A stretch of 64,000 bases of DNA, from NCBI GenBank assembly GCA_025055755.1, contig JANWWF010000001.1, positions 476,670-540,669 on the forward strand, read 5' to 3'. The translations under genes were made by a program, and so were the position numbers. This document shows, piece after piece, positions 1-64,000 of the stretch (the stretch's first letter is position 1; every line of letters starts with the position of its first letter). The stretch is from Candidatus Kapaibacterium sp. Lineage in GTDB: Bacteria > Bacteroidota > Ignavibacteria > Kapaibacteriales > NICIL-2. The notes under the pieces were generated by a model. It had not been told where the DNA came from, did no database searches, and saw only the letters and a program-made list of their open reading frames with translations.

Positions 1-171
1 TTGTCTAACAGAACACAAGGCGCAGGCAGTTTCTCTGGCATTTTGAAGAGCTGGCTACCATTGTATTGACTGCCAGCAGTAACTGCAATATCGCACTCTC
101 GCCTCGATTTGCTCATTTGTCATTGGAGAGTGCTGGTATTTTTGCGTGCTTTGTTCACTGCATGTCTTTAT

Positions 172-3100
172 ATGCAGCACCGAATTGCCCCTTTAGAGCA
201 GGTTCTCGAGCGCATCCGCGCAACTGATTGGTACCGCACTCTTTCTACTCGTCTCCGCGCAGACCAAACCACCTCGGTCAAAACGCTCCACGGTTCACTT
301 GGCGGCTTTGTCATAGCAGCACTGCAACCAGTGCTCAATCGGCAACTTGTCGTCGTTACCGATACAGCAGAGGTGGAGCGCTGGGTACACGATCTTCGCC
401 AGTTCGACATTCCCGCTCAACAGTGCATTCCAGGGCGTCGCCGCAGAACAGATCCTGAGCACCGCGAGCTTCAGCCTGCTCTCGACGCCCTTTCGGCGTA
501 TTGGCAGGAGCGCTCCACAGTGCTTGTGCTCAGTCCTCAGTCGTGGCAATTGCGCTTGCCACCACCAGATTGGTTTTCTGCTCATGCCATCGCCATTCGC
601 CGCGGCGATACCCTGCCGTTTGAGGACTTTTGCCAATACTTGATTCTTGGTGGATACCATCGGAGCGATTATGTAACCGAAGCAGGGGAAATTTCCATAC
701 GTGGGGGCATCGTGGATGTTTTCCCGTTAGGCTGGCAATTGCCACTACGGTTTGAGTTCCTCGGCGACACGATTGAATCCATCCGCGAATTCGATCCGCT
801 TTCGCAACGAAGCATTCGCCCGGTGGAGTCTGCCTTTCTGTTTTCTGCGTATCCTCGCGATGAGCATCACTTCACCACTACGGTAGAGGACTTCATCGAA
901 CCTTCTGCCTTAGTTGTCATCGAGCATCCGGAAGAAGTCCAGCGGCAGTTTAACGAGCAAGGAACCGTTGCGCATCTTGATCGCTTTACGCGGCTTGCTA
1001 TCAATCCCCTGGGGCATGCAGATATCACCGTTCAATCATCTCCGCAACCAGCATGCCGCTCGGCGGTCGCAATGCTATACGACACTTTGCTCGAGTTAGA
1101 GCAAGCAGGTTCGCTGGTGCTCCTGTGTGCTGATAGTAGCATCCACCTGGAGCGTCTGTCGGCCCTCTTGCGCACAATGGCAGAACAGCGCCCAGCCGAG
1201 GAACAGCTTCACCTTGACCGTATTCTCCTTAGCCCACGAACGCCGGATGCGGGATTTCTGCTTGTGCGCGATGGAATTGCTGTCATTACCGAGCATGAAA
1301 TCTTCGAGCGTCGCCGTGCAGTAACAGAACAACAGTCGCGCACAAAGCTCACTCTCCGCCAGCTCCAGCAGCTTCGCCGCGGCGATTACCTGGTGCACAT
1401 TGACAAAGGCATTTGCCAATTCGACGGCTTAGAGACCATCGACATCGGTGGTCATAAGCAAGAGTGTGTACGGCTGCTCTTCGCCGATGGCGATGTGGTG
1501 TATCTGCACCTGAACTACATCACGAAGCTGGAACGTTACTCAGCAGTCGAAGGACAACCTCCTGCGCTCAGCAAACTTGGCACGCGTGAATGGGAGCGGA
1601 AAAAATCCCGCATCAAGCAAAAGCTCAAGGACCTTGCTCGCGATTTGATCGCTCTCTACGCCAAACGTAAAGCAACCCCAGGCTTTGCATTTCCGCCCGA
1701 CACGGTGTGGCAAACCGAGATGGAAGCCTCGTTCATGTATGAGGACACTCCTGACCAAGCGCGTGCAACGCAGGAAGTCAAGCGGGATATGGAATCGCCC
1801 ACGCCAATGGATCGTCTTATCTGCGGGGACGTCGGTTTTGGAAAGACAGAAATTGCCATCCGCGCTGCATTCAAGGCTGTGCAGGCAGGCAAGCAAGTTG
1901 CAGTGCTCGTTCCCACAACCATCTTAGCCCGCCAGCATTACGATACCTTTCGAGAGCGTCTGTCGCGTTACCCCGTGCGGATCGAGCTTCTAAGCCGCAT
2001 GCGCACCACCGCCGAGCAGTCGGCAATCCTACGAGACCTTGCCGAGGGGAAAGTGGACATCCTCATCGGCACCCATCGCATCCTTTCCAACGACGTGCGC
2101 TTCCGTGACTTGGGGCTACTTATCATCGACGAAGAGCAACGCTTTGGTGTGGCCGCTAAGGAAAAACTTCGCCAAATGCGCGTCAACATCGACACCTTGA
2201 CCTTGACCGCCACACCGATACCGCGGACGTTGAACTTTTCCCTTATGGGCGCCCGTGACTTAAGCATCATCGAGACACCTCCTCGAAACCGCTTGCCGAT
2301 AGAAACCGAAGTTCTTGAGTGGGACGAGGCAACGTTGCGCCACGCGATTACCCGAGAGCTGGAACGCGGCGGACAAATCTTTGTCGTCAGCGATTCAATC
2401 GAGGGAATCCCTGCAATCCAGCAGCGCCTGTTGAACCTTGTCCCCACCTTGCGCATTGGAATTGCCCATGGGCAGCTGTCTCCCAGTACCCTGGAAACGG
2501 TCGTCGAGCGATTCTTGGAGCGAAAGTATGATGTCCTTTTGGCAACCAAGATCATCGAAAATGGCTTGGACATGCCGAATGTCAACACGATTATCATCGT
2601 CAATGCCGAGCGGTTTGGTCTTGCGGAGCTATATCAGCTTCGTGGACGTGTTGGGCGATCGAATCGGCAAGCGTATTGCTACCTTGTGGTTCAGTCGCTG
2701 CGTGGTCTTAACCGACACGCACTGGAGCGTCTGCGGGCAATCGAGGAATTCACTGAATTGGGCAGTGGTTTTCAGCTTGCTCTTCGCGACTTGGAGCTGC
2801 GCGGTGCTGGCAACATCTTCGGTGCTGAGCAGAGCGGCTACATCAACGAAGTCGGTTTTGAGACCTACCACCGCATTCTCGACGAGGCAATTGCCGAACT
2901 CCGCGCAGAAGAATTCGCCGAACTTTTCCCTCAGCAAGAACGCGCCTATGTCAACGATGCTGTAGCGATCGAGCTGCCGACCGACGCTCTGCTTCCATCG
3001 TCGTACATCCCACTTGACACTGAGCGATTCGAGTGGTATAAGCGTTTGTATCGTTGCAGCTCGGCAGAAGAGCTGGCACAAATTCGTGAGGAGTTGCACG

Positions 3101-3456
3101 ATCGGTATGGAAATCTTCCTCCCGAAGCAGAGCAGCTTCTCTTTGGCGTGCATTTGCGCATTCTTGGCTCTCGCTTAGGGGCAGAACGGGTGCGCATCGA
3201 AGGCTCATTGATGAGCATTGAGCTTCCCCGCTCTGCGCCCGCGTGGTACTACCAAGAGACGTTTCCTGTGCTTGTTGCTGCCGCTGCAGAAATCAGTGGC
3301 GCCCGCTTCCGCCAAGTCAATAGTCTTGCCGTCCTTGATGTCCCTATTGCTTCGCCTGCAGAGGCAGTGGCTGCACTGGAGCGACTCTGGAGCGCAGTGC
3401 AAACGCTCCGACAAGAGTCAGGAACACGCGCAGCAGCCCTTAGAACATCTCCGTGA
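172..3456 (+). CDS. mfd: Transcription-repair coupling factor Mfd
   Basis: ORF 109..3456; the first ATG giving MQHRIAPLEQ is at 172. Contains CarD-like region (LRRGDYLVHIDKGICQFDGLE), helicase motifs GDVGFGKTEIAIRAAFKA, DEEQRFGV, TATPIPRTLNFSLMGARDLSIIETPP, QLRGRVGRS. Confidence 0.97.
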   Translation: MQHRIAPLEQVLERIRATDWYRTLSTRLRADQTTSVKTLHGSLGGFVIAALQPVLNRQLVVVTDTAEVERWVHDLRQFDIPAQQCIPGRRRRTDPEHRELQPALDALSAYWQERSTVLVLSPQSWQLRLPPPDWFSAHAIAIRRGDTLPFEDFCQYLILGGYHRSDYVTEAGEISIRGGIVDVFPLGWQLPLRFEFLGDTIESIREFDPLSQRSIRPVESAFLFSAYPRDEHHFTTTVEDFIEPSALVVIEHPEEVQRQFNEQGTVAHLDRFTRLAINPLGHADITVQSSPQPACRSAVAMLYDTLLELEQAGSLVLLCADSSIHLERLSALLRTMAEQRPAEEQLHLDRILLSPRTPDAGFLLVRDGIAVITEHEIFERRRAVTEQQSRTKLTLRQLQQLRRGDYLVHIDKGICQFDGLETIDIGGHKQECVRLLFADGDVVYLHLNYITKLERYSAVEGQPPALSKLGTREWERKKSRIKQKLKDLARDLIALYAKRKATPGFAFPPDTVWQTEMEASFMYEDTPDQARATQEVKRDMESPTPMDRLICGDVGFGKTEIAIRAAFKAVQAGKQVAVLVPTTILARQHYDTFRERLSRYPVRIELLSRMRTTAEQSAILRDLAEGKVDILIGTHRILSNDVRFRDLGLLIIDEEQRFGVAAKEKLRQMRVNIDTLTLTATPIPRTLNFSLMGARDLSIIETPPRNRLPIETEVLEWDEATLRHAITRELERGGQIFVVSDSIEGIPAIQQRLLNLVPTLRIGIAHGQLSPSTLETVVERFLERKYDVLLATKIIENGLDMPNVNTIIIVNAERFGLAELYQLRGRVGRSNRQAYCYLVVQSLRGLNRHALERLRAIEEFTELGSGFQLALRDLELRGAGNIFGAEQSGYINEVGFETYHRILDEAIAELRAEEFAELFPQQERAYVNDAVAIELPTDALLPSSYIPLDTERFEWYKRLYRCSSAEELAQIREELHDRYGNLPPEAEQLLFGVHLRILGSRLGAERVRIEGSLMSIELPRSAPAWYYQETFPVLVAAAAEISGARFRQVNSLAVLDVPIASPAEAVAALERLWSAVQTLRQESGTRAAALRTSP

Positions 3457-4624
3457 GATTGTATTCGTGCAACTTGCGATAAAGAGTGCGCTCGCTGATT
3501 CCTAAAGCGCGCGCTGCACTCCGTCTGCTCCCGTTGAAGCGTTTGAGTGCAGCGATAATGAGGCGACGTTCCATTTCATCCAGCCGGAAATCATCGGGAT
3601 CACGTCTGCTGATGTCTTCCTCCCCTTCAGAACGAAGCGAAGATAGGACACTCTGCCACTGGGCAAAGCGCTCCGCCAGTGTGGCAAGAGCCTGGCGCAC
3701 AGCAGCCATCTCTGCGTGGAGCTGCAGCAAGGTTTGGTAGACCAACCCCAGGTCCAGTGGAGGCTGTTCTGCAGGCGGTGCACTATGCAGCACAAGCGCA
3801 CGGCTTGGCTCTGGTATCTCTTCACGCTTAAGATAACGGCGGACATCTTCTGCTGTTATACGCCGTCCCTGTCCGATAGTAACAAGCGTTTCTACCAGAT
3901 TTCGCAGTTCGCGTACATTCCCTCGCCAGTTGTGCTGCTGGAGAACTGCTATTGCCTCTGGTTCAATGCCTTCGTAGGAAATTCCTAAGCGCTCAGCTAC
4001 TTTAGTGCCGTAGTATTCTACCAGCAGTGGGATATCCTCCAGCCGCTTACGTAGAGGCGGCAGATGAATGTGCACGGCATTGAGGCGATAGAACAGGTCC
4101 TCGCGGAACCGTCCTTGGCGAACCTCATACGCAAGATCACGGTTGGTGGCTGCAATGACGCGGACATCCACCTTGATAACCTGCGTCGAGCCGAGGCGCG
4201 TAAATTCCCCGTTTTCCAGCACTCGCAGAAGTTTGACCTGGGTCCCCAGTGGCATCTCGCCGATCTCATCAAGGAACATTGTGCCACCGTTGGCAACCTC
4301 GAAAAATCCCTTCCGCTGCTCGACTGCGCCGGTGAATGCTCCCTTTTCGTGCCCAAAGAGCTCCGACTCGAGCAACGTTTCAGGAATTGCTCCACAGTTG
4401 ACGCTGATGAAAGGTGCCTTGCGGCGGGGACTCAAGCCGTGCATTGCCCGCGCGAACACATCTTTTCCTGTTCCGGTTTCGCCGGTGATAAGCACGGTCA
4501 GATCTGTCGGAGCTATTTGGAGCAGCTTTTCGATTGCTTCGAGAAGAAGCGGCGAATTCCCAACAATCCCATAGCGCAGTTGCAACAGCTGCAGTGCTGC
4601 GGATGTTGTTTGCTGTGCCGTCAT
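3440..4624 (-). CDS. Sigma-54 interaction domain, Fis-type HTH transcriptional regulator (no receiver domain)
   Basis: GETGTGKD Walker A, ESELFGHEKGAFTGA (sigma-54 contact loop), GGTMFLDEIGEMPL, C-terminal Fis-like HTH RRSAARALGISERTLYRKLHEYNL. ATG at 4624 overlaps the upstream stop codon. Confidence 0.93.
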   Translation of the reverse strand: MTAQQTTSAALQLLQLRYGIVGNSPLLLEAIEKLLQIAPTDLTVLITGETGTGKDVFARAMHGLSPRRKAPFISVNCGAIPETLLESELFGHEKGAFTGAVEQRKGFFEVANGGTMFLDEIGEMPLGTQVKLLRVLENGEFTRLGSTQVIKVDVRVIAATNRDLAYEVRQGRFREDLFYRLNAVHIHLPPLRKRLEDIPLLVEYYGTKVAERLGISYEGIEPEAIAVLQQHNWRGNVRELRNLVETLVTIGQGRRITAEDVRRYLKREEIPEPSRALVLHSAPPAEQPPLDLGLVYQTLLQLHAEMAAVRQALATLAERFAQWQSVLSSLRSEGEEDISRRDPDDFRLDEMERRLIIAALKRFNGSRRSAARALGISERTLYRKLHEYNLTEMF

Positions 4625-5283
4625 GGTTCCCGTGGAGCATCTGGTTTGCTTGAATACTCGTTCCATCCACCGGTGTAGATGAACACGTGCTCAAAGCCGA
4701 TACTTTTGAGCACTTCTGACAACTTATGGCTCAGCTCACAGTTGCCTCCACCACAGTAGGTCACCACCGGTCGGCGCTTATCGAGGCTGTAGAGCATTTG
4801 CATCATCGAGCTGCGATATGTCGGGTCCAGCTCGAAAAGCTGGATGTCCACATTCTGTGCGCGCGGAATGTGTCCTTGGTCGAACTCGTCACGGCGTCGT
4901 GCATCGAAGAAAAGGACGTCTTCGTTGCGCAGCATCATAAGCACCTGCTTGTAGGTCACCGCGCGAATGCCGCCTTGTTCGGAAGGCGATATTGCATCAT
5001 TCTTGGGTGGAAGTCGTGGCTCGGTGCGCTGCTGGAGGGATGTATCTGCTGGTCGTATGCGCTGTGCTCCTGGTAAAGTGTCCCGCTTCGCAGCAGCCGC
5101 AGTGGTGTCGGTCAGTTGCAGCGGCAATAGCGACACAAGTGCCTCGGTGCTGAGGGTGTCCATCACGCGTGGCTGCCGAATCCACGGCAGTGGCTTGACG
5201 GAAAAGGCAGCATTGTACACCACTGCCAGCACTACGGCAGTGCCAATGATGATTGCTGCATCGCGGAGCGTTGTTTTCAGCAT
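4621..5283 (-). CDS. Membrane-anchored rhodanese-like domain protein
   Basis: N-terminal hydrophobic segment (AAIIIGTAVVLAVVYNAAF) and rhodanese domain with VLFFDARRRDEFDQGHIPRAQNVD and VVTYCGGGNCELSHKL. Confidence 0.85.
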   Translation of the reverse strand: MLKTTLRDAAIIIGTAVVLAVVYNAAFSVKPLPWIRQPRVMDTLSTEALVSLLPLQLTDTTAAAAKRDTLPGAQRIRPADTSLQQRTEPRLPPKNDAISPSEQGGIRAVTYKQVLMMLRNEDVLFFDARRRDEFDQGHIPRAQNVDIQLFELDPTYRSSMMQMLYSLDKRRPVVTYCGGGNCELSHKLSEVLKSIGFEHVFIYTGGWNEYSSKPDAPREP

Positions 5284-5293
5284 CGGAGGTAGC

Positions 5294-5662
5294 TCAGAGA
5301 TTGCGAACTGCCTTCAAAATTGCATAAGCGCGGTTTATCTCCTGTGCTCGTTGCTCCGCCCAGCGACGTTGCTGGTCAGGAGCAGAAGCATAGCGATCAG
5401 GATGCACACGGGCAATCGCACGGCGATAGGCTGCTTTGATCTCAGCATTCGTCGCCGATGGCGGCACGCCAAGTGTGCGATATGCCCATTCGACAATGCC
5501 GCTTGTTCGGGGCGGAGGTGGTTGTGTCCGCGGTTGATGGAGCTCCTCGATAATGCGACGAAGTTCTTCATCCTCGATCGTAGCATACGAGGTTGAGGAT
5601 GCACTCCGCCCGGCCGAGAGCTCTGCCCGAAGAATGCGAAGGATGCGCTCGAGAATACCCAT
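5294..5662 (-). CDS. Small J-domain (DnaJ-like) protein
   Basis: C-terminal J domain YRTLGVPPSATNAEIKAAYRRAIARVHPDRYA...EINRAYAILK with HPD motif. Confidence 0.85.
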   Translation of the reverse strand: MGILERILRILRAELSAGRSASSTSYATIEDEELRRIIEELHQPRTQPPPPRTSGIVEWAYRTLGVPPSATNAEIKAAYRRAIARVHPDRYASAPDQQRRWAEQRAQEINRAYAILKAVRNL

Positions 5663-6436
5663 TTACGTTCGGCGGTGTACCATGGTGCTACTTGCTTGGT
5701 CACGTGGCATGATTAAGACGTCATGGATGCTCACGTGCGGCGGTCGCGTTGCACAAAACAGGGCAACTTCTGCTACATCGCGCGCCGTCAGCGGCTTCAT
5801 GCCTGCATAGACGGATGCTGCCCGCTCTGTATTTCCTCGGAATCGCACGATGGAAAATTCCGTTTCCACCATGCCCGGATCGATGTTCGTCACGCGCACG
5901 CCTGTGCCGAGCAAGTCCATTTGCATTGCTTCGCTGAGTGCGCGGACAGCGTGCTTGGTGGCACAATAGACGTTGCCCATCGGATAGACTTGCCGTCCTG
6001 CTATCGAGCCGATGTTGATAATCATCCCCTCCCCCCGTTCAATCATGCCGGGAAGAATCAGCCGCGTGACCGTCAGAAGTCCCCGAATGTTGGTGTCGAT
6101 CATCTCGTCCCAATCGTCGAAACTACCGTTTTGGATTGGTGTCAGCCCTCGCGCCAGCCCGGCATTGTTGATGAGGATGTCCACTGCTTGCCACTCTGAG
6201 GGCAGTGCATGCAGGGCTGTTTCCACCGCTTGCCGATCGCGGACGTCGCACACAACGGGCAGCGTCGAGCGTCCCGTGTGCTCTTCGATGTGGCGAGCAA
6301 TCTGGCGAAGTTTTTCCTCCCGGCGTGCAAGGAGGATAACGCGCGAGCCCGCCTCGGCAAATATCTCCGCACAGGCATGCCCTATGCCACTCGAGGCACC
6401 AGTTACCAGCGAAATACGACCTTCCAACGGTTTCAT
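5663..6436 (-). CDS. SDR family NAD(P)-dependent oxidoreductase
   Basis: ATG at 6436 (MKPLEGRISLVTGASSGIGHACAEIF); TGxxxGxG motif, NNAG, YCATKHA (YxxxK). Confidence 0.93.
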   Translation of the reverse strand: MKPLEGRISLVTGASSGIGHACAEIFAEAGSRVILLARREEKLRQIARHIEEHTGRSTLPVVCDVRDRQAVETALHALPSEWQAVDILINNAGLARGLTPIQNGSFDDWDEMIDTNIRGLLTVTRLILPGMIERGEGMIINIGSIAGRQVYPMGNVYCATKHAVRALSEAMQMDLLGTGVRVTNIDPGMVETEFSIVRFRGNTERAASVYAGMKPLTARDVAEVALFCATRPPHVSIHDVLIMPRDQASSTMVHRRT

Positions 6437-6465
6437 CGCAATGCCACAAACAATGCAGAAGGAAA

Positions 6466-6474
6466 GCAAAACTA
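6466..6474 (-). promoter_or_regulatory. TAnnTTTGC Bacteroidota-type -7 element upstream of the SDR gene
   Basis: Minus strand TAGTTTTGC, 30 nt upstream of the SDR start. Confidence 0.5.
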
Positions 6475-6498
6475 CAGCTACTGCTGCGCTATTTGTCC

Positions 6499-6507
6499 TA
6501 TCTTTGC
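6499..6507 (+). promoter_or_regulatory. TAnnTTTGC Bacteroidota-type -7 element upstream of the M16-like gene
   Basis: Plus strand TATCTTTGC, 26 nt upstream of ATG 6533. Confidence 0.5.
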
Positions 6508-6532
6508 GGGCAAGTGTCTTTTCTGACAAGCG

Positions 6533-7864
6533 ATGCAGGCAGTACCACGGTTGGACGCACCTTCCTATCGTTTTCCCGAGCCAACGGTGACCACAACGTC
6601 CCGCGGCGCCCGTATCCTGCTTTTGCCTATGCCAACAGCGACAACGGTCACCATTGGTGCTATGGTCACCGAAGGCTCGGCGACCGAGCCAGAGCTTGGC
6701 ATGGCACATGTCGTCGCAGCACTTCTTTCGCGTGGCACGCGCCGCCGCAGTGAAGCAGAGTTTGTTGCAGCTATCGATCGGCTCGGCGCATCGTACAATG
6801 CCACTGCAACGCGACGGAGTATTAGCGCATGCATCGTGGGGCTACCGGAGCACCTGCCGCAGCTTGTCGAGCTACTGGCTGAGTCCATCCTGGAGCCAGC
6901 GTTCGACGAAGCAGAGCTGGAAAAGGTCCGCACGTTCACACTGGCGTCTTTCCCGGTGCTTCTGGCTGATGCCAGCTACCGCGCACGCCGCATCTTTCAG
7001 AAACTCCGCTACCCTGGCCACCCTTACGGACGCCCTCCGCAGGGCACACCGGCAACGGTAGCCCGTATCAGCGCCACTGCTATTCGCCAGTGGTACGATC
7101 ATCTTCGCACCCGCTGTGGCTGGCGCATAATCGTTATCGGCGCTTTTACCCCTGACAAAATCACCGCGCAGCTGGAACAGCAGTTCGGCGCACTTTGCGA
7201 TGCACCGCGGACGACGCTCCCCCCGCCCTCAGAGCCATCTCCCGCGATCGGTATCGGGCAAAGCGTGCTAACCGAGCAAGTAGAGCTTCGGCTGGGGCAT
7301 GGAACGGTGCCCTACACCAGTCCAGATTACGCTGCCACCCTGCTGATTGCCACTGCATTTGCCGGCCACTTCCGCTCGCGCGTCAATCTGCTCCTCCGCG
7401 AGCAAGAAGGGCTCACCTACGGCGCCTACGGGATGTTGATGGCAAGCAAATCGAGCGGAACGTTCTCGGTCGCAACCAGCACAACACCGCCGAACGTGTC
7501 TCGTGCGATGGACCTTTTGCTCGAGCAGTGGCGCCGCCTTGCCATAGAGCCATTTTCCGAGGAGGAACTCCATCACGCTCGCCAGTACCTTTTTGGCAAC
7601 TTCTGGCGGAGTGTCGAAACACCCGACGCTGTTGCTTCGATTGCCATCGAGCTGGCACTCAATGACCTTCCGCCGGACTTCTACACGCACCTATTCCGCA
7701 CGATGGCGACCCTCACCCCCGACGACCTGCTACCGGTCCAGCAGCGCGTGTTCGATCCAGCGCAGCTATTGGTAGCTGCTGTTGGCGATCAAGATATGCT
7801 GGCGCACACCCTGGCAGCCTATGGCACGCCGGTGCCGGTCTTGCTCGAAGAGGAGCAACAATAA
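6533..7864 (+). CDS. M16 (pitrilysin/MPP-like) family protein lacking the HxxEH zinc motif
   Basis: M16 two-domain layout: GMAHVVAALLSRGTRRRSEAEF at the position where active members have HFLEHM..KGT; C-terminal half has LREQEGLTYGAYGM, the conserved R/Y region. Confidence 0.82.
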   Translation: MQAVPRLDAPSYRFPEPTVTTTSRGARILLLPMPTATTVTIGAMVTEGSATEPELGMAHVVAALLSRGTRRRSEAEFVAAIDRLGASYNATATRRSISACIVGLPEHLPQLVELLAESILEPAFDEAELEKVRTFTLASFPVLLADASYRARRIFQKLRYPGHPYGRPPQGTPATVARISATAIRQWYDHLRTRCGWRIIVIGAFTPDKITAQLEQQFGALCDAPRTTLPPPSEPSPAIGIGQSVLTEQVELRLGHGTVPYTSPDYAATLLIATAFAGHFRSRVNLLLREQEGLTYGAYGMLMASKSSGTFSVATSTTPPNVSRAMDLLLEQWRRLAIEPFSEEELHHARQYLFGNFWRSVETPDAVASIAIELALNDLPPDFYTHLFRTMATLTPDDLLPVQQRVFDPAQLLVAAVGDQDMLAHTLAAYGTPVPVLLEEEQQ

Positions 7865-7918
7865 ATTTTGCCGCCATGTGTCAATCGAAGCCGTTGTTTC
7901 ATTCCCTCGCTGATTTCC

Positions 7919-8899
7919 ATGCAGTCTGACATCGAACAGCTCAAAGAGCTTGGTAACGCAATCGCAAAAGTTCGCACACAAATCGCTCGCGTCATCGTCG
8001 GGCAAGAGCGTATCATCGAGCAGCTCCTGATTAGCCTCTTTGCGCAGGGGCATTGCTTGTTGGTTGGTGTTCCCGGCTTGGCGAAAACATTGCTGGTCCG
8101 CACGCTGGCAGATACGCTGGACCTGAAATTTTCCCGCATTCAATTCACCCCAGACCTTATGCCCAGCGACATCACGGGCACCGAGGTTATCGAGGAAAAC
8201 ATTTCCACCGGCACAAAGCAGTTTCGCTTCATCCGGGGACCGGTGTTCGCGAACATCGTCCTTGCCGATGAAATCAACCGCACGCCCCCCAAAACCCAGG
8301 CAGCTCTGCTGGAAGCAATGCAAGAGCACCGCGTCACCGCGGCAGGAGTTACCTATCCCCTCGAAGAGCCGTTTTTCGTGTTAGCCACGCAAAACCCCAT
8401 CGAGCAGGAGGGCACCTATCCCTTGCCCGAAGCCCAGCTCGACCGCTTCATGTTCATGCTGGTGCTGGATTATCCCTCGTTCGAGGAGGAAGTGCAGATC
8501 GTCCGCACCACGACGCTGGAGTCTATGCCAACGGTGGAAAAGGTGCTCCACGCTGCCGACATTGTGCGGTACCAACGATTCGTTCGTCGCGTGCCAGTTG
8601 CCGATAACCTCATCGAGTATGCCGTCCGCCTGGTGCAGGCTACTCGTCCCCAAACCTCGCGCCATGAGCTGGTCCGCCGCTATGTGAGCTACGGTGCCGG
8701 TCCACGCGCATCGCAGTACTTGATTCTCGGCGCCAAGACTCGCGCCGCGCTCGAGGGTCGTTTCACCCCAGAGATTGCCGATATCCATGCAATTGCCCCC
8801 GCCGTTTTGAGCCATCGCATCGTACTGAACTTCCAGGCGGAAGCCGAAAATGTCACTGCGCCGCAGCTTATCCAGGAGCTTCTTGCAACGCTCGATTAG
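7919..8899 (+). CDS. MoxR-family AAA+ ATPase
   Basis: ATG at 7919 (MQSDIEQLKELGNAIAKVRTQIARVIVGQERIIEQLLISLFAQGHCLLVGVPGLAKTLLVRTLA); DEINRTPPKTQAALLEAMQE; FVLATQNPIEQEGTYPLPEAQLDRFMF. Confidence 0.95.
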   Translation: MQSDIEQLKELGNAIAKVRTQIARVIVGQERIIEQLLISLFAQGHCLLVGVPGLAKTLLVRTLADTLDLKFSRIQFTPDLMPSDITGTEVIEENISTGTKQFRFIRGPVFANIVLADEINRTPPKTQAALLEAMQEHRVTAAGVTYPLEEPFFVLATQNPIEQEGTYPLPEAQLDRFMFMLVLDYPSFEEEVQIVRTTTLESMPTVEKVLHAADIVRYQRFVRRVPVADNLIEYAVRLVQATRPQTSRHELVRRYVSYGAGPRASQYLILGAKTRAALEGRFTPEIADIHAIAPAVLSHRIVLNFQAEAENVTAPQLIQELLATLD

Positions 8900-9201
8900 C
8901 CAACTGCGACGCTTGGCGTACAGCATAGCGCTGGCGCTGGCAGTTGCCATGACCCAGCTCGATGAACGCATGCTGCTGCGGCCGGTGGTGCCGGTGGTGT
9001 ACACTCTCAGCGAAATACCGCCTATTCCCCGGCAGACGTTTGTCAGACTGGCATTCAATCCGCGCTGGAACTAAGCAGCTTTTCCTCCTTGAGCTGAGTC
9101 CCTTTTCGTCTCTTGCAGGCCGGTTGCAAAAGGCAAGGTTATTGCAACACGGCGCTATACTTTGGGATGACGGTTGTTGATACCCCGCAAGGGAGGCATC
9201 C

Positions 9202-10152
9202 ATGGGCACATCTTCCCTGCGTAGCACACTAAGACCTTGCCCTTCCCTTCTTGCCGTTGCCCTGCTGACCATAGCTGCTCCTGCCCAGGACACCAGTGAA
9301 GTGCTGTGGGCAAAAAGCGATTCGAACTAGTAAGCCCATGACTTGAGCCACAAGACGGCTACGACTTGTCGCTGCAGATCTACTGCTAACTTCTCCATGC
9401 GCCCCAGTACCGACGGACGCTATCTGCTGCTGGTGCTTCGGCGCCGGTGGAACGAGTACGGGCGGGGTGGTTCTCCACAGCCGCGGGCAGCCTACGAGAC
9501 GTGGCCGGTGGACATTCCCGCGCGTCGGCTGGTAGGAATGGCGCCCAGCTTTGCCCATCTGGGGGGATGGATTCGTTGGTTGCGGGGGCAGCAGCGGTAC
9601 TTGATGCTCAATGAGCATGGTGATGTGGTAGTGGTGGACACGGCGTTTCGGCTGGTGGGGACGGCGGCATACAAAGCTGGTCTTTTCGACATCTCTCCGG
9701 ACGAGCGCTACCTGGTCGGAAAAGGCTCGGGGATCTACATGGCACTCTGGGACATTCAAACGTGGCAGAAGGTCTGTCAGTACACCTACGCCAGGGCTGA
9801 TGTTTCCGACTTTTCTCCCTCGGGACAGTACATCATGGTGTTTGGAGACAGGTCAGTTGTTGTCTATCGTGCGATGGTGCCGACGGGGGTAGAGGGAGAG
9901 CAGGAGCAAGGAGTGCGGGTGTACCCGGTGCCGGGGCAGGAAACGCTGCGGGTTGCTGGCTTGGCTGCTGGCACGCCGGCGCGGGTGAAGATTGCCGATG
10001 AGCTCGGGCGGAGCCAGCTGCTGTTCGAGGGCGTTGCGCCGTCAGCGGAGCTATCGCTGCCGGTGGCATCGCTGGCAGCGGGGGCGTACCAGGTGCACGT
10101 GCACAGCGGCGGTCGCGCGCTGGCACTCCCCTATCTGAAGGGAGAGCCGTGA
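9202..10152 (+). pseudogene. Decayed secreted WD40-like protein with T9SS-type C-terminal domain
   Basis: SD-like GGGAGG, then ATG 9202 with signal peptide MGTSSLRSTLRPCPSLLAVALLTIAAPAQDTSEVLWAKSDSN, then tandem in-frame stops TAG TAA (9328-9333). The same frame reopens as 9343..10152 with WD40-like repeats and C-terminal VYPVPGQETLRVAGLAAG...LAAGAYQVHVHSGGRALALPYLK. Confidence 0.65.
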
Positions 10153-10183
10153 AAGGAGGAGTTGCTGCCTGCTTTCGTTTTCT

Positions 10184-10684
10184 TCAGTTCAGCTTTGCCT
10201 GCAAGTGGAGCAGGGCTAAGGCTGCCGGGTGGTAACTTGGCTCCAGCATGAGAGCGGTGTAGTATTCGTGCAGCGCACGAATCCATTTGCCTCGCCGCTC
10301 ATACAACCGCCCCAAGTTGTAGTGTGCATAGTGCCTCGTTGCGTAGCGGGGTGCAGCAATTGCTTTCTCAAACCATGCCTCTGCCTCGTCCAGTTGGCGA
10401 AGCTCCATCAGGTACACGCCAATATCGTTGTACGGATTGCCATAGTCTGGGTCTAATGCGATTGCCCGCAGACACTCGGCAATTGCTTCTTCGTACTTGC
10501 CCAGATGCGAATATGCCCAGCCCAGAAAGGTGTATGCCTCAGGCGTCGGGTGCAGGGCAATACTTTGCCGGTAGAGTTCGATTGCCTCCGTCACTCGCCC
10601 TTCACGGTGGAGACGGTACGCCGCGTGACAGACTTCGAGTGCTTGCATTTGCGCTGCATCGGGGAATAGGGAACGATGCTCCAT
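10184..10684 (-). CDS. TPR repeat protein
   Basis: TPR signatures: EAYTFLGWAYSHLGKYEEAIAECLRAIALDPDYGNPYNDIGVYLMELRQLDEAEAWFEKAI. ATG at 10684 (MEHRSLFPD). Confidence 0.85.
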   Translation of the reverse strand: MEHRSLFPDAAQMQALEVCHAAYRLHREGRVTEAIELYRQSIALHPTPEAYTFLGWAYSHLGKYEEAIAECLRAIALDPDYGNPYNDIGVYLMELRQLDEAEAWFEKAIAAPRYATRHYAHYNLGRLYERRGKWIRALHEYYTALMLEPSYHPAALALLHLQAKLN

Positions 10685-10824
10685 TGTTACAACTATGCTT
10701 GCGTTTAACATCCACGAAGTGGGTTTTGCGGAGCATCCGTACTCTGCCGAGGTAATTCCCTTTAGCGTCGCAGCCTGCATCCTCAGGAGGGCGCTGCCGT
10801 GCTCCACTACTCCATGTGGTGCGG

Positions 10825-12708
10825 TCAATCGAAAAACGTCCAGGCAACGCTCAAGGTAATATGTCGGTCATACTGCGGAAAAGTTGAGAGCGTCGCGTAG
10901 TACGCAGACAAAAGATTCCCCACTGCAAGTTTGACGACAGCATTCCCCAGCTCTGCACTCAGTGCCAGGGTAAAGCCATCGAATGCCAATGTGCTCCACT
11001 CCGTCCCATCCACGTAGCCCCACACGTGCGGAATAAACCGCGTGGCGCGAACTGCTGTGCGAGCGCGTACAAAAAGCTCAGCGCTGAGTCGGTTGCGTCC
11101 CACCGGATATACGTACCGCGCCGATGCGGCACTATAGAACAGCGGCAGGCGATTGCCCCCTTCGAAACTTGCTACCAGGGATGGACGAAACTCAACACCG
11201 AAAAGCGACCAGGCTGTTTCAATGGTAATGCCAGATTCAAGCGCGCTCTGCGCGGCATTCTGTGTGTGAACACTCACAATCGTATCACCGCGCAACAGAG
11301 GTATGCTTTCGAGCCTATTAGCCCGCCGTCGCACAAAGGCACGCAATGCAATGGAGTCGCTCGAACCGCCCCAGGCAAGCCCCAGCAGAACAAGCTGCAC
11401 ACGCTCAGGACGGCAGGCGCATTCGACCTGACTTGGAAATCGCACCGAGAGCACGCCGTCGAGCGACGCGGTGACAGGACCAATCGCCGCTTGCGCTGCA
11501 ACGCCCACGATGGGATACACGGTGCCATTTCGCAGCACCACGCGTGCGCCGCCGCGAATTTCCATGCCGTGCCCTGAACGCCACCGTGCAAATGCATACG
11601 GCGCTACTTGCCAAAGCGATAGCCCATTGCTCAGCATGCTCTCTGTGCCACGTTCGAGCAGCCCTTCTGCTCCCCCAATTGCAGCCAGCGACGAATCGAA
11701 GCGCTCCTCCCATCGCGCAGCGGCTAGCAGTGCCGTGGTGTGCCACCGGACGGCGACAGGCACAGTGCTGCCATCGGTCCACTGCGGAGGACGGTAAACG
11801 TTCCACTCCTCCGCCCGAACGGCAAGACTTGCCGAGCGGACGCCACCATCGTGCGCCTCTGTTGCCACAAGCTGCAGGTCGTGGCGAAACAGACGCTGGT
11901 CAAGCCGCGGGTACTCGACAATCGCCGTGCGCTCGTTGGTCGGATCGTCCGAGAGTGCAGTGTTGACGCCACCGTTTGTTCCCAATCCCCAGTTGGCAAA
12001 GCGATGCACCAGCGAGAGGTTCAGCCGAGGTGATATGTTCCACCGCAGCAGGGCGCGAGTGTTCCAGCCATCGAGCCATTGGTTGACGTAACGTCCCGGT
12101 GAGGTCAGGCGACGGAAACCAGCCGTTGCGTTGAGATTCGGGGCAATGTTCTGCGAGAACACTCCATCGGTGGCGATAAAGTCATACGCCGACTGGCAAT
12201 ACCACACGCGCGTGTAGGGCGTGCGCGTGTTGTACCATGGCTGCTGCACCCAATAGGCAGTGCCGCCATTTGCTCCTGCCAGCACTGCTGCATCGGCGCC
12301 GATGAGGATGCTCACCTGCTCCATAAACTCCGGCATGAGCATGGAGGGCGGAAAAAGCCCTACCGCTCCGCTGATGGCGGACACTCCATCGAAGTACACC
12401 TGGGCGTCGCGTGGCCGCTCGCCAAACAGGAGCGGAATATTCCAGTCGCCTGCTAAGCCCGTCGAGAGCACGTAGGCAGGCGTGCGCCATTCGAGCACAT
12501 CCTCGAGCGTGCGGTACGGAAGTGTCAGAATAGCGGGGCGCGTAAAACTGCGGTATGGCTCCACAGTGCCCACGGCACTAAGTGCCCCATGGATAGGGAG
12601 CGGCTGCCAAAGGGACGTATCCCTCTGCAGGGCGGACGTATCGGAGACAGTGCGCCCTCCTGCAAGCGCAGTTGCGACGGCTACCAGCACAAAAAGCCCT
12701 GCTACCAT
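10825..12708 (-). CDS. Putative TonB-dependent-receptor-like outer-membrane beta-barrel protein
   Basis: N-terminal hydrophobic signal (MVAGLFVLVAVATALAG), plug-like segment (AQVYFDGVSAISGAVGLFPPSMLMPEFMEQVSILIGADAAVLAGANGG), then alternating beta-strand pattern ending in aromatic F (SVAWTFFD). ATG at 12708 follows the upstream stop. Confidence 0.55.
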   Translation of the reverse strand: MVAGLFVLVAVATALAGGRTVSDTSALQRDTSLWQPLPIHGALSAVGTVEPYRSFTRPAILTLPYRTLEDVLEWRTPAYVLSTGLAGDWNIPLLFGERPRDAQVYFDGVSAISGAVGLFPPSMLMPEFMEQVSILIGADAAVLAGANGGTAYWVQQPWYNTRTPYTRVWYCQSAYDFIATDGVFSQNIAPNLNATAGFRRLTSPGRYVNQWLDGWNTRALLRWNISPRLNLSLVHRFANWGLGTNGGVNTALSDDPTNERTAIVEYPRLDQRLFRHDLQLVATEAHDGGVRSASLAVRAEEWNVYRPPQWTDGSTVPVAVRWHTTALLAAARWEERFDSSLAAIGGAEGLLERGTESMLSNGLSLWQVAPYAFARWRSGHGMEIRGGARVVLRNGTVYPIVGVAAQAAIGPVTASLDGVLSVRFPSQVECACRPERVQLVLLGLAWGGSSDSIALRAFVRRRANRLESIPLLRGDTIVSVHTQNAAQSALESGITIETAWSLFGVEFRPSLVASFEGGNRLPLFYSAASARYVYPVGRNRLSAELFVRARTAVRATRFIPHVWGYVDGTEWSTLAFDGFTLALSAELGNAVVKLAVGNLLSAYYATLSTFPQYDRHITLSVAWTFFD

Positions 12709-12710
12709 TC

Positions 12711-13310
12711 CTACGGAGAGAGAGGTGAGCGACCCTCGCCAGCGCTGCGAGCAACAAGGGCAAACCACCATGTCTTCCCCTGCAATAGCTGCTGCACCAA
12801 TGGATCAGGAGGTCCAGCGACGATTGAATGCTGCACAGCTTCTGCCTTACCCGCTGCCACGCACCGAAGCAGCCATGCTGCCTGCAGCGGTGCATCGTCC
12901 CGACGATACGCCAACGCAAGCCGGCAGTAGTACCAAAAGCGCCCTGCATTCCAGCCAAGGCGATTGAGTTCTTCTGCCAATCGCTGCTCCATCCGATGGA
13001 CGATTTCCTCGGCAGCAGCGCAGGAGTCATGCATCTTTTCGCTTCGGTAGCGATAGAGCACTGCCAGACAGCTATCTGCAATTGCAGCAACGACCATCCA
13101 ATCCCCCAGTGTTGGGGTGCTCGGTTGTTCATCGGTGCGGACAAGGAGGCGTTCCTCGAAGGCAACAGGCTCGTTCCGAGGAGCAATCGCCAGGGGGGCA
13201 AGGCGATGACGCAGACCGAGCAACAGAACAAACGTCACACTCAGCAGCAAAAACAATGCAACCGCCACCGCATTCCGAAAATACCCTTTTCCGAGCCCCC
13301 ACCGTCGCAT
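12711..13310 (-). CDS. Hypothetical protein with N-terminal transmembrane helix
   Basis: MRRWGLGKGYFRNAVAVALFLLLSVTFVLLLGLRHRLAP...; collinear, tightly packed between ftsY and the barrel gene. Confidence 0.6.
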   Translation of the reverse strand: MRRWGLGKGYFRNAVAVALFLLLSVTFVLLLGLRHRLAPLAIAPRNEPVAFEERLLVRTDEQPSTPTLGDWMVVAAIADSCLAVLYRYRSEKMHDSCAAAEEIVHRMEQRLAEELNRLGWNAGRFWYYCRLALAYRRDDAPLQAAWLLRCVAAGKAEAVQHSIVAGPPDPLVQQLLQGKTWWFALVARSAGEGRSPLSP

Positions 13311-13314
13311 AGTC

Positions 13315-14316
13315 TCACCGTGCCGACAGTGGCTGCGCAACGGAAGACTCGGCAAAGAGCGCTTCGACGAATGCGATTGCGTCAAATGGTTGCAAGTCCT
13401 CGATACGCTCACCGACACCAATGTACCGCACCGGGAGCTTGAACTCCTCGGCAATAGCAAGCACAACACCTCCCTTTGCGGTGCCATCGAGCTTGGTGAC
13501 AATCAACCCGGACAGCGGAGTAACTTTTGCAAACTCTCGCGCTTGGACGATGGCATTTTGCCCTGTGGTTGCATCGAGCACCAGCCAGACTTCATGCGGC
13601 GCATCGGGGATAATCTTTTTGAGAACGCGTGTGATTTTCTCGAGCTCTTGCATCAAGCCACCTTTAGTGTGCAAACGCCCAGCAGTGTCAATTAAGCAGA
13701 TGTCCATCTCGCGGGCGACAGCTGCCCGCAGTGTATCAAATGCCACCGCTGCTGGATCGGCGCCCCGTTGTTGCTGCACAATCTCCACCCCCGCTCGCTG
13801 CGCCCATGTTGCCAATTGCTCATTGGCTGCAGCGCGGAATGTATCGGCAGCACCGATAATGACGCGCTTGCCGTCGCGCTGGAAATTGTAGGCAAGCTTG
13901 CCTACCGTCGTCGTCTTGCCAACGCCGTTGACCCCGACGATCATGATTACAGTCGGCAAGGAAGCCCCTTGCTGGAATGGCTGTTGCACCGCAAGGAGAC
14001 GTTCGGCAATTTCCGCTTTGATAGCATCGAGGACAGCGTCGGGATCGCTGGTGTCTATCGTTCGGGCTCGCCGGCGCAGACCATCGAGAATGCGCTCGGT
14101 CATTGAAACACCGACATCGGCGCGGAGCAATGCTTCTTCAAGCTCAGCAAGGAGTCCCTCATCGAGCGAGCGTCCTCGCACCAATGCCGCAAGCCGCCCG
14201 AAGACCGCATCACGTGTTTTTGCAAGTCCTTCTTTGAGTCGCTCAACTGCGAGAGCATCACCAACCTTCTGCGCAGCTGCGCGAACTTTTTGCTTGAGAC
14301 TATCGAAAAAACCCAC
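13315..14316 (-). CDS. ftsY: Signal recognition particle receptor FtsY
   Basis: SRP GTPase NG domain: GVNGVGKTTTVGKLAYNFQ, DTFRAAANEQLATWA, DTAGRLHTKGGLMQELEKI, TKLDGTAKGGVVLAI. GTG start. Confidence 0.97.
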   Translation of the reverse strand: MGFFDSLKQKVRAAAQKVGDALAVERLKEGLAKTRDAVFGRLAALVRGRSLDEGLLAELEEALLRADVGVSMTERILDGLRRRARTIDTSDPDAVLDAIKAEIAERLLAVQQPFQQGASLPTVIMIVGVNGVGKTTTVGKLAYNFQRDGKRVIIGAADTFRAAANEQLATWAQRAGVEIVQQQRGADPAAVAFDTLRAAVAREMDICLIDTAGRLHTKGGLMQELEKITRVLKKIIPDAPHEVWLVLDATTGQNAIVQAREFAKVTPLSGLIVTKLDGTAKGGVVLAIAEEFKLPVRYIGVGERIEDLQPFDAIAFVEALFAESSVAQPLSAR

Positions 14317-14325
14317 CGTGACGTT

Positions 14326-14865
14326 CTACGATTGGTTCAACTTGGTGCTATGGAGACGAACAGTTCGCCACAGCCGTGCAGCATACCAGCCCAGCGACAC
14401 TGCAAGCAGAATCGCGCTAAGAGCAAGGAGCACATTCTGTGCGATGCCCCTTGTGCCTGCAATGGTGGCAAGAAGCGCCAGCCCAACACTGGCTGCAGCA
14501 AGCTTACCAACAGGAAGTGACGGCGGTACACTGCGGAGCACCCTCCGCATTGCCAAACTGCCGAGCACTATTGCACCATCACGCCCGACAACCGCAAGCA
14601 CATACCACAGGGGCAAAGCACCGTGGAGAAAGAGCGTCACTGCAACCGCCCCCGCAAGCACTTTATCCGCCAGCGGATCGAGGATACGCCCCCATTCCGA
14701 TTCTGCATGGTAGTGCCGCGCAAGAATGCCATCGAGTGCGTCACTTGCCATTGCTAACAGCCCCAACCCAAGCGCAAGTTCGCGTGCCCCTACACTAAGT
14801 GCCCACACCATGGGAACTGTTGCAAGCAGGCGTCCGATCGAGAGCAGATTGGGAACCTGGCGCAT
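14326..14865 (-). CDS. pgsA: CDP-diacylglycerol--glycerol-3-phosphate 3-phosphatidyltransferase (CDP-alcohol phosphatidyltransferase)
   Basis: CDP-OH-P motif DALDGILARHYHAESEWGRILDPLADK; multiple TM helices. Confidence 0.88.
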   Translation of the reverse strand: MRQVPNLLSIGRLLATVPMVWALSVGARELALGLGLLAMASDALDGILARHYHAESEWGRILDPLADKVLAGAVAVTLFLHGALPLWYVLAVVGRDGAIVLGSLAMRRVLRSVPPSLPVGKLAAASVGLALLATIAGTRGIAQNVLLALSAILLAVSLGWYAARLWRTVRLHSTKLNQS

Positions 14866-14883
14866 GGGACCTACCACCGAAGA

Positions 14884-15813
14884 CTACTGCACCGGCGTTG
14901 AGTGAACAGCAAACCAAGCGACAGTCTGCCGTATGCCTTGGTCAAAGTCCACTTGCGGCTGCCAGCCAATGGCTGCCATTAGCGCAGTGGGCGAAAGCAC
15001 AATGTGCGCAGGCTCTACCCGCGGCGGTCCGTAGCGCGGCGCGCGCTCAGTGCCAACCGCACGGGCAACCGAAGTGTACACCTCCAGCACGCTGCGTGCA
15101 ATCCCAGTCCCGACGTTGAATGTCCCGTGGACGGGACGTTCCAGCACGTGGCAATTGAGCTCTGCAACGTCCTGAACGTACACAAAATCGCGCGTGTGGG
15201 AGCCATCACCGAAGATCGTTGGCACATCTTGCGCAAGGAGCTTGGCAGCGCACACTGCCACCAGATTCCCTTCCCCATAGACCCGCTGCCGCGGACCAAA
15301 AACATTTCCATAGCGCAGCACTACAACCCGCAGAGCAGGATGTTGCGCCGCATAGGCGTTGATGAAATGCTCGGCGGAGAGCTTCGATGCTCCGTAAGGA
15401 TTGACAGGCGCTGTCGGAGAGTCTTCCGTGTAGGGCTGCACGGCATCTTCTGCATACACCGCACACGTGGACGCAAAGATGAACACCCGCACTCCCGCAC
15501 GCACTGCCGCTTCAAGGAGGTTCACCGTGCCGGTGACGTTGACGTCCGCATACTCTACCGGAAAGCGGAATGACTCTGGCACACTAAGCAAAGCGGCGTG
15601 GTGATTTATAGCGTCGAATTGTTCGCGGCGGATAAAGGCTTCCACCGACCTATCGCGAATGTCCATCTCCACAACGCGTATTGTGGGAGGAAGGTTCTCC
15701 TTCCTGCCCGTGACGAAATTGTCCAGTACCACAACCTCATGCCCACATGCATGGTACAGCTCGGCAATGTGTGAGCCGATAAAACCAGCTCCTCCCGTAA
15801 CGAGGACTTTCAC
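14884..15813 (-). CDS. NAD-dependent epimerase/dehydratase (UDP-glucose 4-epimerase-like extended SDR)
   Basis: GTG start MKVLVTGGAGFIGSHIAELY; ASTCAVYAED, PYGASKLSAEHFI (YxxxK). Confidence 0.93.
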   Translation of the reverse strand: MKVLVTGGAGFIGSHIAELYHACGHEVVVLDNFVTGRKENLPPTIRVVEMDIRDRSVEAFIRREQFDAINHHAALLSVPESFRFPVEYADVNVTGTVNLLEAAVRAGVRVFIFASTCAVYAEDAVQPYTEDSPTAPVNPYGASKLSAEHFINAYAAQHPALRVVVLRYGNVFGPRQRVYGEGNLVAVCAAKLLAQDVPTIFGDGSHTRDFVYVQDVAELNCHVLERPVHGTFNVGTGIARSVLEVYTSVARAVGTERAPRYGPPRVEPAHIVLSPTALMAAIGWQPQVDFDQGIRQTVAWFAVHSTPVQ

Positions 15814-17111
15814 GAGCCGCCCTCCAAAAGATGGTGTTTGCGGAGTGCACGGGCACCAATGTCGCTGCGGTAGTACATGTTCTCAAAGTGGATGCATTCA
15901 ATGGCACGGTAGCAGTGGTCAATCGCAGCCGCCAGGGAATCGGCATGCGAGGTCACATTGAGCACGCGTCCTCCTGCCGTGATGAGTCTCCCCTGGCTGT
16001 CGAGCGCAGTTCCAGCGTGGTATACGCGGGCAAAACGCTGTGCTTCTTCGATACCGGTGATGAGAAAACCCGTTTGGTAGCTACCTGGATACCCTTTGCT
16101 GGCGAGCACGACCGTACAACTCCATCCTTCTGCTGCTGTACGGAGCGCTGACCGATCCAAACGCCCACGTGCAGCACTGTAGAGCAGCCGCGCAAAATCT
16201 CCGCGAAATACTTCCAGCACTGATTGCGTTTCGGGATCACCAAAGCGCGCATTGTACTCGACTACATACGGCGCATTGTCAACAATCATGAGCCCTACGT
16301 AGAGACAGCCTACAAACGGTGCATTCTCGCTTATCATTCCCTGGAGCGTTGGCTTGATGATCGCTGACTCAATCTGCTGGCGCAGCTGGTCGTTAATCAG
16401 TGGTGCAGGTGCATAAGCGCCCATGCCTCCTGTATTCGGTCCGCGATCGCCATCGTAGAGCCGCTTGTGGTCCTGGGCGGGTGCCAAGAGCACATAGTCG
16501 GTGCCATCGCAAATCGCAAAGACCGACGCTTCCTCGCCACAGAGAAATTCTTCGATGATTACCCGCTTGCCTGCTGAGCCGAAAGCACCACTAAACATGC
16601 GGTCTATCGCAGCGGTTGCTTCCTCGACAGTGCTGGCAATGATGACTCCCTTGCCCGCTGCTAATCCATCTGCCTTGATGACGATAGGGAGCGAGCACGA
16701 GGCAACATACTCGCAGGCTTCATCGGCTTCATCCTCGGTAAAGCTTGTCCACTGTGCGGTGGGAATCCCATAGCGTTGCATAAAGCGCTTAGCATACCAC
16801 TTTGACGATTCCAGCCGGGCAGCAGCTTGCGAGGGACCGAACACCGTGATGCCTTCCAAGCGAAGGGCATCGGCAACTCCCGCTGCCAACGGCGCTTCCG
16901 GACCAATGACGACCAAGTCTATTTCCTGCTCTTGGCAGAAGGTGGTAAGTGATTCCACATCCTGCATGTCGCTGATTCCCGTCGGCTTGGCATAGTGGAA
17001 GATGCCGGGATTCCCCGGTAATGCCCACACGGTAGGCTTCGACTCCGATTCTGCCAGTGCACGCACTAATGCATGCTCACGTCCGCCGGAGCCGAGGACA
17101 ACAATTCGCAT
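15810..17111 (-). CDS. purD: Phosphoribosylamine--glycine ligase
   Basis: MRIVVLGSGGREHALVRALAES, GPEAPLAAGVADAL, KADGLAAGKGV, GGMGAYAPAPL, ARFGDPETQ. Confidence 0.97.
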   Translation of the reverse strand: MRIVVLGSGGREHALVRALAESESKPTVWALPGNPGIFHYAKPTGISDMQDVESLTTFCQEQEIDLVVIGPEAPLAAGVADALRLEGITVFGPSQAAARLESSKWYAKRFMQRYGIPTAQWTSFTEDEADEACEYVASCSLPIVIKADGLAAGKGVIIASTVEEATAAIDRMFSGAFGSAGKRVIIEEFLCGEEASVFAICDGTDYVLLAPAQDHKRLYDGDRGPNTGGMGAYAPAPLINDQLRQQIESAIIKPTLQGMISENAPFVGCLYVGLMIVDNAPYVVEYNARFGDPETQSVLEVFRGDFARLLYSAARGRLDRSALRTAAEGWSCTVVLASKGYPGSYQTGFLITGIEEAQRFARVYHAGTALDSQGRLITAGGRVLNVTSHADSLAAAIDHCYRAIECIHFENMYYRSDIGARALRKHHLLEGGS

Positions 17112-17120
17112 AGCGAAAGC

Positions 17121-17471
17121 CTAAAATGGAACATCATCATGGGCATCAAAAGTGGTTTCATCGAGCGAGGCAGTCGGGGTCGAGCGCCCAGACAAGGGCT
17201 CGATGCGCCACACATCCAGGCTGGTAAAGTACAGAGGCTCCCCATCCCGTCCCTGGACTTCCCGCCCGCTGATCGTGAAGGTGAGCTTTAGCTCCGTCCC
17301 AATCGGATAGCCATCAATGAGGGAGCAACGGTCCTGCTTGAGAGTAAACTTGACCATCTGGACGTACATGCCGTCTTGCACGGAAAGAACAAACTCCCGC
17401 TTGCGGAAGCGTTCAGTAACCTGTTGCTCGGGGAACACCTTGTAAAGAGTGCCAACTATTTCGTACGGCAT
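17121..17471 (-). CDS. DUF3127 domain protein
   Basis: MPYEIVGTLYKVFPEQQVTERFRKREFVLSVQDGMYVQMVKFTLKQDRCSLIDGYPIGTELKLTFTISGRE; resembles DUF3127 proteins of Bacteroidota. Confidence 0.75.
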   Translation of the reverse strand: MPYEIVGTLYKVFPEQQVTERFRKREFVLSVQDGMYVQMVKFTLKQDRCSLIDGYPIGTELKLTFTISGREVQGRDGEPLYFTSLDVWRIEPLSGRSTPTASLDETTFDAHDDVPF

Positions 17472-17481
17472 AGCATGCGGC

Positions 17482-20040
17482 CTAATCTTGTGGAACCCAT
17501 TGTTCGAGCAGAAGGGGAAATTCGGCAAGAGCAGCGTCGAGCTTTTCGACGTCGCGAGCACCTGCGGTTGCCAATGTCGGACGTCCACCTCCCTTGCCCC
17601 CCAGTTGATCGGCAACTTTCGCAACAAGTTTTCCTGCTGGATAGTCGGAAGCCAAATCATCGGTTACTACGCACACCAGCTGAGCTTTACCATCGAGCAC
17701 CGCTGCCAGCAAGCCAATACCTCCTGATTTCATCCGCTGCCGCAGACTCTCGGCAATCATGCGTAGATGCTCAAGAGAAGGAACCTCGACTGTCCCTGTT
17801 ACCACTCGAATTGCGCCGACCATTCGAGCACCGCTCAGAAGAGCAGGCAACAGCGTTGCCATTGTTTGCTCCATCCGTAGCTTCTCCAGCTCTCGCTCGA
17901 GCGAGCGCACTCGGTCGTTCAGCGCAGCTTCACGGTCTGTTCCTTGCTCAATGCGCTGGCGAAGGTGCTCAATGTATGTGGCAAGCCCACGCCCTGTCAC
18001 TGCCTCGATCCGCCGCACCCCTGCTGCGATGGCAGATTCATCCGTCAGCGCAAAAAGTCCAATTTCACTGGTGTTGCGCACGTGGGTTCCTCCGCAAAAC
18101 TCAGCGGAGAATGTTTCATCGACAATCACCACACGGACGATGTCACCATACTTATCGCCGAAGAACATTTTTACGCCGGGAATGCGCCGTGCTTCCTCGA
18201 TAGGCAGGACGCGCGTTTCCACTGGAATGCGCTCGAGAATTTTCTCGTTGACCATCTGCTCGACCGCAGCAAGTTCGCTCGGGCTCAGCTTTGCAAAGTG
18301 CGAAAAGTCAAAGCGCAGTCGGTCTGGCGCAACCAGCGAGCCACTTTGTTTGACATGCTCGCCCAGCACCCGGCGCAACGCTTCGTGGACCAAGTGTGTT
18401 GCGGTATGGTTGCGCTGAATGCTCCAGCGGCGCTCCGCATCCACACGAGCAACTGCTTTCTGCCCGACAATATTGGCTGGCACAGCACTCTCGCACACAT
18501 GCACGATGGCATTGCCGTTGCGCTGCACATCGGTCACCTGTAGCACAAGTCCATCAACTTCGATGGTGCCCGTGTCGCTCACCTGACCGCCTGCTTCGAC
18601 GTAGAACGGCGTTGCTGCAAGGACAATGGTGTTATCCTCTACTGCCAGAATGCGGCTTTCTGTCTCGAGGGTGTCGTAGCCAACAAATTCGCTTGCCACA
18701 TCGAGCGCATGGGTGATGACTTCAGCATGGTAGCGTTTCTGCGCTTGTCGTGAGCGCTCGCGTTGCTGTGCCATGCAGCGCTCAAAGCCCTCGCGGTCGA
18801 CGGTCAATCCTTCCTCACGTGCCATCAGTTCAGTTAGGTCCAGCGGGAACCCGAACGAGTCGTAGAGCAAGAAGGCATCCTCTCCCCGCAGGATACTTTC
18901 GCCCCGTGCTTTGGTCTGTGCAGCAATCGCAGCAAAGCGCTCAATTCCACGGTCAAGCGTTTCCAGAAACATCTCCTCTTCTGCACGGATAACACGCTCG
19001 ATAGTTGTCTGGTGCTGACGCAATTCAGGGAAAGGATCGCCCATGATGTCCACCAGCACCGGCACCAGGCGATAAAGCACAGGCTGGTCAAATCCAAGAT
19101 TCCGTCCATAGCGAACCGCTCGTCGGAGAATACGCCGCAGAACGTAGCCGCGACCTTCATTCCCTGGCAATGCCCCATCAGCGATAGCAAATGCTAAGGC
19201 GCGGATGTGATCTGCCATCACGCGCATAGCGACCCCTTCCGGTACATGCAGATCACCGACATATCGCTTCCCCGAAAGCTCCTCGAGCGCAGCAATGAGA
19301 GGGACAAAAAGATCGGTGTCATAGTTTGAATCTTTCCCTTGTAACACCGCCGTAATTCGTTCCAATCCCATGCCCGTGTCAACATGCTTGCGCGGCAGTT
19401 CTTCGAGCGTGCCCTCGGCAGTGCGATTGTACTGGATGAACACGTTGTTCCATATCTCGATGACATCCTGGGTTCCTGCATTCACCAGTGCCCCTCCCCG
19501 CAAGTCCGGTGTGCGGTCGTAGTGGATTTCGGTGCACGGTCCACAGGGACCTGTTTCCCCCATCTCCCAAAAATTGTCTTTGTCGCCGAAGCGGAGAATG
19601 TGGGAATCAGGTAAATGGCGCTGCCAGAGAGTATAGGCTTCCTCGTCGGTGTAGTGCACCGTTGCATAGAGACGCTCCGGCGGCAAGCGCCACACCTGCG
19701 TAAGCAGCTCCCATGCCCATGCAATTGCCTCGGCTTTGTAGTAGTCCCCGAAAGACCAATTGCCAAGCATCTCGAAGAACGTGTGGTGATAGGTATCGTA
19801 GCCCACTTGCTCAAGATCGTTATGCTTACCGCTAACGCGAATGCACTTTTGTGTGTTAGCAGCCCGCGTGTACTCCCGTGTGCCCGTACCGAGGAATACG
19901 TCCTTGAATTGATTCATGCCTGCATTGGTAAACAGTAGGGTTGGGTCCCCGTAGGGAATAACGGGGCTGGAGGGAACAATCCGATGCCCTCGTGCTGCGA
20001 AAAACTCCAAAAACGACGAACGAATTTCCTGTGAACGCAT
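17482..20040 (-). CDS. alaS: Alanine--tRNA ligase
   Basis: MRSQEIRSSFLEFFAARGHRIVPSSPVIP...; class II motifs; HTATHLVHEALRRVLG and CGGTHVRNT editing/zinc motifs. Confidence 0.98.
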   Translation of the reverse strand: MRSQEIRSSFLEFFAARGHRIVPSSPVIPYGDPTLLFTNAGMNQFKDVFLGTGTREYTRAANTQKCIRVSGKHNDLEQVGYDTYHHTFFEMLGNWSFGDYYKAEAIAWAWELLTQVWRLPPERLYATVHYTDEEAYTLWQRHLPDSHILRFGDKDNFWEMGETGPCGPCTEIHYDRTPDLRGGALVNAGTQDVIEIWNNVFIQYNRTAEGTLEELPRKHVDTGMGLERITAVLQGKDSNYDTDLFVPLIAALEELSGKRYVGDLHVPEGVAMRVMADHIRALAFAIADGALPGNEGRGYVLRRILRRAVRYGRNLGFDQPVLYRLVPVLVDIMGDPFPELRQHQTTIERVIRAEEEMFLETLDRGIERFAAIAAQTKARGESILRGEDAFLLYDSFGFPLDLTELMAREEGLTVDREGFERCMAQQRERSRQAQKRYHAEVITHALDVASEFVGYDTLETESRILAVEDNTIVLAATPFYVEAGGQVSDTGTIEVDGLVLQVTDVQRNGNAIVHVCESAVPANIVGQKAVARVDAERRWSIQRNHTATHLVHEALRRVLGEHVKQSGSLVAPDRLRFDFSHFAKLSPSELAAVEQMVNEKILERIPVETRVLPIEEARRIPGVKMFFGDKYGDIVRVVIVDETFSAEFCGGTHVRNTSEIGLFALTDESAIAAGVRRIEAVTGRGLATYIEHLRQRIEQGTDREAALNDRVRSLERELEKLRMEQTMATLLPALLSGARMVGAIRVVTGTVEVPSLEHLRMIAESLRQRMKSGGIGLLAAVLDGKAQLVCVVTDDLASDYPAGKLVAKVADQLGGKGGGRPTLATAGARDVEKLDAALAEFPLLLEQWVPQD

Positions 20041-20050
20041 GGTGCCTATG

Positions 20051-22330
20051 TTAGCGTGAAACTACTGCCGGCAGGTCAAAAAGACGAGGAAGTGCACTTT
20101 CCCACGTAGCGCGAAGCTCCTCCCGTTGCCAGGAGCCTACATTGTCAATGTTTAGCCGATCGCCACCGGTGATGCCGATTTGTATGCAGGGGACATCTTC
20201 TGTCTGGCAGAGATGCTCAAACTCCTGTGCCCGAGAAGGTGGAACACTAACCACCACGCGCGATTGCGCTTCACCGAAAAGATGCCCTATTGTCGGCATC
20301 CAGGGCAAGTGAATCGTTGCTCCTACTTCGCCCACGATTGCTGCCTCTGCCAGCGCAATGGCAAGTCCGCCTTCAGCAGTGTCGTGGGCTGAGCTGATCA
20401 TGCCTTTTCGAATTGCGGTAAGAAGTGTCCGCTGCAGGCGAACCTCGCACTCAGGGTCAAAAGGTGGAGCATCGCCCTGTAGGTGACCACTGAGCATCAG
20501 CACCAACTCACTGCCATCGAGCCGATCGCTCTGCCAGCCAAGCAGATACACCACATCTCCCTCGCGCTGAAATCCGGAGGGAGTGATATGCTCAAGCGCT
20601 TCAATGATCCCCAGCATGCCGATGGTAGGCGTTGGATAGATCGCATGGTTCTGAGATTCGTTGTAAAAGCTCACATTGCCACCAGTAACGGGTGTTCCCA
20701 GCAGGCGGCACATCTCTCCCATGCCCAGCACTGCCTCGCGAAACTGCCAATACACCTCGGGATCATATGGATTGCCAAAGTTCAAACAGTTAGTGATTGC
20801 CACAGGTTCAGCACCTGCACATACGCAGTTGCGAGCCGCTTCGGCGACAGCGATCATCGCCCCACGACGTGGATTGAGATACACGTAGCGACTGTTGCAA
20901 TCAGTTGTGAGAGCAAGTGCTTTACCGGGCAGCTCTTTTAGTCGCACAATTGCTGCATCAGCCGAGCGCTCGATCGTGTTTGTGCCGACGTGGCGATCGT
21001 ACTGCTCATATACCCACCGCTTAGAGGCAATCGTCGGCCGAGCAAGAAGCGCTTCCAATAACGCTGCCAGCGAGTGGTGCTGATGCGCTTGTTCGAAAGC
21101 TTGTTGGTCAAATGCCCGTGTTGCGGCAAGATACTCCGCTTCTTTCCATGCACGCTCATAGACAGGCGCTCCGCCACCGACAACAAGAGCACTGGCAGGA
21201 ATACAGGCTACACACTCTCCTCGATGCCAGATGCGAAGCAGGCCCGTATCCGTGACGACCCCAATTTGCGTAAGCGGAACATCCCACTTGCGGCAAATAG
21301 CTCGAGCAAGTTCTTCTTTCCCCTGTTTAATAACCACGAGCATCCGTTCCTGGGACTCACTGAGCAGGATTTCATAGGCACTCATATCCGCTTCTCGAAG
21401 CGGCACTGCATCCAGGTCAATATCCATGCCAACATTGCCCTTTGCACTCATTTCACTGGTAGAGCACGTTATGCCCGCAGCGCCCATGTCCTGCATGCCA
21501 ACGACACAGCCTGCTTCGATAAGCTCCAGCGCAGCTTCGAGCAGAAGTTTTTCTGCAAACGGATCTCCCACTTGCACCGTCGGGCGCATGTCCGCCGATT
21601 GCTCGTCGAATTCGCGCGACGCAAGCAACGATGCGCCATGGATGCCATCCCGCCCAGTGCTGGACCCCATGATCATGACAGGATTGCCCACACCACGAGC
21701 TACTGAGGAAACAATCCGATCGGTACGCACAATCCCCACCGCCATTGCGTTGACAAGCGGATTGTCGTTGTAGCAGGCGTCAAAGTACACTTCCCCACCA
21801 ATAGTCGGCACACCAAAGGAATTACCGTAATCGCCAATACCTCGCACCACTCCGCGGACAAGGTACACTGTGCGCCGATGCGTGGGATCACCAAATCGAA
21901 GTGAGTTTAGCGCTGCAATAGGACGAGCCCCCATGGTGAAAATATCGCGCAATATCCCTCCTACCCCCGTTGCAGCACCTTGGTATGGCTCGACCGCGGA
22001 AGGATGATTGTGCGACTCTATTTTGAACGCAACGGCATAGCCACTCCCGACATCTACCAAGCCGGCGTTTTCTTTCCCTGCCTCAACAAGTAAGCGTCCA
22101 CCGCTCCGCGGAAGGGTCTTGAGCATAAGCAGGGAATTTTTGTACGAGCAGTGCTCGCTCCACATTACGCTGAACATCCCCAGTTCGGTGTAAGTTGGAG
22201 TGCGACCGAGAAGCTCAATGATACGGGCATATTCGTCGGCTGTCAGTCCTAATTCAATCGCCAAGGCTTCGCTGACGGGAATTTCTGACCGCAGCCCTAT
22301 ATCGGTGCGTGCAATCTGTAGAGATTCCAT
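20051..22330 (-). CDS. purL: Phosphoribosylformylglycinamidine synthase subunit PurL
   Basis: [58 protein letters not shown]; small-type PurL (759 aa). Confidence 0.97.
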
Positions 22331-22380
22331 TGGGTCATGTTGGGAAAACGTTTATTGCTACCCCGCTATCGGGAGCAATC

Positions 22381-22389
22381 GCAAAAATA
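22381..22389 (-). promoter_or_regulatory. TAnnTTTGC promoter-like element upstream of purL
   Basis: Minus strand TATTTTTGC, 51 nt upstream of the purL start; first gap at the head of the purL-to-TPR gene run. Confidence 0.5.
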
Positions 22390-22405
22390 CCTTCGGCTTT
22401 GCGCT

Positions 22406-25400
22406 CTAATAGGCTGTTTGGGCGTCGAACTCGGTACGGCTAAGCAAGCGTAATGGCTGCAATCCATGCTGCTGGAGCGCAGAATTGAGCGGTTCAATGC
22501 TCTCTACCATAAAGCGTGCTATCCACTGTTGCACGCCAGCGATGTGGCTTGCATACTGGTCAATGAGCTGGAGCTGCTCCTCGGTTGGCAAGCCAGGATA
22601 CGACGCAATTGCACCGTAGAGATCGGCAAGCTTTTCTCGAAGCTTCGGCTCGGTATCTGCAAAAAGAGATGCTTTTGCCGCCACCAACGAATGATAGACA
22701 GAATCCAGCGTCGCTGCCCGAGCTCGTAGGGAGGATGCCAATGAAGAGGACACCTGCTGCAGGCACGTATCAATTGCCTCGCGCAACGAGAGTATCTGTT
22801 CGACAGCAAATGCAGTTTCCTCGATGAGCGTGTACAGCCGCATTAGTGCTGCAAAGTTTGCCTGCCGCTCTGCCAGACTTATGCCTGAGCTGCTATCGGG
22901 CAGAATGACAAGCGTTGTGGTTGCAACATGGTTACCACTTTTGACGCGAACCATGTATGTACCCGGCGGAACAAGTGGTCCAAAGCTGCCCCCACCTGGA
23001 TTGAGTGATCGCGCAACACGGGGCGGATTCATGCGCATTCCCCATCCGAGACGATTGATACCCTTGCGCCTACCAGGAGGTAGGGTCGCTATGCTTTTGC
23101 CGGTGGAATCGAGCACCTCCACCGCTATTTCCCCAATCAAATGCCGCCGGGGAAGATAATACGCAATCATCGCATCATTGCTGGGAGAGGGGGCAACGTA
23201 CTCATCAGAACCGCTAAACTCCTGAAATCCGCTCTCGAATCGCTGGACCGTTGGACGTACCGGCAGAACAATCAAAGGACTGTCGAGCATCGAAGGCTTC
23301 AATCCCCGCAGAGGAGTCAGATCGTCGAGGATGTATGCTCCCCGCCCATGGGTGGCAACAATCAAATCGTGCGTCCGCGGATGAATCTGAATATCCCGCA
23401 CTGGTGTTGCTGGAATCCCTTTGAAACGCACAAAGTGCTGTCCTCCATCGAGCGAGAAGTACAGTCCCAACTCTGTTCCCACAAACAGCAAATCAGGATT
23501 GACGGGGTCTTGCCGAACTACATGAACAAAGCCACGAACGCTATCCGTCGAAAGTCGCTGCCAGGTGTTTCCCAAATCTGTTGTTCGATACACATAGGGC
23601 CTCATGTCGCCCCGGGTGTGGTTGTCGAATGCGACAAAGCAGGTGTTTCGGTCATGGGGACTCGGCTCTACACAGCTTACCCAGGTCCCTTCTGGAAGCG
23701 AGGCAGGAAGCCGCTCGCGAAGATTTGTCCACGTGAGACCTCCATCAGTAGTGCGCTGTAGATTGCCGTCGTCGGTACCCACCCAAATGACTTGCTCATC
23801 CAAGGGAGAGTCCGCAATGGTGTAAATCGTGCAATGATTTTCCGCACTGGTGTTATCGCGAGTGATTCCGCCACTTTCCTGCGGATCGTACTTGGTTGAA
23901 TCATTCGTGGTCAGGTCTGGCGAGATGCGCTGCCATGTGGTGCCATGGTCAGTGGAGCGGTGCAAGTATTGCGAGCCAATGTAAAGGTAGCGCGGATTTG
24001 CTGCGCTAATGATGATCGGCGTATTCCAGTTGAATCGCAGTTTCGGTTCATTTACGCCAGCCCGAGGTTGGATAGAGCGCGTTTCATTGGTACGAATGTT
24101 CCGTCGGACTGCTTCTCCTCCTTGGGACTCAAAGTAGATGAACTCAGGGCGAATGCGGTCGCGGACAACAGCGAATCCATCTCCCCAGCCTGTAGATTGC
24201 CAGTCGCAGTTAGTGATTGCACCACCGCGAACGCGATGGGGCGCCATCCAAGACCCATTGTCCTGTAGCCCACCCATGATGTTGTACGGATCGTCAAAAT
24301 CATAGCTGATGCGGTAGAACTGCGCCAGGGGCAAATTGCGGAACATACGCCAACTTTGCCCCCGGTCGAAACTTTCATAGACGCCTCCGTCGGTCCCAAT
24401 CAAAAGGTGCTGGGGATTGGTGGGATCAATCCAAAGGGCATGATGATCCGGATGAAGCGCACCACCGTACGAAAATGAGTTGAATGTTGCTCCCCCATCG
24501 TCACTAATAGCAAGCTGGAACGTCAGCCGGTACACTCTGTTGGGATCGTAGGGATCAACGACCATTTCAGCAAAGTAAAACGGACGTGCCGTAACATTGA
24601 CTGCCGAAGAGCGTCGCTCCCACGTTTCGCCGCGGTCAGTTGAGCGATAGAGCGCACTTTCCTTTGCTTCGACCATCGCATAGACTACCGAAGGCTTCGA
24701 CGGAGCTATTGCCAGCACGATGCGACCCAACTCGCCGCTGGGCAGCCCTTTGGTCAGTTTTCGCCATGTCTTTCCCCCGTCGGTGGATTTATACAGACCA
24801 CTGCCCGGACCACCGGAAGAAAACGTGTAGGCTTTCCGCCGGAATTGCCACATCGCTGCGTAGATGATTTGTGGGTTTGCTGGATCAACGGCTACATCGG
24901 CGCAGCCGGTTTTTTCATCAACGTACAAAATCCGCTCGAATGTCTTTCCCCCATTGGTGGAACGGTACAGCCCGCGATGAGGAGAATCACTCCACAAAGC
25001 ACCAAGTGCTGCCACGTAGATACGGTCGGGATTTTTCCGGTCTAATGCAATGCGAGCAATGCGCTCGACGCTATCGAGACCAACCTTTTTCCACGTCTGC
25101 CCACCATCTCGTGTGCAATACAAACCACAGCCGATCGAAACGCTATTGCGGACGTTCGATTCTCCCGTGCCGACCCACAGCACTGAATCGCGGTAGCGTG
25201 GATCCAGTGCAAGCGCACCAATCGAAAGACATTCCTGCTTGTCGAAAATTGGCTCAAACGTCACACCTCCATCTTTCGACTTGAAGACGCCCCCTGCAGC
25301 AGAACCCACATAAATGACCAAGCGGCGATCCTTGGGATGAAGAGAGTCCACTGGAACATAGACTGCCTCGATAGCAGTCACACGCCCTGAACATGTCGCC

Positions 25401-25531
25401 GGTCCAACAGCACGCGGGGTCAAGTTGCCGAGAATCGCGGAAGAAATCGTCTGTGCACTCAGAAAAACAGGCACACCGCACACAAGCGCAGCACAAAGAC
25501 CAAAGCCTACCAATCGAGTTCCGACGCTCAT
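22406..25531 (-). CDS. Exported sortilin/BNR-repeat beta-propeller protein
   Basis: Signal peptide MSVGTRLVGFGLCAALVCGVPVFLSAQ; at least nine Asp-box-like repeats (SKDGGVTF, TRDGGQTWKKV, STNGGKTF, STDGGKTWRKL, STDRGETWERR, SFDRGQSWRMF, STDHGTTWQRI, TTDGGLTWTNL, TTDLGNTWQRL, SLDGGQHF). Confidence 0.88.
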   Translation of the reverse strand: MSVGTRLVGFGLCAALVCGVPVFLSAQTISSAILGNLTPRAVGPATCSGRVTAIEAVYVPVDSLHPKDRRLVIYVGSAAGGVFKSKDGGVTFEPIFDKQECLSIGALALDPRYRDSVLWVGTGESNVRNSVSIGCGLYCTRDGGQTWKKVGLDSVERIARIALDRKNPDRIYVAALGALWSDSPHRGLYRSTNGGKTFERILYVDEKTGCADVAVDPANPQIIYAAMWQFRRKAYTFSSGGPGSGLYKSTDGGKTWRKLTKGLPSGELGRIVLAIAPSKPSVVYAMVEAKESALYRSTDRGETWERRSSAVNVTARPFYFAEMVVDPYDPNRVYRLTFQLAISDDGGATFNSFSYGGALHPDHHALWIDPTNPQHLLIGTDGGVYESFDRGQSWRMFRNLPLAQFYRISYDFDDPYNIMGGLQDNGSWMAPHRVRGGAITNCDWQSTGWGDGFAVVRDRIRPEFIYFESQGGEAVRRNIRTNETRSIQPRAGVNEPKLRFNWNTPIIISAANPRYLYIGSQYLHRSTDHGTTWQRISPDLTTNDSTKYDPQESGGITRDNTSAENHCTIYTIADSPLDEQVIWVGTDDGNLQRTTDGGLTWTNLRERLPASLPEGTWVSCVEPSPHDRNTCFVAFDNHTRGDMRPYVYRTTDLGNTWQRLSTDSVRGFVHVVRQDPVNPDLLFVGTELGLYFSLDGGQHFVRFKGIPATPVRDIQIHPRTHDLIVATHGRGAYILDDLTPLRGLKPSMLDSPLIVLPVRPTVQRFESGFQEFSGSDEYVAPSPSNDAMIAYYLPRRHLIGEIAVEVLDSTGKSIATLPPGRRKGINRLGWGMRMNPPRVARSLNPGGGSFGPLVPPGTYMVRVKSGNHVATTTLVILPDSSSGISLAERQANFAALMRLYTLIEETAFAVEQILSLREAIDTCLQQVSSSLASSLRARAATLDSVYHSLVAAKASLFADTEPKLREKLADLYGAIASYPGLPTEEQLQLIDQYASHIAGVQQWIARFMVESIEPLNSALQQHGLQPLRLLSRTEFDAQTAY

Positions 25532-25535
25532 CACT

Positions 25536-26252
25536 TCATTGGGCTGGTGGTGAAAACAATGTCGGCGAAAGGGAGGGATTGAATTCATACTGCTCGATAA
25601 TCATCAGTCCGCTGGTAGTATCCAGCATCATCGGCATGAGGACTCCCTCGACGTTCCGGTAGTTGCCAAAGGTAGCTTCCCACTCAAATTGCTCGCCGCT
25701 GACTCGAGCTTCAACGCGAAGCTTGACAAGCAAACTGGCATCGGGATCAATCCAGTACGTCCACACCGAGCCATCAGAGTGACGAGCACGAAGTTTATGG
25801 CAGTCGGAGCCATCGAGCTCTTCGAGACCAAGATATTCAAGCTTTACCCCTGCTTGCGGAGCGAGCAAATCATTACGCCACAGGGAAGCAAGGACACTCA
25901 TGCGCCGCACGGACATCTGGTTCATTGGTTGAGGGGTCAGTGATTGCGTCCATGGTTGAATACTCCAACCACGCATGCCATCGGTCCAGGATCGCGCGAT
26001 AATACCTGGCTGCACAACAAGCTCTGTTCTGGCTTTTGTACCCTCAAACCATGCGCGGAAACTTCGCTTCCAACTTCCGTCGGGACTCACCATTTTTCCG
26101 ACCAAGCTCCATCGTTTGAGCTGCGCAAGACGCTCTGCATTCCCAAGTGCTCGCTGATACTGGCGGGCAATGCTATCGGCTGTATTCTGCGCTGTAGCTG
26201 TCACTACCGACAGCGCAATGAACCATGCACTTATCACCTGAAACATGGGCAT
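25536..26252 (-). CDS. LolA-like / outer-membrane lipoprotein-sorting-type exported protein
   Basis: Signal peptide MPMFQVISAWFIALSVVTATAQ; LolA-like beta pattern with LEYLGLEELDGSDCHKLRARHSDGSVWTYWIDPDASLLVKLRVEARVSGE...NYRNVEGVLMP. Confidence 0.7.
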   Translation of the reverse strand: MPMFQVISAWFIALSVVTATAQNTADSIARQYQRALGNAERLAQLKRWSLVGKMVSPDGSWKRSFRAWFEGTKARTELVVQPGIIARSWTDGMRGWSIQPWTQSLTPQPMNQMSVRRMSVLASLWRNDLLAPQAGVKLEYLGLEELDGSDCHKLRARHSDGSVWTYWIDPDASLLVKLRVEARVSGEQFEWEATFGNYRNVEGVLMPMMLDTTSGLMIIEQYEFNPSLSPTLFSPPAQ

Positions 26253-26292
26253 TCTTCTGAAAGGTCATTGAACAACATGGTGCCAGCGGCGG

Positions 26293-27243
26293 CTACTGCT
26301 GCTGGCGAAGTCGCTGGGCAATCGTGAGGATACACTCGACATAATCGCGACTGTTGTTGTAATGAAACAGTGCTGCTTGCTGAGCAGCAGGACTATCGCG
26401 CCAACCATTTGCGTGGAGATAATACGCTACGCTGGCAATAGCATCAGCAATGCTAAAGAGGTCTTTCCGCCCGTCGCCGTCGCCATCCTGTGCCCACTGC
26501 TTGTAGCTGGTGGGGATAAACTGCGGCAGTCCAAAAGCACCTGCCCATGAGCCCCGCAACGAGAGCACATCGAGCACGGAATCACGCGCAAGCGTGCTCA
26601 GAGCAACAAGCTGCTCAATTGCCCATGCTGCTTTACGCCGAGAACGCACTTCGACAAGAGAATCCAGCATTGCAAGCCGAACAGGATCGGCAATCGTGTC
26701 GCGATAAACTTGCTGATTAGTCCGAATATTCTCTGGCTCATCTGCAGTCGCAAGCGAGGCATACACACTCCACACGTGGTGAATGCCGGTATAACGGCCA
26801 AACTTTGTTTCGACCCACAGCACCGCTGTGATGATTTCTGGTGGTACGCGGTAAAGCTCCGCGTACTGTGCCAGCACGGCTCGGTTTGAGTCCATAAACG
26901 CACGGCAGGCGCGAATCGAGGCATCGCTCCAATTGTGGGAATAATCCACTTTGCGTAGAAAACCCGTCACGTTGATTTTGAGCATGTCAGGCAAAAACTT
27001 GGTCTCTGGATGGTGGAAGGCCACCCACAACCATGCTGAATCTATTCCCCGTTCCAGTAGGCGATAAACCGTTGGCGCAAAGCGCTCATCAGCACCGGCG
27101 AGGATAGCACGGACCTTCTCGATTCGTGCCCGCACAGTTGGTTCAAGTGTCGAGCAGCCACTCAGTAGCATTGCTTCAATCGTACCCATAACCACAAGGA
27201 TACTCAGCGAAACAGATGCTGCTATCCTATTGCCGCGTGCCAT
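26293..27243 (-). CDS. MltB-like lytic murein transglycosylase, predicted lipoprotein
   Basis: Lipobox LLSGC; catalytic-Glu region AVLWVETKFGRYTG; SWAGAFGLPQFIPTSYKQWAQDGDGDGRKDLFSIADAIASVAYYLHANGW. Confidence 0.9.
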   Translation of the reverse strand: MARGNRIAASVSLSILVVMGTIEAMLLSGCSTLEPTVRARIEKVRAILAGADERFAPTVYRLLERGIDSAWLWVAFHHPETKFLPDMLKINVTGFLRKVDYSHNWSDASIRACRAFMDSNRAVLAQYAELYRVPPEIITAVLWVETKFGRYTGIHHVWSVYASLATADEPENIRTNQQVYRDTIADPVRLAMLDSLVEVRSRRKAAWAIEQLVALSTLARDSVLDVLSLRGSWAGAFGLPQFIPTSYKQWAQDGDGDGRKDLFSIADAIASVAYYLHANGWRDSPAAQQAALFHYNNSRDYVECILTIAQRLRQQQ

Positions 27244-29374
27244 TGACAATCGGCGTTTCGATAGTGATCTGCACAGTGCGGCAGTACGAACGCCCTTCCG
27301 GTGTCGCGTTGTCGTAGAGTAATTCGTCGCTCCCCTTCGGAACAAGAGTCACTGCAGTATCCGAAAGACCCAGTGCTCGCTGCACTTCGACACAACGGCG
27401 GCGCGCCAGTTCGCGGTTGTACTCTGGATCACCACTGCGATCGGCATACCCTGCAATCAACACCTTTGATTGCGGCTGAATACGCGATCGCACCTCGCTA
27501 AGGAGAGCCCGATGTGCAGCGGTTAGCTCTGCCTTGTTGAAATCGAACACTATCAGCGAGAAGCGGTCAATGCGCTTGTCGTCACGTTGCTCGAACCGCT
27601 TTTGTCGAACCGTAAGCTGCTGGACGTTCAGCTGGAGCGTTTTATCTATCGTCTGCCCTGTCCGATCGCGCACAGTATAGGTAACTGTTACTGGCTTGTC
27701 AAGCTTTGGATATGGCTGTTCAGTGACATTCCAGCGATACGGCACCAGCTGCGATACTCCACTCAATGAGCGAATGGTTTTTCCCTCTTGCTCAATTGAT
27801 GCCTGCCAGCTGGCAAGCCCTGCTTCGGACTCTACATAGGGCACAAACTCTACCAGTGGTGGATTAGCACTAACGCTTATGTTTGAAATTGTCACGGGAC
27901 GCAGGATCTCAGGGTCGGTTGCACTAATTTCAACACGACGATTTTCCTCTTGCCCTTCCGCTGTAGCCACGTTCGAAGGGGATGCGGGCAAGTTTCGTGC
28001 GCGCACCGTGATGCGGCTCGGATCAATGCCCCATACGCGGACCAGGTAGTCGCGAACTGCGGTCGCTCGCGCCTGAGAAAGAGCAAGATTACCTGCTTCG
28101 ATTCCAGTGTTGGCATTTGTACCGATGAGCACCAACTTCGCTGCTGGATTGCGCCGCAGCCGAGAACCAATGATGTTCAGCACATCGCGGTAGATGTCCA
28201 GAGTTGCTGGTGATAGGCGCTTTTCATTGAAGCTGGCTGTATCGGATGGTTCTATCAATCGCAAGCGACTTAATTCCAACGCAGCGCTACCTTCCGGAAA
28301 AAACACATAGGGCAATAAGGGAAAGCTCTCTTCAACTTCAGTTTCCTCAATCACAACATTGGCAAGGCTATCAAGAGGCATTCCATCATTGCGCAGTGCA
28401 CGCGCCTGCACATCAAGCAGCAAGTGTGCTGCACGTGGCACTCGCCGCTGATACCGCTCAGTAACTGTCGTGGTCGTGAAAGTCAACTTTTGCTCGCCTT
28501 GTTGCTCTTGACGTTGCTGGGTCGTGTACTCAACAGAGAGACGCTCGATTTCTTCCCGTTCGATGCCTACTACTGCAATAGTGCTGGTATCGCGGACATA
28601 AACGGTGTCGTAGAAATAGCGTGGAGGCGGTGGGGGGTAGAATGCATGCCGCACACTTACGCCAACTGCTAAAGGTGCAACTTGCCATTGAACATCCCCT
28701 GTAATCGGCACTAGGGGTTGGTAATAACGCAATTCAGGAGTGACAGTAATATCCTCGTTCAGCGGAAAATCTACTCCTGCCGATACACTGAGATGCATCT
28801 GCATGCGGCGAATGTTTTCGACCTTCCCCTCGATACGATTGCGAATACGCGAAGAATCTGGCAAATAGAACACATAATCCGGTTGTGTGAGCGTTTCCAG
28901 CTGACGAAATGCATTGTTAAGCAGATACGACAGTCGCACACCAATCCCAAGCCGTACACGGTGGAACAATATGCCACCAATCACAGGCTCAGCTATTACT
29001 GCAGGGAAATCTGTGAAAAGCTCATGCTTTGCTTCAACGGTGGTCGTCTGGTTGAGCCCTCCAATAACTGCCGTGTTACCGATCACCTCTGGGCGGAACA
29101 ACCGTCCCGAAAGCGGCGCATATCCCAGTCGTAATTCTGTAACAAGAATCTCATTGAGCGGATAGGTAACCAGAGCACCAAGACTCCCCACCCCACCGGT
29201 GCCGGTTGTGTAGTTTGGTCCACACCGGAATGCATTTGGAAGAGACTGGAAATTAGCCGTCTGGATATTGTTCTGATATGCAACCCATGCTCCTGCGTAG
29301 AGCCATGGCTGCCGCTGTACCGCCTGCGCATGGAGCAGGTATGCACCAGCAGCAAGCACGAAAAGGAATTTCAT
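27227..29374 (-). CDS. Outer-membrane protein with two OmpA-like domains
   Basis: Signal peptide MKFLFVLAAGAYLLHAQA; N-terminal barrel; OmpA-like domain 1 (LVLIGTNANTGIEAGNLALSQARATAVRDYLVRVWGIDPSRITVRA...ENRRVEI) and domain 2 (VLIAGYADRSGDPEYNRELARRRCVEVQRALGL...CRTVQITIE). Confidence 0.9.
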   Translation of the reverse strand: MKFLFVLAAGAYLLHAQAVQRQPWLYAGAWVAYQNNIQTANFQSLPNAFRCGPNYTTGTGGVGSLGALVTYPLNEILVTELRLGYAPLSGRLFRPEVIGNTAVIGGLNQTTTVEAKHELFTDFPAVIAEPVIGGILFHRVRLGIGVRLSYLLNNAFRQLETLTQPDYVFYLPDSSRIRNRIEGKVENIRRMQMHLSVSAGVDFPLNEDITVTPELRYYQPLVPITGDVQWQVAPLAVGVSVRHAFYPPPPPRYFYDTVYVRDTSTIAVVGIEREEIERLSVEYTTQQRQEQQGEQKLTFTTTTVTERYQRRVPRAAHLLLDVQARALRNDGMPLDSLANVVIEETEVEESFPLLPYVFFPEGSAALELSRLRLIEPSDTASFNEKRLSPATLDIYRDVLNIIGSRLRRNPAAKLVLIGTNANTGIEAGNLALSQARATAVRDYLVRVWGIDPSRITVRARNLPASPSNVATAEGQEENRRVEISATDPEILRPVTISNISVSANPPLVEFVPYVESEAGLASWQASIEQEGKTIRSLSGVSQLVPYRWNVTEQPYPKLDKPVTVTYTVRDRTGQTIDKTLQLNVQQLTVRQKRFEQRDDKRIDRFSLIVFDFNKAELTAAHRALLSEVRSRIQPQSKVLIAGYADRSGDPEYNRELARRRCVEVQRALGLSDTAVTLVPKGSDELLYDNATPEGRSYCRTVQITIETPIVNGTRQ

Positions 29375-29411
29375 CGTCTGTGTTTGTACTTCAACGTCAG
29401 CTGGAACAATG

Positions 29412-29420
29412 GCAAATATA
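29412..29420 (-). promoter_or_regulatory. TAnnTTTGC promoter-like element upstream of the OmpA-family gene
   Basis: Minus strand TATATTTGC, 38 nt upstream of the start. Confidence 0.5.
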
Positions 29421-29485
29421 CCAGCCTTGTTTAGTGGGATGGCGTAGTCATGTGCAGCTACCTTCTCCTATCCTCGATGTTCTTT

Positions 29486-32308
29486 TTACCGAACAACAGC
29501 AACTCTGGAGTGAAATACGCCTGTCGGCGTAATAATCCTCACCAACATTACTCCACTCGGAATATTGCCCAGAGGAATAGCCAGCGAGCTGTTTACTCCA
29601 TTTCCAAGGATAGCTTGCTTTCGTTCAAGCACTTTTCCATCAATAGTCACTATTTCCACTGCATAAATGCCCTCTGAAGCATCGCGCACCTCGATTTGCA
29701 GTTGGTCTGTTGCAGGGTTGGGTAATACTGTGATTGCTGTGCGATCACGAACAATAATATCCCGCGGAAAACAGTACGTGTTTAACGTGAGCACTCCGTT
29801 GCGGACCTGCACAACCGGCTGCTTAAGAACATCGCGGACGGTAATTGTTGCGATGAGAACAGAATCGTGGAATTGGGTCGAGGCAAGCCCGATACCACTA
29901 ATGATCCCCAGTAGCACAGGCTCTGTGTTCCGCAGCGAAATATCTTGCCGCACTATGCGAATGCTATACCAACCATTCGCATCAATCACTGCACTGAGGA
30001 CTGTTCCCAGGTGGACCTGGCGAAAATCGAACATCTTCGCGTTGATGCGCACAGTGTATTCAACCGTTGCGTCAATAATCGAATCCTGGGCATTGACCAG
30101 CTGGAGATGGAGGGGGATGTCGATTGTTTCCCCTATTGTGCCGCGGGTACTGATGACCGTTGCAATTGCCGGAATACGTTTGTCATAGGATGACAGATTC
30201 AATACCTGAATGTAAGTCCAGGGACATGGAAGCACGACCTCAAGCTCTACTCGAACGATAGTCGTATCTGGCACTTGGGGCAAATACTGCAGATGGACAT
30301 TGAGCCGCTCGCCAACGCGAAGGACCTGACCGTTGACATTGGCAATCTGCCGCCCTTCGATATCAAGCTTAACAATGCGCAGGTCGGGATGATATGGTGT
30401 TAGGCGAAGGGCGCGGAGGGTTAGCGGCTCATCGTCGGTGTTGATGAAGTAGATCGTTTGCGCTGGGTAGTCCAACAATGTTTCCCGGTTGGTAAACTGC
30501 GTGTTGCCTCCCACATTCATTGAAACTGGATTGAACTCGGTGGAAAATGGCTCAGAGCTTCCTTCACAACCGATGCTATCAGTAACGGTAACCATAAACG
30601 TCCCTGGCTCGGAGATAGCAATTGTCGGTGTTGTTTGTCCAGAACTCCAGCGGTATGTCGAAAAGCCTGGTGTTGCCCGAAGCTCGATAGTAGTTCCTGC
30701 ACAGAACTTTCGTGGACCACTTATCGTTGGTCGAGGGGTAGTATTGGCTCGGATATGTGCAGGCGGCGAGGTATTTGTGCATCCCTGACTATCGGTCACC
30801 GTTACCGTGTATATTCCCGCTTGCTGATCGTTGAGGGTTATTCGTCGCGACCGCGCTCCGTTCGACCACACATAGTCAACATAGCCTTCCCCAGCATCAA
30901 GTGTTGTCATTTCTCCAGGGCAGAGGTGGGCACGCCCTTCCACACGAATCTCTGGTGTCGGTAGCGGGTGCACTCTCACTGTGGCCTCTGCAAAATAATC
31001 GCAGCCTTTGCCTTGATCATACACGCTGAGACTAACTCGCGACAGTCCACTACTATCCCATCGAATCCGCACAATATTCGACATCGGATCACTAACTATA
31101 ACTCCACCTGCTCCCTCTACTTGCCACAGGTAGGTGAAGAGCCGGTTGTACACAGTGCCAAAAATGATAGTCTTACCTTGACAGATTTCCGGCGGCAACG
31201 CAAACTCTGCAACAGGTGGTTCGGTAACTACAACGGTCATTGTGGCACGTTGAGTACAGCCTTGTTGATCGCGCACAATCAGGCGATACATCCGCGTTGC
31301 CGGTGGCACAAGGCGTTGGACCAGTGCCCGACGATCAATAGAATCGGAAACAGGACGCCCTTGGTTATCGAAGACCTCCCACCAGTATTCATATGGCGGT
31401 ACTCCGCCACTAACCATTGTTGAATCGCCCAGTTGGATTTCTTTCCCATAGCAAATCGAAGTATCACGCAACCGTAGCGTCATTGCTGGTTTGACACGTA
31501 CCAGAATACTATCAGTTCGCACACACCCCTTTGCATCAGTAACGGTGCAAAAGTACTGGGTGGTCACAGTCGGGAAGACAGTAGGATTGGGAACTGTCGG
31601 CGAACTCATGCTCCCAGCTGGTGACCACTCGATACGATAGGGAGCAGTCCCCCCATTTGCCAGTGGGTTTGCACCGATTTGGACTGGTTCACCAGCACAA
31701 ATCTCCAGCACACGTTGGCGGAACGCCAATGTGATTGGTTGAGTGATGGAAATGTGTGCAGTATCAACTGCACTGCAGCCACGAGCATCGGTCACACGGA
31801 GCACCACCTGGAAATCCTGCACACGATCGGCTCGAAATACGGGATTTGAGCTGTTGATATTCCGGGCAGTTCCTGGTAATCCAAACCATTCAAAGTGGTA
31901 TGGACTTTCTCCCCCATACGCTGTCGGGGTCCCCCCCAGCGTGACATCTTGACCAACACAGACTTGGATTATTCCTCCTGCACTTATCCGCGGAGGCAGC
32001 AACATGATAAGAAAGACAGTATCACGCCCCACCGCCCCATCTGCATCGGTAACGGTGAGGATGTACCGCTGATGGCTTCGAAGCGCAGTTAGGAGTGGAT
32101 TAGGCGCCGTCGGGTCGCTCAAGCCTACACTAGGCTCCCAGTGGTACTGATAAGGAGCTCTACCACCCAAAGCGGTCGGCGAACCACCAAGACGTACCGT
32201 CATTCCCTGACATAACTGGAGGGTATCCTTCCCGGCATCGACAACAATCTGCGCGTGCAGAATCTGCAGCCATGCACTCACGCAGAAAGCGGCTACGATT
32301 GTCCGCAT
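29486..32308 (-). CDS. Large secreted PKD/Ig-like-repeat protein with T9SS type A sorting domain
   Basis: Signal peptide MRTIVAAFCVSAWLQILHAQ; repeated modules C-x-G...LGG-x-P-x-A-x-GG-x-x-PY-x-x-x-W...TVTDAxGC; C-terminal VLPNPATDQLQIEVRDASEGIYAVEIVTIDGKVLERKQ...SGVMLVRIITPTGVFHSRVAVVR. Confidence 0.92.
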   Translation of the reverse strand: MRTIVAAFCVSAWLQILHAQIVVDAGKDTLQLCQGMTVRLGGSPTALGGRAPYQYHWEPSVGLSDPTAPNPLLTALRSHQRYILTVTDADGAVGRDTVFLIMLLPPRISAGGIIQVCVGQDVTLGGTPTAYGGESPYHFEWFGLPGTARNINSSNPVFRADRVQDFQVVLRVTDARGCSAVDTAHISITQPITLAFRQRVLEICAGEPVQIGANPLANGGTAPYRIEWSPAGSMSSPTVPNPTVFPTVTTQYFCTVTDAKGCVRTDSILVRVKPAMTLRLRDTSICYGKEIQLGDSTMVSGGVPPYEYWWEVFDNQGRPVSDSIDRRALVQRLVPPATRMYRLIVRDQQGCTQRATMTVVVTEPPVAEFALPPEICQGKTIIFGTVYNRLFTYLWQVEGAGGVIVSDPMSNIVRIRWDSSGLSRVSLSVYDQGKGCDYFAEATVRVHPLPTPEIRVEGRAHLCPGEMTTLDAGEGYVDYVWSNGARSRRITLNDQQAGIYTVTVTDSQGCTNTSPPAHIRANTTPRPTISGPRKFCAGTTIELRATPGFSTYRWSSGQTTPTIAISEPGTFMVTVTDSIGCEGSSEPFSTEFNPVSMNVGGNTQFTNRETLLDYPAQTIYFINTDDEPLTLRALRLTPYHPDLRIVKLDIEGRQIANVNGQVLRVGERLNVHLQYLPQVPDTTIVRVELEVVLPCPWTYIQVLNLSSYDKRIPAIATVISTRGTIGETIDIPLHLQLVNAQDSIIDATVEYTVRINAKMFDFRQVHLGTVLSAVIDANGWYSIRIVRQDISLRNTEPVLLGIISGIGLASTQFHDSVLIATITVRDVLKQPVVQVRNGVLTLNTYCFPRDIIVRDRTAITVLPNPATDQLQIEVRDASEGIYAVEIVTIDGKVLERKQAILGNGVNSSLAIPLGNIPSGVMLVRIITPTGVFHSRVAVVR

Positions 32309-32394
32309 AGCGTGACCGGGATATGGTATCTTGTCCAACAAAAGCAGCATAAACTGTGCCAGGCCCCCGAAGGAAATGCTTCATTCGCTCTTCT

Positions 32395-32403
32395 GCAAAC
32401 ATA
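32395..32403 (-). promoter_or_regulatory. TAnnTTTGC promoter-like element upstream of the PKD/T9SS gene
   Basis: Minus strand TATGTTTGC, 87 nt upstream of the start. Confidence 0.45.
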
Positions 32404-32603
32404 CACACGCAACATTTCCTTTCGTACACAGCCGCGGCAGTACATCACTGCCGGTGCTCCATAACCAGCACGTTTAAAGCTGCTTTCCTAGAGAGTTATC
32501 GTCCATGGCATGAAAAACTGCAGTCGCGGGCAACACATGTTGGGGTAATTAGTTCACGCCACCTTTCGATTACCGTGGGGGAGTGCTGTTGGTGGTGAAT
32601 ACT

Positions 32604-33605
32604 TCAGCGTTCTGCAATACGAAGTATGACTTTTCCAAACTGCTGCCTTTGGCGAAGACGCGCAAAAGCATGTTCATACTCCTCCAGTGCATACACCGAA
32701 TCAACAATAGGTTTGATGCGATGACGTGCAACAAAGTCGACCATCTGGCTGAAATTGTCATCGCTGCCCATGGTGCTTCCAATAATGCGGAGCTGTTTCC
32801 AAAAGATGCGGTGGACATCCAGCATTGGCACTGGACCTGCTGTTGCACCATAAATGACAATCCGGCCTGCAGGTTTGGCTATCGCTACGAGGCGATTGAA
32901 CTGTTCACCGCAAGTGCCATCTACTGCAAGGTCAAAGCCACCAAATGCCCGCCGAATTTCTTCCCACCAACCATCGGTGGTATAGAGCACACCGCAATGC
33001 GCTCCGAGTTCTTTTGCTCGGTCAAGTTTCCAGGATGCGCCGCTAGTCACGGCAACCGACGCTGCACCTGCGGCAAAAGCAAACTGTAAGGCAAACAGTG
33101 CAACACCTCCGCCAATACCAGTTATAAGCAGCGTATCATCTGGCGTGAATCCCCCTTGCACAAAGACTGCACGATACGCAGTTAGCCCTGCTAAAGGTAG
33201 AGCAGCGGCTTCTTCATCGCTCAAATGCTCAGGAGTACGGTGGAGACGGTGCACAGGCACATCCACGTACTCGGCAAATGTTCCCGCCGATGGCATCCCT
33301 AGTATCGTATATGCTGAACTTTGTGCGCGTTCATCACTTCCCCACTCCTGATTCGGATTGATGATAACTCGTTTCCCTATTAGCGATCGATCTTCTCCTG
33401 TGACATCCACGACAATCCCACAGCCGTCCGAGCCAAGTATGGATGGATACCGAATTTTCGCATACTGTCCCTGGATAATCCATTCATCCCGATGGTTGAG
33501 TGCTGCAGCAAGCATACGTACCCGCGCCCATCCTTCTGGTAACGGACCAAGGGATTGTTCCTGGATCGCTAGCTCATGCGGGGCACGAAGAATAAGCGCT
33601 TTCAT
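32604..33605 (-). CDS. Zinc-binding-type alcohol dehydrogenase / quinone oxidoreductase (MDR family)
   Basis: MKALILRAPHELAIQEQSLGPLPEGWARVRMLAAALNHRDEWIIQGQY; GSDGCGIVVDV; GIGGGVALFALQFAFAAGA; ends EYEHAFARLRQRQQFGKVILRI. Confidence 0.88.
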   Translation of the reverse strand: MKALILRAPHELAIQEQSLGPLPEGWARVRMLAAALNHRDEWIIQGQYAKIRYPSILGSDGCGIVVDVTGEDRSLIGKRVIINPNQEWGSDERAQSSAYTILGMPSAGTFAEYVDVPVHRLHRTPEHLSDEEAAALPLAGLTAYRAVFVQGGFTPDDTLLITGIGGGVALFALQFAFAAGAASVAVTSGASWKLDRAKELGAHCGVLYTTDGWWEEIRRAFGGFDLAVDGTCGEQFNRLVAIAKPAGRIVIYGATAGPVPMLDVHRIFWKQLRIIGSTMGSDDNFSQMVDFVARHRIKPIVDSVYALEEYEHAFARLRQRQQFGKVILRIAER

Positions 33606-33985
33606 TGCTGAGCTACATTGCGAACGTTGCGGTAGTACTCCTCTATGCTGGCAATGACAGCCTCTGGATCGATTGGTTTAGTAAAGTAGCCATTAGCCCC
33701 GCATGCTAAGCAGTACTGTTTCGCCGGAAGCGAATCCACCACCGTGACGATAGCAACATAGGGAGGAATTTCATACTGTTGTTGGCGGATGGTTCGGAGA
33801 ACGTCAATGCCATCGTAGCGAGGCAATATCCAATCGACAAGCACAGCATCATAGCGCTCTTTTTCAACTTGCTCGATTGCCCGCGCCCCATCAAGCACAA
33901 CGTCAACCAACCACCCCTTCCGCTCGAATACAGTACGGATGTAGGTAGCGGTTACGGGATTATCCTCCGCAATAAGGATACGCAT
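33602..33985 (-). CDS. Stand-alone response-regulator receiver domain
   Basis: MRILIAEDNPVTATYIRTVFERKGW; phosphoacceptor in AVLVDWILPRYDG; conserved YFTKPID lysine. Confidence 0.88.
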   Translation of the reverse strand: MRILIAEDNPVTATYIRTVFERKGWLVDVVLDGARAIEQVEKERYDAVLVDWILPRYDGIDVLRTIRQQQYEIPPYVAIVTVVDSLPAKQYCLACGANGYFTKPIDPEAVIASIEEYYRNVRNVAQQ

Positions 33986-34013
33986 GGCACTCCATTGCCC
34001 GTGTGCAGAATTA

Positions 34014-35363
34014 TCATCCACCACCTGGCAGATACGTCGTGCGCCCGATGGAGTGATACTCAAATCCGTATCGGATGAGATCACCTGATCGCCACACGTT
34101 CCGCCCGTCAAAAATAATGTTCCCCCGCATACTTGCCTTTACTTTGTTCCAGTCAGGCGAATGGAACTCTCCCCATTCGGTCGCAAGGATGAGAGCATCA
34201 GCTCCCTGGACAGCATCGTACATACTGGAGGCATACTTTATGATGTCTCCCAAAACTTGGCGGCTTGTTTCGAGCGCAGCAGGATCATAGGCACACACGT
34301 GTGCGCCTTGAGCAATAAGCGCCCTAATAAGCGCATGGGCAGGGGCCTCACGCACATCATCGGTGTTCGGTTTGAACGCTAATCCCCATACGCCAAAGGT
34401 GCGACCAGTAATGCTTCCACCAAAGCGCTCAACAATTTTTCGAACAAATCGCTCCAGTTGCTTGCGGTTCACAACTGCTGCTGCCTCGACAAGCTGAAGC
34501 TGCAGTCCCACCTGCTGAGCCGAAGCATAAAGCGCTCGAATATCCTTTGGCAGGCAGCTGCCACCGAAACCAAGACCTGGATACAAGTATCGCTGTCCTA
34601 TCCGCGGATCGAAACTCATTCCAAGCCGCACCAGCTCCACATCGGCGCCGACTGCCTCACAGTACATGCTCATCTCATTCATAAACGAGATACGCAATGC
34701 CAGAAAGGCATTTGACGCATACTTTGTGACCTCTGCGCTGCGCTCATCCATCACCAGCAACGGACGACTGTATTCATCCACGAACGGACGGTAGAGCTCG
34801 CTGAGCACAGCAATAACCTCCGGATCGCGACTTCCAATAACCACACGATCGGGCATGAGCGTTTGCTGAACAGCGTTACCTTCGCTTAGAAATTCAGGAT
34901 TGCTTGCAACGCGAATGTCACTGGTTGGTGCAACCTCGTTGGCAATCTGCCGCACTTTGTCAGCGGTCCCTACGGGCACTGTGCTCCGATTGACGATAAT
35001 GCGGCGCTCCTGAATGTGCTCATCCCGGACGATTGTCGCAATCTGCTTAGCTGTCTCAAGTACATAGCGTAGATCAGCAGAGCCATCCTCATCGGGAGGA
35101 GTAGGAAGGCACAGAAATATCACTTCTGCATTGCGGACTGCAACTTGCAGTTCATCGGTAAAGTGTAGTCGTCCTTCTGCCAAGTTGCGCTGGAGCAGTG
35201 GTTCTAACCCTGGTTCGTAAATAGGGCTTTCACCCCGCTGAAGCCGATCCAATTTTGCTCGATCGACATCCATGCACCAAACGGTATTTCCCTGCTCTGC
35301 AAAGCATACCCCCGAGACTAATCCAACATAGCCAGTGCCGATAACCGCGACCGAAAGAGCCAT
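34014..35363 (-). CDS. UDP-glucose/GDP-mannose dehydrogenase family protein (UDP-glucose 6-dehydrogenase-like)
   Basis: MALSVAVIGTGYVGLVSGVCFAEQGN; GFGGSCLPKDIRAL; WGLAFKPNTDDVREAPA. Confidence 0.93.
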   Translation of the reverse strand: MALSVAVIGTGYVGLVSGVCFAEQGNTVWCMDVDRAKLDRLQRGESPIYEPGLEPLLQRNLAEGRLHFTDELQVAVRNAEVIFLCLPTPPDEDGSADLRYVLETAKQIATIVRDEHIQERRIIVNRSTVPVGTADKVRQIANEVAPTSDIRVASNPEFLSEGNAVQQTLMPDRVVIGSRDPEVIAVLSELYRPFVDEYSRPLLVMDERSAEVTKYASNAFLALRISFMNEMSMYCEAVGADVELVRLGMSFDPRIGQRYLYPGLGFGGSCLPKDIRALYASAQQVGLQLQLVEAAAVVNRKQLERFVRKIVERFGGSITGRTFGVWGLAFKPNTDDVREAPAHALIRALIAQGAHVCAYDPAALETSRQVLGDIIKYASSMYDAVQGADALILATEWGEFHSPDWNKVKASMRGNIIFDGRNVWRSGDLIRYGFEYHSIGRTTYLPGGG

Positions 35364-35398
35364 ATGCGGGACACAACTATGGAACAATTGTTCTTCTG

Positions 35399-37177
35399 TC
35401 AGCGCTTGCCTGCATGGTCGAGTGGACTGGGCAGCAAGGGAGGCTTTGGGAAACTATCCTCCAAGGGGCGAAGTTCAGCATCCTCGACCAATAGGTCTGG
35501 CGTTGCAACAGTTGCAATCACATATGGTGCACCACCGCTGCGATACGGGGAAATCACCGAAGGTGCAAGCAAATTATGCACGTAGAGCCCTTGCCCCACT
35601 GCTATGACATCGCGGAAAATCTGATACCCCCCGGGAACCACCATGCCTCCGCGTACACGCTCACGGCGACCATCCCGCCATATCCGCTCTATGACAAGAG
35701 CTGGAAGTTGCCCTTCACCACCTGTAGGGAATGTTCCACCGGTTTGCTGGTACACAGCCGTATAGAGCAAGTTTTGGTTGAGTATCTCTGAAACGATGTA
35801 ACCGTACGGCAGATCGCGACGTCGCAAAATTTGCAGCATCCGTTCAACTAACTGCTGCTCACGGAGCTGCTTTCGCCGGTCATCGGTGCGAAGAAGCAGA
35901 ACATCGTACATCGCTCCTCCACCACGGGAGCGTCCATTGGACAAGCGTATCCGCCGTGTTGGCGTGCGGGAGCTGAGAAGATGCTCCAAATACCCCTGCC
36001 GCACCAACACCAAAGGTTTTGGCTCTATTCCTTCATCGTCAATCCGATATGCCGCAGCTACAGGGGTTGGTCCGATCTGTGTGCGGTTGGGCACGCTTTC
36101 AACACTCAAGAATTCCGCCATCACTCGCGCACCGATTTTGTTCTGCAGCGCGGTGAAGCGATCTTGCTCCCGCACTCCCTGCTCGGTGAGCGGAGAACGC
36201 TGAGCAACAAGGAGTGGAGCAAAGACCTGGGCAAAAAGCTCCGCTGCTGCCTGTCCACGAAACAGGATAGGACCTGAATATGGCTCAGTGAGTGCAGGAG
36301 CAGAGCGCTGCATCGTGAGCGATTCAACTACATGCTGCATTGCACGCTTGAGAGAATCCCAGGACGGCAAGTCTGCTACTGTCTGACCGTATACTGCATA
36401 CGTCTGGGCAAGAGGCATACCATCGGACGCTTGGGAGGTTGCAACAATTTCGAGTCCCACCTGCCGGTGCACCTTGATATAACTCCGCCCTTCGCTGTTG
36501 ACGTAGATGACCAGCTCAGGTAAATGTTCAAACGTCACTGTTGCAGTGTGAACTGCCGGATAATGTCGCGCGATCGCGGAGATCTGGCGTAGCTGCTCGA
36601 CGACTTGTCTCAAATCCACGCGGGGAATCGGAGCAGCAGTATCATACAGTGCTGCTGCGGATAGGGGAACAAAGTCTGGCGTGGTATCGCGTTGCACAAG
36701 GTTCTTAAGAACTGCCTCTTTCTTGGCAAGTTGCTCAACAGCTGCCTTATAGGCAGCATCAGTTGCAAGCCACAGCTCTCGACGCAAAACGCCATAACTG
36801 AGTTCACGAGGAATAGTACGGTTGCGGAAGCTTTCGTCGTCGTCGCCACTACCGAAAAACAATGCTGCTGCGTCGAAAAAATTCGTGTTATCACGCTCTG
36901 GAGAGCCGACACGGATACCAACACTTAGTCGAGCACTTCGTGTTTGCCCACTGTCGAGAACGCCCCCCAAAGCAACTTTTGCTCGAGCAGACCACCGATA
37001 GCGGAATGTGTATTCGATGTAGTACGGCTTGCGGAGCGATTCTATCGAAAGGCTATCCATCGAGCGAGCAAGTTCATCGTGCATTGCACGGCGAACAGGC
37101 TCTACCCACGGAGGAAGCTGTGCCCATCCGGACATCAGCACAGCTACGAAAGTCCATCCACCTACGATCCACTTCAC
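35399..37177 (-). CDS. Exported TldD/PmbA-like protein, metal site degenerate
   Basis: GTG start with signal-peptide-like MKWIVGGWTFVAVLMSGWAQ; paralogous to the upstream gene (RVGSPERDNTN vs RVGSYQLDNTH; YSGPILFRGQAAAELFAQVFA vs YAGPAILSGRAAGVFFHEIFGH); C-terminal KPPLLPSP. Confidence 0.75.
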   Translation of the reverse strand: MKWIVGGWTFVAVLMSGWAQLPPWVEPVRRAMHDELARSMDSLSIESLRKPYYIEYTFRYRWSARAKVALGGVLDSGQTRSARLSVGIRVGSPERDNTNFFDAAALFFGSGDDDESFRNRTIPRELSYGVLRRELWLATDAAYKAAVEQLAKKEAVLKNLVQRDTTPDFVPLSAAALYDTAAPIPRVDLRQVVEQLRQISAIARHYPAVHTATVTFEHLPELVIYVNSEGRSYIKVHRQVGLEIVATSQASDGMPLAQTYAVYGQTVADLPSWDSLKRAMQHVVESLTMQRSAPALTEPYSGPILFRGQAAAELFAQVFAPLLVAQRSPLTEQGVREQDRFTALQNKIGARVMAEFLSVESVPNRTQIGPTPVAAAYRIDDEGIEPKPLVLVRQGYLEHLLSSRTPTRRIRLSNGRSRGGGAMYDVLLLRTDDRRKQLREQQLVERMLQILRRRDLPYGYIVSEILNQNLLYTAVYQQTGGTFPTGGEGQLPALVIERIWRDGRRERVRGGMVVPGGYQIFRDVIAVGQGLYVHNLLAPSVISPYRSGGAPYVIATVATPDLLVEDAELRPLEDSFPKPPLLPSPLDHAGKR

Positions 37178-38925
37178 GGGGACACCTCCTCCACCGTAGA
37201 AGGTGGTGGCGGCAACAAAGGCGGTTTTGACTGGGATTTTGCTTTCTTTTGTACCTCAAGGGTTGAAACCAGCAGCGCTGGTGAGCATGCTGAAACAGGC
37301 ACATTCCCCGACTCAGCCCCACATATGCCATTGAATACACCGATTTCCTTCGATGCCGCAACGATATTCGAAAATGTTGCCAGGGGCGTTCCAATAAAAT
37401 CTACCCCACGCACTAATTCATCCGGCGAGCCATCGGCAAACACTTTATACACCACCAGTGGTTGGACTGTGAAGGCGTTTGGAATTGTGCGGCTGGTGAA
37501 TGTAAACCCACCGGCAATGTCGTCAAAGTAGAGCCCGTAAGGCTTCCCTGTCCGACGGCACTCAGCACGGAGATATGCTTTAAGCGAATCCAATGGCACA
37601 GTTTGGTGAGCCACCACTATCAGATTCGATTGACGGGCGACAGGCATCGCACCGGCCTGCTTTCGTCCGTGTCCATTTGACTGGGGGAATCCTTCGATAG
37701 GAGACCGCGACATCAAAAAGTTTCGAAATACTCCTTGCTGAACGCTAACAACACGCTGGGCAGGGACACCTTCGTCGTCAAAGCGATAGCTTCCGGCAAG
37801 CTCAACTCCTGCGTAGTGGTGAAGTGTCGGATCGAACACGACATCCAAGAACGGGGGGAAAAGCTGCTTCCCTACAAATGGCTTGAGTGTTTGGCTCGAG
37901 GTAGGATCCTTGATGCGATGTCCCTCGACTCGGTGTCCGAAAATCTCGTGAAAGAATACTCCTGCTGCACGCCCGGAGAGGATAGCAGGGCCAGCATAAG
38001 AATCAAGAACTGGTGCATTCCGCAATTGCGCAAGGAGCTCCACCACTGCACGCACATCACGCAACAACGAGTCATAGGATGGAAGCCCTTGTTCAGCGCG
38101 TGCAAGATACGTCCGATAGAGGGGCAGAGTCATTCCATCCTCCGCTTTGGCACGCACCACAATAGCCAGCCTCCACAGAGGTTCGTTTGTTACGATGGTG
38201 GTTCCTTCGCTGGTGACAAGGTACTTGCGCAGTAGTTGCACAGCAAGGCTTATTTGGCTATGCAAGACTGCACTCGATGCTGCCAGTTCACTAGAAAGAG
38301 CGCGTAATTGCGCTGACCAGTGTGCTGTATCACATTGCAATTGCTGTGGCGGCTCATAGTACCGCTGTGGGGGATAGGGAGTAAAGTCTGCCGATGTGTC
38401 TTCTTCTCGGACTTTGACGGCTCGATTGGTAAGTACCTTCTCATACCGTTCGACTGCGGCTTTGTATGCACGATCGGTTGCCTGCCATATCACTTGTCGG
38501 AGGGCATCTTCATCTCCATCGAAAGGCATTTCAAATGACACTTGCCCTCGTCCGAACTGAATACCACTTGACCCGCGAAGAATGTGAGTATTGTCTAACT
38601 GGTAGCTCCCAACGCGAACACTAACATCAAGCAAGCGGCGACGTTCGGTAGCGGCGGTCTCGATAGCTCCCCCCTCAGCAGAAAGCATGATGTTTTGCAC
38701 ATCGTACACCCAATAAGCAACAAAATAGGGCGTTGGGTTGACCGCTCCAAATGCAGTCTGCCAGCGCTGTAGTTCTGTATGAAGTGCTCGGACAACCGTG
38801 TCAGTTGAATCCAGGGAGGATGCAGTTGCGCGTGTCTCTGCAGAAAGCAGTAGTGCAGCGCAAGCAATGCACCGGCACAGCACTGATGCTGCGTGCTGTT
38901 GGATAGTGCTCGCTTGCAGCATCAT
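37174..38925 (-). CDS. Exported TldD-like metallopeptidase-family protein with HExxxH motif
   Basis: Contains AAGVFFHEIFGHRVEGHRI (HEIFGH), GAMPVARQSNLIV, LYFDDIAGGFTFTSR; N-terminal hydrophobic leader HAASVLCRCIACAALLLSAETRA; C-terminal KPPLLPPP. Confidence 0.82.
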   Translation of the reverse strand: MMLQASTIQQHAASVLCRCIACAALLLSAETRATASSLDSTDTVVRALHTELQRWQTAFGAVNPTPYFVAYWVYDVQNIMLSAEGGAIETAATERRRLLDVSVRVGSYQLDNTHILRGSSGIQFGRGQVSFEMPFDGDEDALRQVIWQATDRAYKAAVERYEKVLTNRAVKVREEDTSADFTPYPPQRYYEPPQQLQCDTAHWSAQLRALSSELAASSAVLHSQISLAVQLLRKYLVTSEGTTIVTNEPLWRLAIVVRAKAEDGMTLPLYRTYLARAEQGLPSYDSLLRDVRAVVELLAQLRNAPVLDSYAGPAILSGRAAGVFFHEIFGHRVEGHRIKDPTSSQTLKPFVGKQLFPPFLDVVFDPTLHHYAGVELAGSYRFDDEGVPAQRVVSVQQGVFRNFLMSRSPIEGFPQSNGHGRKQAGAMPVARQSNLIVVAHQTVPLDSLKAYLRAECRRTGKPYGLYFDDIAGGFTFTSRTIPNAFTVQPLVVYKVFADGSPDELVRGVDFIGTPLATFSNIVAASKEIGVFNGICGAESGNVPVSACSPALLVSTLEVQKKAKSQSKPPLLPPPPSTVEEVSP

Positions 38926-39368
38926 TCTTGGCTAATAACCCAGATTTTGAGTGTGCCGACAATGTCTTGGAAGAGGCGTACTTTAACCTCGTAAATACCA
39001 AGCGTTTTGATCGGCTCTTCGATGATAATCGAGCGGCGGTCTATTTGGAAGCCACGCAGCGCAAGCTCGTCGGCAATCATTTGAGGCGTCACAGAGCCAA
39101 AGAGTTTGCCCTCTTCGCCGACGCGCATCGGAATAGAAATCTGCAGTTCCGCCAGTTGGGCTGCAGTAAGTTCTGCCTGCTCTCGCAAGCGCTGTTGTTT
39201 GCGTTCGTAGTGCTTCCGCTCTATTTCAATACGCTTGAGCGCCGATTCCGAAGCATAGTAAGCAAGCTGTCGCGGGATCAGATAGTTCCGTGCATAGCCA
39301 TCGCGCACTTCAACAACATCACCGATCGAGCCAAGTTGAGGGACATTCTCTCGAAGGATGACTTTCAT
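38922..39368 (-). CDS. rplI: 50S ribosomal protein bL9
   Basis: MKVILRENVPQLGSIGDVVEVRDGYARNYLIPRQLAYYAS. Confidence 0.97.
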   Translation of the reverse strand: MKVILRENVPQLGSIGDVVEVRDGYARNYLIPRQLAYYASESALKRIEIERKHYERKQQRLREQAELTAAQLAELQISIPMRVGEEGKLFGSVTPQMIADELALRGFQIDRRSIIIEEPIKTLGIYEVKVRLFQDIVGTLKIWVISQE

Positions 39369-39394
39369 GGTAATTGTACTGGGATGTGATGGTA

Positions 39395-39811
39395 CTAATT
39401 GCCTGTTGTCGTCTCAGATACCGCAGCCGACGTTGGTGCTGATGTTCCCGTCGCTGCTGCAGGCGCCGATTGCTGCTCTGCTATGCTTGCTCGGTTTTTC
39501 CGGTACTCAATGAGCCGTTGAGAAAGCTGAAGTGTCAAATGGCGGAGGACGCTATCGTCGAGCAGCAAGTAGCGCTCAATAATTGGAACCGCATTCGGTG
39601 GCGCCTCAAAAATGCAATGAACATAGTAGCCATTGTACTTTTTCTTGATTGCATATGCCATGCGTCGCCGTCCCCAGCGATTGATCTCACGGATAGTTCC
39701 CCCGTGGTGTTCAATGTACTCGCTGATTCGAGTGATGGCCTCCTCGATTTCTGGATCCTCGAGCGCGGCGTTGAGAATATACGTGGTTTCGTATAAACGA
39801 CGGTTACTCAT
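39395..39811 (-). CDS. rpsF: 30S ribosomal protein bS6
   Basis: MSNRRLYETTYILNAALEDPEIEEAITRISEYIEHHGGTIREINRWGRRRMAYAIKKKYNGYYVHCIFEAPP; low-complexity C-terminal tail. Confidence 0.95.
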   Translation of the reverse strand: MSNRRLYETTYILNAALEDPEIEEAITRISEYIEHHGGTIREINRWGRRRMAYAIKKKYNGYYVHCIFEAPPNAVPIIERYLLLDDSVLRHLTLQLSQRLIEYRKNRASIAEQQSAPAAATGTSAPTSAAVSETTTGN

Positions 39812-39888
39812 GACCAACTAAACTCCTACGGATAGTGAACAGACTGTCACTAATCAACGCATCCAAGGGTGCGCTGATAGGATGGATT

Positions 39889-39897
39889 GCAAAAATA
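39889..39897 (-). promoter_or_regulatory. TAnnTTTGC promoter-like element upstream of rpsF
   Basis: Minus strand TATTTTTGC, 78 nt upstream of the rpsF start. Confidence 0.5.
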
Positions 39898-39940
39898 CGG
39901 TAGAAGCTTCTCTTGTGCCGGGTGTCGGCAGCACGTGCTG

Positions 39941-39949
39941 TAGTTTTGC
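39941..39949 (+). promoter_or_regulatory. TAnnTTTGC promoter-like element upstream of queF
   Basis: Plus strand TAGTTTTGC, 31 nt upstream of ATG 39980. Confidence 0.5.
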
Positions 39950-39979
39950 ATTCAGAGCACTCACTTACCTGCAGTTGCG

Positions 39980-40336
39980 ATGAACGAAACGTCCATCGAA
40001 ACATTCCCTAATCCTGAGCCGAATCGCCGATACATCATTACTCATGTCAACCCTGAGTTTACCTCCGTCTGCCCGAAAACTGGTTTGCCTGACTTTGGGA
40101 CAGTCACTGTTCGGTATGTTCCTCGACAGCGATGTATCGAACTCAAATCGCTAAAGTACTACTACCTGCAGTACCGCAATCAAGGCATCTTCTATGAGGC
40201 GGTCACTAACAAGATTCTCGATGATCTTGTCGCGGCATGTGATCCTGAAGAAATGACCGTTATCACCGAATGGCGCACGCGCGGTGGAATCCACTCAATT
40301 ATTGAAGCAACGTACAAACGCCCGAATACCGAATGA
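39980..40336 (+). CDS. queF: NADPH-dependent 7-cyano-7-deazaguanine reductase QueF (short type)
   Basis: [50 protein letters not shown]. Confidence 0.95.
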
Positions 40337-40785
40337 ACACCGTGCAAATTGCAAAGGAGTTTCGCTGGGAAATGGGCCATCGCTTGCCCTTCCACGAGGG
40401 CCACTGCCAAAACATTCATGGGCATTCCTACCGTCTCCGTGTTGCGGTCGAAGGCACACCCGACCCTAACGGAATGGTTATGGACTTTTACGACCTTTCT
40501 GCTGTGGTCGAGCCAATAGTTGATATGCTTGACCACGCCTTTATTTGCGATAGCAGTGATGAGATCATGCAACGTTTCTTCCGCGACTATCCCGCGTTCA
40601 AAGTCGTATACGTACCGTTTACGACAACAGTCGAAAACCTTTGCCGCTGGATTGCTGACCATCTGGCTGAACGGTTACGTCAAACGCCCACCATTCATCG
40701 TCTGACGGTTCGGCTGTATGAAACAGCCACTGCATATGCGGAATGCACCTACCATTTTGCTCAAACACCCTCCGGTGCAGCATGA
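40333..40785 (+). CDS. queD: 6-carboxytetrahydropterin synthase QueD
   Basis: [32 protein letters not shown] (zinc His motif), [24 protein letters not shown]. Confidence 0.93.
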
Positions 40786-42293
40786 GTGTTCGTGTTCGCT
40801 TTGCCCCTTCGCCTACTGGCTTCCTCCACATTGGTGGTCTTCGCACCGCACTGTACAACTACCTTTTTGCGCGTCACCATGGAGGAAGATTCATTCTGCG
40901 GATTGAGGACACTGATCGCACACGCTATGTCCCTGGCTCCGTCGAGGATATTCTTGAGTCTCTCCGATGGGCAGGAATCGAACCCGATGAGTCTCCGGTG
41001 CACGGGGGTGATTTTGGTCCCTACGTCCAAAGCCAACGGACAGAGATATATCGTCAGCATGCACAACTCCTCCTTGAGCGAGGAACAGCCTACTATGCCT
41101 TCGACACCCCCGAAGAGTTGGAACGAATGCGCCAGCGACAGCAAGCAGCAGGGATTGCACCGCACTACGATCGGAGCAGCATGCGCAACCAATTCACCCT
41201 CGGACCAGAAGAAACCAAACGCCTGCTCGAGGCAGGGGAAGCCGCAACTATACGTCTCAAAGTGCCACTTCACGGAGAGGTCAAATTTCATGACCTGATC
41301 CGAGGCACCATCGTAGTGCCATGCAAGGACATTGACGACCAGGTTCTGCTCAAAAGTGATGGCTTCCCTACCTATCACCTGGCAAATGTCGTTGATGACC
41401 ACTTGATGCAAATCACCCACGTAATTCGGGGAGAAGAATGGCTTCCGTCGACGGCTAAGCATGTGCTTTTGTATGAGGCATTCGGCTGGGAAACACCCCA
41501 GTTCGCACATCTTCCGTTGCTCCTCAACCCCGATCGATCTAAGCTGAGCAAACGCCACGGCGATGTTGCCGTTCGCGATTACATCGCCAAAGGCTACTTC
41601 CCCGAGGCAATAGTGAATTTCATCGCACTCTTAGGCTGGAATCCCAGTAGTGACCGTGAGTTATACACCCTCGATGAACTTATCAGCGCCTTTTCATTAG
41701 AGCGCGTCAACAAGGCGGGAGCCGTCTTCGACCTTGCCAAGCTCGACTGGATGAATGCGCAATACCTCAAACAGCGAGTGCAAAGAGATCTGCAGGGCTT
41801 AGTTGCCTCAGTGCGTCCTCTACTGGAAGAGCGCGGGTGGTCTGCATCGGATGAATACATCGGACGCGTCATAGTATTGGTCCATGAACGCATTCACCGT
41901 TTGCCTGAGCTTGTCGAGTTTGCAGACTACATGTTCACTGCACCCCACTACGACGAAGCATTATTCCGCACCACATGGGACGATACCAGTGAAGAACTTC
42001 TTGTGGAACTATCCACACTGCTTGCAGCTATAGAACCCTTTACTGCCCATGCACTCCAGGAACGGTTGAATGCATTTGCTAAAGAACGGAATATTCCGTT
42101 TCGGCGGATAGGAAGTCTGCTTCGCCTTGCTATCACAGGCAAATCGGTCGGCCCCGGTATGATGGACACCATGGCGCTTTTAGGCAAGGATGTTGTTCTG
42201 GACCGCATACGGAATTTTCTCGAATGGACACGCACGCTTCCACACCAGCACATTAAGGAGCATAACCCGCAACAATTGCCACAACACGAATAG
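40782..42293 (+). CDS. gltX: Glutamate--tRNA ligase
   Basis: ATG 40782: [48 protein letters not shown] overlap with queD. Confidence 0.97.
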   Translation: MSVRVRFAPSPTGFLHIGGLRTALYNYLFARHHGGRFILRIEDTDRTRYVPGSVEDILESLRWAGIEPDESPVHGGDFGPYVQSQRTEIYRQHAQLLLERGTAYYAFDTPEELERMRQRQQAAGIAPHYDRSSMRNQFTLGPEETKRLLEAGEAATIRLKVPLHGEVKFHDLIRGTIVVPCKDIDDQVLLKSDGFPTYHLANVVDDHLMQITHVIRGEEWLPSTAKHVLLYEAFGWETPQFAHLPLLLNPDRSKLSKRHGDVAVRDYIAKGYFPEAIVNFIALLGWNPSSDRELYTLDELISAFSLERVNKAGAVFDLAKLDWMNAQYLKQRVQRDLQGLVASVRPLLEERGWSASDEYIGRVIVLVHERIHRLPELVEFADYMFTAPHYDEALFRTTWDDTSEELLVELSTLLAAIEPFTAHALQERLNAFAKERNIPFRRIGSLLRLAITGKSVGPGMMDTMALLGKDVVLDRIRNFLEWTRTLPHQHIKEHNPQQLPQHE

Positions 42294-42313
42294 AGGTGCG
42301 ACCTCGACGGCAG

Positions 42314-42790
42314 ATGTTCAAGTGGTGGGATGTACTACTTTCGGTAGCGGTGGTAGCGGTTGGCCTTCTTTCATGCCGTTCTACTTCACCGCCCCCGTGC
42401 ATGGTGCCAGTGGGACATGTTATTCGATGGGGCGTGTGGAATGACACTACCGGTATGTTGAGTGGTTATCAGCTCCGCTGGGATGGGCAATTGGTACGAT
42501 ACAGTCAGCACAGAGACTCTCCGGCAGTGTATATATTTGACACGCTTAGCATTCAAATACCGCGACAAACACATTGTGACATCGCCCTATCGCTGCGGAA
42601 TGCATTCCTCCGTGAGCAGACATACGTGGTCATTGGTCCTCTGTCACACTACGTTGAATACAACACCCCCACTGCAACGCTGCGTGCAGTGTGGGATGCA
42701 CGATTCGAAACATATGGTAGCCGCCACTTTCGTGGCATCTTTCGGTGGTTGAACAGTCTGGTCGGTCATCATGAAAGTCCTCATCGCTGA
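42314..42790 (+). CDS. Hypothetical lipoprotein
   Basis: MFKWWDVLLSVAVVAVGLLSCRSTSPPP: hydrophobic leader and lipobox GLLSC; no recognised domain. A GTG start at 42296 is also possible. Confidence 0.6.
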   Translation: MFKWWDVLLSVAVVAVGLLSCRSTSPPPCMVPVGHVIRWGVWNDTTGMLSGYQLRWDGQLVRYSQHRDSPAVYIFDTLSIQIPRQTHCDIALSLRNAFLREQTYVVIGPLSHYVEYNTPTATLRAVWDARFETYGSRHFRGIFRWLNSLVGHHESPHR

Positions 42791-44174
42791 TGACGAGAAG
42801 GCATTCTGCCAGACAGTCAAGGAAGCACTTTCCTCGCATTGCAAAACAGAGATTGCCACATCTGTTGAGGAAGCGCTCGACTATGTCGATCGCCTACATG
42901 GTGAGCTGAGCTTAGTCCTGCTGGACATAGAGTTTCGGGGTGAAAAGCGCACAGGAATGGACGTGTTAGAACACATTCGGAGTAGATATCCCCTTCTGCC
43001 GGTGATCATGATCTCGGGGAAGGGAACATTAGAAATGGCGGTTAAAGCCACAAAAATCGGTGCGGAAAATTTCGTAGACAAAGCATCGCTCACAAGCGAC
43101 CATCTTGTCAAGATGGTTACAGAATTGATCCAACCGGCAACAAAGTCGAACAATGAACTTTTTCAGCTTTTAAAACAGAATGGCATAATTGCCAAAAGCA
43201 ATGCAATGGCGGCTGTGGCGGAGAAAATTTACCGTTACGCCCAGAGTGATTTCAATGTTCTTATCACGGGAGAAAGTGGAACTGGAAAGCGACTGGTCGC
43301 CGAAGCGATACATCGCACCAGTAAACGAAAAAACGGACCTTTTGTCTGGGTAAATCTTCCAGGCATTCCCCCGGACTTATTCCAAAGCCAAATGTTTGGT
43401 CATGTTCGGGGAGCGTTTACTGGTGCGTTGCAAAATCAAAAGGGATTTTTCCACGCTGCACACCAAGGTACTCTCTTTCTCGATGAAATTGCCGACCTTC
43501 CTCTCTCCTGCCAAATCAGTCTTTTGATCCCTCTTGAAACTAAACAATTTACCCGCGTAGGAGCCACAGAGGTAGAAACAGTTGATATTCGAATAATTTC
43601 TGCAACTGATCGTGATCTTGCGCGGGCTGTTGAAGAGGGGACATTCCGCCAGCAGCTTTACTATCGACTGCGGGAGGTGGAAATCTACATACCTCCTCTC
43701 CGAGAGCGACGAGAGGATATCGCTGTAATTGCCCAGCATAAAGTCAGCGAGCTCAATCAAAGGTATGAGAAACAAAAGTTTCTCACACCAACTGCTCTGG
43801 CATATCTCACTGAGAAACCAGCATGGAGAGGAAATGTCCGAGAGCTGCTCAATGTCATCAATGTTGCTTACCTCGAGGCTACCGATACCGATCAAATCAC
43901 CGATGAGCACATTCGTAGGGCATTGAGGGAAGAAAATCCCCGCGCTGAGCAGAATGGCTTGAGCATCCATCCTGCTCCCACTAATGGCGGCAGCAATTAT
44001 AGCACCCTTGATGCCATCACTGCCACTGCAGAAAAGCAAGCGATTATTGAAGCACTCAAGGCTGCTAAAGGCAACGTTTCTAAAGCAGCTGCACAACTGG
44101 GCGTCAGCAGAGAAACCCTTTATAACCGGATGAAAAAGTTTGCTATCAAGCCATCAGATTACCGTTCTGATTAA
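42771..44174 (+). CDS. NtrC-type sigma-54-dependent response regulator
   Basis: Receiver MKVLIADDEKAF...LVLLDIEFRG...NFVDKASL; AAA+ GESGTGKR, SQMFGHVRGAFTGA, GTLFLDEIADLPL; Fis HTH KAAAQLGVSRETLYNRMKKF. Confidence 0.93.
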   Translation: MKVLIADDEKAFCQTVKEALSSHCKTEIATSVEEALDYVDRLHGELSLVLLDIEFRGEKRTGMDVLEHIRSRYPLLPVIMISGKGTLEMAVKATKIGAENFVDKASLTSDHLVKMVTELIQPATKSNNELFQLLKQNGIIAKSNAMAAVAEKIYRYAQSDFNVLITGESGTGKRLVAEAIHRTSKRKNGPFVWVNLPGIPPDLFQSQMFGHVRGAFTGALQNQKGFFHAAHQGTLFLDEIADLPLSCQISLLIPLETKQFTRVGATEVETVDIRIISATDRDLARAVEEGTFRQQLYYRLREVEIYIPPLRERREDIAVIAQHKVSELNQRYEKQKFLTPTALAYLTEKPAWRGNVRELLNVINVAYLEATDTDQITDEHIRRALREENPRAEQNGLSIHPAPTNGGSNYSTLDAITATAEKQAIIEALKAAKGNVSKAAAQLGVSRETLYNRMKKFAIKPSDYRSD

Positions 44175-44737
44175 GAAGAGGTAGCACGGGTCCATACCAC
44201 ATCGTCTCTCCCAGCGCGGGCATTTGCGATCCGTGCTGCGACAAACAGGAAATCCGAACAGCGATTCAAAAACGGTACCACCGCTTCCCCAATTTGCTCG
44301 CGCTCTGCCAGTTCGACCGCACGACGCTCTGCTCGACGGCAAACAGTGCGAGCATGGTGTAAGAGGGCACAAGGCATAGTGCCCGTTGGCAAAATGAAAT
44401 TCTTGAGAGCAGGCAATTCCTCCTCCCAGCGGTCAATCCACTGCTCAAGCCATGCCACATCCAATGCTGTTATGCGAGGAATTTCATAGCGTGGTGGTGG
44501 CTCCAGCGGTGTTGCTAAATCGCTTCCCAACGTAAACAACAGAGAACTCAACTCCAGAAGGACTGCCCGTACATCCTCCGCCGTCTGTTCGTGTGCGATC
44601 ACAATACCAAGTACACTGTTGAGTTCATCGACCGTGCCATAGGTTTCAATACGGAGGTCATACTTTGGCACGCGCTGTCCACCGAACAATCCTGTCGTGC
44701 CTTGATCACCTGTTTTTGTGTAAATCCGAAGCGCCAT
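44171..44737 (-). CDS. PduO-type cob(I)alamin adenosyltransferase
   Basis: MALRIYTKTGDQGTTGLFGGQRVPKYDLRIETYGTVDELNSVLGI; CRRAERRAVEL; LNRCSDFLFVAARIAN. Confidence 0.93.
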   Translation of the reverse strand: MALRIYTKTGDQGTTGLFGGQRVPKYDLRIETYGTVDELNSVLGIVIAHEQTAEDVRAVLLELSSLLFTLGSDLATPLEPPPRYEIPRITALDVAWLEQWIDRWEEELPALKNFILPTGTMPCALLHHARTVCRRAERRAVELAEREQIGEAVVPFLNRCSDFLFVAARIANARAGRDDVVWTRATSS

Positions 44738-44738
44738 T

Positions 44739-45530
44739 CTATACTCGCTGATACGGTGCTACAAAACGATCAATAAATTCTTGCACAATAGGATCGGGCG
44801 AGGAGCGGAATTCTTCAACACTACCTTCGAAGCGTACAACTCCTCCATCGAGCATAGCAACACGGTCAGCAACGTTGAATACAGAAAACATGTCGTGGGT
44901 GATGACGACACTAGTAACCCCGAGTCGGTTCTGAAGGTCCTTGATAAGATGATCAATTTGCTCGGATGTAATAGGGTCAAGCCCGGTAGAAGGTTCATCG
45001 TAGAGAACGTACGCTGGGCTACCCACCAGCGCACGAGCAACACCTACCCGCTTTCGCATACCTCCGGACAAATCTGAGGGTTTTTTTGCGCACAACAATG
45101 CGTATTCTCGCTCGTATGTAGCGTGTCCAACTTCTTCCGGCGATGGCACAAGCCGTACCGCCTCAAGTACACGCCGTACTTCCCGATCGAGAACCTCAAA
45201 CCGACGCTCTCCATGTTCATAGAGGCTTATTGCCACATTCTCCCACACTGTCAGGGAATCGAACAATGCTGCCCCCTGGAAAACGAATCCAATCTTGCGC
45301 CGCACAGAGTATAGCTCTTCCCGAGATAGCTGGTGTATTGGTGTACCATCAATTGAGACGGTTCCCTTGTCGGGACTGAGCAAACCGACGATGACTTTAA
45401 GCAACACACTTTTGCCACAGCCGGACTTTCCCACTATGCACATCGTCTCCCCATTGGGAATAGTCAGGCTTACCCCGCATAAGACCTGCTTAGGACCGAA
45501 TGCTTTGTGAACATTTTCGATCACAATCAT
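44739..45530 (-). CDS. MlaF-like ABC transporter ATP-binding protein
   Basis: IENVHKAFGPKQVLCGVSLTIPNGETMCIVGKSGCGKSVLLKVIVGLL; FQGAALFDSLTVWENV; LSGGMRKRVGVARAL; YDEPSTGLDPI. Confidence 0.88.
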   Translation of the reverse strand: MIVIENVHKAFGPKQVLCGVSLTIPNGETMCIVGKSGCGKSVLLKVIVGLLSPDKGTVSIDGTPIHQLSREELYSVRRKIGFVFQGAALFDSLTVWENVAISLYEHGERRFEVLDREVRRVLEAVRLVPSPEEVGHATYEREYALLCAKKPSDLSGGMRKRVGVARALVGSPAYVLYDEPSTGLDPITSEQIDHLIKDLQNRLGVTSVVITHDMFSVFNVADRVAMLDGGVVRFEGSVEEFRSSPDPIVQEFIDRFVAPYQRV

Positions 45531-47315
45531 CTATGCAGCCTGGAGACGATGGCGAATTGTTTCCACCGAGGGTGTTGGAATTGCAGCAATAAGCTGGCGT
45601 GTGTAGTCCTGCTGCGGTGAACGGTACAATTCGTCAGCATCTTGTAGTTCGACGATGCGGCCCGCATGCATAACCGCAATGCGATCGCTTATGAACTTGA
45701 CCACGCTTAGATCGTGGGAAATGAAGATGTATGTCAATCCCATCTCCTCACGAAGTTGCACAAGCAAGTTTAAGACTTGTGCTTGAATGCTAACATCAAG
45801 CGCAGAGACGGATTCATCGCAGATTAGCAGCTTCGGATCTACCGCAAGAGCTCGAGCAATACAAATACGCTGCCGCTGCCCACCACTAAACTCATGGGGA
45901 TAGCGGTGATAATGTTGAGGTTCTAAGCCTACCTTGACCAGAAGTTCTTCGATATACGCGCGTCGCTCTGCATCAGTAGAAAAACGACCATGCACCTTGA
46001 GTACTTCCATAAGTGCACTTCCAACCGTAAGCCGAGGATTGAGTGAAGAATACGGATCCTGAAAAATGATTTGCATCTGCCGCCGTAGCTGCTTCAACTG
46101 AGCACGGGGCAAGGATGTTACCTCCTGTCCATTGAAATACACGCGACCTTCGGTTGGCTCAATCAAGCGAAGGATGGCACGGCCTGTTGTAGTCTTACCA
46201 CAACCAGATTCACCTACCAAGCCAAGCGTCTCCCCTTGGCGCACTTGGAAACTAACACCATCTACAGCTTTTACCCATCCAGAGACCCGACTAAATACAC
46301 CGGTGCGAATGGGAAAATGCACTTTCAGGTTTTCCACTTGCAACAGCACTGGGGCTTGTGCCAACTGTTGCTTGCGCAAAGCACGCTCATCTGCGGAAAT
46401 TGCTCGCTGCTCAATGATGGTAGCGATATTGGCGCCCTGGCGTTCAATGATGGTTCCATCGGGAGTTTCTTCCATGAAGTCCCGAATAGTCGGGAGGACT
46501 CGCAATCGCACATCCATCCGTGGACGGCAGGCAAGAAGCCCTTTCGTGTACGGATGCTGAGGATTTTCGAACACTTCAAGAACACTCCCCTTTTCAACAA
46601 TGCGCCCACGGTACATCACCACTACTTCATCGGCAATTTCTGCAACCACCCCCAGATCGTGGGTTATAAACAGTATGCTCATTTGGTGAGTACGCTGGAG
46701 ATGGCGCAATAGTTCGAGAATTGCTGCCTGCACCGTGACATCCAGCGCAGTAGTTGGCTCATCTGCAATAAGCAGGTCGGGATTGCATGCCATTGCCATA
46801 GCAATCATCACGCGCTGCTTCTGCCCACCAGAAAGTTGATGTGGATACTGATCTACAATCACCTCTGGACGTGGCAGCTGCACTTCCTGAAAGAGTGCGA
46901 TCGTCCGTTCACGGGCTTGCTGGCGATCCATTCCCAGATGAAGTTGGAGTGCCTCCATCACCTGCTCCCCACAGCGAAAGACGGGATTGAGCGAGGTCAT
47001 CGGCTCCTGGAAAATCATCCCAATGCGGTTGCCACGATAGTGACGCATCTGGGACTCTGGCAGAGCAAGGAGGTCAACCTCGTGTCCATTGCGCTCACTA
47101 AACCACACAGAACCGCCTACAATTTTCCCCGGCGGTGTCGGTATCAGTCGCATAATCGAGAGTGCCGTCACCGATTTGCCTGATCCTGACTCGCCTACAA
47201 TGCCAACAGTCTTGCCACGCGGAATTTCGAACGAAACATCATCAACCGCACGAATGCATTGATCATCGGTGCGGAATTCGGTCGTTAGGTGCTCGACGCG
47301 AATCAGAGGAGTCAT
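45531..47315 (-). CDS. Oligopeptide/dipeptide-type ABC transporter, fused double ATP-binding protein
   Basis: Two complete ABC domains ([13 protein letters not shown]...[15 protein letters not shown] and [15 protein letters not shown]...[15 protein letters not shown]), with DppD/DppF-like motifs. Confidence 0.93.
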
Positions 47316-47358
47316 ATACTTCTACGATGATTGCCCTGTACGCCAAATTACGCCACCA

Positions 47359-48453
47359 TCACCGGTAGCTGCGGCGATTGCGGATGTAATCAACCACAAG
47401 CACCTTCCCCAGTTGGTCTAAGTCGCAGTACATCGCTCGCCCACGGTTTGCCCGGGTAAGTTCTTCGACGAAGCTGCGCAGATATGCATCCTGGGCTATC
47501 ATGAACGTGCTAATCGTAATCCCCTCGCGTCGGCAGGCAACAGCTTCATCGAGCGTTTTGTTGACAATGCGGGGATCAAGTCCGAAAGGGTTCTTGTACA
47601 GGCGGCCGTTATCCTCGAAAATTGCCGAGGGTTTGCCGTCGGTGATCATGAAAACTTGTTTGTTCGCCGCACGACTGCGGCGTAAAATCTGGCGGCTGAG
47701 ACGAAGTGCATCGCGCGTATTGGTGTGAAATGGACCTACGGTGATGTATGGAATAAGCTGCCGCTCTATTCGCCGTGCTTCATCTCCAAACACTACTACT
47801 TCAAGCAGGTCTTTGGGATACTTTGTCGAGATAAGCTCAACCAACGCAAGAGCAACCTGCTTAGCTGGCGTGATGCGATCTTCCCCGTAGAGAACCATCG
47901 AATGTGAAATGTCTATCGCCAGGACCGTTGCACAGCTGGTCATGTGCTCAGTTTCATGCACAGCAATGTCCTCTTCCTGAAGAGGAAAAGCTTCCAATGT
48001 GCTATCGCGGAGCAGGACATTCTGGAAGGTTGCCGTTAAATTGATCAGCGAGGGGGAATCGCCAAACAAATAAGGGCGAAGCTCCGGTAATAATTCTGTC
48101 CCTTGGCCCGCATGGGGAATCTCATGATTTCCAAGCTGGCCACTTTTCAGTGTGCGGAATATCTCCTGAAGTGCATCGGTGCGCACAAGACGCTCAGTTT
48201 TCGCTGTCGGACGAAGCTGCCCCTTGTGTTCCTCGATAAGACCGTGAGCGCGGAGAAGCTCAATGAATTCATCAATGGTCATTTGCCCAAGCACGCCGTA
48301 TCGCTCATCGAGAAGCTCCATGAGACGGAGTGCCTCGTTGACATCCATATCCACCTTCAGTAGGACAAGGCGAAAGAGGCGGAAAAGACGCTCAATCTCC
48401 TGCTCTGCGGTGGTTGCACTCTCGTGCCAGCGCGTGTAGCGTAGCCAATACAT
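47359..48453 (-). CDS. VWA-domain protein
   Basis: C-terminal VWA with MIDAS-like AIDISHSM; DLLEVVVFGDEA; QVFMITDGKPSA. Confidence 0.85.
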   Translation of the reverse strand: MYWLRYTRWHESATTAEQEIERLFRLFRLVLLKVDMDVNEALRLMELLDERYGVLGQMTIDEFIELLRAHGLIEEHKGQLRPTAKTERLVRTDALQEIFRTLKSGQLGNHEIPHAGQGTELLPELRPYLFGDSPSLINLTATFQNVLLRDSTLEAFPLQEEDIAVHETEHMTSCATVLAIDISHSMVLYGEDRITPAKQVALALVELISTKYPKDLLEVVVFGDEARRIERQLIPYITVGPFHTNTRDALRLSRQILRRSRAANKQVFMITDGKPSAIFEDNGRLYKNPFGLDPRIVNKTLDEAVACRREGITISTFMIAQDAYLRSFVEELTRANRGRAMYCDLDQLGKVLVVDYIRNRRSYR

Positions 48454-49814
48454 CAGAGCATGAACTTGCTTAAATCGACATCTTGCGCCAGGCGCTCAAG
48501 CTTTCTACGAACATACGAAGCATCAATTGTAACAGTGCGCTCTTCGATTGCATCGGGTGTGTTGAATAGAATGTCGTCAAGGAGCGTTGTCAGAATTGTG
48601 TGTAGCCGACGAGCCCCGATATTCGACACTGTTTCGTTGACTCGTGCTGCAATAGCAGCGATTTCCTCGATAGCATCGGCAGTAAACTCTAATTCAATCC
48701 CTTCCGTTGCAGCCAAAGCACGATATTGCTTGATGAGCGCATTTTCAGGAAGCGTCAGAATCTTCACAAAGTCCTGTTCTGTCAGCGAGTGCAATTCGAC
48801 GCGGATGGGGAAACGTCCCTGCAACTCTGGTATCAAGTCCGAGGGCTTACTTACGTGGAATGCTCCGGAGGCAATAAAAAGCACATGGTCGGTGCGGAGA
48901 GGACCATATTTGGTGTTGACCGTCGAGCCTTCCACAATCGGTAATAAATCGCGCTGGACCCCTTCGCGAGAAACATCTGGACCTGCTGTCTGTCCTCGAG
49001 AGGCGATTTTGTCGATTTCGTCAATAAACACGATACCCATGGTCTCTGCCCGCTCGAGTGCTTCACGAATGACAGCATCCATGTCAATGAGCTTTTCGGC
49101 TTCCTCTTGCTCGAAGATGGCGCGTGCTTGAGCAACTGTTACCTTCCGGCGTTTACTTGTCTTCGGCAAAAATCGGCTGAGCATCTCTTGTAAGTTGATC
49201 CCTAGGTCATCCATGCCAATAGGTCCTACCACTTGCATCATAGGCAATTGGGGAGTTGAGACTTCGATTTCGATGACTTGATTATCCAACTCGCCTTTAC
49301 TGAGGCGGTAGCGCACATCAGCCCGTCGTTCCATGTAGCTATCCATGCTACTGCCGCCAATCTCAAAAGAAATACCGGTAGCGGGGGAAGGAACCAGAAT
49401 ATTGAGTAAGCGCTCCTCAGCAGCTGCAGCAGCCTCCCGACGTTTCTCCGCGGTCTTTTCTTGGCGAACCATCGCAACAGCTGTTTCCGCCAAATCGCGA
49501 ATCATACTTTCCACATCACGACCGACATAGCCAACTTCGGTGAACTTTGTTGCTTCGACCTTGACAAATGGTGCTCCTGCTAAGCGTGCCAGCCGTCGCG
49601 CCAGCTCCGTTTTACCAACGCCAGTCGGTCCAATGAGGATAATGTTGTTCGGCATAATTTCTTCGCGTAGAGGACTTTCGACTTGCTGGCGTCGCCACCG
49701 ATTACGCAATGCAATTGCCAGGGCACGCTTTGCCTCCTGCTGCCCGATGATGTATTTGTCCAACTCCGCAACAATTTGCCGGGGTGTCAACATCGTTGCT
49801 GATTGCAATGTCAT
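48453..49814 (-). CDS. hslU: ATP-dependent protease ATPase subunit HslU
   Basis: [60 protein letters not shown]-terminal DLSKFML. Confidence 0.98.
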
Positions 49815-50359
49815 GGCAGTTCCTCGATGGTAAAGTGACCGTTCGTGTAAATGCAGATTTCCGACGCTACACGGAGCGATTCTTCGACTATTTGTCGTGC
49901 ACTCAAGGGTGTATGACGAATCAGAGCACGTGCTGCGGCTAACGCGTACTGACCACCAGAGCCGATAGCTGCAATGTTATCATCAGGCACGATAACGTCT
50001 CCTGTTCCACTGATGAGCACTATGTCTGTCTTGCTCACAGCCACAAGCATAGCTTCGAGCCGTCGGAGGTAGCGGTCTGTTCGCCATGCCTTTGCTAATT
50101 CGACAGCACTCCGCGCCAGGTTCCCCCGATGAGCATTGAGCTGTTCTTCAAAGTGCTCCAGCAAAGTAAATGCATCAGCAGTCGCACCTGCAAATCCTGC
50201 CAACACTGTATCGTTGTACAGTCGCCGTACTTTACGTGCGCTGCTTTTGACAACGGTTGCATTCAGGGTAACCTGCCCGTCACTTCCAATGCATGCGCTT
50301 CCATCACGAAGGACTGCAATGACGGTTGTTCCGTGTATTACTTTTAGCCGATCATTCAT
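49811..50359 (-). CDS. hslV: ATP-dependent protease subunit HslV
   Basis: [62 protein letters not shown]-type overlap with hslU. Confidence 0.97.
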
Positions 50360-50700
50360 AGCCGTGTCATCCGATAGAGGACAATAAACATTGGCAGCGA
50401 CACTATCGCCAATAGCCCAAGAATCAGTGCACTTGTGTTATCGCTCTGAACCAGCGCCTCCAGTGAGCGCCACACAAACGACGCGGTAAAGATAGTGACT
50501 GCGGTAACAAGCGCAGCTCTGCTCCACAGCACGCGACGATGATACAGCCAGCCAAGTATAGTCAATAGCAAGCCTCCACCAATTCCTCCCACTAATGCGA
50601 TAAGGGGGCGCCGAGCGCTCCATACATATGTCCCTACTCCAACAACCGCCAATAGAAGGGCATACCCCACCACCAGGTGAAACAGCAGCCGCGATGTCAT
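50356..50700 (-). CDS. Small integral membrane protein (TMEM14-like, tentative)
   Basis: 115-codon ORF with 3-4 hydrophobic helices, overlapping both hslV and the downstream ABC gene in operon-like fashion. Confidence 0.6.
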
Positions 50701-51398
50701 CGAAACCGTGCTTCGATAATTTGACCGTCCCGCATCACAACCACTCGGTCGGCCGCACCAGCAATTTCGAAACTATGTGTTGCCATGACAATGGTGAGCC
50801 CATATTCTTTCCGGAGCTCGGCAAGCAGGGAAAGGAGTCGCTCAGTGTTTTCCGAATCAAGATTGCCGGTCGGCTCATCAGCGATCAAGAGCTGCGGTCG
50901 TATTACCAGTGCTCGCGCCAGCGCTACACGCTGTTGCTCGCCACCCGAAAGTTCTGTTGGCTTATGCAGACAGCGATGAGAAAGCCCCACTGCTTCGAGC
51001 ATTGCATGGGCGGCTTGTTGCGCAGAGCTACGTCGCTCTCCACGGAGCAAAAGAGGAAGCATCACATTCTCTTCTGCACTGAACTCTGGCAGTAGATGGT
51101 GAAACTGAAACACGAACCCAATTCCGTAGGAACGAAGGCGAATGCGACCACGTTCATCAAGCGACGAAAGAGCGCATGGAGTCTCTCCATCAAGCTGGTA
51201 ATAGACTTCTCCTTCATCGGGGCTATCTAAGCCACCAAGGATATGCAGCAGTGTACTTTTGCCAGCTCCTGATGGTCCAACAAGGGCAACGTACTCTCCT
51301 TTCTCAATTGCCAGCGATACCCCTCGCAGGACGACGACGTCGTTGGCAGAACGGAGAGAGTACGCCTTGTGAATGTTCTCTGCAGAAAGGATAGCCAC
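50697..51398 (-). CDS. LolD/MacB-type ABC transporter ATP-binding protein
   Basis: GTG start [119 protein letters not shown]. Confidence 0.93.
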
Positions 51399-51419
51399 TA
51401 TCGCTCCTTGAATAGCAGA

Positions 51420-51428
51420 GCAAAATTA
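51420..51428 (-). promoter_or_regulatory. TAnnTTTGC promoter-like element upstream of the LolD-like/hslVU operon
   Basis: Minus strand TAATTTTGC, 22 nt upstream of the start. Confidence 0.5.
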
Positions 51429-51448
51429 CCGTTCATTTCGATGCTTGG

Positions 51449-52816
51449 ATGAAGACACAATCACTGTTGAACCATTGTATCGAGCTCCTTGGACAGATTG
51501 AACGCTCTCGCTCTACCCCAGCTGATGAGCTTGTCAGTGCTTACACCCGAGCACGGAAGTACCTGGGAGCAAAAGAACGGCGTGCTCTCTCGGAGATTGT
51601 CTTTGCAACGTTACGAACAAAAAATACCGCAGAGCACTGCAGTGCACTGTTGTGCAATCACGACCATCATCCAACAGCAGCACATGCACTTATCGGCGCT
51701 ATAGCTGGTGTGGCACGTCGATGGGCATCTTTCGATGCAGCGCCATTGCTCAGCAGCGCGGCAGCCACTCCAATTGACCTTTTCACTGAGCTTGAGCTAC
51801 TATCCACTGCTGTGCTTGGCTGCCAACTGCCATCGGATTGGGCGCTACAACTGGAGCACATGCTTCAGGAACTGGATAATCCCGCCCCTGAGATTTCCGC
51901 TCTTGCGCTGGCATCTTGTTTACCAGCGTGGATTGTCGAACACCTTCTCAACCATGGTTTCGATGCTCCGACGATTCACCGCCTTGGACGTTCCCTTATT
52001 CTGCCTGCACCCTTTACACTTCGCGTAGTATCCCCTCCGAATGATCGCAACTCGATTATCTCCCTGCTCGGAGCCGAAGGAATATCTGCCCGCCCTACTC
52101 CATATTCTCCTGCAGGAATCATCCTCGACGAGCGAGTACGGCTGATTGATCACGCATTATACCGTACTGCTGCCATCGAAGTACAAGATGAAGGAAGCCA
52201 GCTTGTGTCCTACGCCTTGGCACCAAAAGAACACTGGCGTATCCTCGACGCATGTGCAGGGGCAGGAGGCAAAACACTCCATCTTGCAGCCCTCCAGAAT
52301 GACCGCGGCAGTATCGTTGCCTCGGATATCGACACTGCTCGACTGGTCAATCTTCGCCGACGGCTACGCAGATACCGCTACCGATCGATTGAAATTCGCC
52401 TGGTGGAGCGTCGCAAGGTACAACCAGCGCAACGCTTCGACGCTGTACTGCTCGATGTACCATGCAGTGGTTTTGGCACAGTGCGTCGCTCTCCAGAAAT
52501 CAAATGGCGCCTTCAGCCTGCTCAGCTTAAGCGCATTGTCGCAAAGCAGCAAAAGATTTTGGACACCTACGTGCCGTATGTTCGCTCTGGGGGAGTTCTG
52601 GTATATGCAACTTGTTCGATACTTCCAGCAGAAAATCAGTGCGTACTTGAGCGGTTTCTTGAGCAGCATCCTGAGTTCGTCCCTGATCCACTTGCTCCTG
52701 CTTTTGCACAGTATGGGATTCCTCTTGCCGTAGAGCCGGATCAGTGGTTCATTCAGCTTTTTCCCCACCTCCATGGAACCGACGGATTCTTCATTGCACG
52801 AATGCGCCGATTATAA
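51449..52816 (+). CDS. rsmB: 16S rRNA (cytosine-C5) methyltransferase RsmB
   Basis: NusB-like N-terminus; ILDACAGAGGKTLHLA, DAVLLDVPCSGFGTVRRSPEIKWR, LVYATCSILPAENQCVLERFLEQHPEF, HGTDGFFIARM. Confidence 0.93.
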   Translation: MKTQSLLNHCIELLGQIERSRSTPADELVSAYTRARKYLGAKERRALSEIVFATLRTKNTAEHCSALLCNHDHHPTAAHALIGAIAGVARRWASFDAAPLLSSAAATPIDLFTELELLSTAVLGCQLPSDWALQLEHMLQELDNPAPEISALALASCLPAWIVEHLLNHGFDAPTIHRLGRSLILPAPFTLRVVSPPNDRNSIISLLGAEGISARPTPYSPAGIILDERVRLIDHALYRTAAIEVQDEGSQLVSYALAPKEHWRILDACAGAGGKTLHLAALQNDRGSIVASDIDTARLVNLRRRLRRYRYRSIEIRLVERRKVQPAQRFDAVLLDVPCSGFGTVRRSPEIKWRLQPAQLKRIVAKQQKILDTYVPYVRSGGVLVYATCSILPAENQCVLERFLEQHPEFVPDPLAPAFAQYGIPLAVEPDQWFIQLFPHLHGTDGFFIARMRRL

Positions 52817-53506
52817 ACCTGCAATCTGTGCTACCAGCAGTATCCCTGCTGCAACAATTCCACTTCGCACTACGAATACCATGCTTCCACGGAGCAGGAC
52901 TGTTCTCCATCCAGACGATGGGAAAAGCAATCGCGTCATAACAACTGCATGCATAAGCGCCCCAAGATCAATCTTGGCAGCAATCGAATAAAGCCGCACA
53001 TCCACGGCCGTTGGCTCAATAAATGCTGCAAGGGATGGCATTGCACTAATTGACCCTACGCCAAGCTGCACAAGAGTGGTCAGCAAACCGACAGCACTAA
53101 CCAAGGGAAGAGGAAACACTGCAGTCGGCACAAGTACCCCTAAACCAGGTATGTGTCGACATACAAGTCGAAAGCTGAGGAATGCTGCCAGCGTCCACAG
53201 CAGCAATGCCCCGATACTTCCCGGAATGAGCGAGGCAACAAAGACACCCAGAGCAGAAAATTCCCCTATAGGCGGTGCCGTATATCCAACCTGCTTTGCC
53301 ACTAATGCATTGAGTGCTGCATACTGGGAGCGAAGTGGCGGATTGGACCATACTATCCATGCGGACACAACATCAATCGCGGCAGCAAGAAGCGCTGCGA
53401 CAAACACAAGCTGAACTCGAGTTGTATAGTCAAGTTCCTCCACTGCAATGAATCGTCCCCCAAGAAGAGACCGTATCCATCCAATCCAGGCACTACGAGG
53501 AGGCAT
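52811..53506 (-). CDS. Polytopic membrane protein (YIP1-like, tentative)
   Basis: Several hydrophobic helices; resembles Yip1-family small membrane proteins; overlaps the upstream amidotransferase gene. Confidence 0.6.
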   Translation of the reverse strand: MPPRSAWIGWIRSLLGGRFIAVEELDYTTRVQLVFVAALLAAAIDVVSAWIVWSNPPLRSQYAALNALVAKQVGYTAPPIGEFSALGVFVASLIPGSIGALLLWTLAAFLSFRLVCRHIPGLGVLVPTAVFPLPLVSAVGLLTTLVQLGVGSISAMPSLAAFIEPTAVDVRLYSIAAKIDLGALMHAVVMTRLLFPSSGWRTVLLRGSMVFVVRSGIVAAGILLVAQIAGL

Positions 53507-54284
53507 CGCTGTCCTGCGGTGGTGACATAAACTGTGCGCGATCGTAGTGGCGGCCACTTAACAGCAGCGCGTAGCTTTGGGCTTCGAATAAGAAATGCTC
53601 ACCAAGCTTTCGGGAAAAAGCCGATGCTTGATGTTGCATTCGCTCCGGATGCCATTGCACAGCGATAAGAAAACCACCAGAGCCCGAATCCTGCCACTCA
53701 ATTGCCTCCACTATTCCATCTGGAGAGCGAGCAGAGATAGTAAGACCTGTGCCCAGTTCATGAATGCTCTGATGGTGTGCACTGTTGACCACTCCGTCCC
53801 ACTGCCGAAGCATACGCCCAAGCATTGTTCCTGCTTCGATGGTAACCGGATGCTCGCTATCGCTCTCGCCAAGCTTACCGTGATGAAGCGGTGCCTTAAC
53901 CTGCGTTGGAATGTCCACGATTAGCCGCCCCCCAAGCGCAACATTGATCAGCTGGGCTCCGCGGCAAATTCCCAGAATAGGCATGTGCAAGGATCGGGCA
54001 GCCTCGAAGAGCTCAAGCTCGAATTCATCCCGATCGCGCTCGATTCGTTCGCACAATGGACGTTCGTCGGCGGCACCATAAAGCGCCGGATCGATATCGG
54101 ACCCTCCCGTGAACACTATACCACTGCATGAGGGAAGAATCTCTTTCGCTCGGGCGACGCTATATCCTTCAGCGGCAAGGTCAATGACTTCCACCTGCGG
54201 ATCAATCCGCTGAAGCCACTCAGTGTAAAGGCGGTACTTTGGGCCTCCGCTACCTTTCGATAGTGCAATGCGCATGGCGTTCAT
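53493..54284 (-). CDS. Class I glutamine amidotransferase-like (gamma-glutamyl-gamma-aminobutyrate hydrolase family)
   Basis: GIVFTGGSDIDPALYG; nucleophile ILGICRGAQLINVALGG; AVQWHPE. Confidence 0.9.
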   Translation of the reverse strand: MNAMRIALSKGSGGPKYRLYTEWLQRIDPQVEVIDLAAEGYSVARAKEILPSCSGIVFTGGSDIDPALYGAADERPLCERIERDRDEFELELFEAARSLHMPILGICRGAQLINVALGGRLIVDIPTQVKAPLHHGKLGESDSEHPVTIEAGTMLGRMLRQWDGVVNSAHHQSIHELGTGLTISARSPDGIVEAIEWQDSGSGGFLIAVQWHPERMQHQASAFSRKLGEHFLFEAQSYALLLSGRHYDRAQFMSPPQDSDASS

Positions 54285-55267
54285 TGGGATGTTACCTTCG
54301 CCAACTGCTCTATGAGTCTGCTACGATCAGGCTCGGGGAAAACTAAGCTTAAGCGAGCAACAGCAACGCGAATACCCGCAGCTTCCAGCTCTGGCGCATA
54401 CTGCCGCAGTTTGACCGCATCTTTTTCCGTCGTAACGACGGACAACGCAGCGACTGCGTGTGTACGAGCAATGAGCATCTGAACATCATCGGTAGTGTAC
54501 CAGTGATGATCGGGCCATACCATTACTTCACCAATCTTCACCCCTGAAACTTGCTGAACGAGCCTGATAAACTGCTCTGGGCGTGCAATTGCGCAGGCTA
54601 TCGTAACAGTTCCAGTGGGCGGTATTGTTGGTTCTCCATGGAGTGTGCGCCATCGCCGAAGTTGCCGTATAGCACGAATAACCATTGCCCCATCACCAAC
54701 CAATGGCATAAGAGCGTTGGGATCAACATCCACCGCACATAGCAGCTGTGCGCGGCGAAGACTTGAGCGCGGCTCGCGCAAAGTTCCTAAGGGAATAAGG
54801 GAATTGGCAGTGTCCACCGTTGCAGCATCCACCATCACAATGTCCAGATTGCGGTGCAAGCGACGGTGCTGGAAACCATCATCGAGCACAACAACGGTTG
54901 CACCGAATTGCTTCCATGCAGCTGTAGCACCTGCATGCCGATCGGCAGCTGCAATGACAATTGCTTGTGGTAGTCGTTCTGCGATAAGTGCCAGCTCATC
55001 CCCTGCATTGTCAAGCGAGGCAACCATTCCTTTTCCGTCGCTGACGACTACTAAGCCTTGCGACCGGCGTCCGTAACCTCGGCTTACGATTGCGCATTGC
55101 TGCCCACTTCGCTGGAGCAGCTCTGCGATTGCGATAACCATTGGTGTTTTTCCTGTACCGCCAACGGTGATGTTCCCTACGCTGATGACTGGTATTCCCA
55201 CTGTTCGTACACTCAGTCCCCAGTCATACCAGCGGTTGCGCAGAAAGACCGCAATCCCATAGAGCAT
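54281..55267 (-). CDS. lpxK: Tetraacyldisaccharide 4'-kinase LpxK
   Basis: MLYGIAVFLRNRWYDWG...PVISVGNITVGGTGKTPMVIAIAELL; VVVLDDGFQHRRLHRNLDIVMVDA. Start could also be 55285. Confidence 0.93.
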   Translation of the reverse strand: MLYGIAVFLRNRWYDWGLSVRTVGIPVISVGNITVGGTGKTPMVIAIAELLQRSGQQCAIVSRGYGRRSQGLVVVSDGKGMVASLDNAGDELALIAERLPQAIVIAAADRHAGATAAWKQFGATVVVLDDGFQHRRLHRNLDIVMVDAATVDTANSLIPLGTLREPRSSLRRAQLLCAVDVDPNALMPLVGDGAMVIRAIRQLRRWRTLHGEPTIPPTGTVTIACAIARPEQFIRLVQQVSGVKIGEVMVWPDHHWYTTDDVQMLIARTHAVAALSVVTTEKDAVKLRQYAPELEAAGIRVAVARLSLVFPEPDRSRLIEQLAKVTSQ

Positions 55268-55268
55268 G

Positions 55269-55847
55269 CTAATCCCCTGGCGCATAGCGCTCCTGAAGAG
55301 TACAACGTATGTGCTCAATGTCCAGTTCGGAAAACGTCGGAGGAATCTCGATAGGTTCTGAAAGAAAAAGTTGCGCGCGAGCAAATGGTAAGGGAACCCG
55401 AAAATGATCCCACGATCGCCTCGATCGAATTGCCCAGCGACACTCGACAGTACACCAGTAAAGCGGTACTCCCGCTTGTTGGGCACAGATGAACGCACCG
55501 CGTTTGGCAACGCCGCGGGGACCCCGTGGTCCATCCGGTGTAATCAGCACAAGCCGTCCCTGTCGTGCGTAGTCAATGAGCTCCGCAAGTGCCTGCTGAC
55601 CACCGCGCGAAGAAGAGCCGCGAACGCAACAGTATCCTAATCGCTCCAGAAATGCTGCTAACACTGCTCCATCGCGACTCTGGCTCACAAGTGCTACTGG
55701 CTTTAGGCGGGCAAAACCCATCCACACGGGCAGCATGTCCCCATGCCAGAAGGCAACAACACCGCGTTGAGGAAGCGAGGGAGCAGGACAAATCTTCCAT
55801 GTCCGTGCCAGTGCATGCAAGATGCTTGCTGCAGTGGAAACGTTCAT
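55269..55847 (-). CDS. DUF374-type lysophospholipid acyltransferase
   Basis: MNVSTAASILHALARTWKI...GVVAFWHGDMLPVW; LVSQSRDGAVLAAFLERLGYCCVRGSSSRGGQQAL; LITPDGPRGPRGVAKRGAFICAQQAGVP. Confidence 0.88.
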   Translation of the reverse strand: MNVSTAASILHALARTWKICPAPSLPQRGVVAFWHGDMLPVWMGFARLKPVALVSQSRDGAVLAAFLERLGYCCVRGSSSRGGQQALAELIDYARQGRLVLITPDGPRGPRGVAKRGAFICAQQAGVPLYWCTVECRWAIRSRRSWDHFRVPLPFARAQLFLSEPIEIPPTFSELDIEHIRCTLQERYAPGD

Positions 55848-56935
55848 GCTCGTCCAAGCAGTGTGAGAATGCGATCTGCTATGCGGGCACTTACACCGCT
55901 TGCGCCAAGCATGCTGCGAATACGCTGTGCTGCTTGATGCTGCTGAAGTACCTGTTGAGGATTGCCCATCAGTTCTTCTAAAGCACGGAGGATTTTCCCT
56001 GTTCGAGCTGTCCACTGGACTATTTCAGGAACGACTTTTTCTCCCAGCACAATATTTGGCAGCGCTACGAAAGGGATTTTGACAAGCATGCGCGCTGTTA
56101 CATAGGTTCCAAGCGAGGCACGATACATCGTCACTTGCGCGACATTAGCGAGCATTGCTTCCAGGGTGGAGGTCCCTGCCTTGATCAGTCCATAGCGAGC
56201 GCGGTGTAGAACCTCTTTCGCATCGGGGAGAAAGTGGATGTATGGAGGTATGTTCCGTTCCGCAGAGGGCTCTGTTGCAACCAGAAACTGCCATCGTGTA
56301 TCTTTCTGATGCAGTCTGTGTGCAATCTCCAGCATCACTGTGTAATGCAATGCTCTCTCATGTGCTCTGCTACCCGGCAGCAATGCAATAGAAAATGGTT
56401 CTTTCTCCTCTGCAGGAGGTTGTGCGTAGGCGGGATCATCCATAAATGGATGGCCATAGAACTCTGCTGGAATACCCATGCGGCGGAAAAACTCGACCTC
56501 GAAAGGCAACACTACAAAAAGGCGGTCAACTGCTTCAGCCAGCTGACGCGCTCGCCATTGTCCCCATGCCCATAATTGCGGCGCAATGTACCAAAACACG
56601 GGGATGCCACGTCGGCGAAAATCTCGGGCAAGAGGAAGATTGAAGCCTGGATAGTCCACAGGGATAAAAAGGTCGAAGCTTTCGGTGCGGGCATAATGCA
56701 AGGTTGTGTCGAAAGCGGCACGCAATAACCTGTAACGGCGCAGTACCTCCCAAAATCCGCTCACGTTCATGTGCTCAAAAGGCATGAGCGGCACCAGACC
56801 AGCCTCTATCATCGCCGTCCCACCAATGCCGGTAAATACAGCGGTCGGCTCTCGATCCTTGATCGCTTGCATAAGTCGCGCTGCGTGGTTGTCCCCACTT
56901 CGGTCTCCAGCCACGATGAACACTCGCAGACTCAT
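55844..56935 (-). CDS. lpxB: Lipid-A-disaccharide synthase LpxB
   Basis: MSLRVFIVAGDRSGDNHAARLMQAI; FTGIGGTAMIEAGLVPL; VDYPGFNLPLARDFRRRGIPVFWYIAPQLWAWG; LLPGSRAHE. Confidence 0.95.
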   Translation of the reverse strand: MSLRVFIVAGDRSGDNHAARLMQAIKDREPTAVFTGIGGTAMIEAGLVPLMPFEHMNVSGFWEVLRRYRLLRAAFDTTLHYARTESFDLFIPVDYPGFNLPLARDFRRRGIPVFWYIAPQLWAWGQWRARQLAEAVDRLFVVLPFEVEFFRRMGIPAEFYGHPFMDDPAYAQPPAEEKEPFSIALLPGSRAHERALHYTVMLEIAHRLHQKDTRWQFLVATEPSAERNIPPYIHFLPDAKEVLHRARYGLIKAGTSTLEAMLANVAQVTMYRASLGTYVTARMLVKIPFVALPNIVLGEKVVPEIVQWTARTGKILRALEELMGNPQQVLQQHQAAQRIRSMLGASGVSARIADRILTLLGRA

Positions 56936-56938
56936 TTG

Positions 56939-57601
56939 CTACAGCAGCGATTGTTGGAGATCGTCAGCAGGAGCAATCAGCGACGGGTCATCGTTGCGGA
57001 CATTACCGACACGCGGTGACACGCGATAGTAGTGCCATTCGAGCGAAGGAGCATCGAGGATACGCCCGAGAAGCTCACCTATATCGCCGGTTTGATTAAG
57101 CCATTCGTCATATAGCTGGGAGGGCACAACAAGTGGCATGCGAGGATGTAAGTGGGCAATTGGCTCGATTGCTGCGCAGGTCAGGATAGCACAGCGATAG
57201 ATAGGCTGTCCAGTTTCATCATCGGTATCGAGCACTCTCACTCCCGCTAAGCCAAGCAGAGGATGCCTCGCAGCAGTGATGTAGTATGGGAGCCGCTGTT
57301 TTGTGCCTGTCCATTCGTAAAATCCACTTATAGGGACAAGGCAACGGCTCTGCTCCAGAAAACGGCGGAAGTGTGGCTTTGTAAGTGCTGTTTCACTTCG
57401 AATGTTGATAAGCAGGCTACCATCGTGCCGGTGCAGTCCCCACCATGCCCATTCTATTTGCCGACCACCTGCTGCGGCGATGATGGTGAGAATCTGCTGT
57501 GCCGGCGCAATGTTATAGCGCGCAACATTGTGCTCTGCAGAGACACCAAAGGTTTTTCCTATCTGCTCTGCAGAAGCGACTAAGACAAAACGGCCACACA
57601 T
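56939..57601 (-). CDS. SOS response-associated peptidase (SRAP/HMCES/YedK family)
   Basis: MCGRFVLVAS (catalytic Cys2); RYNIAPAQQILTI; WWGLHRHDG; INIRSETALTKPHFRRFLEQSRCLVPISGFYEW; HPRMPLVVP. Confidence 0.94.
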   Translation of the reverse strand: MCGRFVLVASAEQIGKTFGVSAEHNVARYNIAPAQQILTIIAAAGGRQIEWAWWGLHRHDGSLLINIRSETALTKPHFRRFLEQSRCLVPISGFYEWTGTKQRLPYYITAARHPLLGLAGVRVLDTDDETGQPIYRCAILTCAAIEPIAHLHPRMPLVVPSQLYDEWLNQTGDIGELLGRILDAPSLEWHYYRVSPRVGNVRNDDPSLIAPADDLQQSLL

Positions 57602-57627
57602 GAAAAAACAAGACGTTCGAAGCGCCG

Positions 57628-58188
57628 TTATTCGTTCATGATTTCCTGTTCTTTTCGCTTAGCGATTTCGTCGATTTCCTTGATGAAGCGGTCGGTCAAG
57701 CGTTGAACGTCCTCTTCAGCGCGACGGCGATCGTCTTCTGAAAAGCCCTCCTCTTTTTCTGCTTTTTTGAGTTGTTCCATCGCGTCGCGGCGAACTTGGC
57801 GGACCGCAATACGCGCCTCTTCTGCCATTTTCCCACAGCTTTTGACAATTTCTTTCCGTCGCTCTTCAGTCAGGGGCGGAATAGGAATGCGGATAACTGC
57901 ACCATCGTTCGTGGGATTGAGTCCGAGGTCACTGGCTTTGATTGCTTTTTCTATTTCACTCAACATCGAACGTTCCCATGGCTGGATAACGATCATCCGG
58001 GGTTCGGGGATGGAAATACTCCCTACCTGCTGTAAGGGAGTAGGGGTACCGTAGTAGTTGACCTTAATGCCGTCGAGCATCGCTACCGATGCGCGTCCAG
58101 TCCGTATTCGCGCAAGTTGTTGCTGAAGATGTTCAACAGCTTTGCTCATGCGTTGTTGGGTATCATTCAGGATTGCTGGTATTGGCAT
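57628..58188 (-). CDS. frr: Ribosome recycling factor
   Basis: [60 protein letters not shown]. Confidence 0.97.
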
Positions 58189-58225
58189 AACTGTGTATGC
58201 ATGTTGTGGGACTGTTGTTTGGGCT

Positions 58226-58234
58226 GCAAAACTA
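58226..58234 (-). promoter_or_regulatory. TAnnTTTGC promoter-like element upstream of frr
   Basis: Minus strand TAGTTTTGC overlapping the pyrH stop, 38 nt upstream of the frr start. Confidence 0.4.
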
Positions 58235-58981
58235 CTGCGGTGCCGATGTCGAGGCCGGTGAACCATTCGTTACAATAGTGGCAATCGGTTCCCCGAGCAC
58301 TAAGCGACGAAGGTTCCCTGGCGTTTGCACATCGAAAACCAAGATTGGCAGATTGTTTTCTTGACACAAGGTAATGGCAGTGAGATCCATGACCTTCAGA
58401 TCACGTTCGAGCACCTCGCGATAGGTAAGCCGTTCAAAGCGGCGTGCATGGGGATTGCGTTCTGGGTCTGCATCGTAGATACCATCAACGCGGGTGCCCT
58501 TGATGATGCACTCGGCTTCAATCTCAATTGCTCGCAATGCCGCGGCGGTGTCGGTAGTAAAGTAGGGGTTGCCTGTCCCAGCACCGAAGATGACAATACG
58601 TCCTTTTTCCAGGTGCCGTATTGCGCGGCGGCGGATAAATGGTTCGGCTATCTGTGCCATATGGATGGCTGTTTGCAAGCGTGTCTGCAGCCCAATGGAC
58701 TCCAGTGCATGCTGCAATCCAAGCGCATTGATAACCGTTGCAAGCATGCCCATGTAATCAGCGGAGACTTTGTCGATGCCTGCAGCTGCTGCTTGCGAGC
58801 CACGAAAGATATTACCACCACCGATAACAATCCCGATTTGAACACCTAATGCATGAACCTCTGCAATGTCGGTAGCAAATTGGCGAAGCATCGCCGGATC
58901 AATGCCGAAGCTTTGGCTCCCCATGAGGGATTCGCCACTGAGCTTGAGCAATATCCGGCGATACTTCGGTGTCGTATTCAT
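58232..58981 (-). CDS. pyrH: UMP kinase
   Basis: [82 protein letters not shown]. Confidence 0.97.
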
Positions 58982-58998
58982 CGCGCAGAATTTCTGGG

Positions 58999-59835
58999 TT
59001 AGGATGCTTCCCCGAGAGCGTAGCGCAGAAAGCGCACGATAGCGACACCTTCGCCTAATTGCTTGACCACATCCGCAACAGTCTTAGCGGAGTCCTTGAC
59101 AAACATTTGCTCCAGCAGGCACTGCTCTTGGTAGAACTTTTCCAATCGGCCGCGAGCGATGCGCTCTGCTATTTCGGGCTTTTTGCCATCTTGCAGCGCT
59201 TGTTCAGTGCCAATTTCTAATTCTTTAGCGACCACCTCGGCAGGCACATCCTCGCGAGAAATGTATTGAGGATTCATCGCAGCAATTTGCATTGCAAGAT
59301 CACGCAGCAACTGCGTATCTGGTGGAATTGTTGCGTTGACCTCGACCACGACGGCAAGCCGATTACCTGCATGGTTGTATGCGGTCAGCGTGCCAGTTGT
59401 CTGGAGATACTCTGCCCGGCGTAGTTCGATACGCTCGTTGAACTTCAGGAGTGTTTCATCCCGCAGATTGCCCAGAGTTTTGTCACCAAGCGAATAGTTC
59501 CACAACGTCTCACCGCTGACTGCACCTGTCGCTAAGATAGCATCGGCAATTGCCCGAACAAATGCGCCAAATTGCTCGTTACGCCCGACGAAATCTGTTT
59601 CACAGTTGACTTCAACAATAGCAGCTTGTTTGCCATCGGCGCTGACGACTGCATACACCATACCCTCGTTTGCGACACGATCAGCACGCTTTGCTGCAGA
59701 GGCAGCCCCTTTTTTCCGAAGGAACTCAATCGCGCTCTCCATATCGCCGCCGGACTGCTCGAGGGCTTTCTTGCAGTCGCCCATTGGAGCTCCGGTTTTT
59801 TCTCGGAGCTGTTTGACCATATCCAGTGTAACCAT
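58999..59835 (-). CDS. tsf: Elongation factor Ts
   Basis: [73 protein letters not shown]. Confidence 0.97.
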
Positions 59836-59872
59836 AGCACTGCGTGAAAAATGTGAAACTGCTGTTTACTTG

Positions 59873-60727
59873 TTATTCAGCCTCGGAGGTCTCTTCGCCA
59901 TCGCCACTTGTCTCAGCTTCCTGTGGTCGGGAAGCAGATGGGCGACGTCGCTGGCGGAGACGGGGACGTGCTTTGTACTCGCCCGTGGAAGCTGGCGTTT
60001 CTTTTGCTTCTCGTTCACCGACCGCAGCAAGATCTGCTGCCCGTGTGCGGGCAATTTGTTTCCCTTCGATGACGGCATCTGCAATGAGATTGGCTATCAG
60101 CTCGATTGTTTTAATCGAGTCGTCGTTGGCAGGGATCGGGTATTCGACCTGTTCGGGATCGCTATTGGTATCAACGATGCCAATGACGGGAATGTCGAGA
60201 ATTCGCGCCTCTTTGACGGCGATATCCTCTTTTTTGATATCCACGACAAACAGTGCCCCCGGCAAACGCACCATCTCTTCAATACCCCCGAAGACCAGAC
60301 GCAAGCGATCGCGCTCTCGACTTAGGAGGAGACGCTCCTTCTTGGTAAGTTTTTCAAAAGTGCCGTCGGCCTCCATTTTGTCAATTGTAGCAAGGCGCTT
60401 GATGCTGCGGCGTATAGTGGAAAAGTTCGTCAGCATGCCACCCAGCCAGCGCTCGACAACATAAGGCATACCACATCGCTGTGCCGCTGCTTTGATGATG
60501 TCTTTTGCTTGTGGTTTGGTACCAACAAACAGGATGATTTTCCCCTCGCTTGCGATATCGAGAGCTGCTTGCCGAGCAAGATCGAGCAACACAACGGTTT
60601 TGCGGAGGTCAATAATGTGAATTCCCTCCCGCTCACCGTAAATAAACGGCCGCATTTTCGGATTCCAGCGGCGGCGCAAATGCCCAAAATGGGCACCTGC
60701 CTCAAGGAGCTGTTCGATTGTTACCAT
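59873..60727 (-). CDS. rpsB: 30S ribosomal protein uS2
   Basis: MVTIEQLLEAGAHFGHLRRRWNPKMRPFIYGEREGIHIIDLRKT; PVIGIVDTNSDPEQVEYPIPANDDSIKTIELI; C-terminal basic/acidic extension. Confidence 0.97.
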   Translation of the reverse strand: MVTIEQLLEAGAHFGHLRRRWNPKMRPFIYGEREGIHIIDLRKTVVLLDLARQAALDIASEGKIILFVGTKPQAKDIIKAAAQRCGMPYVVERWLGGMLTNFSTIRRSIKRLATIDKMEADGTFEKLTKKERLLLSRERDRLRLVFGGIEEMVRLPGALFVVDIKKEDIAVKEARILDIPVIGIVDTNSDPEQVEYPIPANDDSIKTIELIANLIADAVIEGKQIARTRAADLAAVGEREAKETPASTGEYKARPRLRQRRRPSASRPQEAETSGDGEETSEAE

Positions 60728-60783
60728 TGTACAATTCTGTATGGTGTTGAACATCTGCTCTGTTCATAAACCACGCCCATTCC

Positions 60784-60858
60784 GCACAACAAGTGCAGGA
60801 ACACACCACGTGGGATCCCAGAGCATGGTAGCAGTGGGCATGTCCTGACAAACATGCC
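60784..60858 (-). promoter_or_regulatory. Palindrome-rich rpsI-rpsB spacer (candidate leader, attenuator or terminator)
   Basis: Inverted repeats: GGCATGT(60837-60843)/ACATGCC(60852-60858); TGGGATCCCA (60811-60820); CCACGTGG (60806-60813); GCAC(60784-60787)/GTGC(60793-60796). Confidence 0.35.
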
Positions 60859-60866
60859 AAGAGAAA

Positions 60867-61253
60867 TTAGCGCTTCGAGAATTGGAAACGTTTGCGCGCT
60901 TTCTTTTGCCCGTACTTTTTGCGCTCAACCATCCGAGGATCTCGCGTCAACAATCCATGCTGGCGAAGCACTGTTCGGAAAGAAGCATCATATTCGAGCA
61001 GTGCCCGCGCCAATCCATGACTCAATGCGCCCGCCTGACCACTTTTTCCCCCACCACTGACAAGAACGTGAATATCAAACTTTCCTTCGGTTTGAGTTAC
61101 ATGGAGTGGCTTGAGGGCAGTCAGACGTGTTGTGACAACAGGGAAATACTCTTCGAACGGTTGACCATTGACAATAATTTGTCCGTTTCCTGGGCGAATA
61201 CGCACTCGCGCTGTTGCCTCTTTTCGTCGCCCAGTTCCGTAGAAATCCTTCAT
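60867..61253 (-). CDS. rpsI: 30S ribosomal protein uS9
   Basis: [36 protein letters not shown]-terminal [24 protein letters not shown]. Confidence 0.97.
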
Positions 61254-61280
61254 CGTCTCTTTACAGAATCGGTGTAAACA

Positions 61281-61733
61281 TTATCGCGTGGGAAGGTGGT
61301 AGAGCTCCGGCTTCTGCGCCTGGTGCGGATGCTCAGGACCTGCATATACTTTCAGCTTGAGCCGTAATCGCCGACCAAGCCGGTTTTTCGGTAGCATGCC
61401 ATACACTGCATGTTCGATCACCTTTACTGGATTTCGGCGAATAAGCTCCTTGAATGACTCAAAGCGTGCACCGCCCGGATAGCCGGTGTAGTGAAAGTAG
61501 GTCTTCTGTTCTGCCCGCTTTCCTTTAAGCACAACTTTCTCAGCATTAATGACAATCACATAATCGCCACAATCAACATGGGGAGTAAATAACGGCTTGT
61601 GCTTGCCACGAATCAACCGTGCAATCTGGGAGGCCAGACGCCCGAGCGTTTGACCAGCTGCATCCACTACCCACCAGCGGTGTTCCACTTGGTCAGCGCG
61701 GACAGATCGAGTTATCGTATCGGTCGGTTTCAC
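61281..61733 (-). CDS. rplM: 50S ribosomal protein uL13
   Basis: RWWVVDAAGQTLGRLASQIARLIRGKHKPLFTPHVDCGDYVIVINAEKVVLKGKRAEQKTYFHYTGYPGG; GTG start. Confidence 0.97.
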   Translation of the reverse strand: MKPTDTITRSVRADQVEHRWWVVDAAGQTLGRLASQIARLIRGKHKPLFTPHVDCGDYVIVINAEKVVLKGKRAEQKTYFHYTGYPGGARFESFKELIRRNPVKVIEHAVYGMLPKNRLGRRLRLKLKVYAGPEHPHQAQKPELYHLPTR

Positions 61734-61770
61734 TGCTTACTTCTCAACAAGGTTTGCAATTTTCAAGGGT

Positions 61771-61779
61771 GCAAAAATA
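61771..61779 (-). promoter_or_regulatory. TAnnTTTGC promoter-like element upstream of rplM
   Basis: Minus strand TATTTTTGC, 38 nt upstream of the rplM start. Confidence 0.5.
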
Positions 61780-61819
61780 CGCATCTGCTCCGAATGTAGG
61801 CATATTGATCTTGAACCGG

Positions 61820-62767
61820 TCAGCGTTGCATACGAGCAGAAAAGTATGCTTGGCGCATGAATTCTTGCTGGAACAGCTCATCGGTATATTGCTCGGCTTG
61901 CTCGGCGCGCGCTTGCTGCAGATAGTCTTCCCACTGTCCTACACCCCACTGCTGAAGCTGTTGCCGGGCAAGAGCAGCACCTCGCCGCTGCCGCTCGATT
62001 TGCTCGAGAAGGTGAGTGCGTCGCTGGGCAATCCATGTTGGATCGTCTAAAGCCTCCGCAAAGATAAAAGGCTCCTCCTGCCCCAGGCGCACAAGACGAC
62101 GTCGCTCATAGTCGAGACGGAATAACAATCGGCGATGGACACGTGCTAAAACTTCAGGCGGTGCACCATCATCCGGACGATATTGCTTTTCCATGCACAC
62201 GATTGCATGTACGGCGCGGAGACGGTCAAGCTGTCCGTGCTGGTAAGCTTCCTGCACAATAGTCCAATACCGCTTGAACAGGTCTGTATCTCCTTCACGA
62301 TCGGGATGTAAACGCTTGACAAGTTCCCGGTATAATTGGGCACAGAGGCGAGAGCGCAGCTGTGTTTCTTCAGTAGGCCAAGACGAGGAGCCAGACCTGT
62401 TTCCCTCTTGCGGTCGCGAGCGTGTAGCCTGGTGAGGCTCTTCCGGACGATACCGCCGAAATTCGTGTGCAACCCATTGGCAAATGCGCTCAAGAAGTTT
62501 CTCAGTGATGGCTTCACCCCGTCGTCGGTAAGCCTCTACCAGCTCACAGACGCGCTGCACTTGTGCAGCACGCAGCGTTTCAACTTGCAGAGTCCATTCT
62601 AACTCACCGAAAAGCGAAGCATACCGCTCCAATAAGTGCGGACGGATCTCCATCGTAAGAGAGAACCAACTGCTCAGTATATCTCGCAGCTCACGCTGAA
62701 GCTGTGCTATTGCTATGCGATAGAACTGCACCGCCGGATGGGGCACAAGTGCTATTCCCGAGCTCAT
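61820..62767 (-). CDS. Hypothetical protein with embedded J-domain-like segment
   Basis: LYRELVKRLHPDREGDTDLFKRYWTIVQEAYQHGQLDRLRAVHAI (HPD in J-domain-like context); otherwise charged, helical sequence. Confidence 0.65.
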   Translation of the reverse strand: MSSGIALVPHPAVQFYRIAIAQLQRELRDILSSWFSLTMEIRPHLLERYASLFGELEWTLQVETLRAAQVQRVCELVEAYRRRGEAITEKLLERICQWVAHEFRRYRPEEPHQATRSRPQEGNRSGSSSWPTEETQLRSRLCAQLYRELVKRLHPDREGDTDLFKRYWTIVQEAYQHGQLDRLRAVHAIVCMEKQYRPDDGAPPEVLARVHRRLLFRLDYERRRLVRLGQEEPFIFAEALDDPTWIAQRRTHLLEQIERQRRGAALARQQLQQWGVGQWEDYLQQARAEQAEQYTDELFQQEFMRQAYFSARMQR

Positions 62768-62796
62768 GCTTCTGGGGCATTATTCGGTGAGAGCGC

Positions 62797-64000
62797 CTAA
62801 CGAACAATAAGCAAAGATACCGCCTGCTCTACCGAAGGTCCGCGGATTGCAAGGCGATAGGCACCACATGCAAATGCTATAACACGGAGCGGGAGCTGTT
62901 GAATTCCCCGCGTTAAGTACCCCTCATATAGCACAGCTGCATCACTACGCCCAATGCTCTGCAATTCGACACGATACCAGCCACTTTCTATTGCGGAAAA
63001 GGTTAGTGTAATATCGTCGCTTGCAGGATTTGGTGCTACCGTCGGATCAATGCTGTCGGTAAAAGTTGGTGTTCGCTGCAGTTGCACTTTACACAGCGTA
63101 TCCACCACAATTTCCCCACTTTCCACCCGCTCAAGAATAAATGCACCTATTCCATGTTCCCATGCAATTCCCTCCGGAGCAAGGAGACGAATTTCTTCCC
63201 GCATGCTTTGCGCCGCGATGAGCCGCAAGGGAACTGTGCCCACCGTATCACTTCGCCCAAAAGCCAGCGGCACAGTGATAGTATCCCATAGTGACCATCG
63301 TCGGCTGGAAGCATAGAGCGAGCGATCCCCAACAAGTGCCACTGATGGTGGGAGAACAATTCGGCATCGTGCATAAAACTCAGATTGCTCAAATAACGGG
63401 ACATGGTATTGCCTGTCCAAAAGCACCGGCAGCACAACCGTATCTCCTACCATACCACGACAGCTGCCCAGCCGTAGGCCGAATGGATAGCGCACTACCG
63501 TAGCAATGACATCTTCCGCAACAGGACTACGCTCTAATACCCAAAAGCTAAGTATGCCACTCCGAGTTACCACAAAGAGAGTATCGTTGAGGGGATGGTA
63601 TCCCACTGCTACGATTCCCTCCGATACCGCCACTGGAGCATGGACAGCATCTCCTGTGGCCACTGTCCACTGGTAGAGCATACCCTGGTCATCTCCGCAG
63701 AGAAGCCGACTACCATCCCCGCTAAAAGCAAGTGCCCGAGGTGGTGCTGAGAGGTGAGAAAACACCTGTACTGCTTGCCAATTGGCAAAGTCCCAGAGCC
63801 GAACTGTAGTATCAGCTCCTGCCGACGCAAGATGTTTTCCGTCGGGGGAAAACTCGACAGCCACAACCGGAGTAGCACGCTCTATGCCAATGGCATTTCG
63901 CAAGTAAATGCGTTCTGTACTTGTCCCAAGGTGTTGCCACGGTTCGACGATAATTACTCCGTCAGCGCCGGCATGTGCCACCAAATTCCCTGCCGGATGA
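62797..64000 (-). CDS. WD40-repeat protein with T9SS type A sorting domain (5' end truncated by window)
   Basis: WD repeats VVAVEFSPDGKHLASAGADTTVRLWDFANWQAVQVF...ALAFSGDGSRLLCGDDQGMLYQWTVATGD; C-terminal VAPNPASDDITLTFSAIESGWYRVELQSIG...ACGAYRLAIRGPSVEQAVSLLIVR. The frame stays open to the window edge (HPAGNLVAHAGADG). Confidence 0.88.
   Translation of the reverse strand, partial: HPAGNLVAHAGADGVIIVEPWQHLGTSTERIYLRNAIGIERATPVVAVEFSPDGKHLASAGADTTVRLWDFANWQAVQVFSHLSAPPRALAFSGDGSRLLCGDDQGMLYQWTVATGDAVHAPVAVSEGIVAVGYHPLNDTLFVVTRSGILSFWVLERSPVAEDVIATVVRYPFGLRLGSCRGMVGDTVVLPVLLDRQYHVPLFEQSEFYARCRIVLPPSVALVGDRSLYASSRRWSLWDTITVPLAFGRSDTVGTVPLRLIAAQSMREEIRLLAPEGIAWEHGIGAFILERVESGEIVVDTLCKVQLQRTPTFTDSIDPTVAPNPASDDITLTFSAIESGWYRVELQSIGRSDAAVLYEGYLTRGIQQLPLRVIAFACGAYRLAIRGPSVEQAVSLLIVR

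Follow-up and report, generated by a model that had tools for sequence, protein, structure and literature searches.

Two adjacent genes in the window (the whole 64,000-nucleotide stretch of DNA that was analysed) probably encode a heterodimeric metallopeptidase that resembles TldD/TldE of Escherichia coli in its design, is exported through Sec and most likely resides in the periplasm. Gene A (37174..38925, minus strand; ATG start, 583 aa) encodes the predicted exported TldD-like catalytic subunit, and gene B (35399..37177, minus strand; GTG start, 592 aa) its predicted exported non-catalytic partner; the ORF list and the sequence place both reading frames on the minus strand at these positions. 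The two genes overlap by 4 nt (GTGA), and the stop codon of rplI (ribosomal protein L9; 38922..39368, minus strand; PF03948 and PF01281, and sequence), directly upstream of A, overlaps the A start codon by 4 nt (ATGA), while ugd (UDP-glucose dehydrogenase gene) begins 11 nt after B. There is therefore no room for a precursor-peptide gene within the rplI-A-B-ugd run, in agreement with an earlier note on this DNA that saw no short precursor gene beside the pair. The same note had described the genes as adjacent, overlapping paralogs of ~590 aa, which holds once the sizes are corrected to 583 and 592 aa: BLASTP aligned A and B almost end to end (29% identity over 565 aa, E = 1e-41). Further upstream, the spacing between rpsF and rplI is only 26 nt (window 38922-39817), so that rpsR, often found between the two, must be located elsewhere.

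Pfam searches detected the C-terminal domain of the family, PF19289, in both A (96 bits) and B (39.5 bits) above the curated cut-off of 22, and this, together with recurrence of the pair across related genomes, places A and B far beyond chance. The search against PF01523 that the earlier note had proposed gave no match: PF19289 alone was found, with neither PF01523 nor PF19290 (the N-terminal and central domains) matching A or B at E ≤ 10. Scores of A against the NCBIfam equivalog models of canonical TldD/TldE were 75.7, 47.4 and 13.1 bits where the cut-offs are 635, 513 and 438 bits, respectively, and A is thus not a canonical cytosolic TldD/TldE equivalog. B had no sequence match in the PDB. 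AlphaFold models were obtained for A (pLDDT 88.1, pTM 0.85) and B (pLDDT 91.6, pTM 0.91). Foldseek returned E. coli TldD as the best PDB match of the A model (E 1.3e-32, TMt 0.79) and a match of E 6.6e-26 for the B model, and the PDB matches with E < 0.001 for either protein were solely the 16 TldD/TldE chains. Structural alignments to TldD chains spanned 527-583 columns; as they exceed 520 columns, the N-terminal halves of A and B are also predicted to have the TldD fold, although Pfam missed them. The modelled structures clearly assign both proteins to the TldD/TldE superfamily (MEROPS M103), as the earlier note had proposed in calling them TldD/PmbA-like. Chance open reading frames and a frameshifted pseudogene were ruled out by recurrence in relatives, invariant residues and the confident structure models.

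The metal site is complete in A and lost in B. In E. coli TldD the ligands of Zn or Fe are His262, His267 and Cys454, and the motif also contains the catalytic Glu263, whereas TldE lacks all three ligands and has no activity (PMC5810440). HMMER alignment to 5nj5 placed the HEIFGH motif of A at residues 326-331 (37933..37950, minus strand), equivalent to residues 262-267 of TldD. The counterpart of the third ligand, Cys454, is Cys535 of A (37321..37323, minus strand), which was aligned to TldD VCGKEG, the equivalence being taken from the HMMER pairwise alignment and the alignment within the A family. H326, E327, H331 and C535 were invariant in all 99 A homologs, which span Kapabacteria, Ignavibacteria, Acidobacteria, Planctomycetota, Aminicenantes, Gemmatimonadetes, Bacteroidales and others. 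TldD Lys456 and Asp272 are not conserved in A homologs (Ala537 and His336 in the A protein of the window), and the clamp around the site therefore differs in detail from that of TldD. In the BLASTP alignment the HEIFGH position of B is occupied by AQVFAP (residues 316-321; 36215..36232, minus strand), in the context ELFAQVFAP; B contains no cysteine at all, and HExxxH was absent from every B homolog examined. The motif in the first gene, the missing metal-binding histidines in the second and the resulting parallel to TldD/TldE had all been read correctly in the earlier note, and the parallel extends to the distal cysteine, present in A and lost in B.

Both proteins carry predicted Sec-type leaders. 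That of A covers approximately residues 1-35 (38821..38925, minus strand; cleavage point estimated; Kyte-Doolittle mean 2.55 over 10 aa) and reads MMLQASTIQQHAASVLCRCIACAALLLSAETRATA, followed by SS after a guessed cleavage point; that of B, found by the leader rule, covers approximately residues 1-19 (37121..37177, minus strand; cleavage point likewise estimated) and reads VKWIVGGWTFVAVLMSGWA, followed, again after a guessed cleavage point, by QLPP. The leader region of A is a low-confidence tail in the AlphaFold model, and residues 2-16 of B are of low confidence in theirs. A Sec-type leader was found in 97 of the 99 A homologs and in 88/88 B homologs using a rule (a 10-residue hydrophobic stretch with a mean ≥ 1.6 near a start codon and a non-negative n-region) rather than SignalP; as the best-scoring start was chosen, single cases may err, but the overall homolog pattern does not. 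The same kind of rule gave a leader in 0/30 canonical TldE-like proteins, 20 of which have a sequence before the conserved block that is too short for any leader, and HES-type TldD sequences were left out of this control, as their conserved block already starts at the RR motif. Pfam found no T9SS sorting tail in A or B, and lipobox-like leaders were rare (8/99 A and 7/88 B homologs), which favours a periplasmic over a surface location. From these features, A and B are most likely soluble, periplasmic proteins; thus the signal-peptide-like leaders described previously were upheld, and of the suggested "periplasmic or surface" location the periplasmic part is retained and the surface part is disfavoured. 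Elsewhere in the window (29486-32350), a PKD-domain protein of 954 aa carries a C-terminal T9SS sorting domain (PF18962), so that a type IX secretion system is probably present in the organism.

The relationship of the pair to TldD and TldE was examined by profile comparison and by a tree of the C-terminal domain from which the metal-site columns were excluded. Profile comparison scores were 897 for A-B, 414 for TldD-TldE, 264 for A-TldD and 150 for B-TldE, and the tree split A and B from TldD and TldE with a support of 100/100; on the sequence data, A and B are each other's closest relatives, with TldD and TldE falling outside their group. Wherever the root lies, two changes of catalytic state are required, and an arrangement holding all catalytic proteins together (A with TldD, and a single loss) was rejected by the AU test (p-AU 1.1e-5). 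From these two results, catalytic activity in the partner was lost at least twice, unless it was regained, with the caveat of long branches in the Tat-type groups. The possibility that B is an exported TldE was ruled out by the tree and the AU test; B arose on the side of A.

Among 297 sampled genomes of the phylum, every one from the order to which the window's genome belongs contained the A/B family, and few from outside that order did; the family is also scattered widely over unrelated phyla. Within the order, A occurred in every genome (41/41), and B was missing from a single one, in which A sits at the end of a contig; the genomes lacking one of the two genes are fragmented assemblies. 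A canonical TldD/TldE pair was additionally present in just three of the 41 relatives. The genome that contains the window, a relative of Kapabacteria, is 99% complete at 2.33 Mb and has no PF19289 gene besides A and B; the pair, as its sole TldD/TldE-type genes, is therefore not a decaying spare copy. Among named relatives, Chlorobiota SKW43 and Candidatus Kapabacteria KatS3mg039/040 are the nearest. A viral origin was ruled out, no relative having been found in viral contigs. Gene order in the window's genus is rpsF-rplI-A-B-ugd, with rplI upstream in the sampled members, whereas the upstream gene is gpmA-like in 48 other loci (neighbour names were read from the sequences); function could not be read from neighbours that differ in this way.

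Peptidase activity of the pair is suggested by analogy with TldD/TldE, and other substrates were considered. It is unlikely that the complex is an exported amidohydrolase other than a peptidase, stripping a small molecule or a cell-wall fragment of an acyl or amide group. TldD-type N-deacetylases act in this way in natural-product pathways, the family is named "peptidases and N-deacetylases" in the title of a work cited as ref. 135 in PMC10885120, the clamp residues of A differ from those of TldD, and at many loci A shares an operon with gpmA and a gene for a GlmU-like nucleotidyltransferase (names again read from the sequences). However, the window's genus and other phyla have different gene neighbourhoods, so that the pair is linked to no particular pathway, and A still has an intact metal site and the whole TldD fold. 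It is similarly improbable that A/B is dedicated to maturing a single exported product, whether a peptide or a protein (a T9SS cargo or secreted RiPP, for instance): canonical TldD/E is responsible for maturing microcin B17 and further RiPPs, although their own gene clusters lack it (PMC10885120), but the operon has no space for a precursor gene, the pair is universal in the order regardless of its neighbours, and its scatter over unrelated phyla fits a general role better.

The synteny survey in related genomes proposed in the earlier note showed that the pair recurs; wherever the genes are linked (86/86 loci, a number that includes duplicate records of the same genomes), both share a strand and A comes first. 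In 12 of the 41 genomes the genes are unlinked and yet both are retained, which favours a partnership. Natural A-B fusions, in a single open frame of 1124-1189 aa, were found in four lineages, namely Kapabacteria (L069/L122), Bacteroidales (L173), Gemmatimonadetes (L190) and Eisenbacteria (L192), and every fusion has a single leader before the A half and none before the B half. The fusions support a heterodimer, and with their single leader they are the best, though indirect, evidence that A and B form one exported 1:1 complex. Distance matrices of A and B were correlated (r = 0.91 over 74 loci), a correlation that partly reflects shared species history. That exported A acts as a homodimer, with exported B a separate binding protein, is very improbable. 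The lack of linkage in 12/41 genomes speaks for it, as does a Sulfolobus TldD homodimer reported to be active (in work cited in PMC5810440), but the fusions in four lineages and the co-occurrence of both genes in nearly all genomes stand against it. In some lineages (L103, L105, L144, L145, L146, L147, L153, L157 and L170) a gene of ~170-190 aa lies between A and B; its product has likely membrane segments, is weakly DUF6141-like (PF19638) and is possibly a membrane partner.

The heterodimeric, exported peptidase would operate as follows. Sec transports chains unfolded, and each subunit therefore needs its own leader, as seen in A and B; each would cross the inner membrane unfolded and then fold. 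Folded A and B would pair into a hollow shell in which A carries the Zn/Fe site (H326, E327, H331 and C535) and B contributes the second half of the shell without taking part in catalysis. TldD/E has been described as a "molecular pencil sharpener" whose narrow channel admits unfolded peptides (PMC5810440). In A/B, likewise, such peptides would pass a narrow pore and be clipped without sequence specificity, and A/B is on this analogy most likely a size-selective peptidase of the periplasm. Its likely role would be to clear away or trim unfolded peptides within the envelope, and placing the TldD/E design beyond the inner membrane would provide a size-selective periplasmic peptidase that works without ATP.

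We tentatively propose, with somewhat less than even confidence, that A/B represents an unrecognised, widespread class of envelope protease, in which a Sec-exported, size-selecting shell with an independently evolved inactive subunit performs ATP-free quality control of periplasmic peptides. TldD/TldE is common in prokaryotes and has been studied as a cytosolic enzyme, and its general function has been called elusive (PMC5810440). A clade that exports both subunits, is present throughout an order and mostly occurs without the cytosolic pair would offer a direct route to the purpose of this type of protease, the separately evolved inactive partner of A would provide a handle on why it needs a dead twin, and the natural A-B fusions are ready-made single-chain versions for structural work.

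Among known systems, a family member has been reported outside the cytoplasm, as predicted for A and B, in Myxococcus xanthus, where MXAN_2519, a "Peptidase U62", is enriched in outer membrane vesicles (PMC4158809). No other exported TldD was found in the open-access literature, subscription journals being outside the scope of the search. Canonical-type TldD proteins of Bacteroidota (L114, L115, L202-L207 and L228-L247) have a Tat-like start (RRDFLK and similar) in 16/18 HES-type and 9/21 other sequences, and the adjoining TldE-like partner has no leader, a pattern consistent with a folded complex being exported piggy-back. TldD-like and TldE-like genes also occur in tandem arrays within single Bacteroidota genomes (three plus three at L228:1227-10697, and three plus two at L244:1709-9440). 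The Bacteroidota pairs and arrays (L202-L207 and L228-L247) resemble A/B in being probably exported with a catalytic and a non-catalytic subunit, and differ in having an RRxF Tat-like leader on the catalytic subunit beside a leaderless partner and in lying nearer to canonical TldD/TldE in the tree. If the proposed class is real, then together with Tat-routed TldD and leaderless TldE it would mean that export of a TldD/TldE-type protease has evolved by two mechanisms. E. coli TldD/TldE (PmbA; MEROPS M103, formerly U62) shares with A/B the subunit folds, the pairing of two proteins and the presence of HExxxH and the distal cysteine in one subunit only. The E. coli proteins are cytosolic and consist of 481 and 450 aa, whereas A and B are longer by ~100 aa or more, have Sec leaders and form their own clade, in which the catalytic loss of B is separate from that of TldE.
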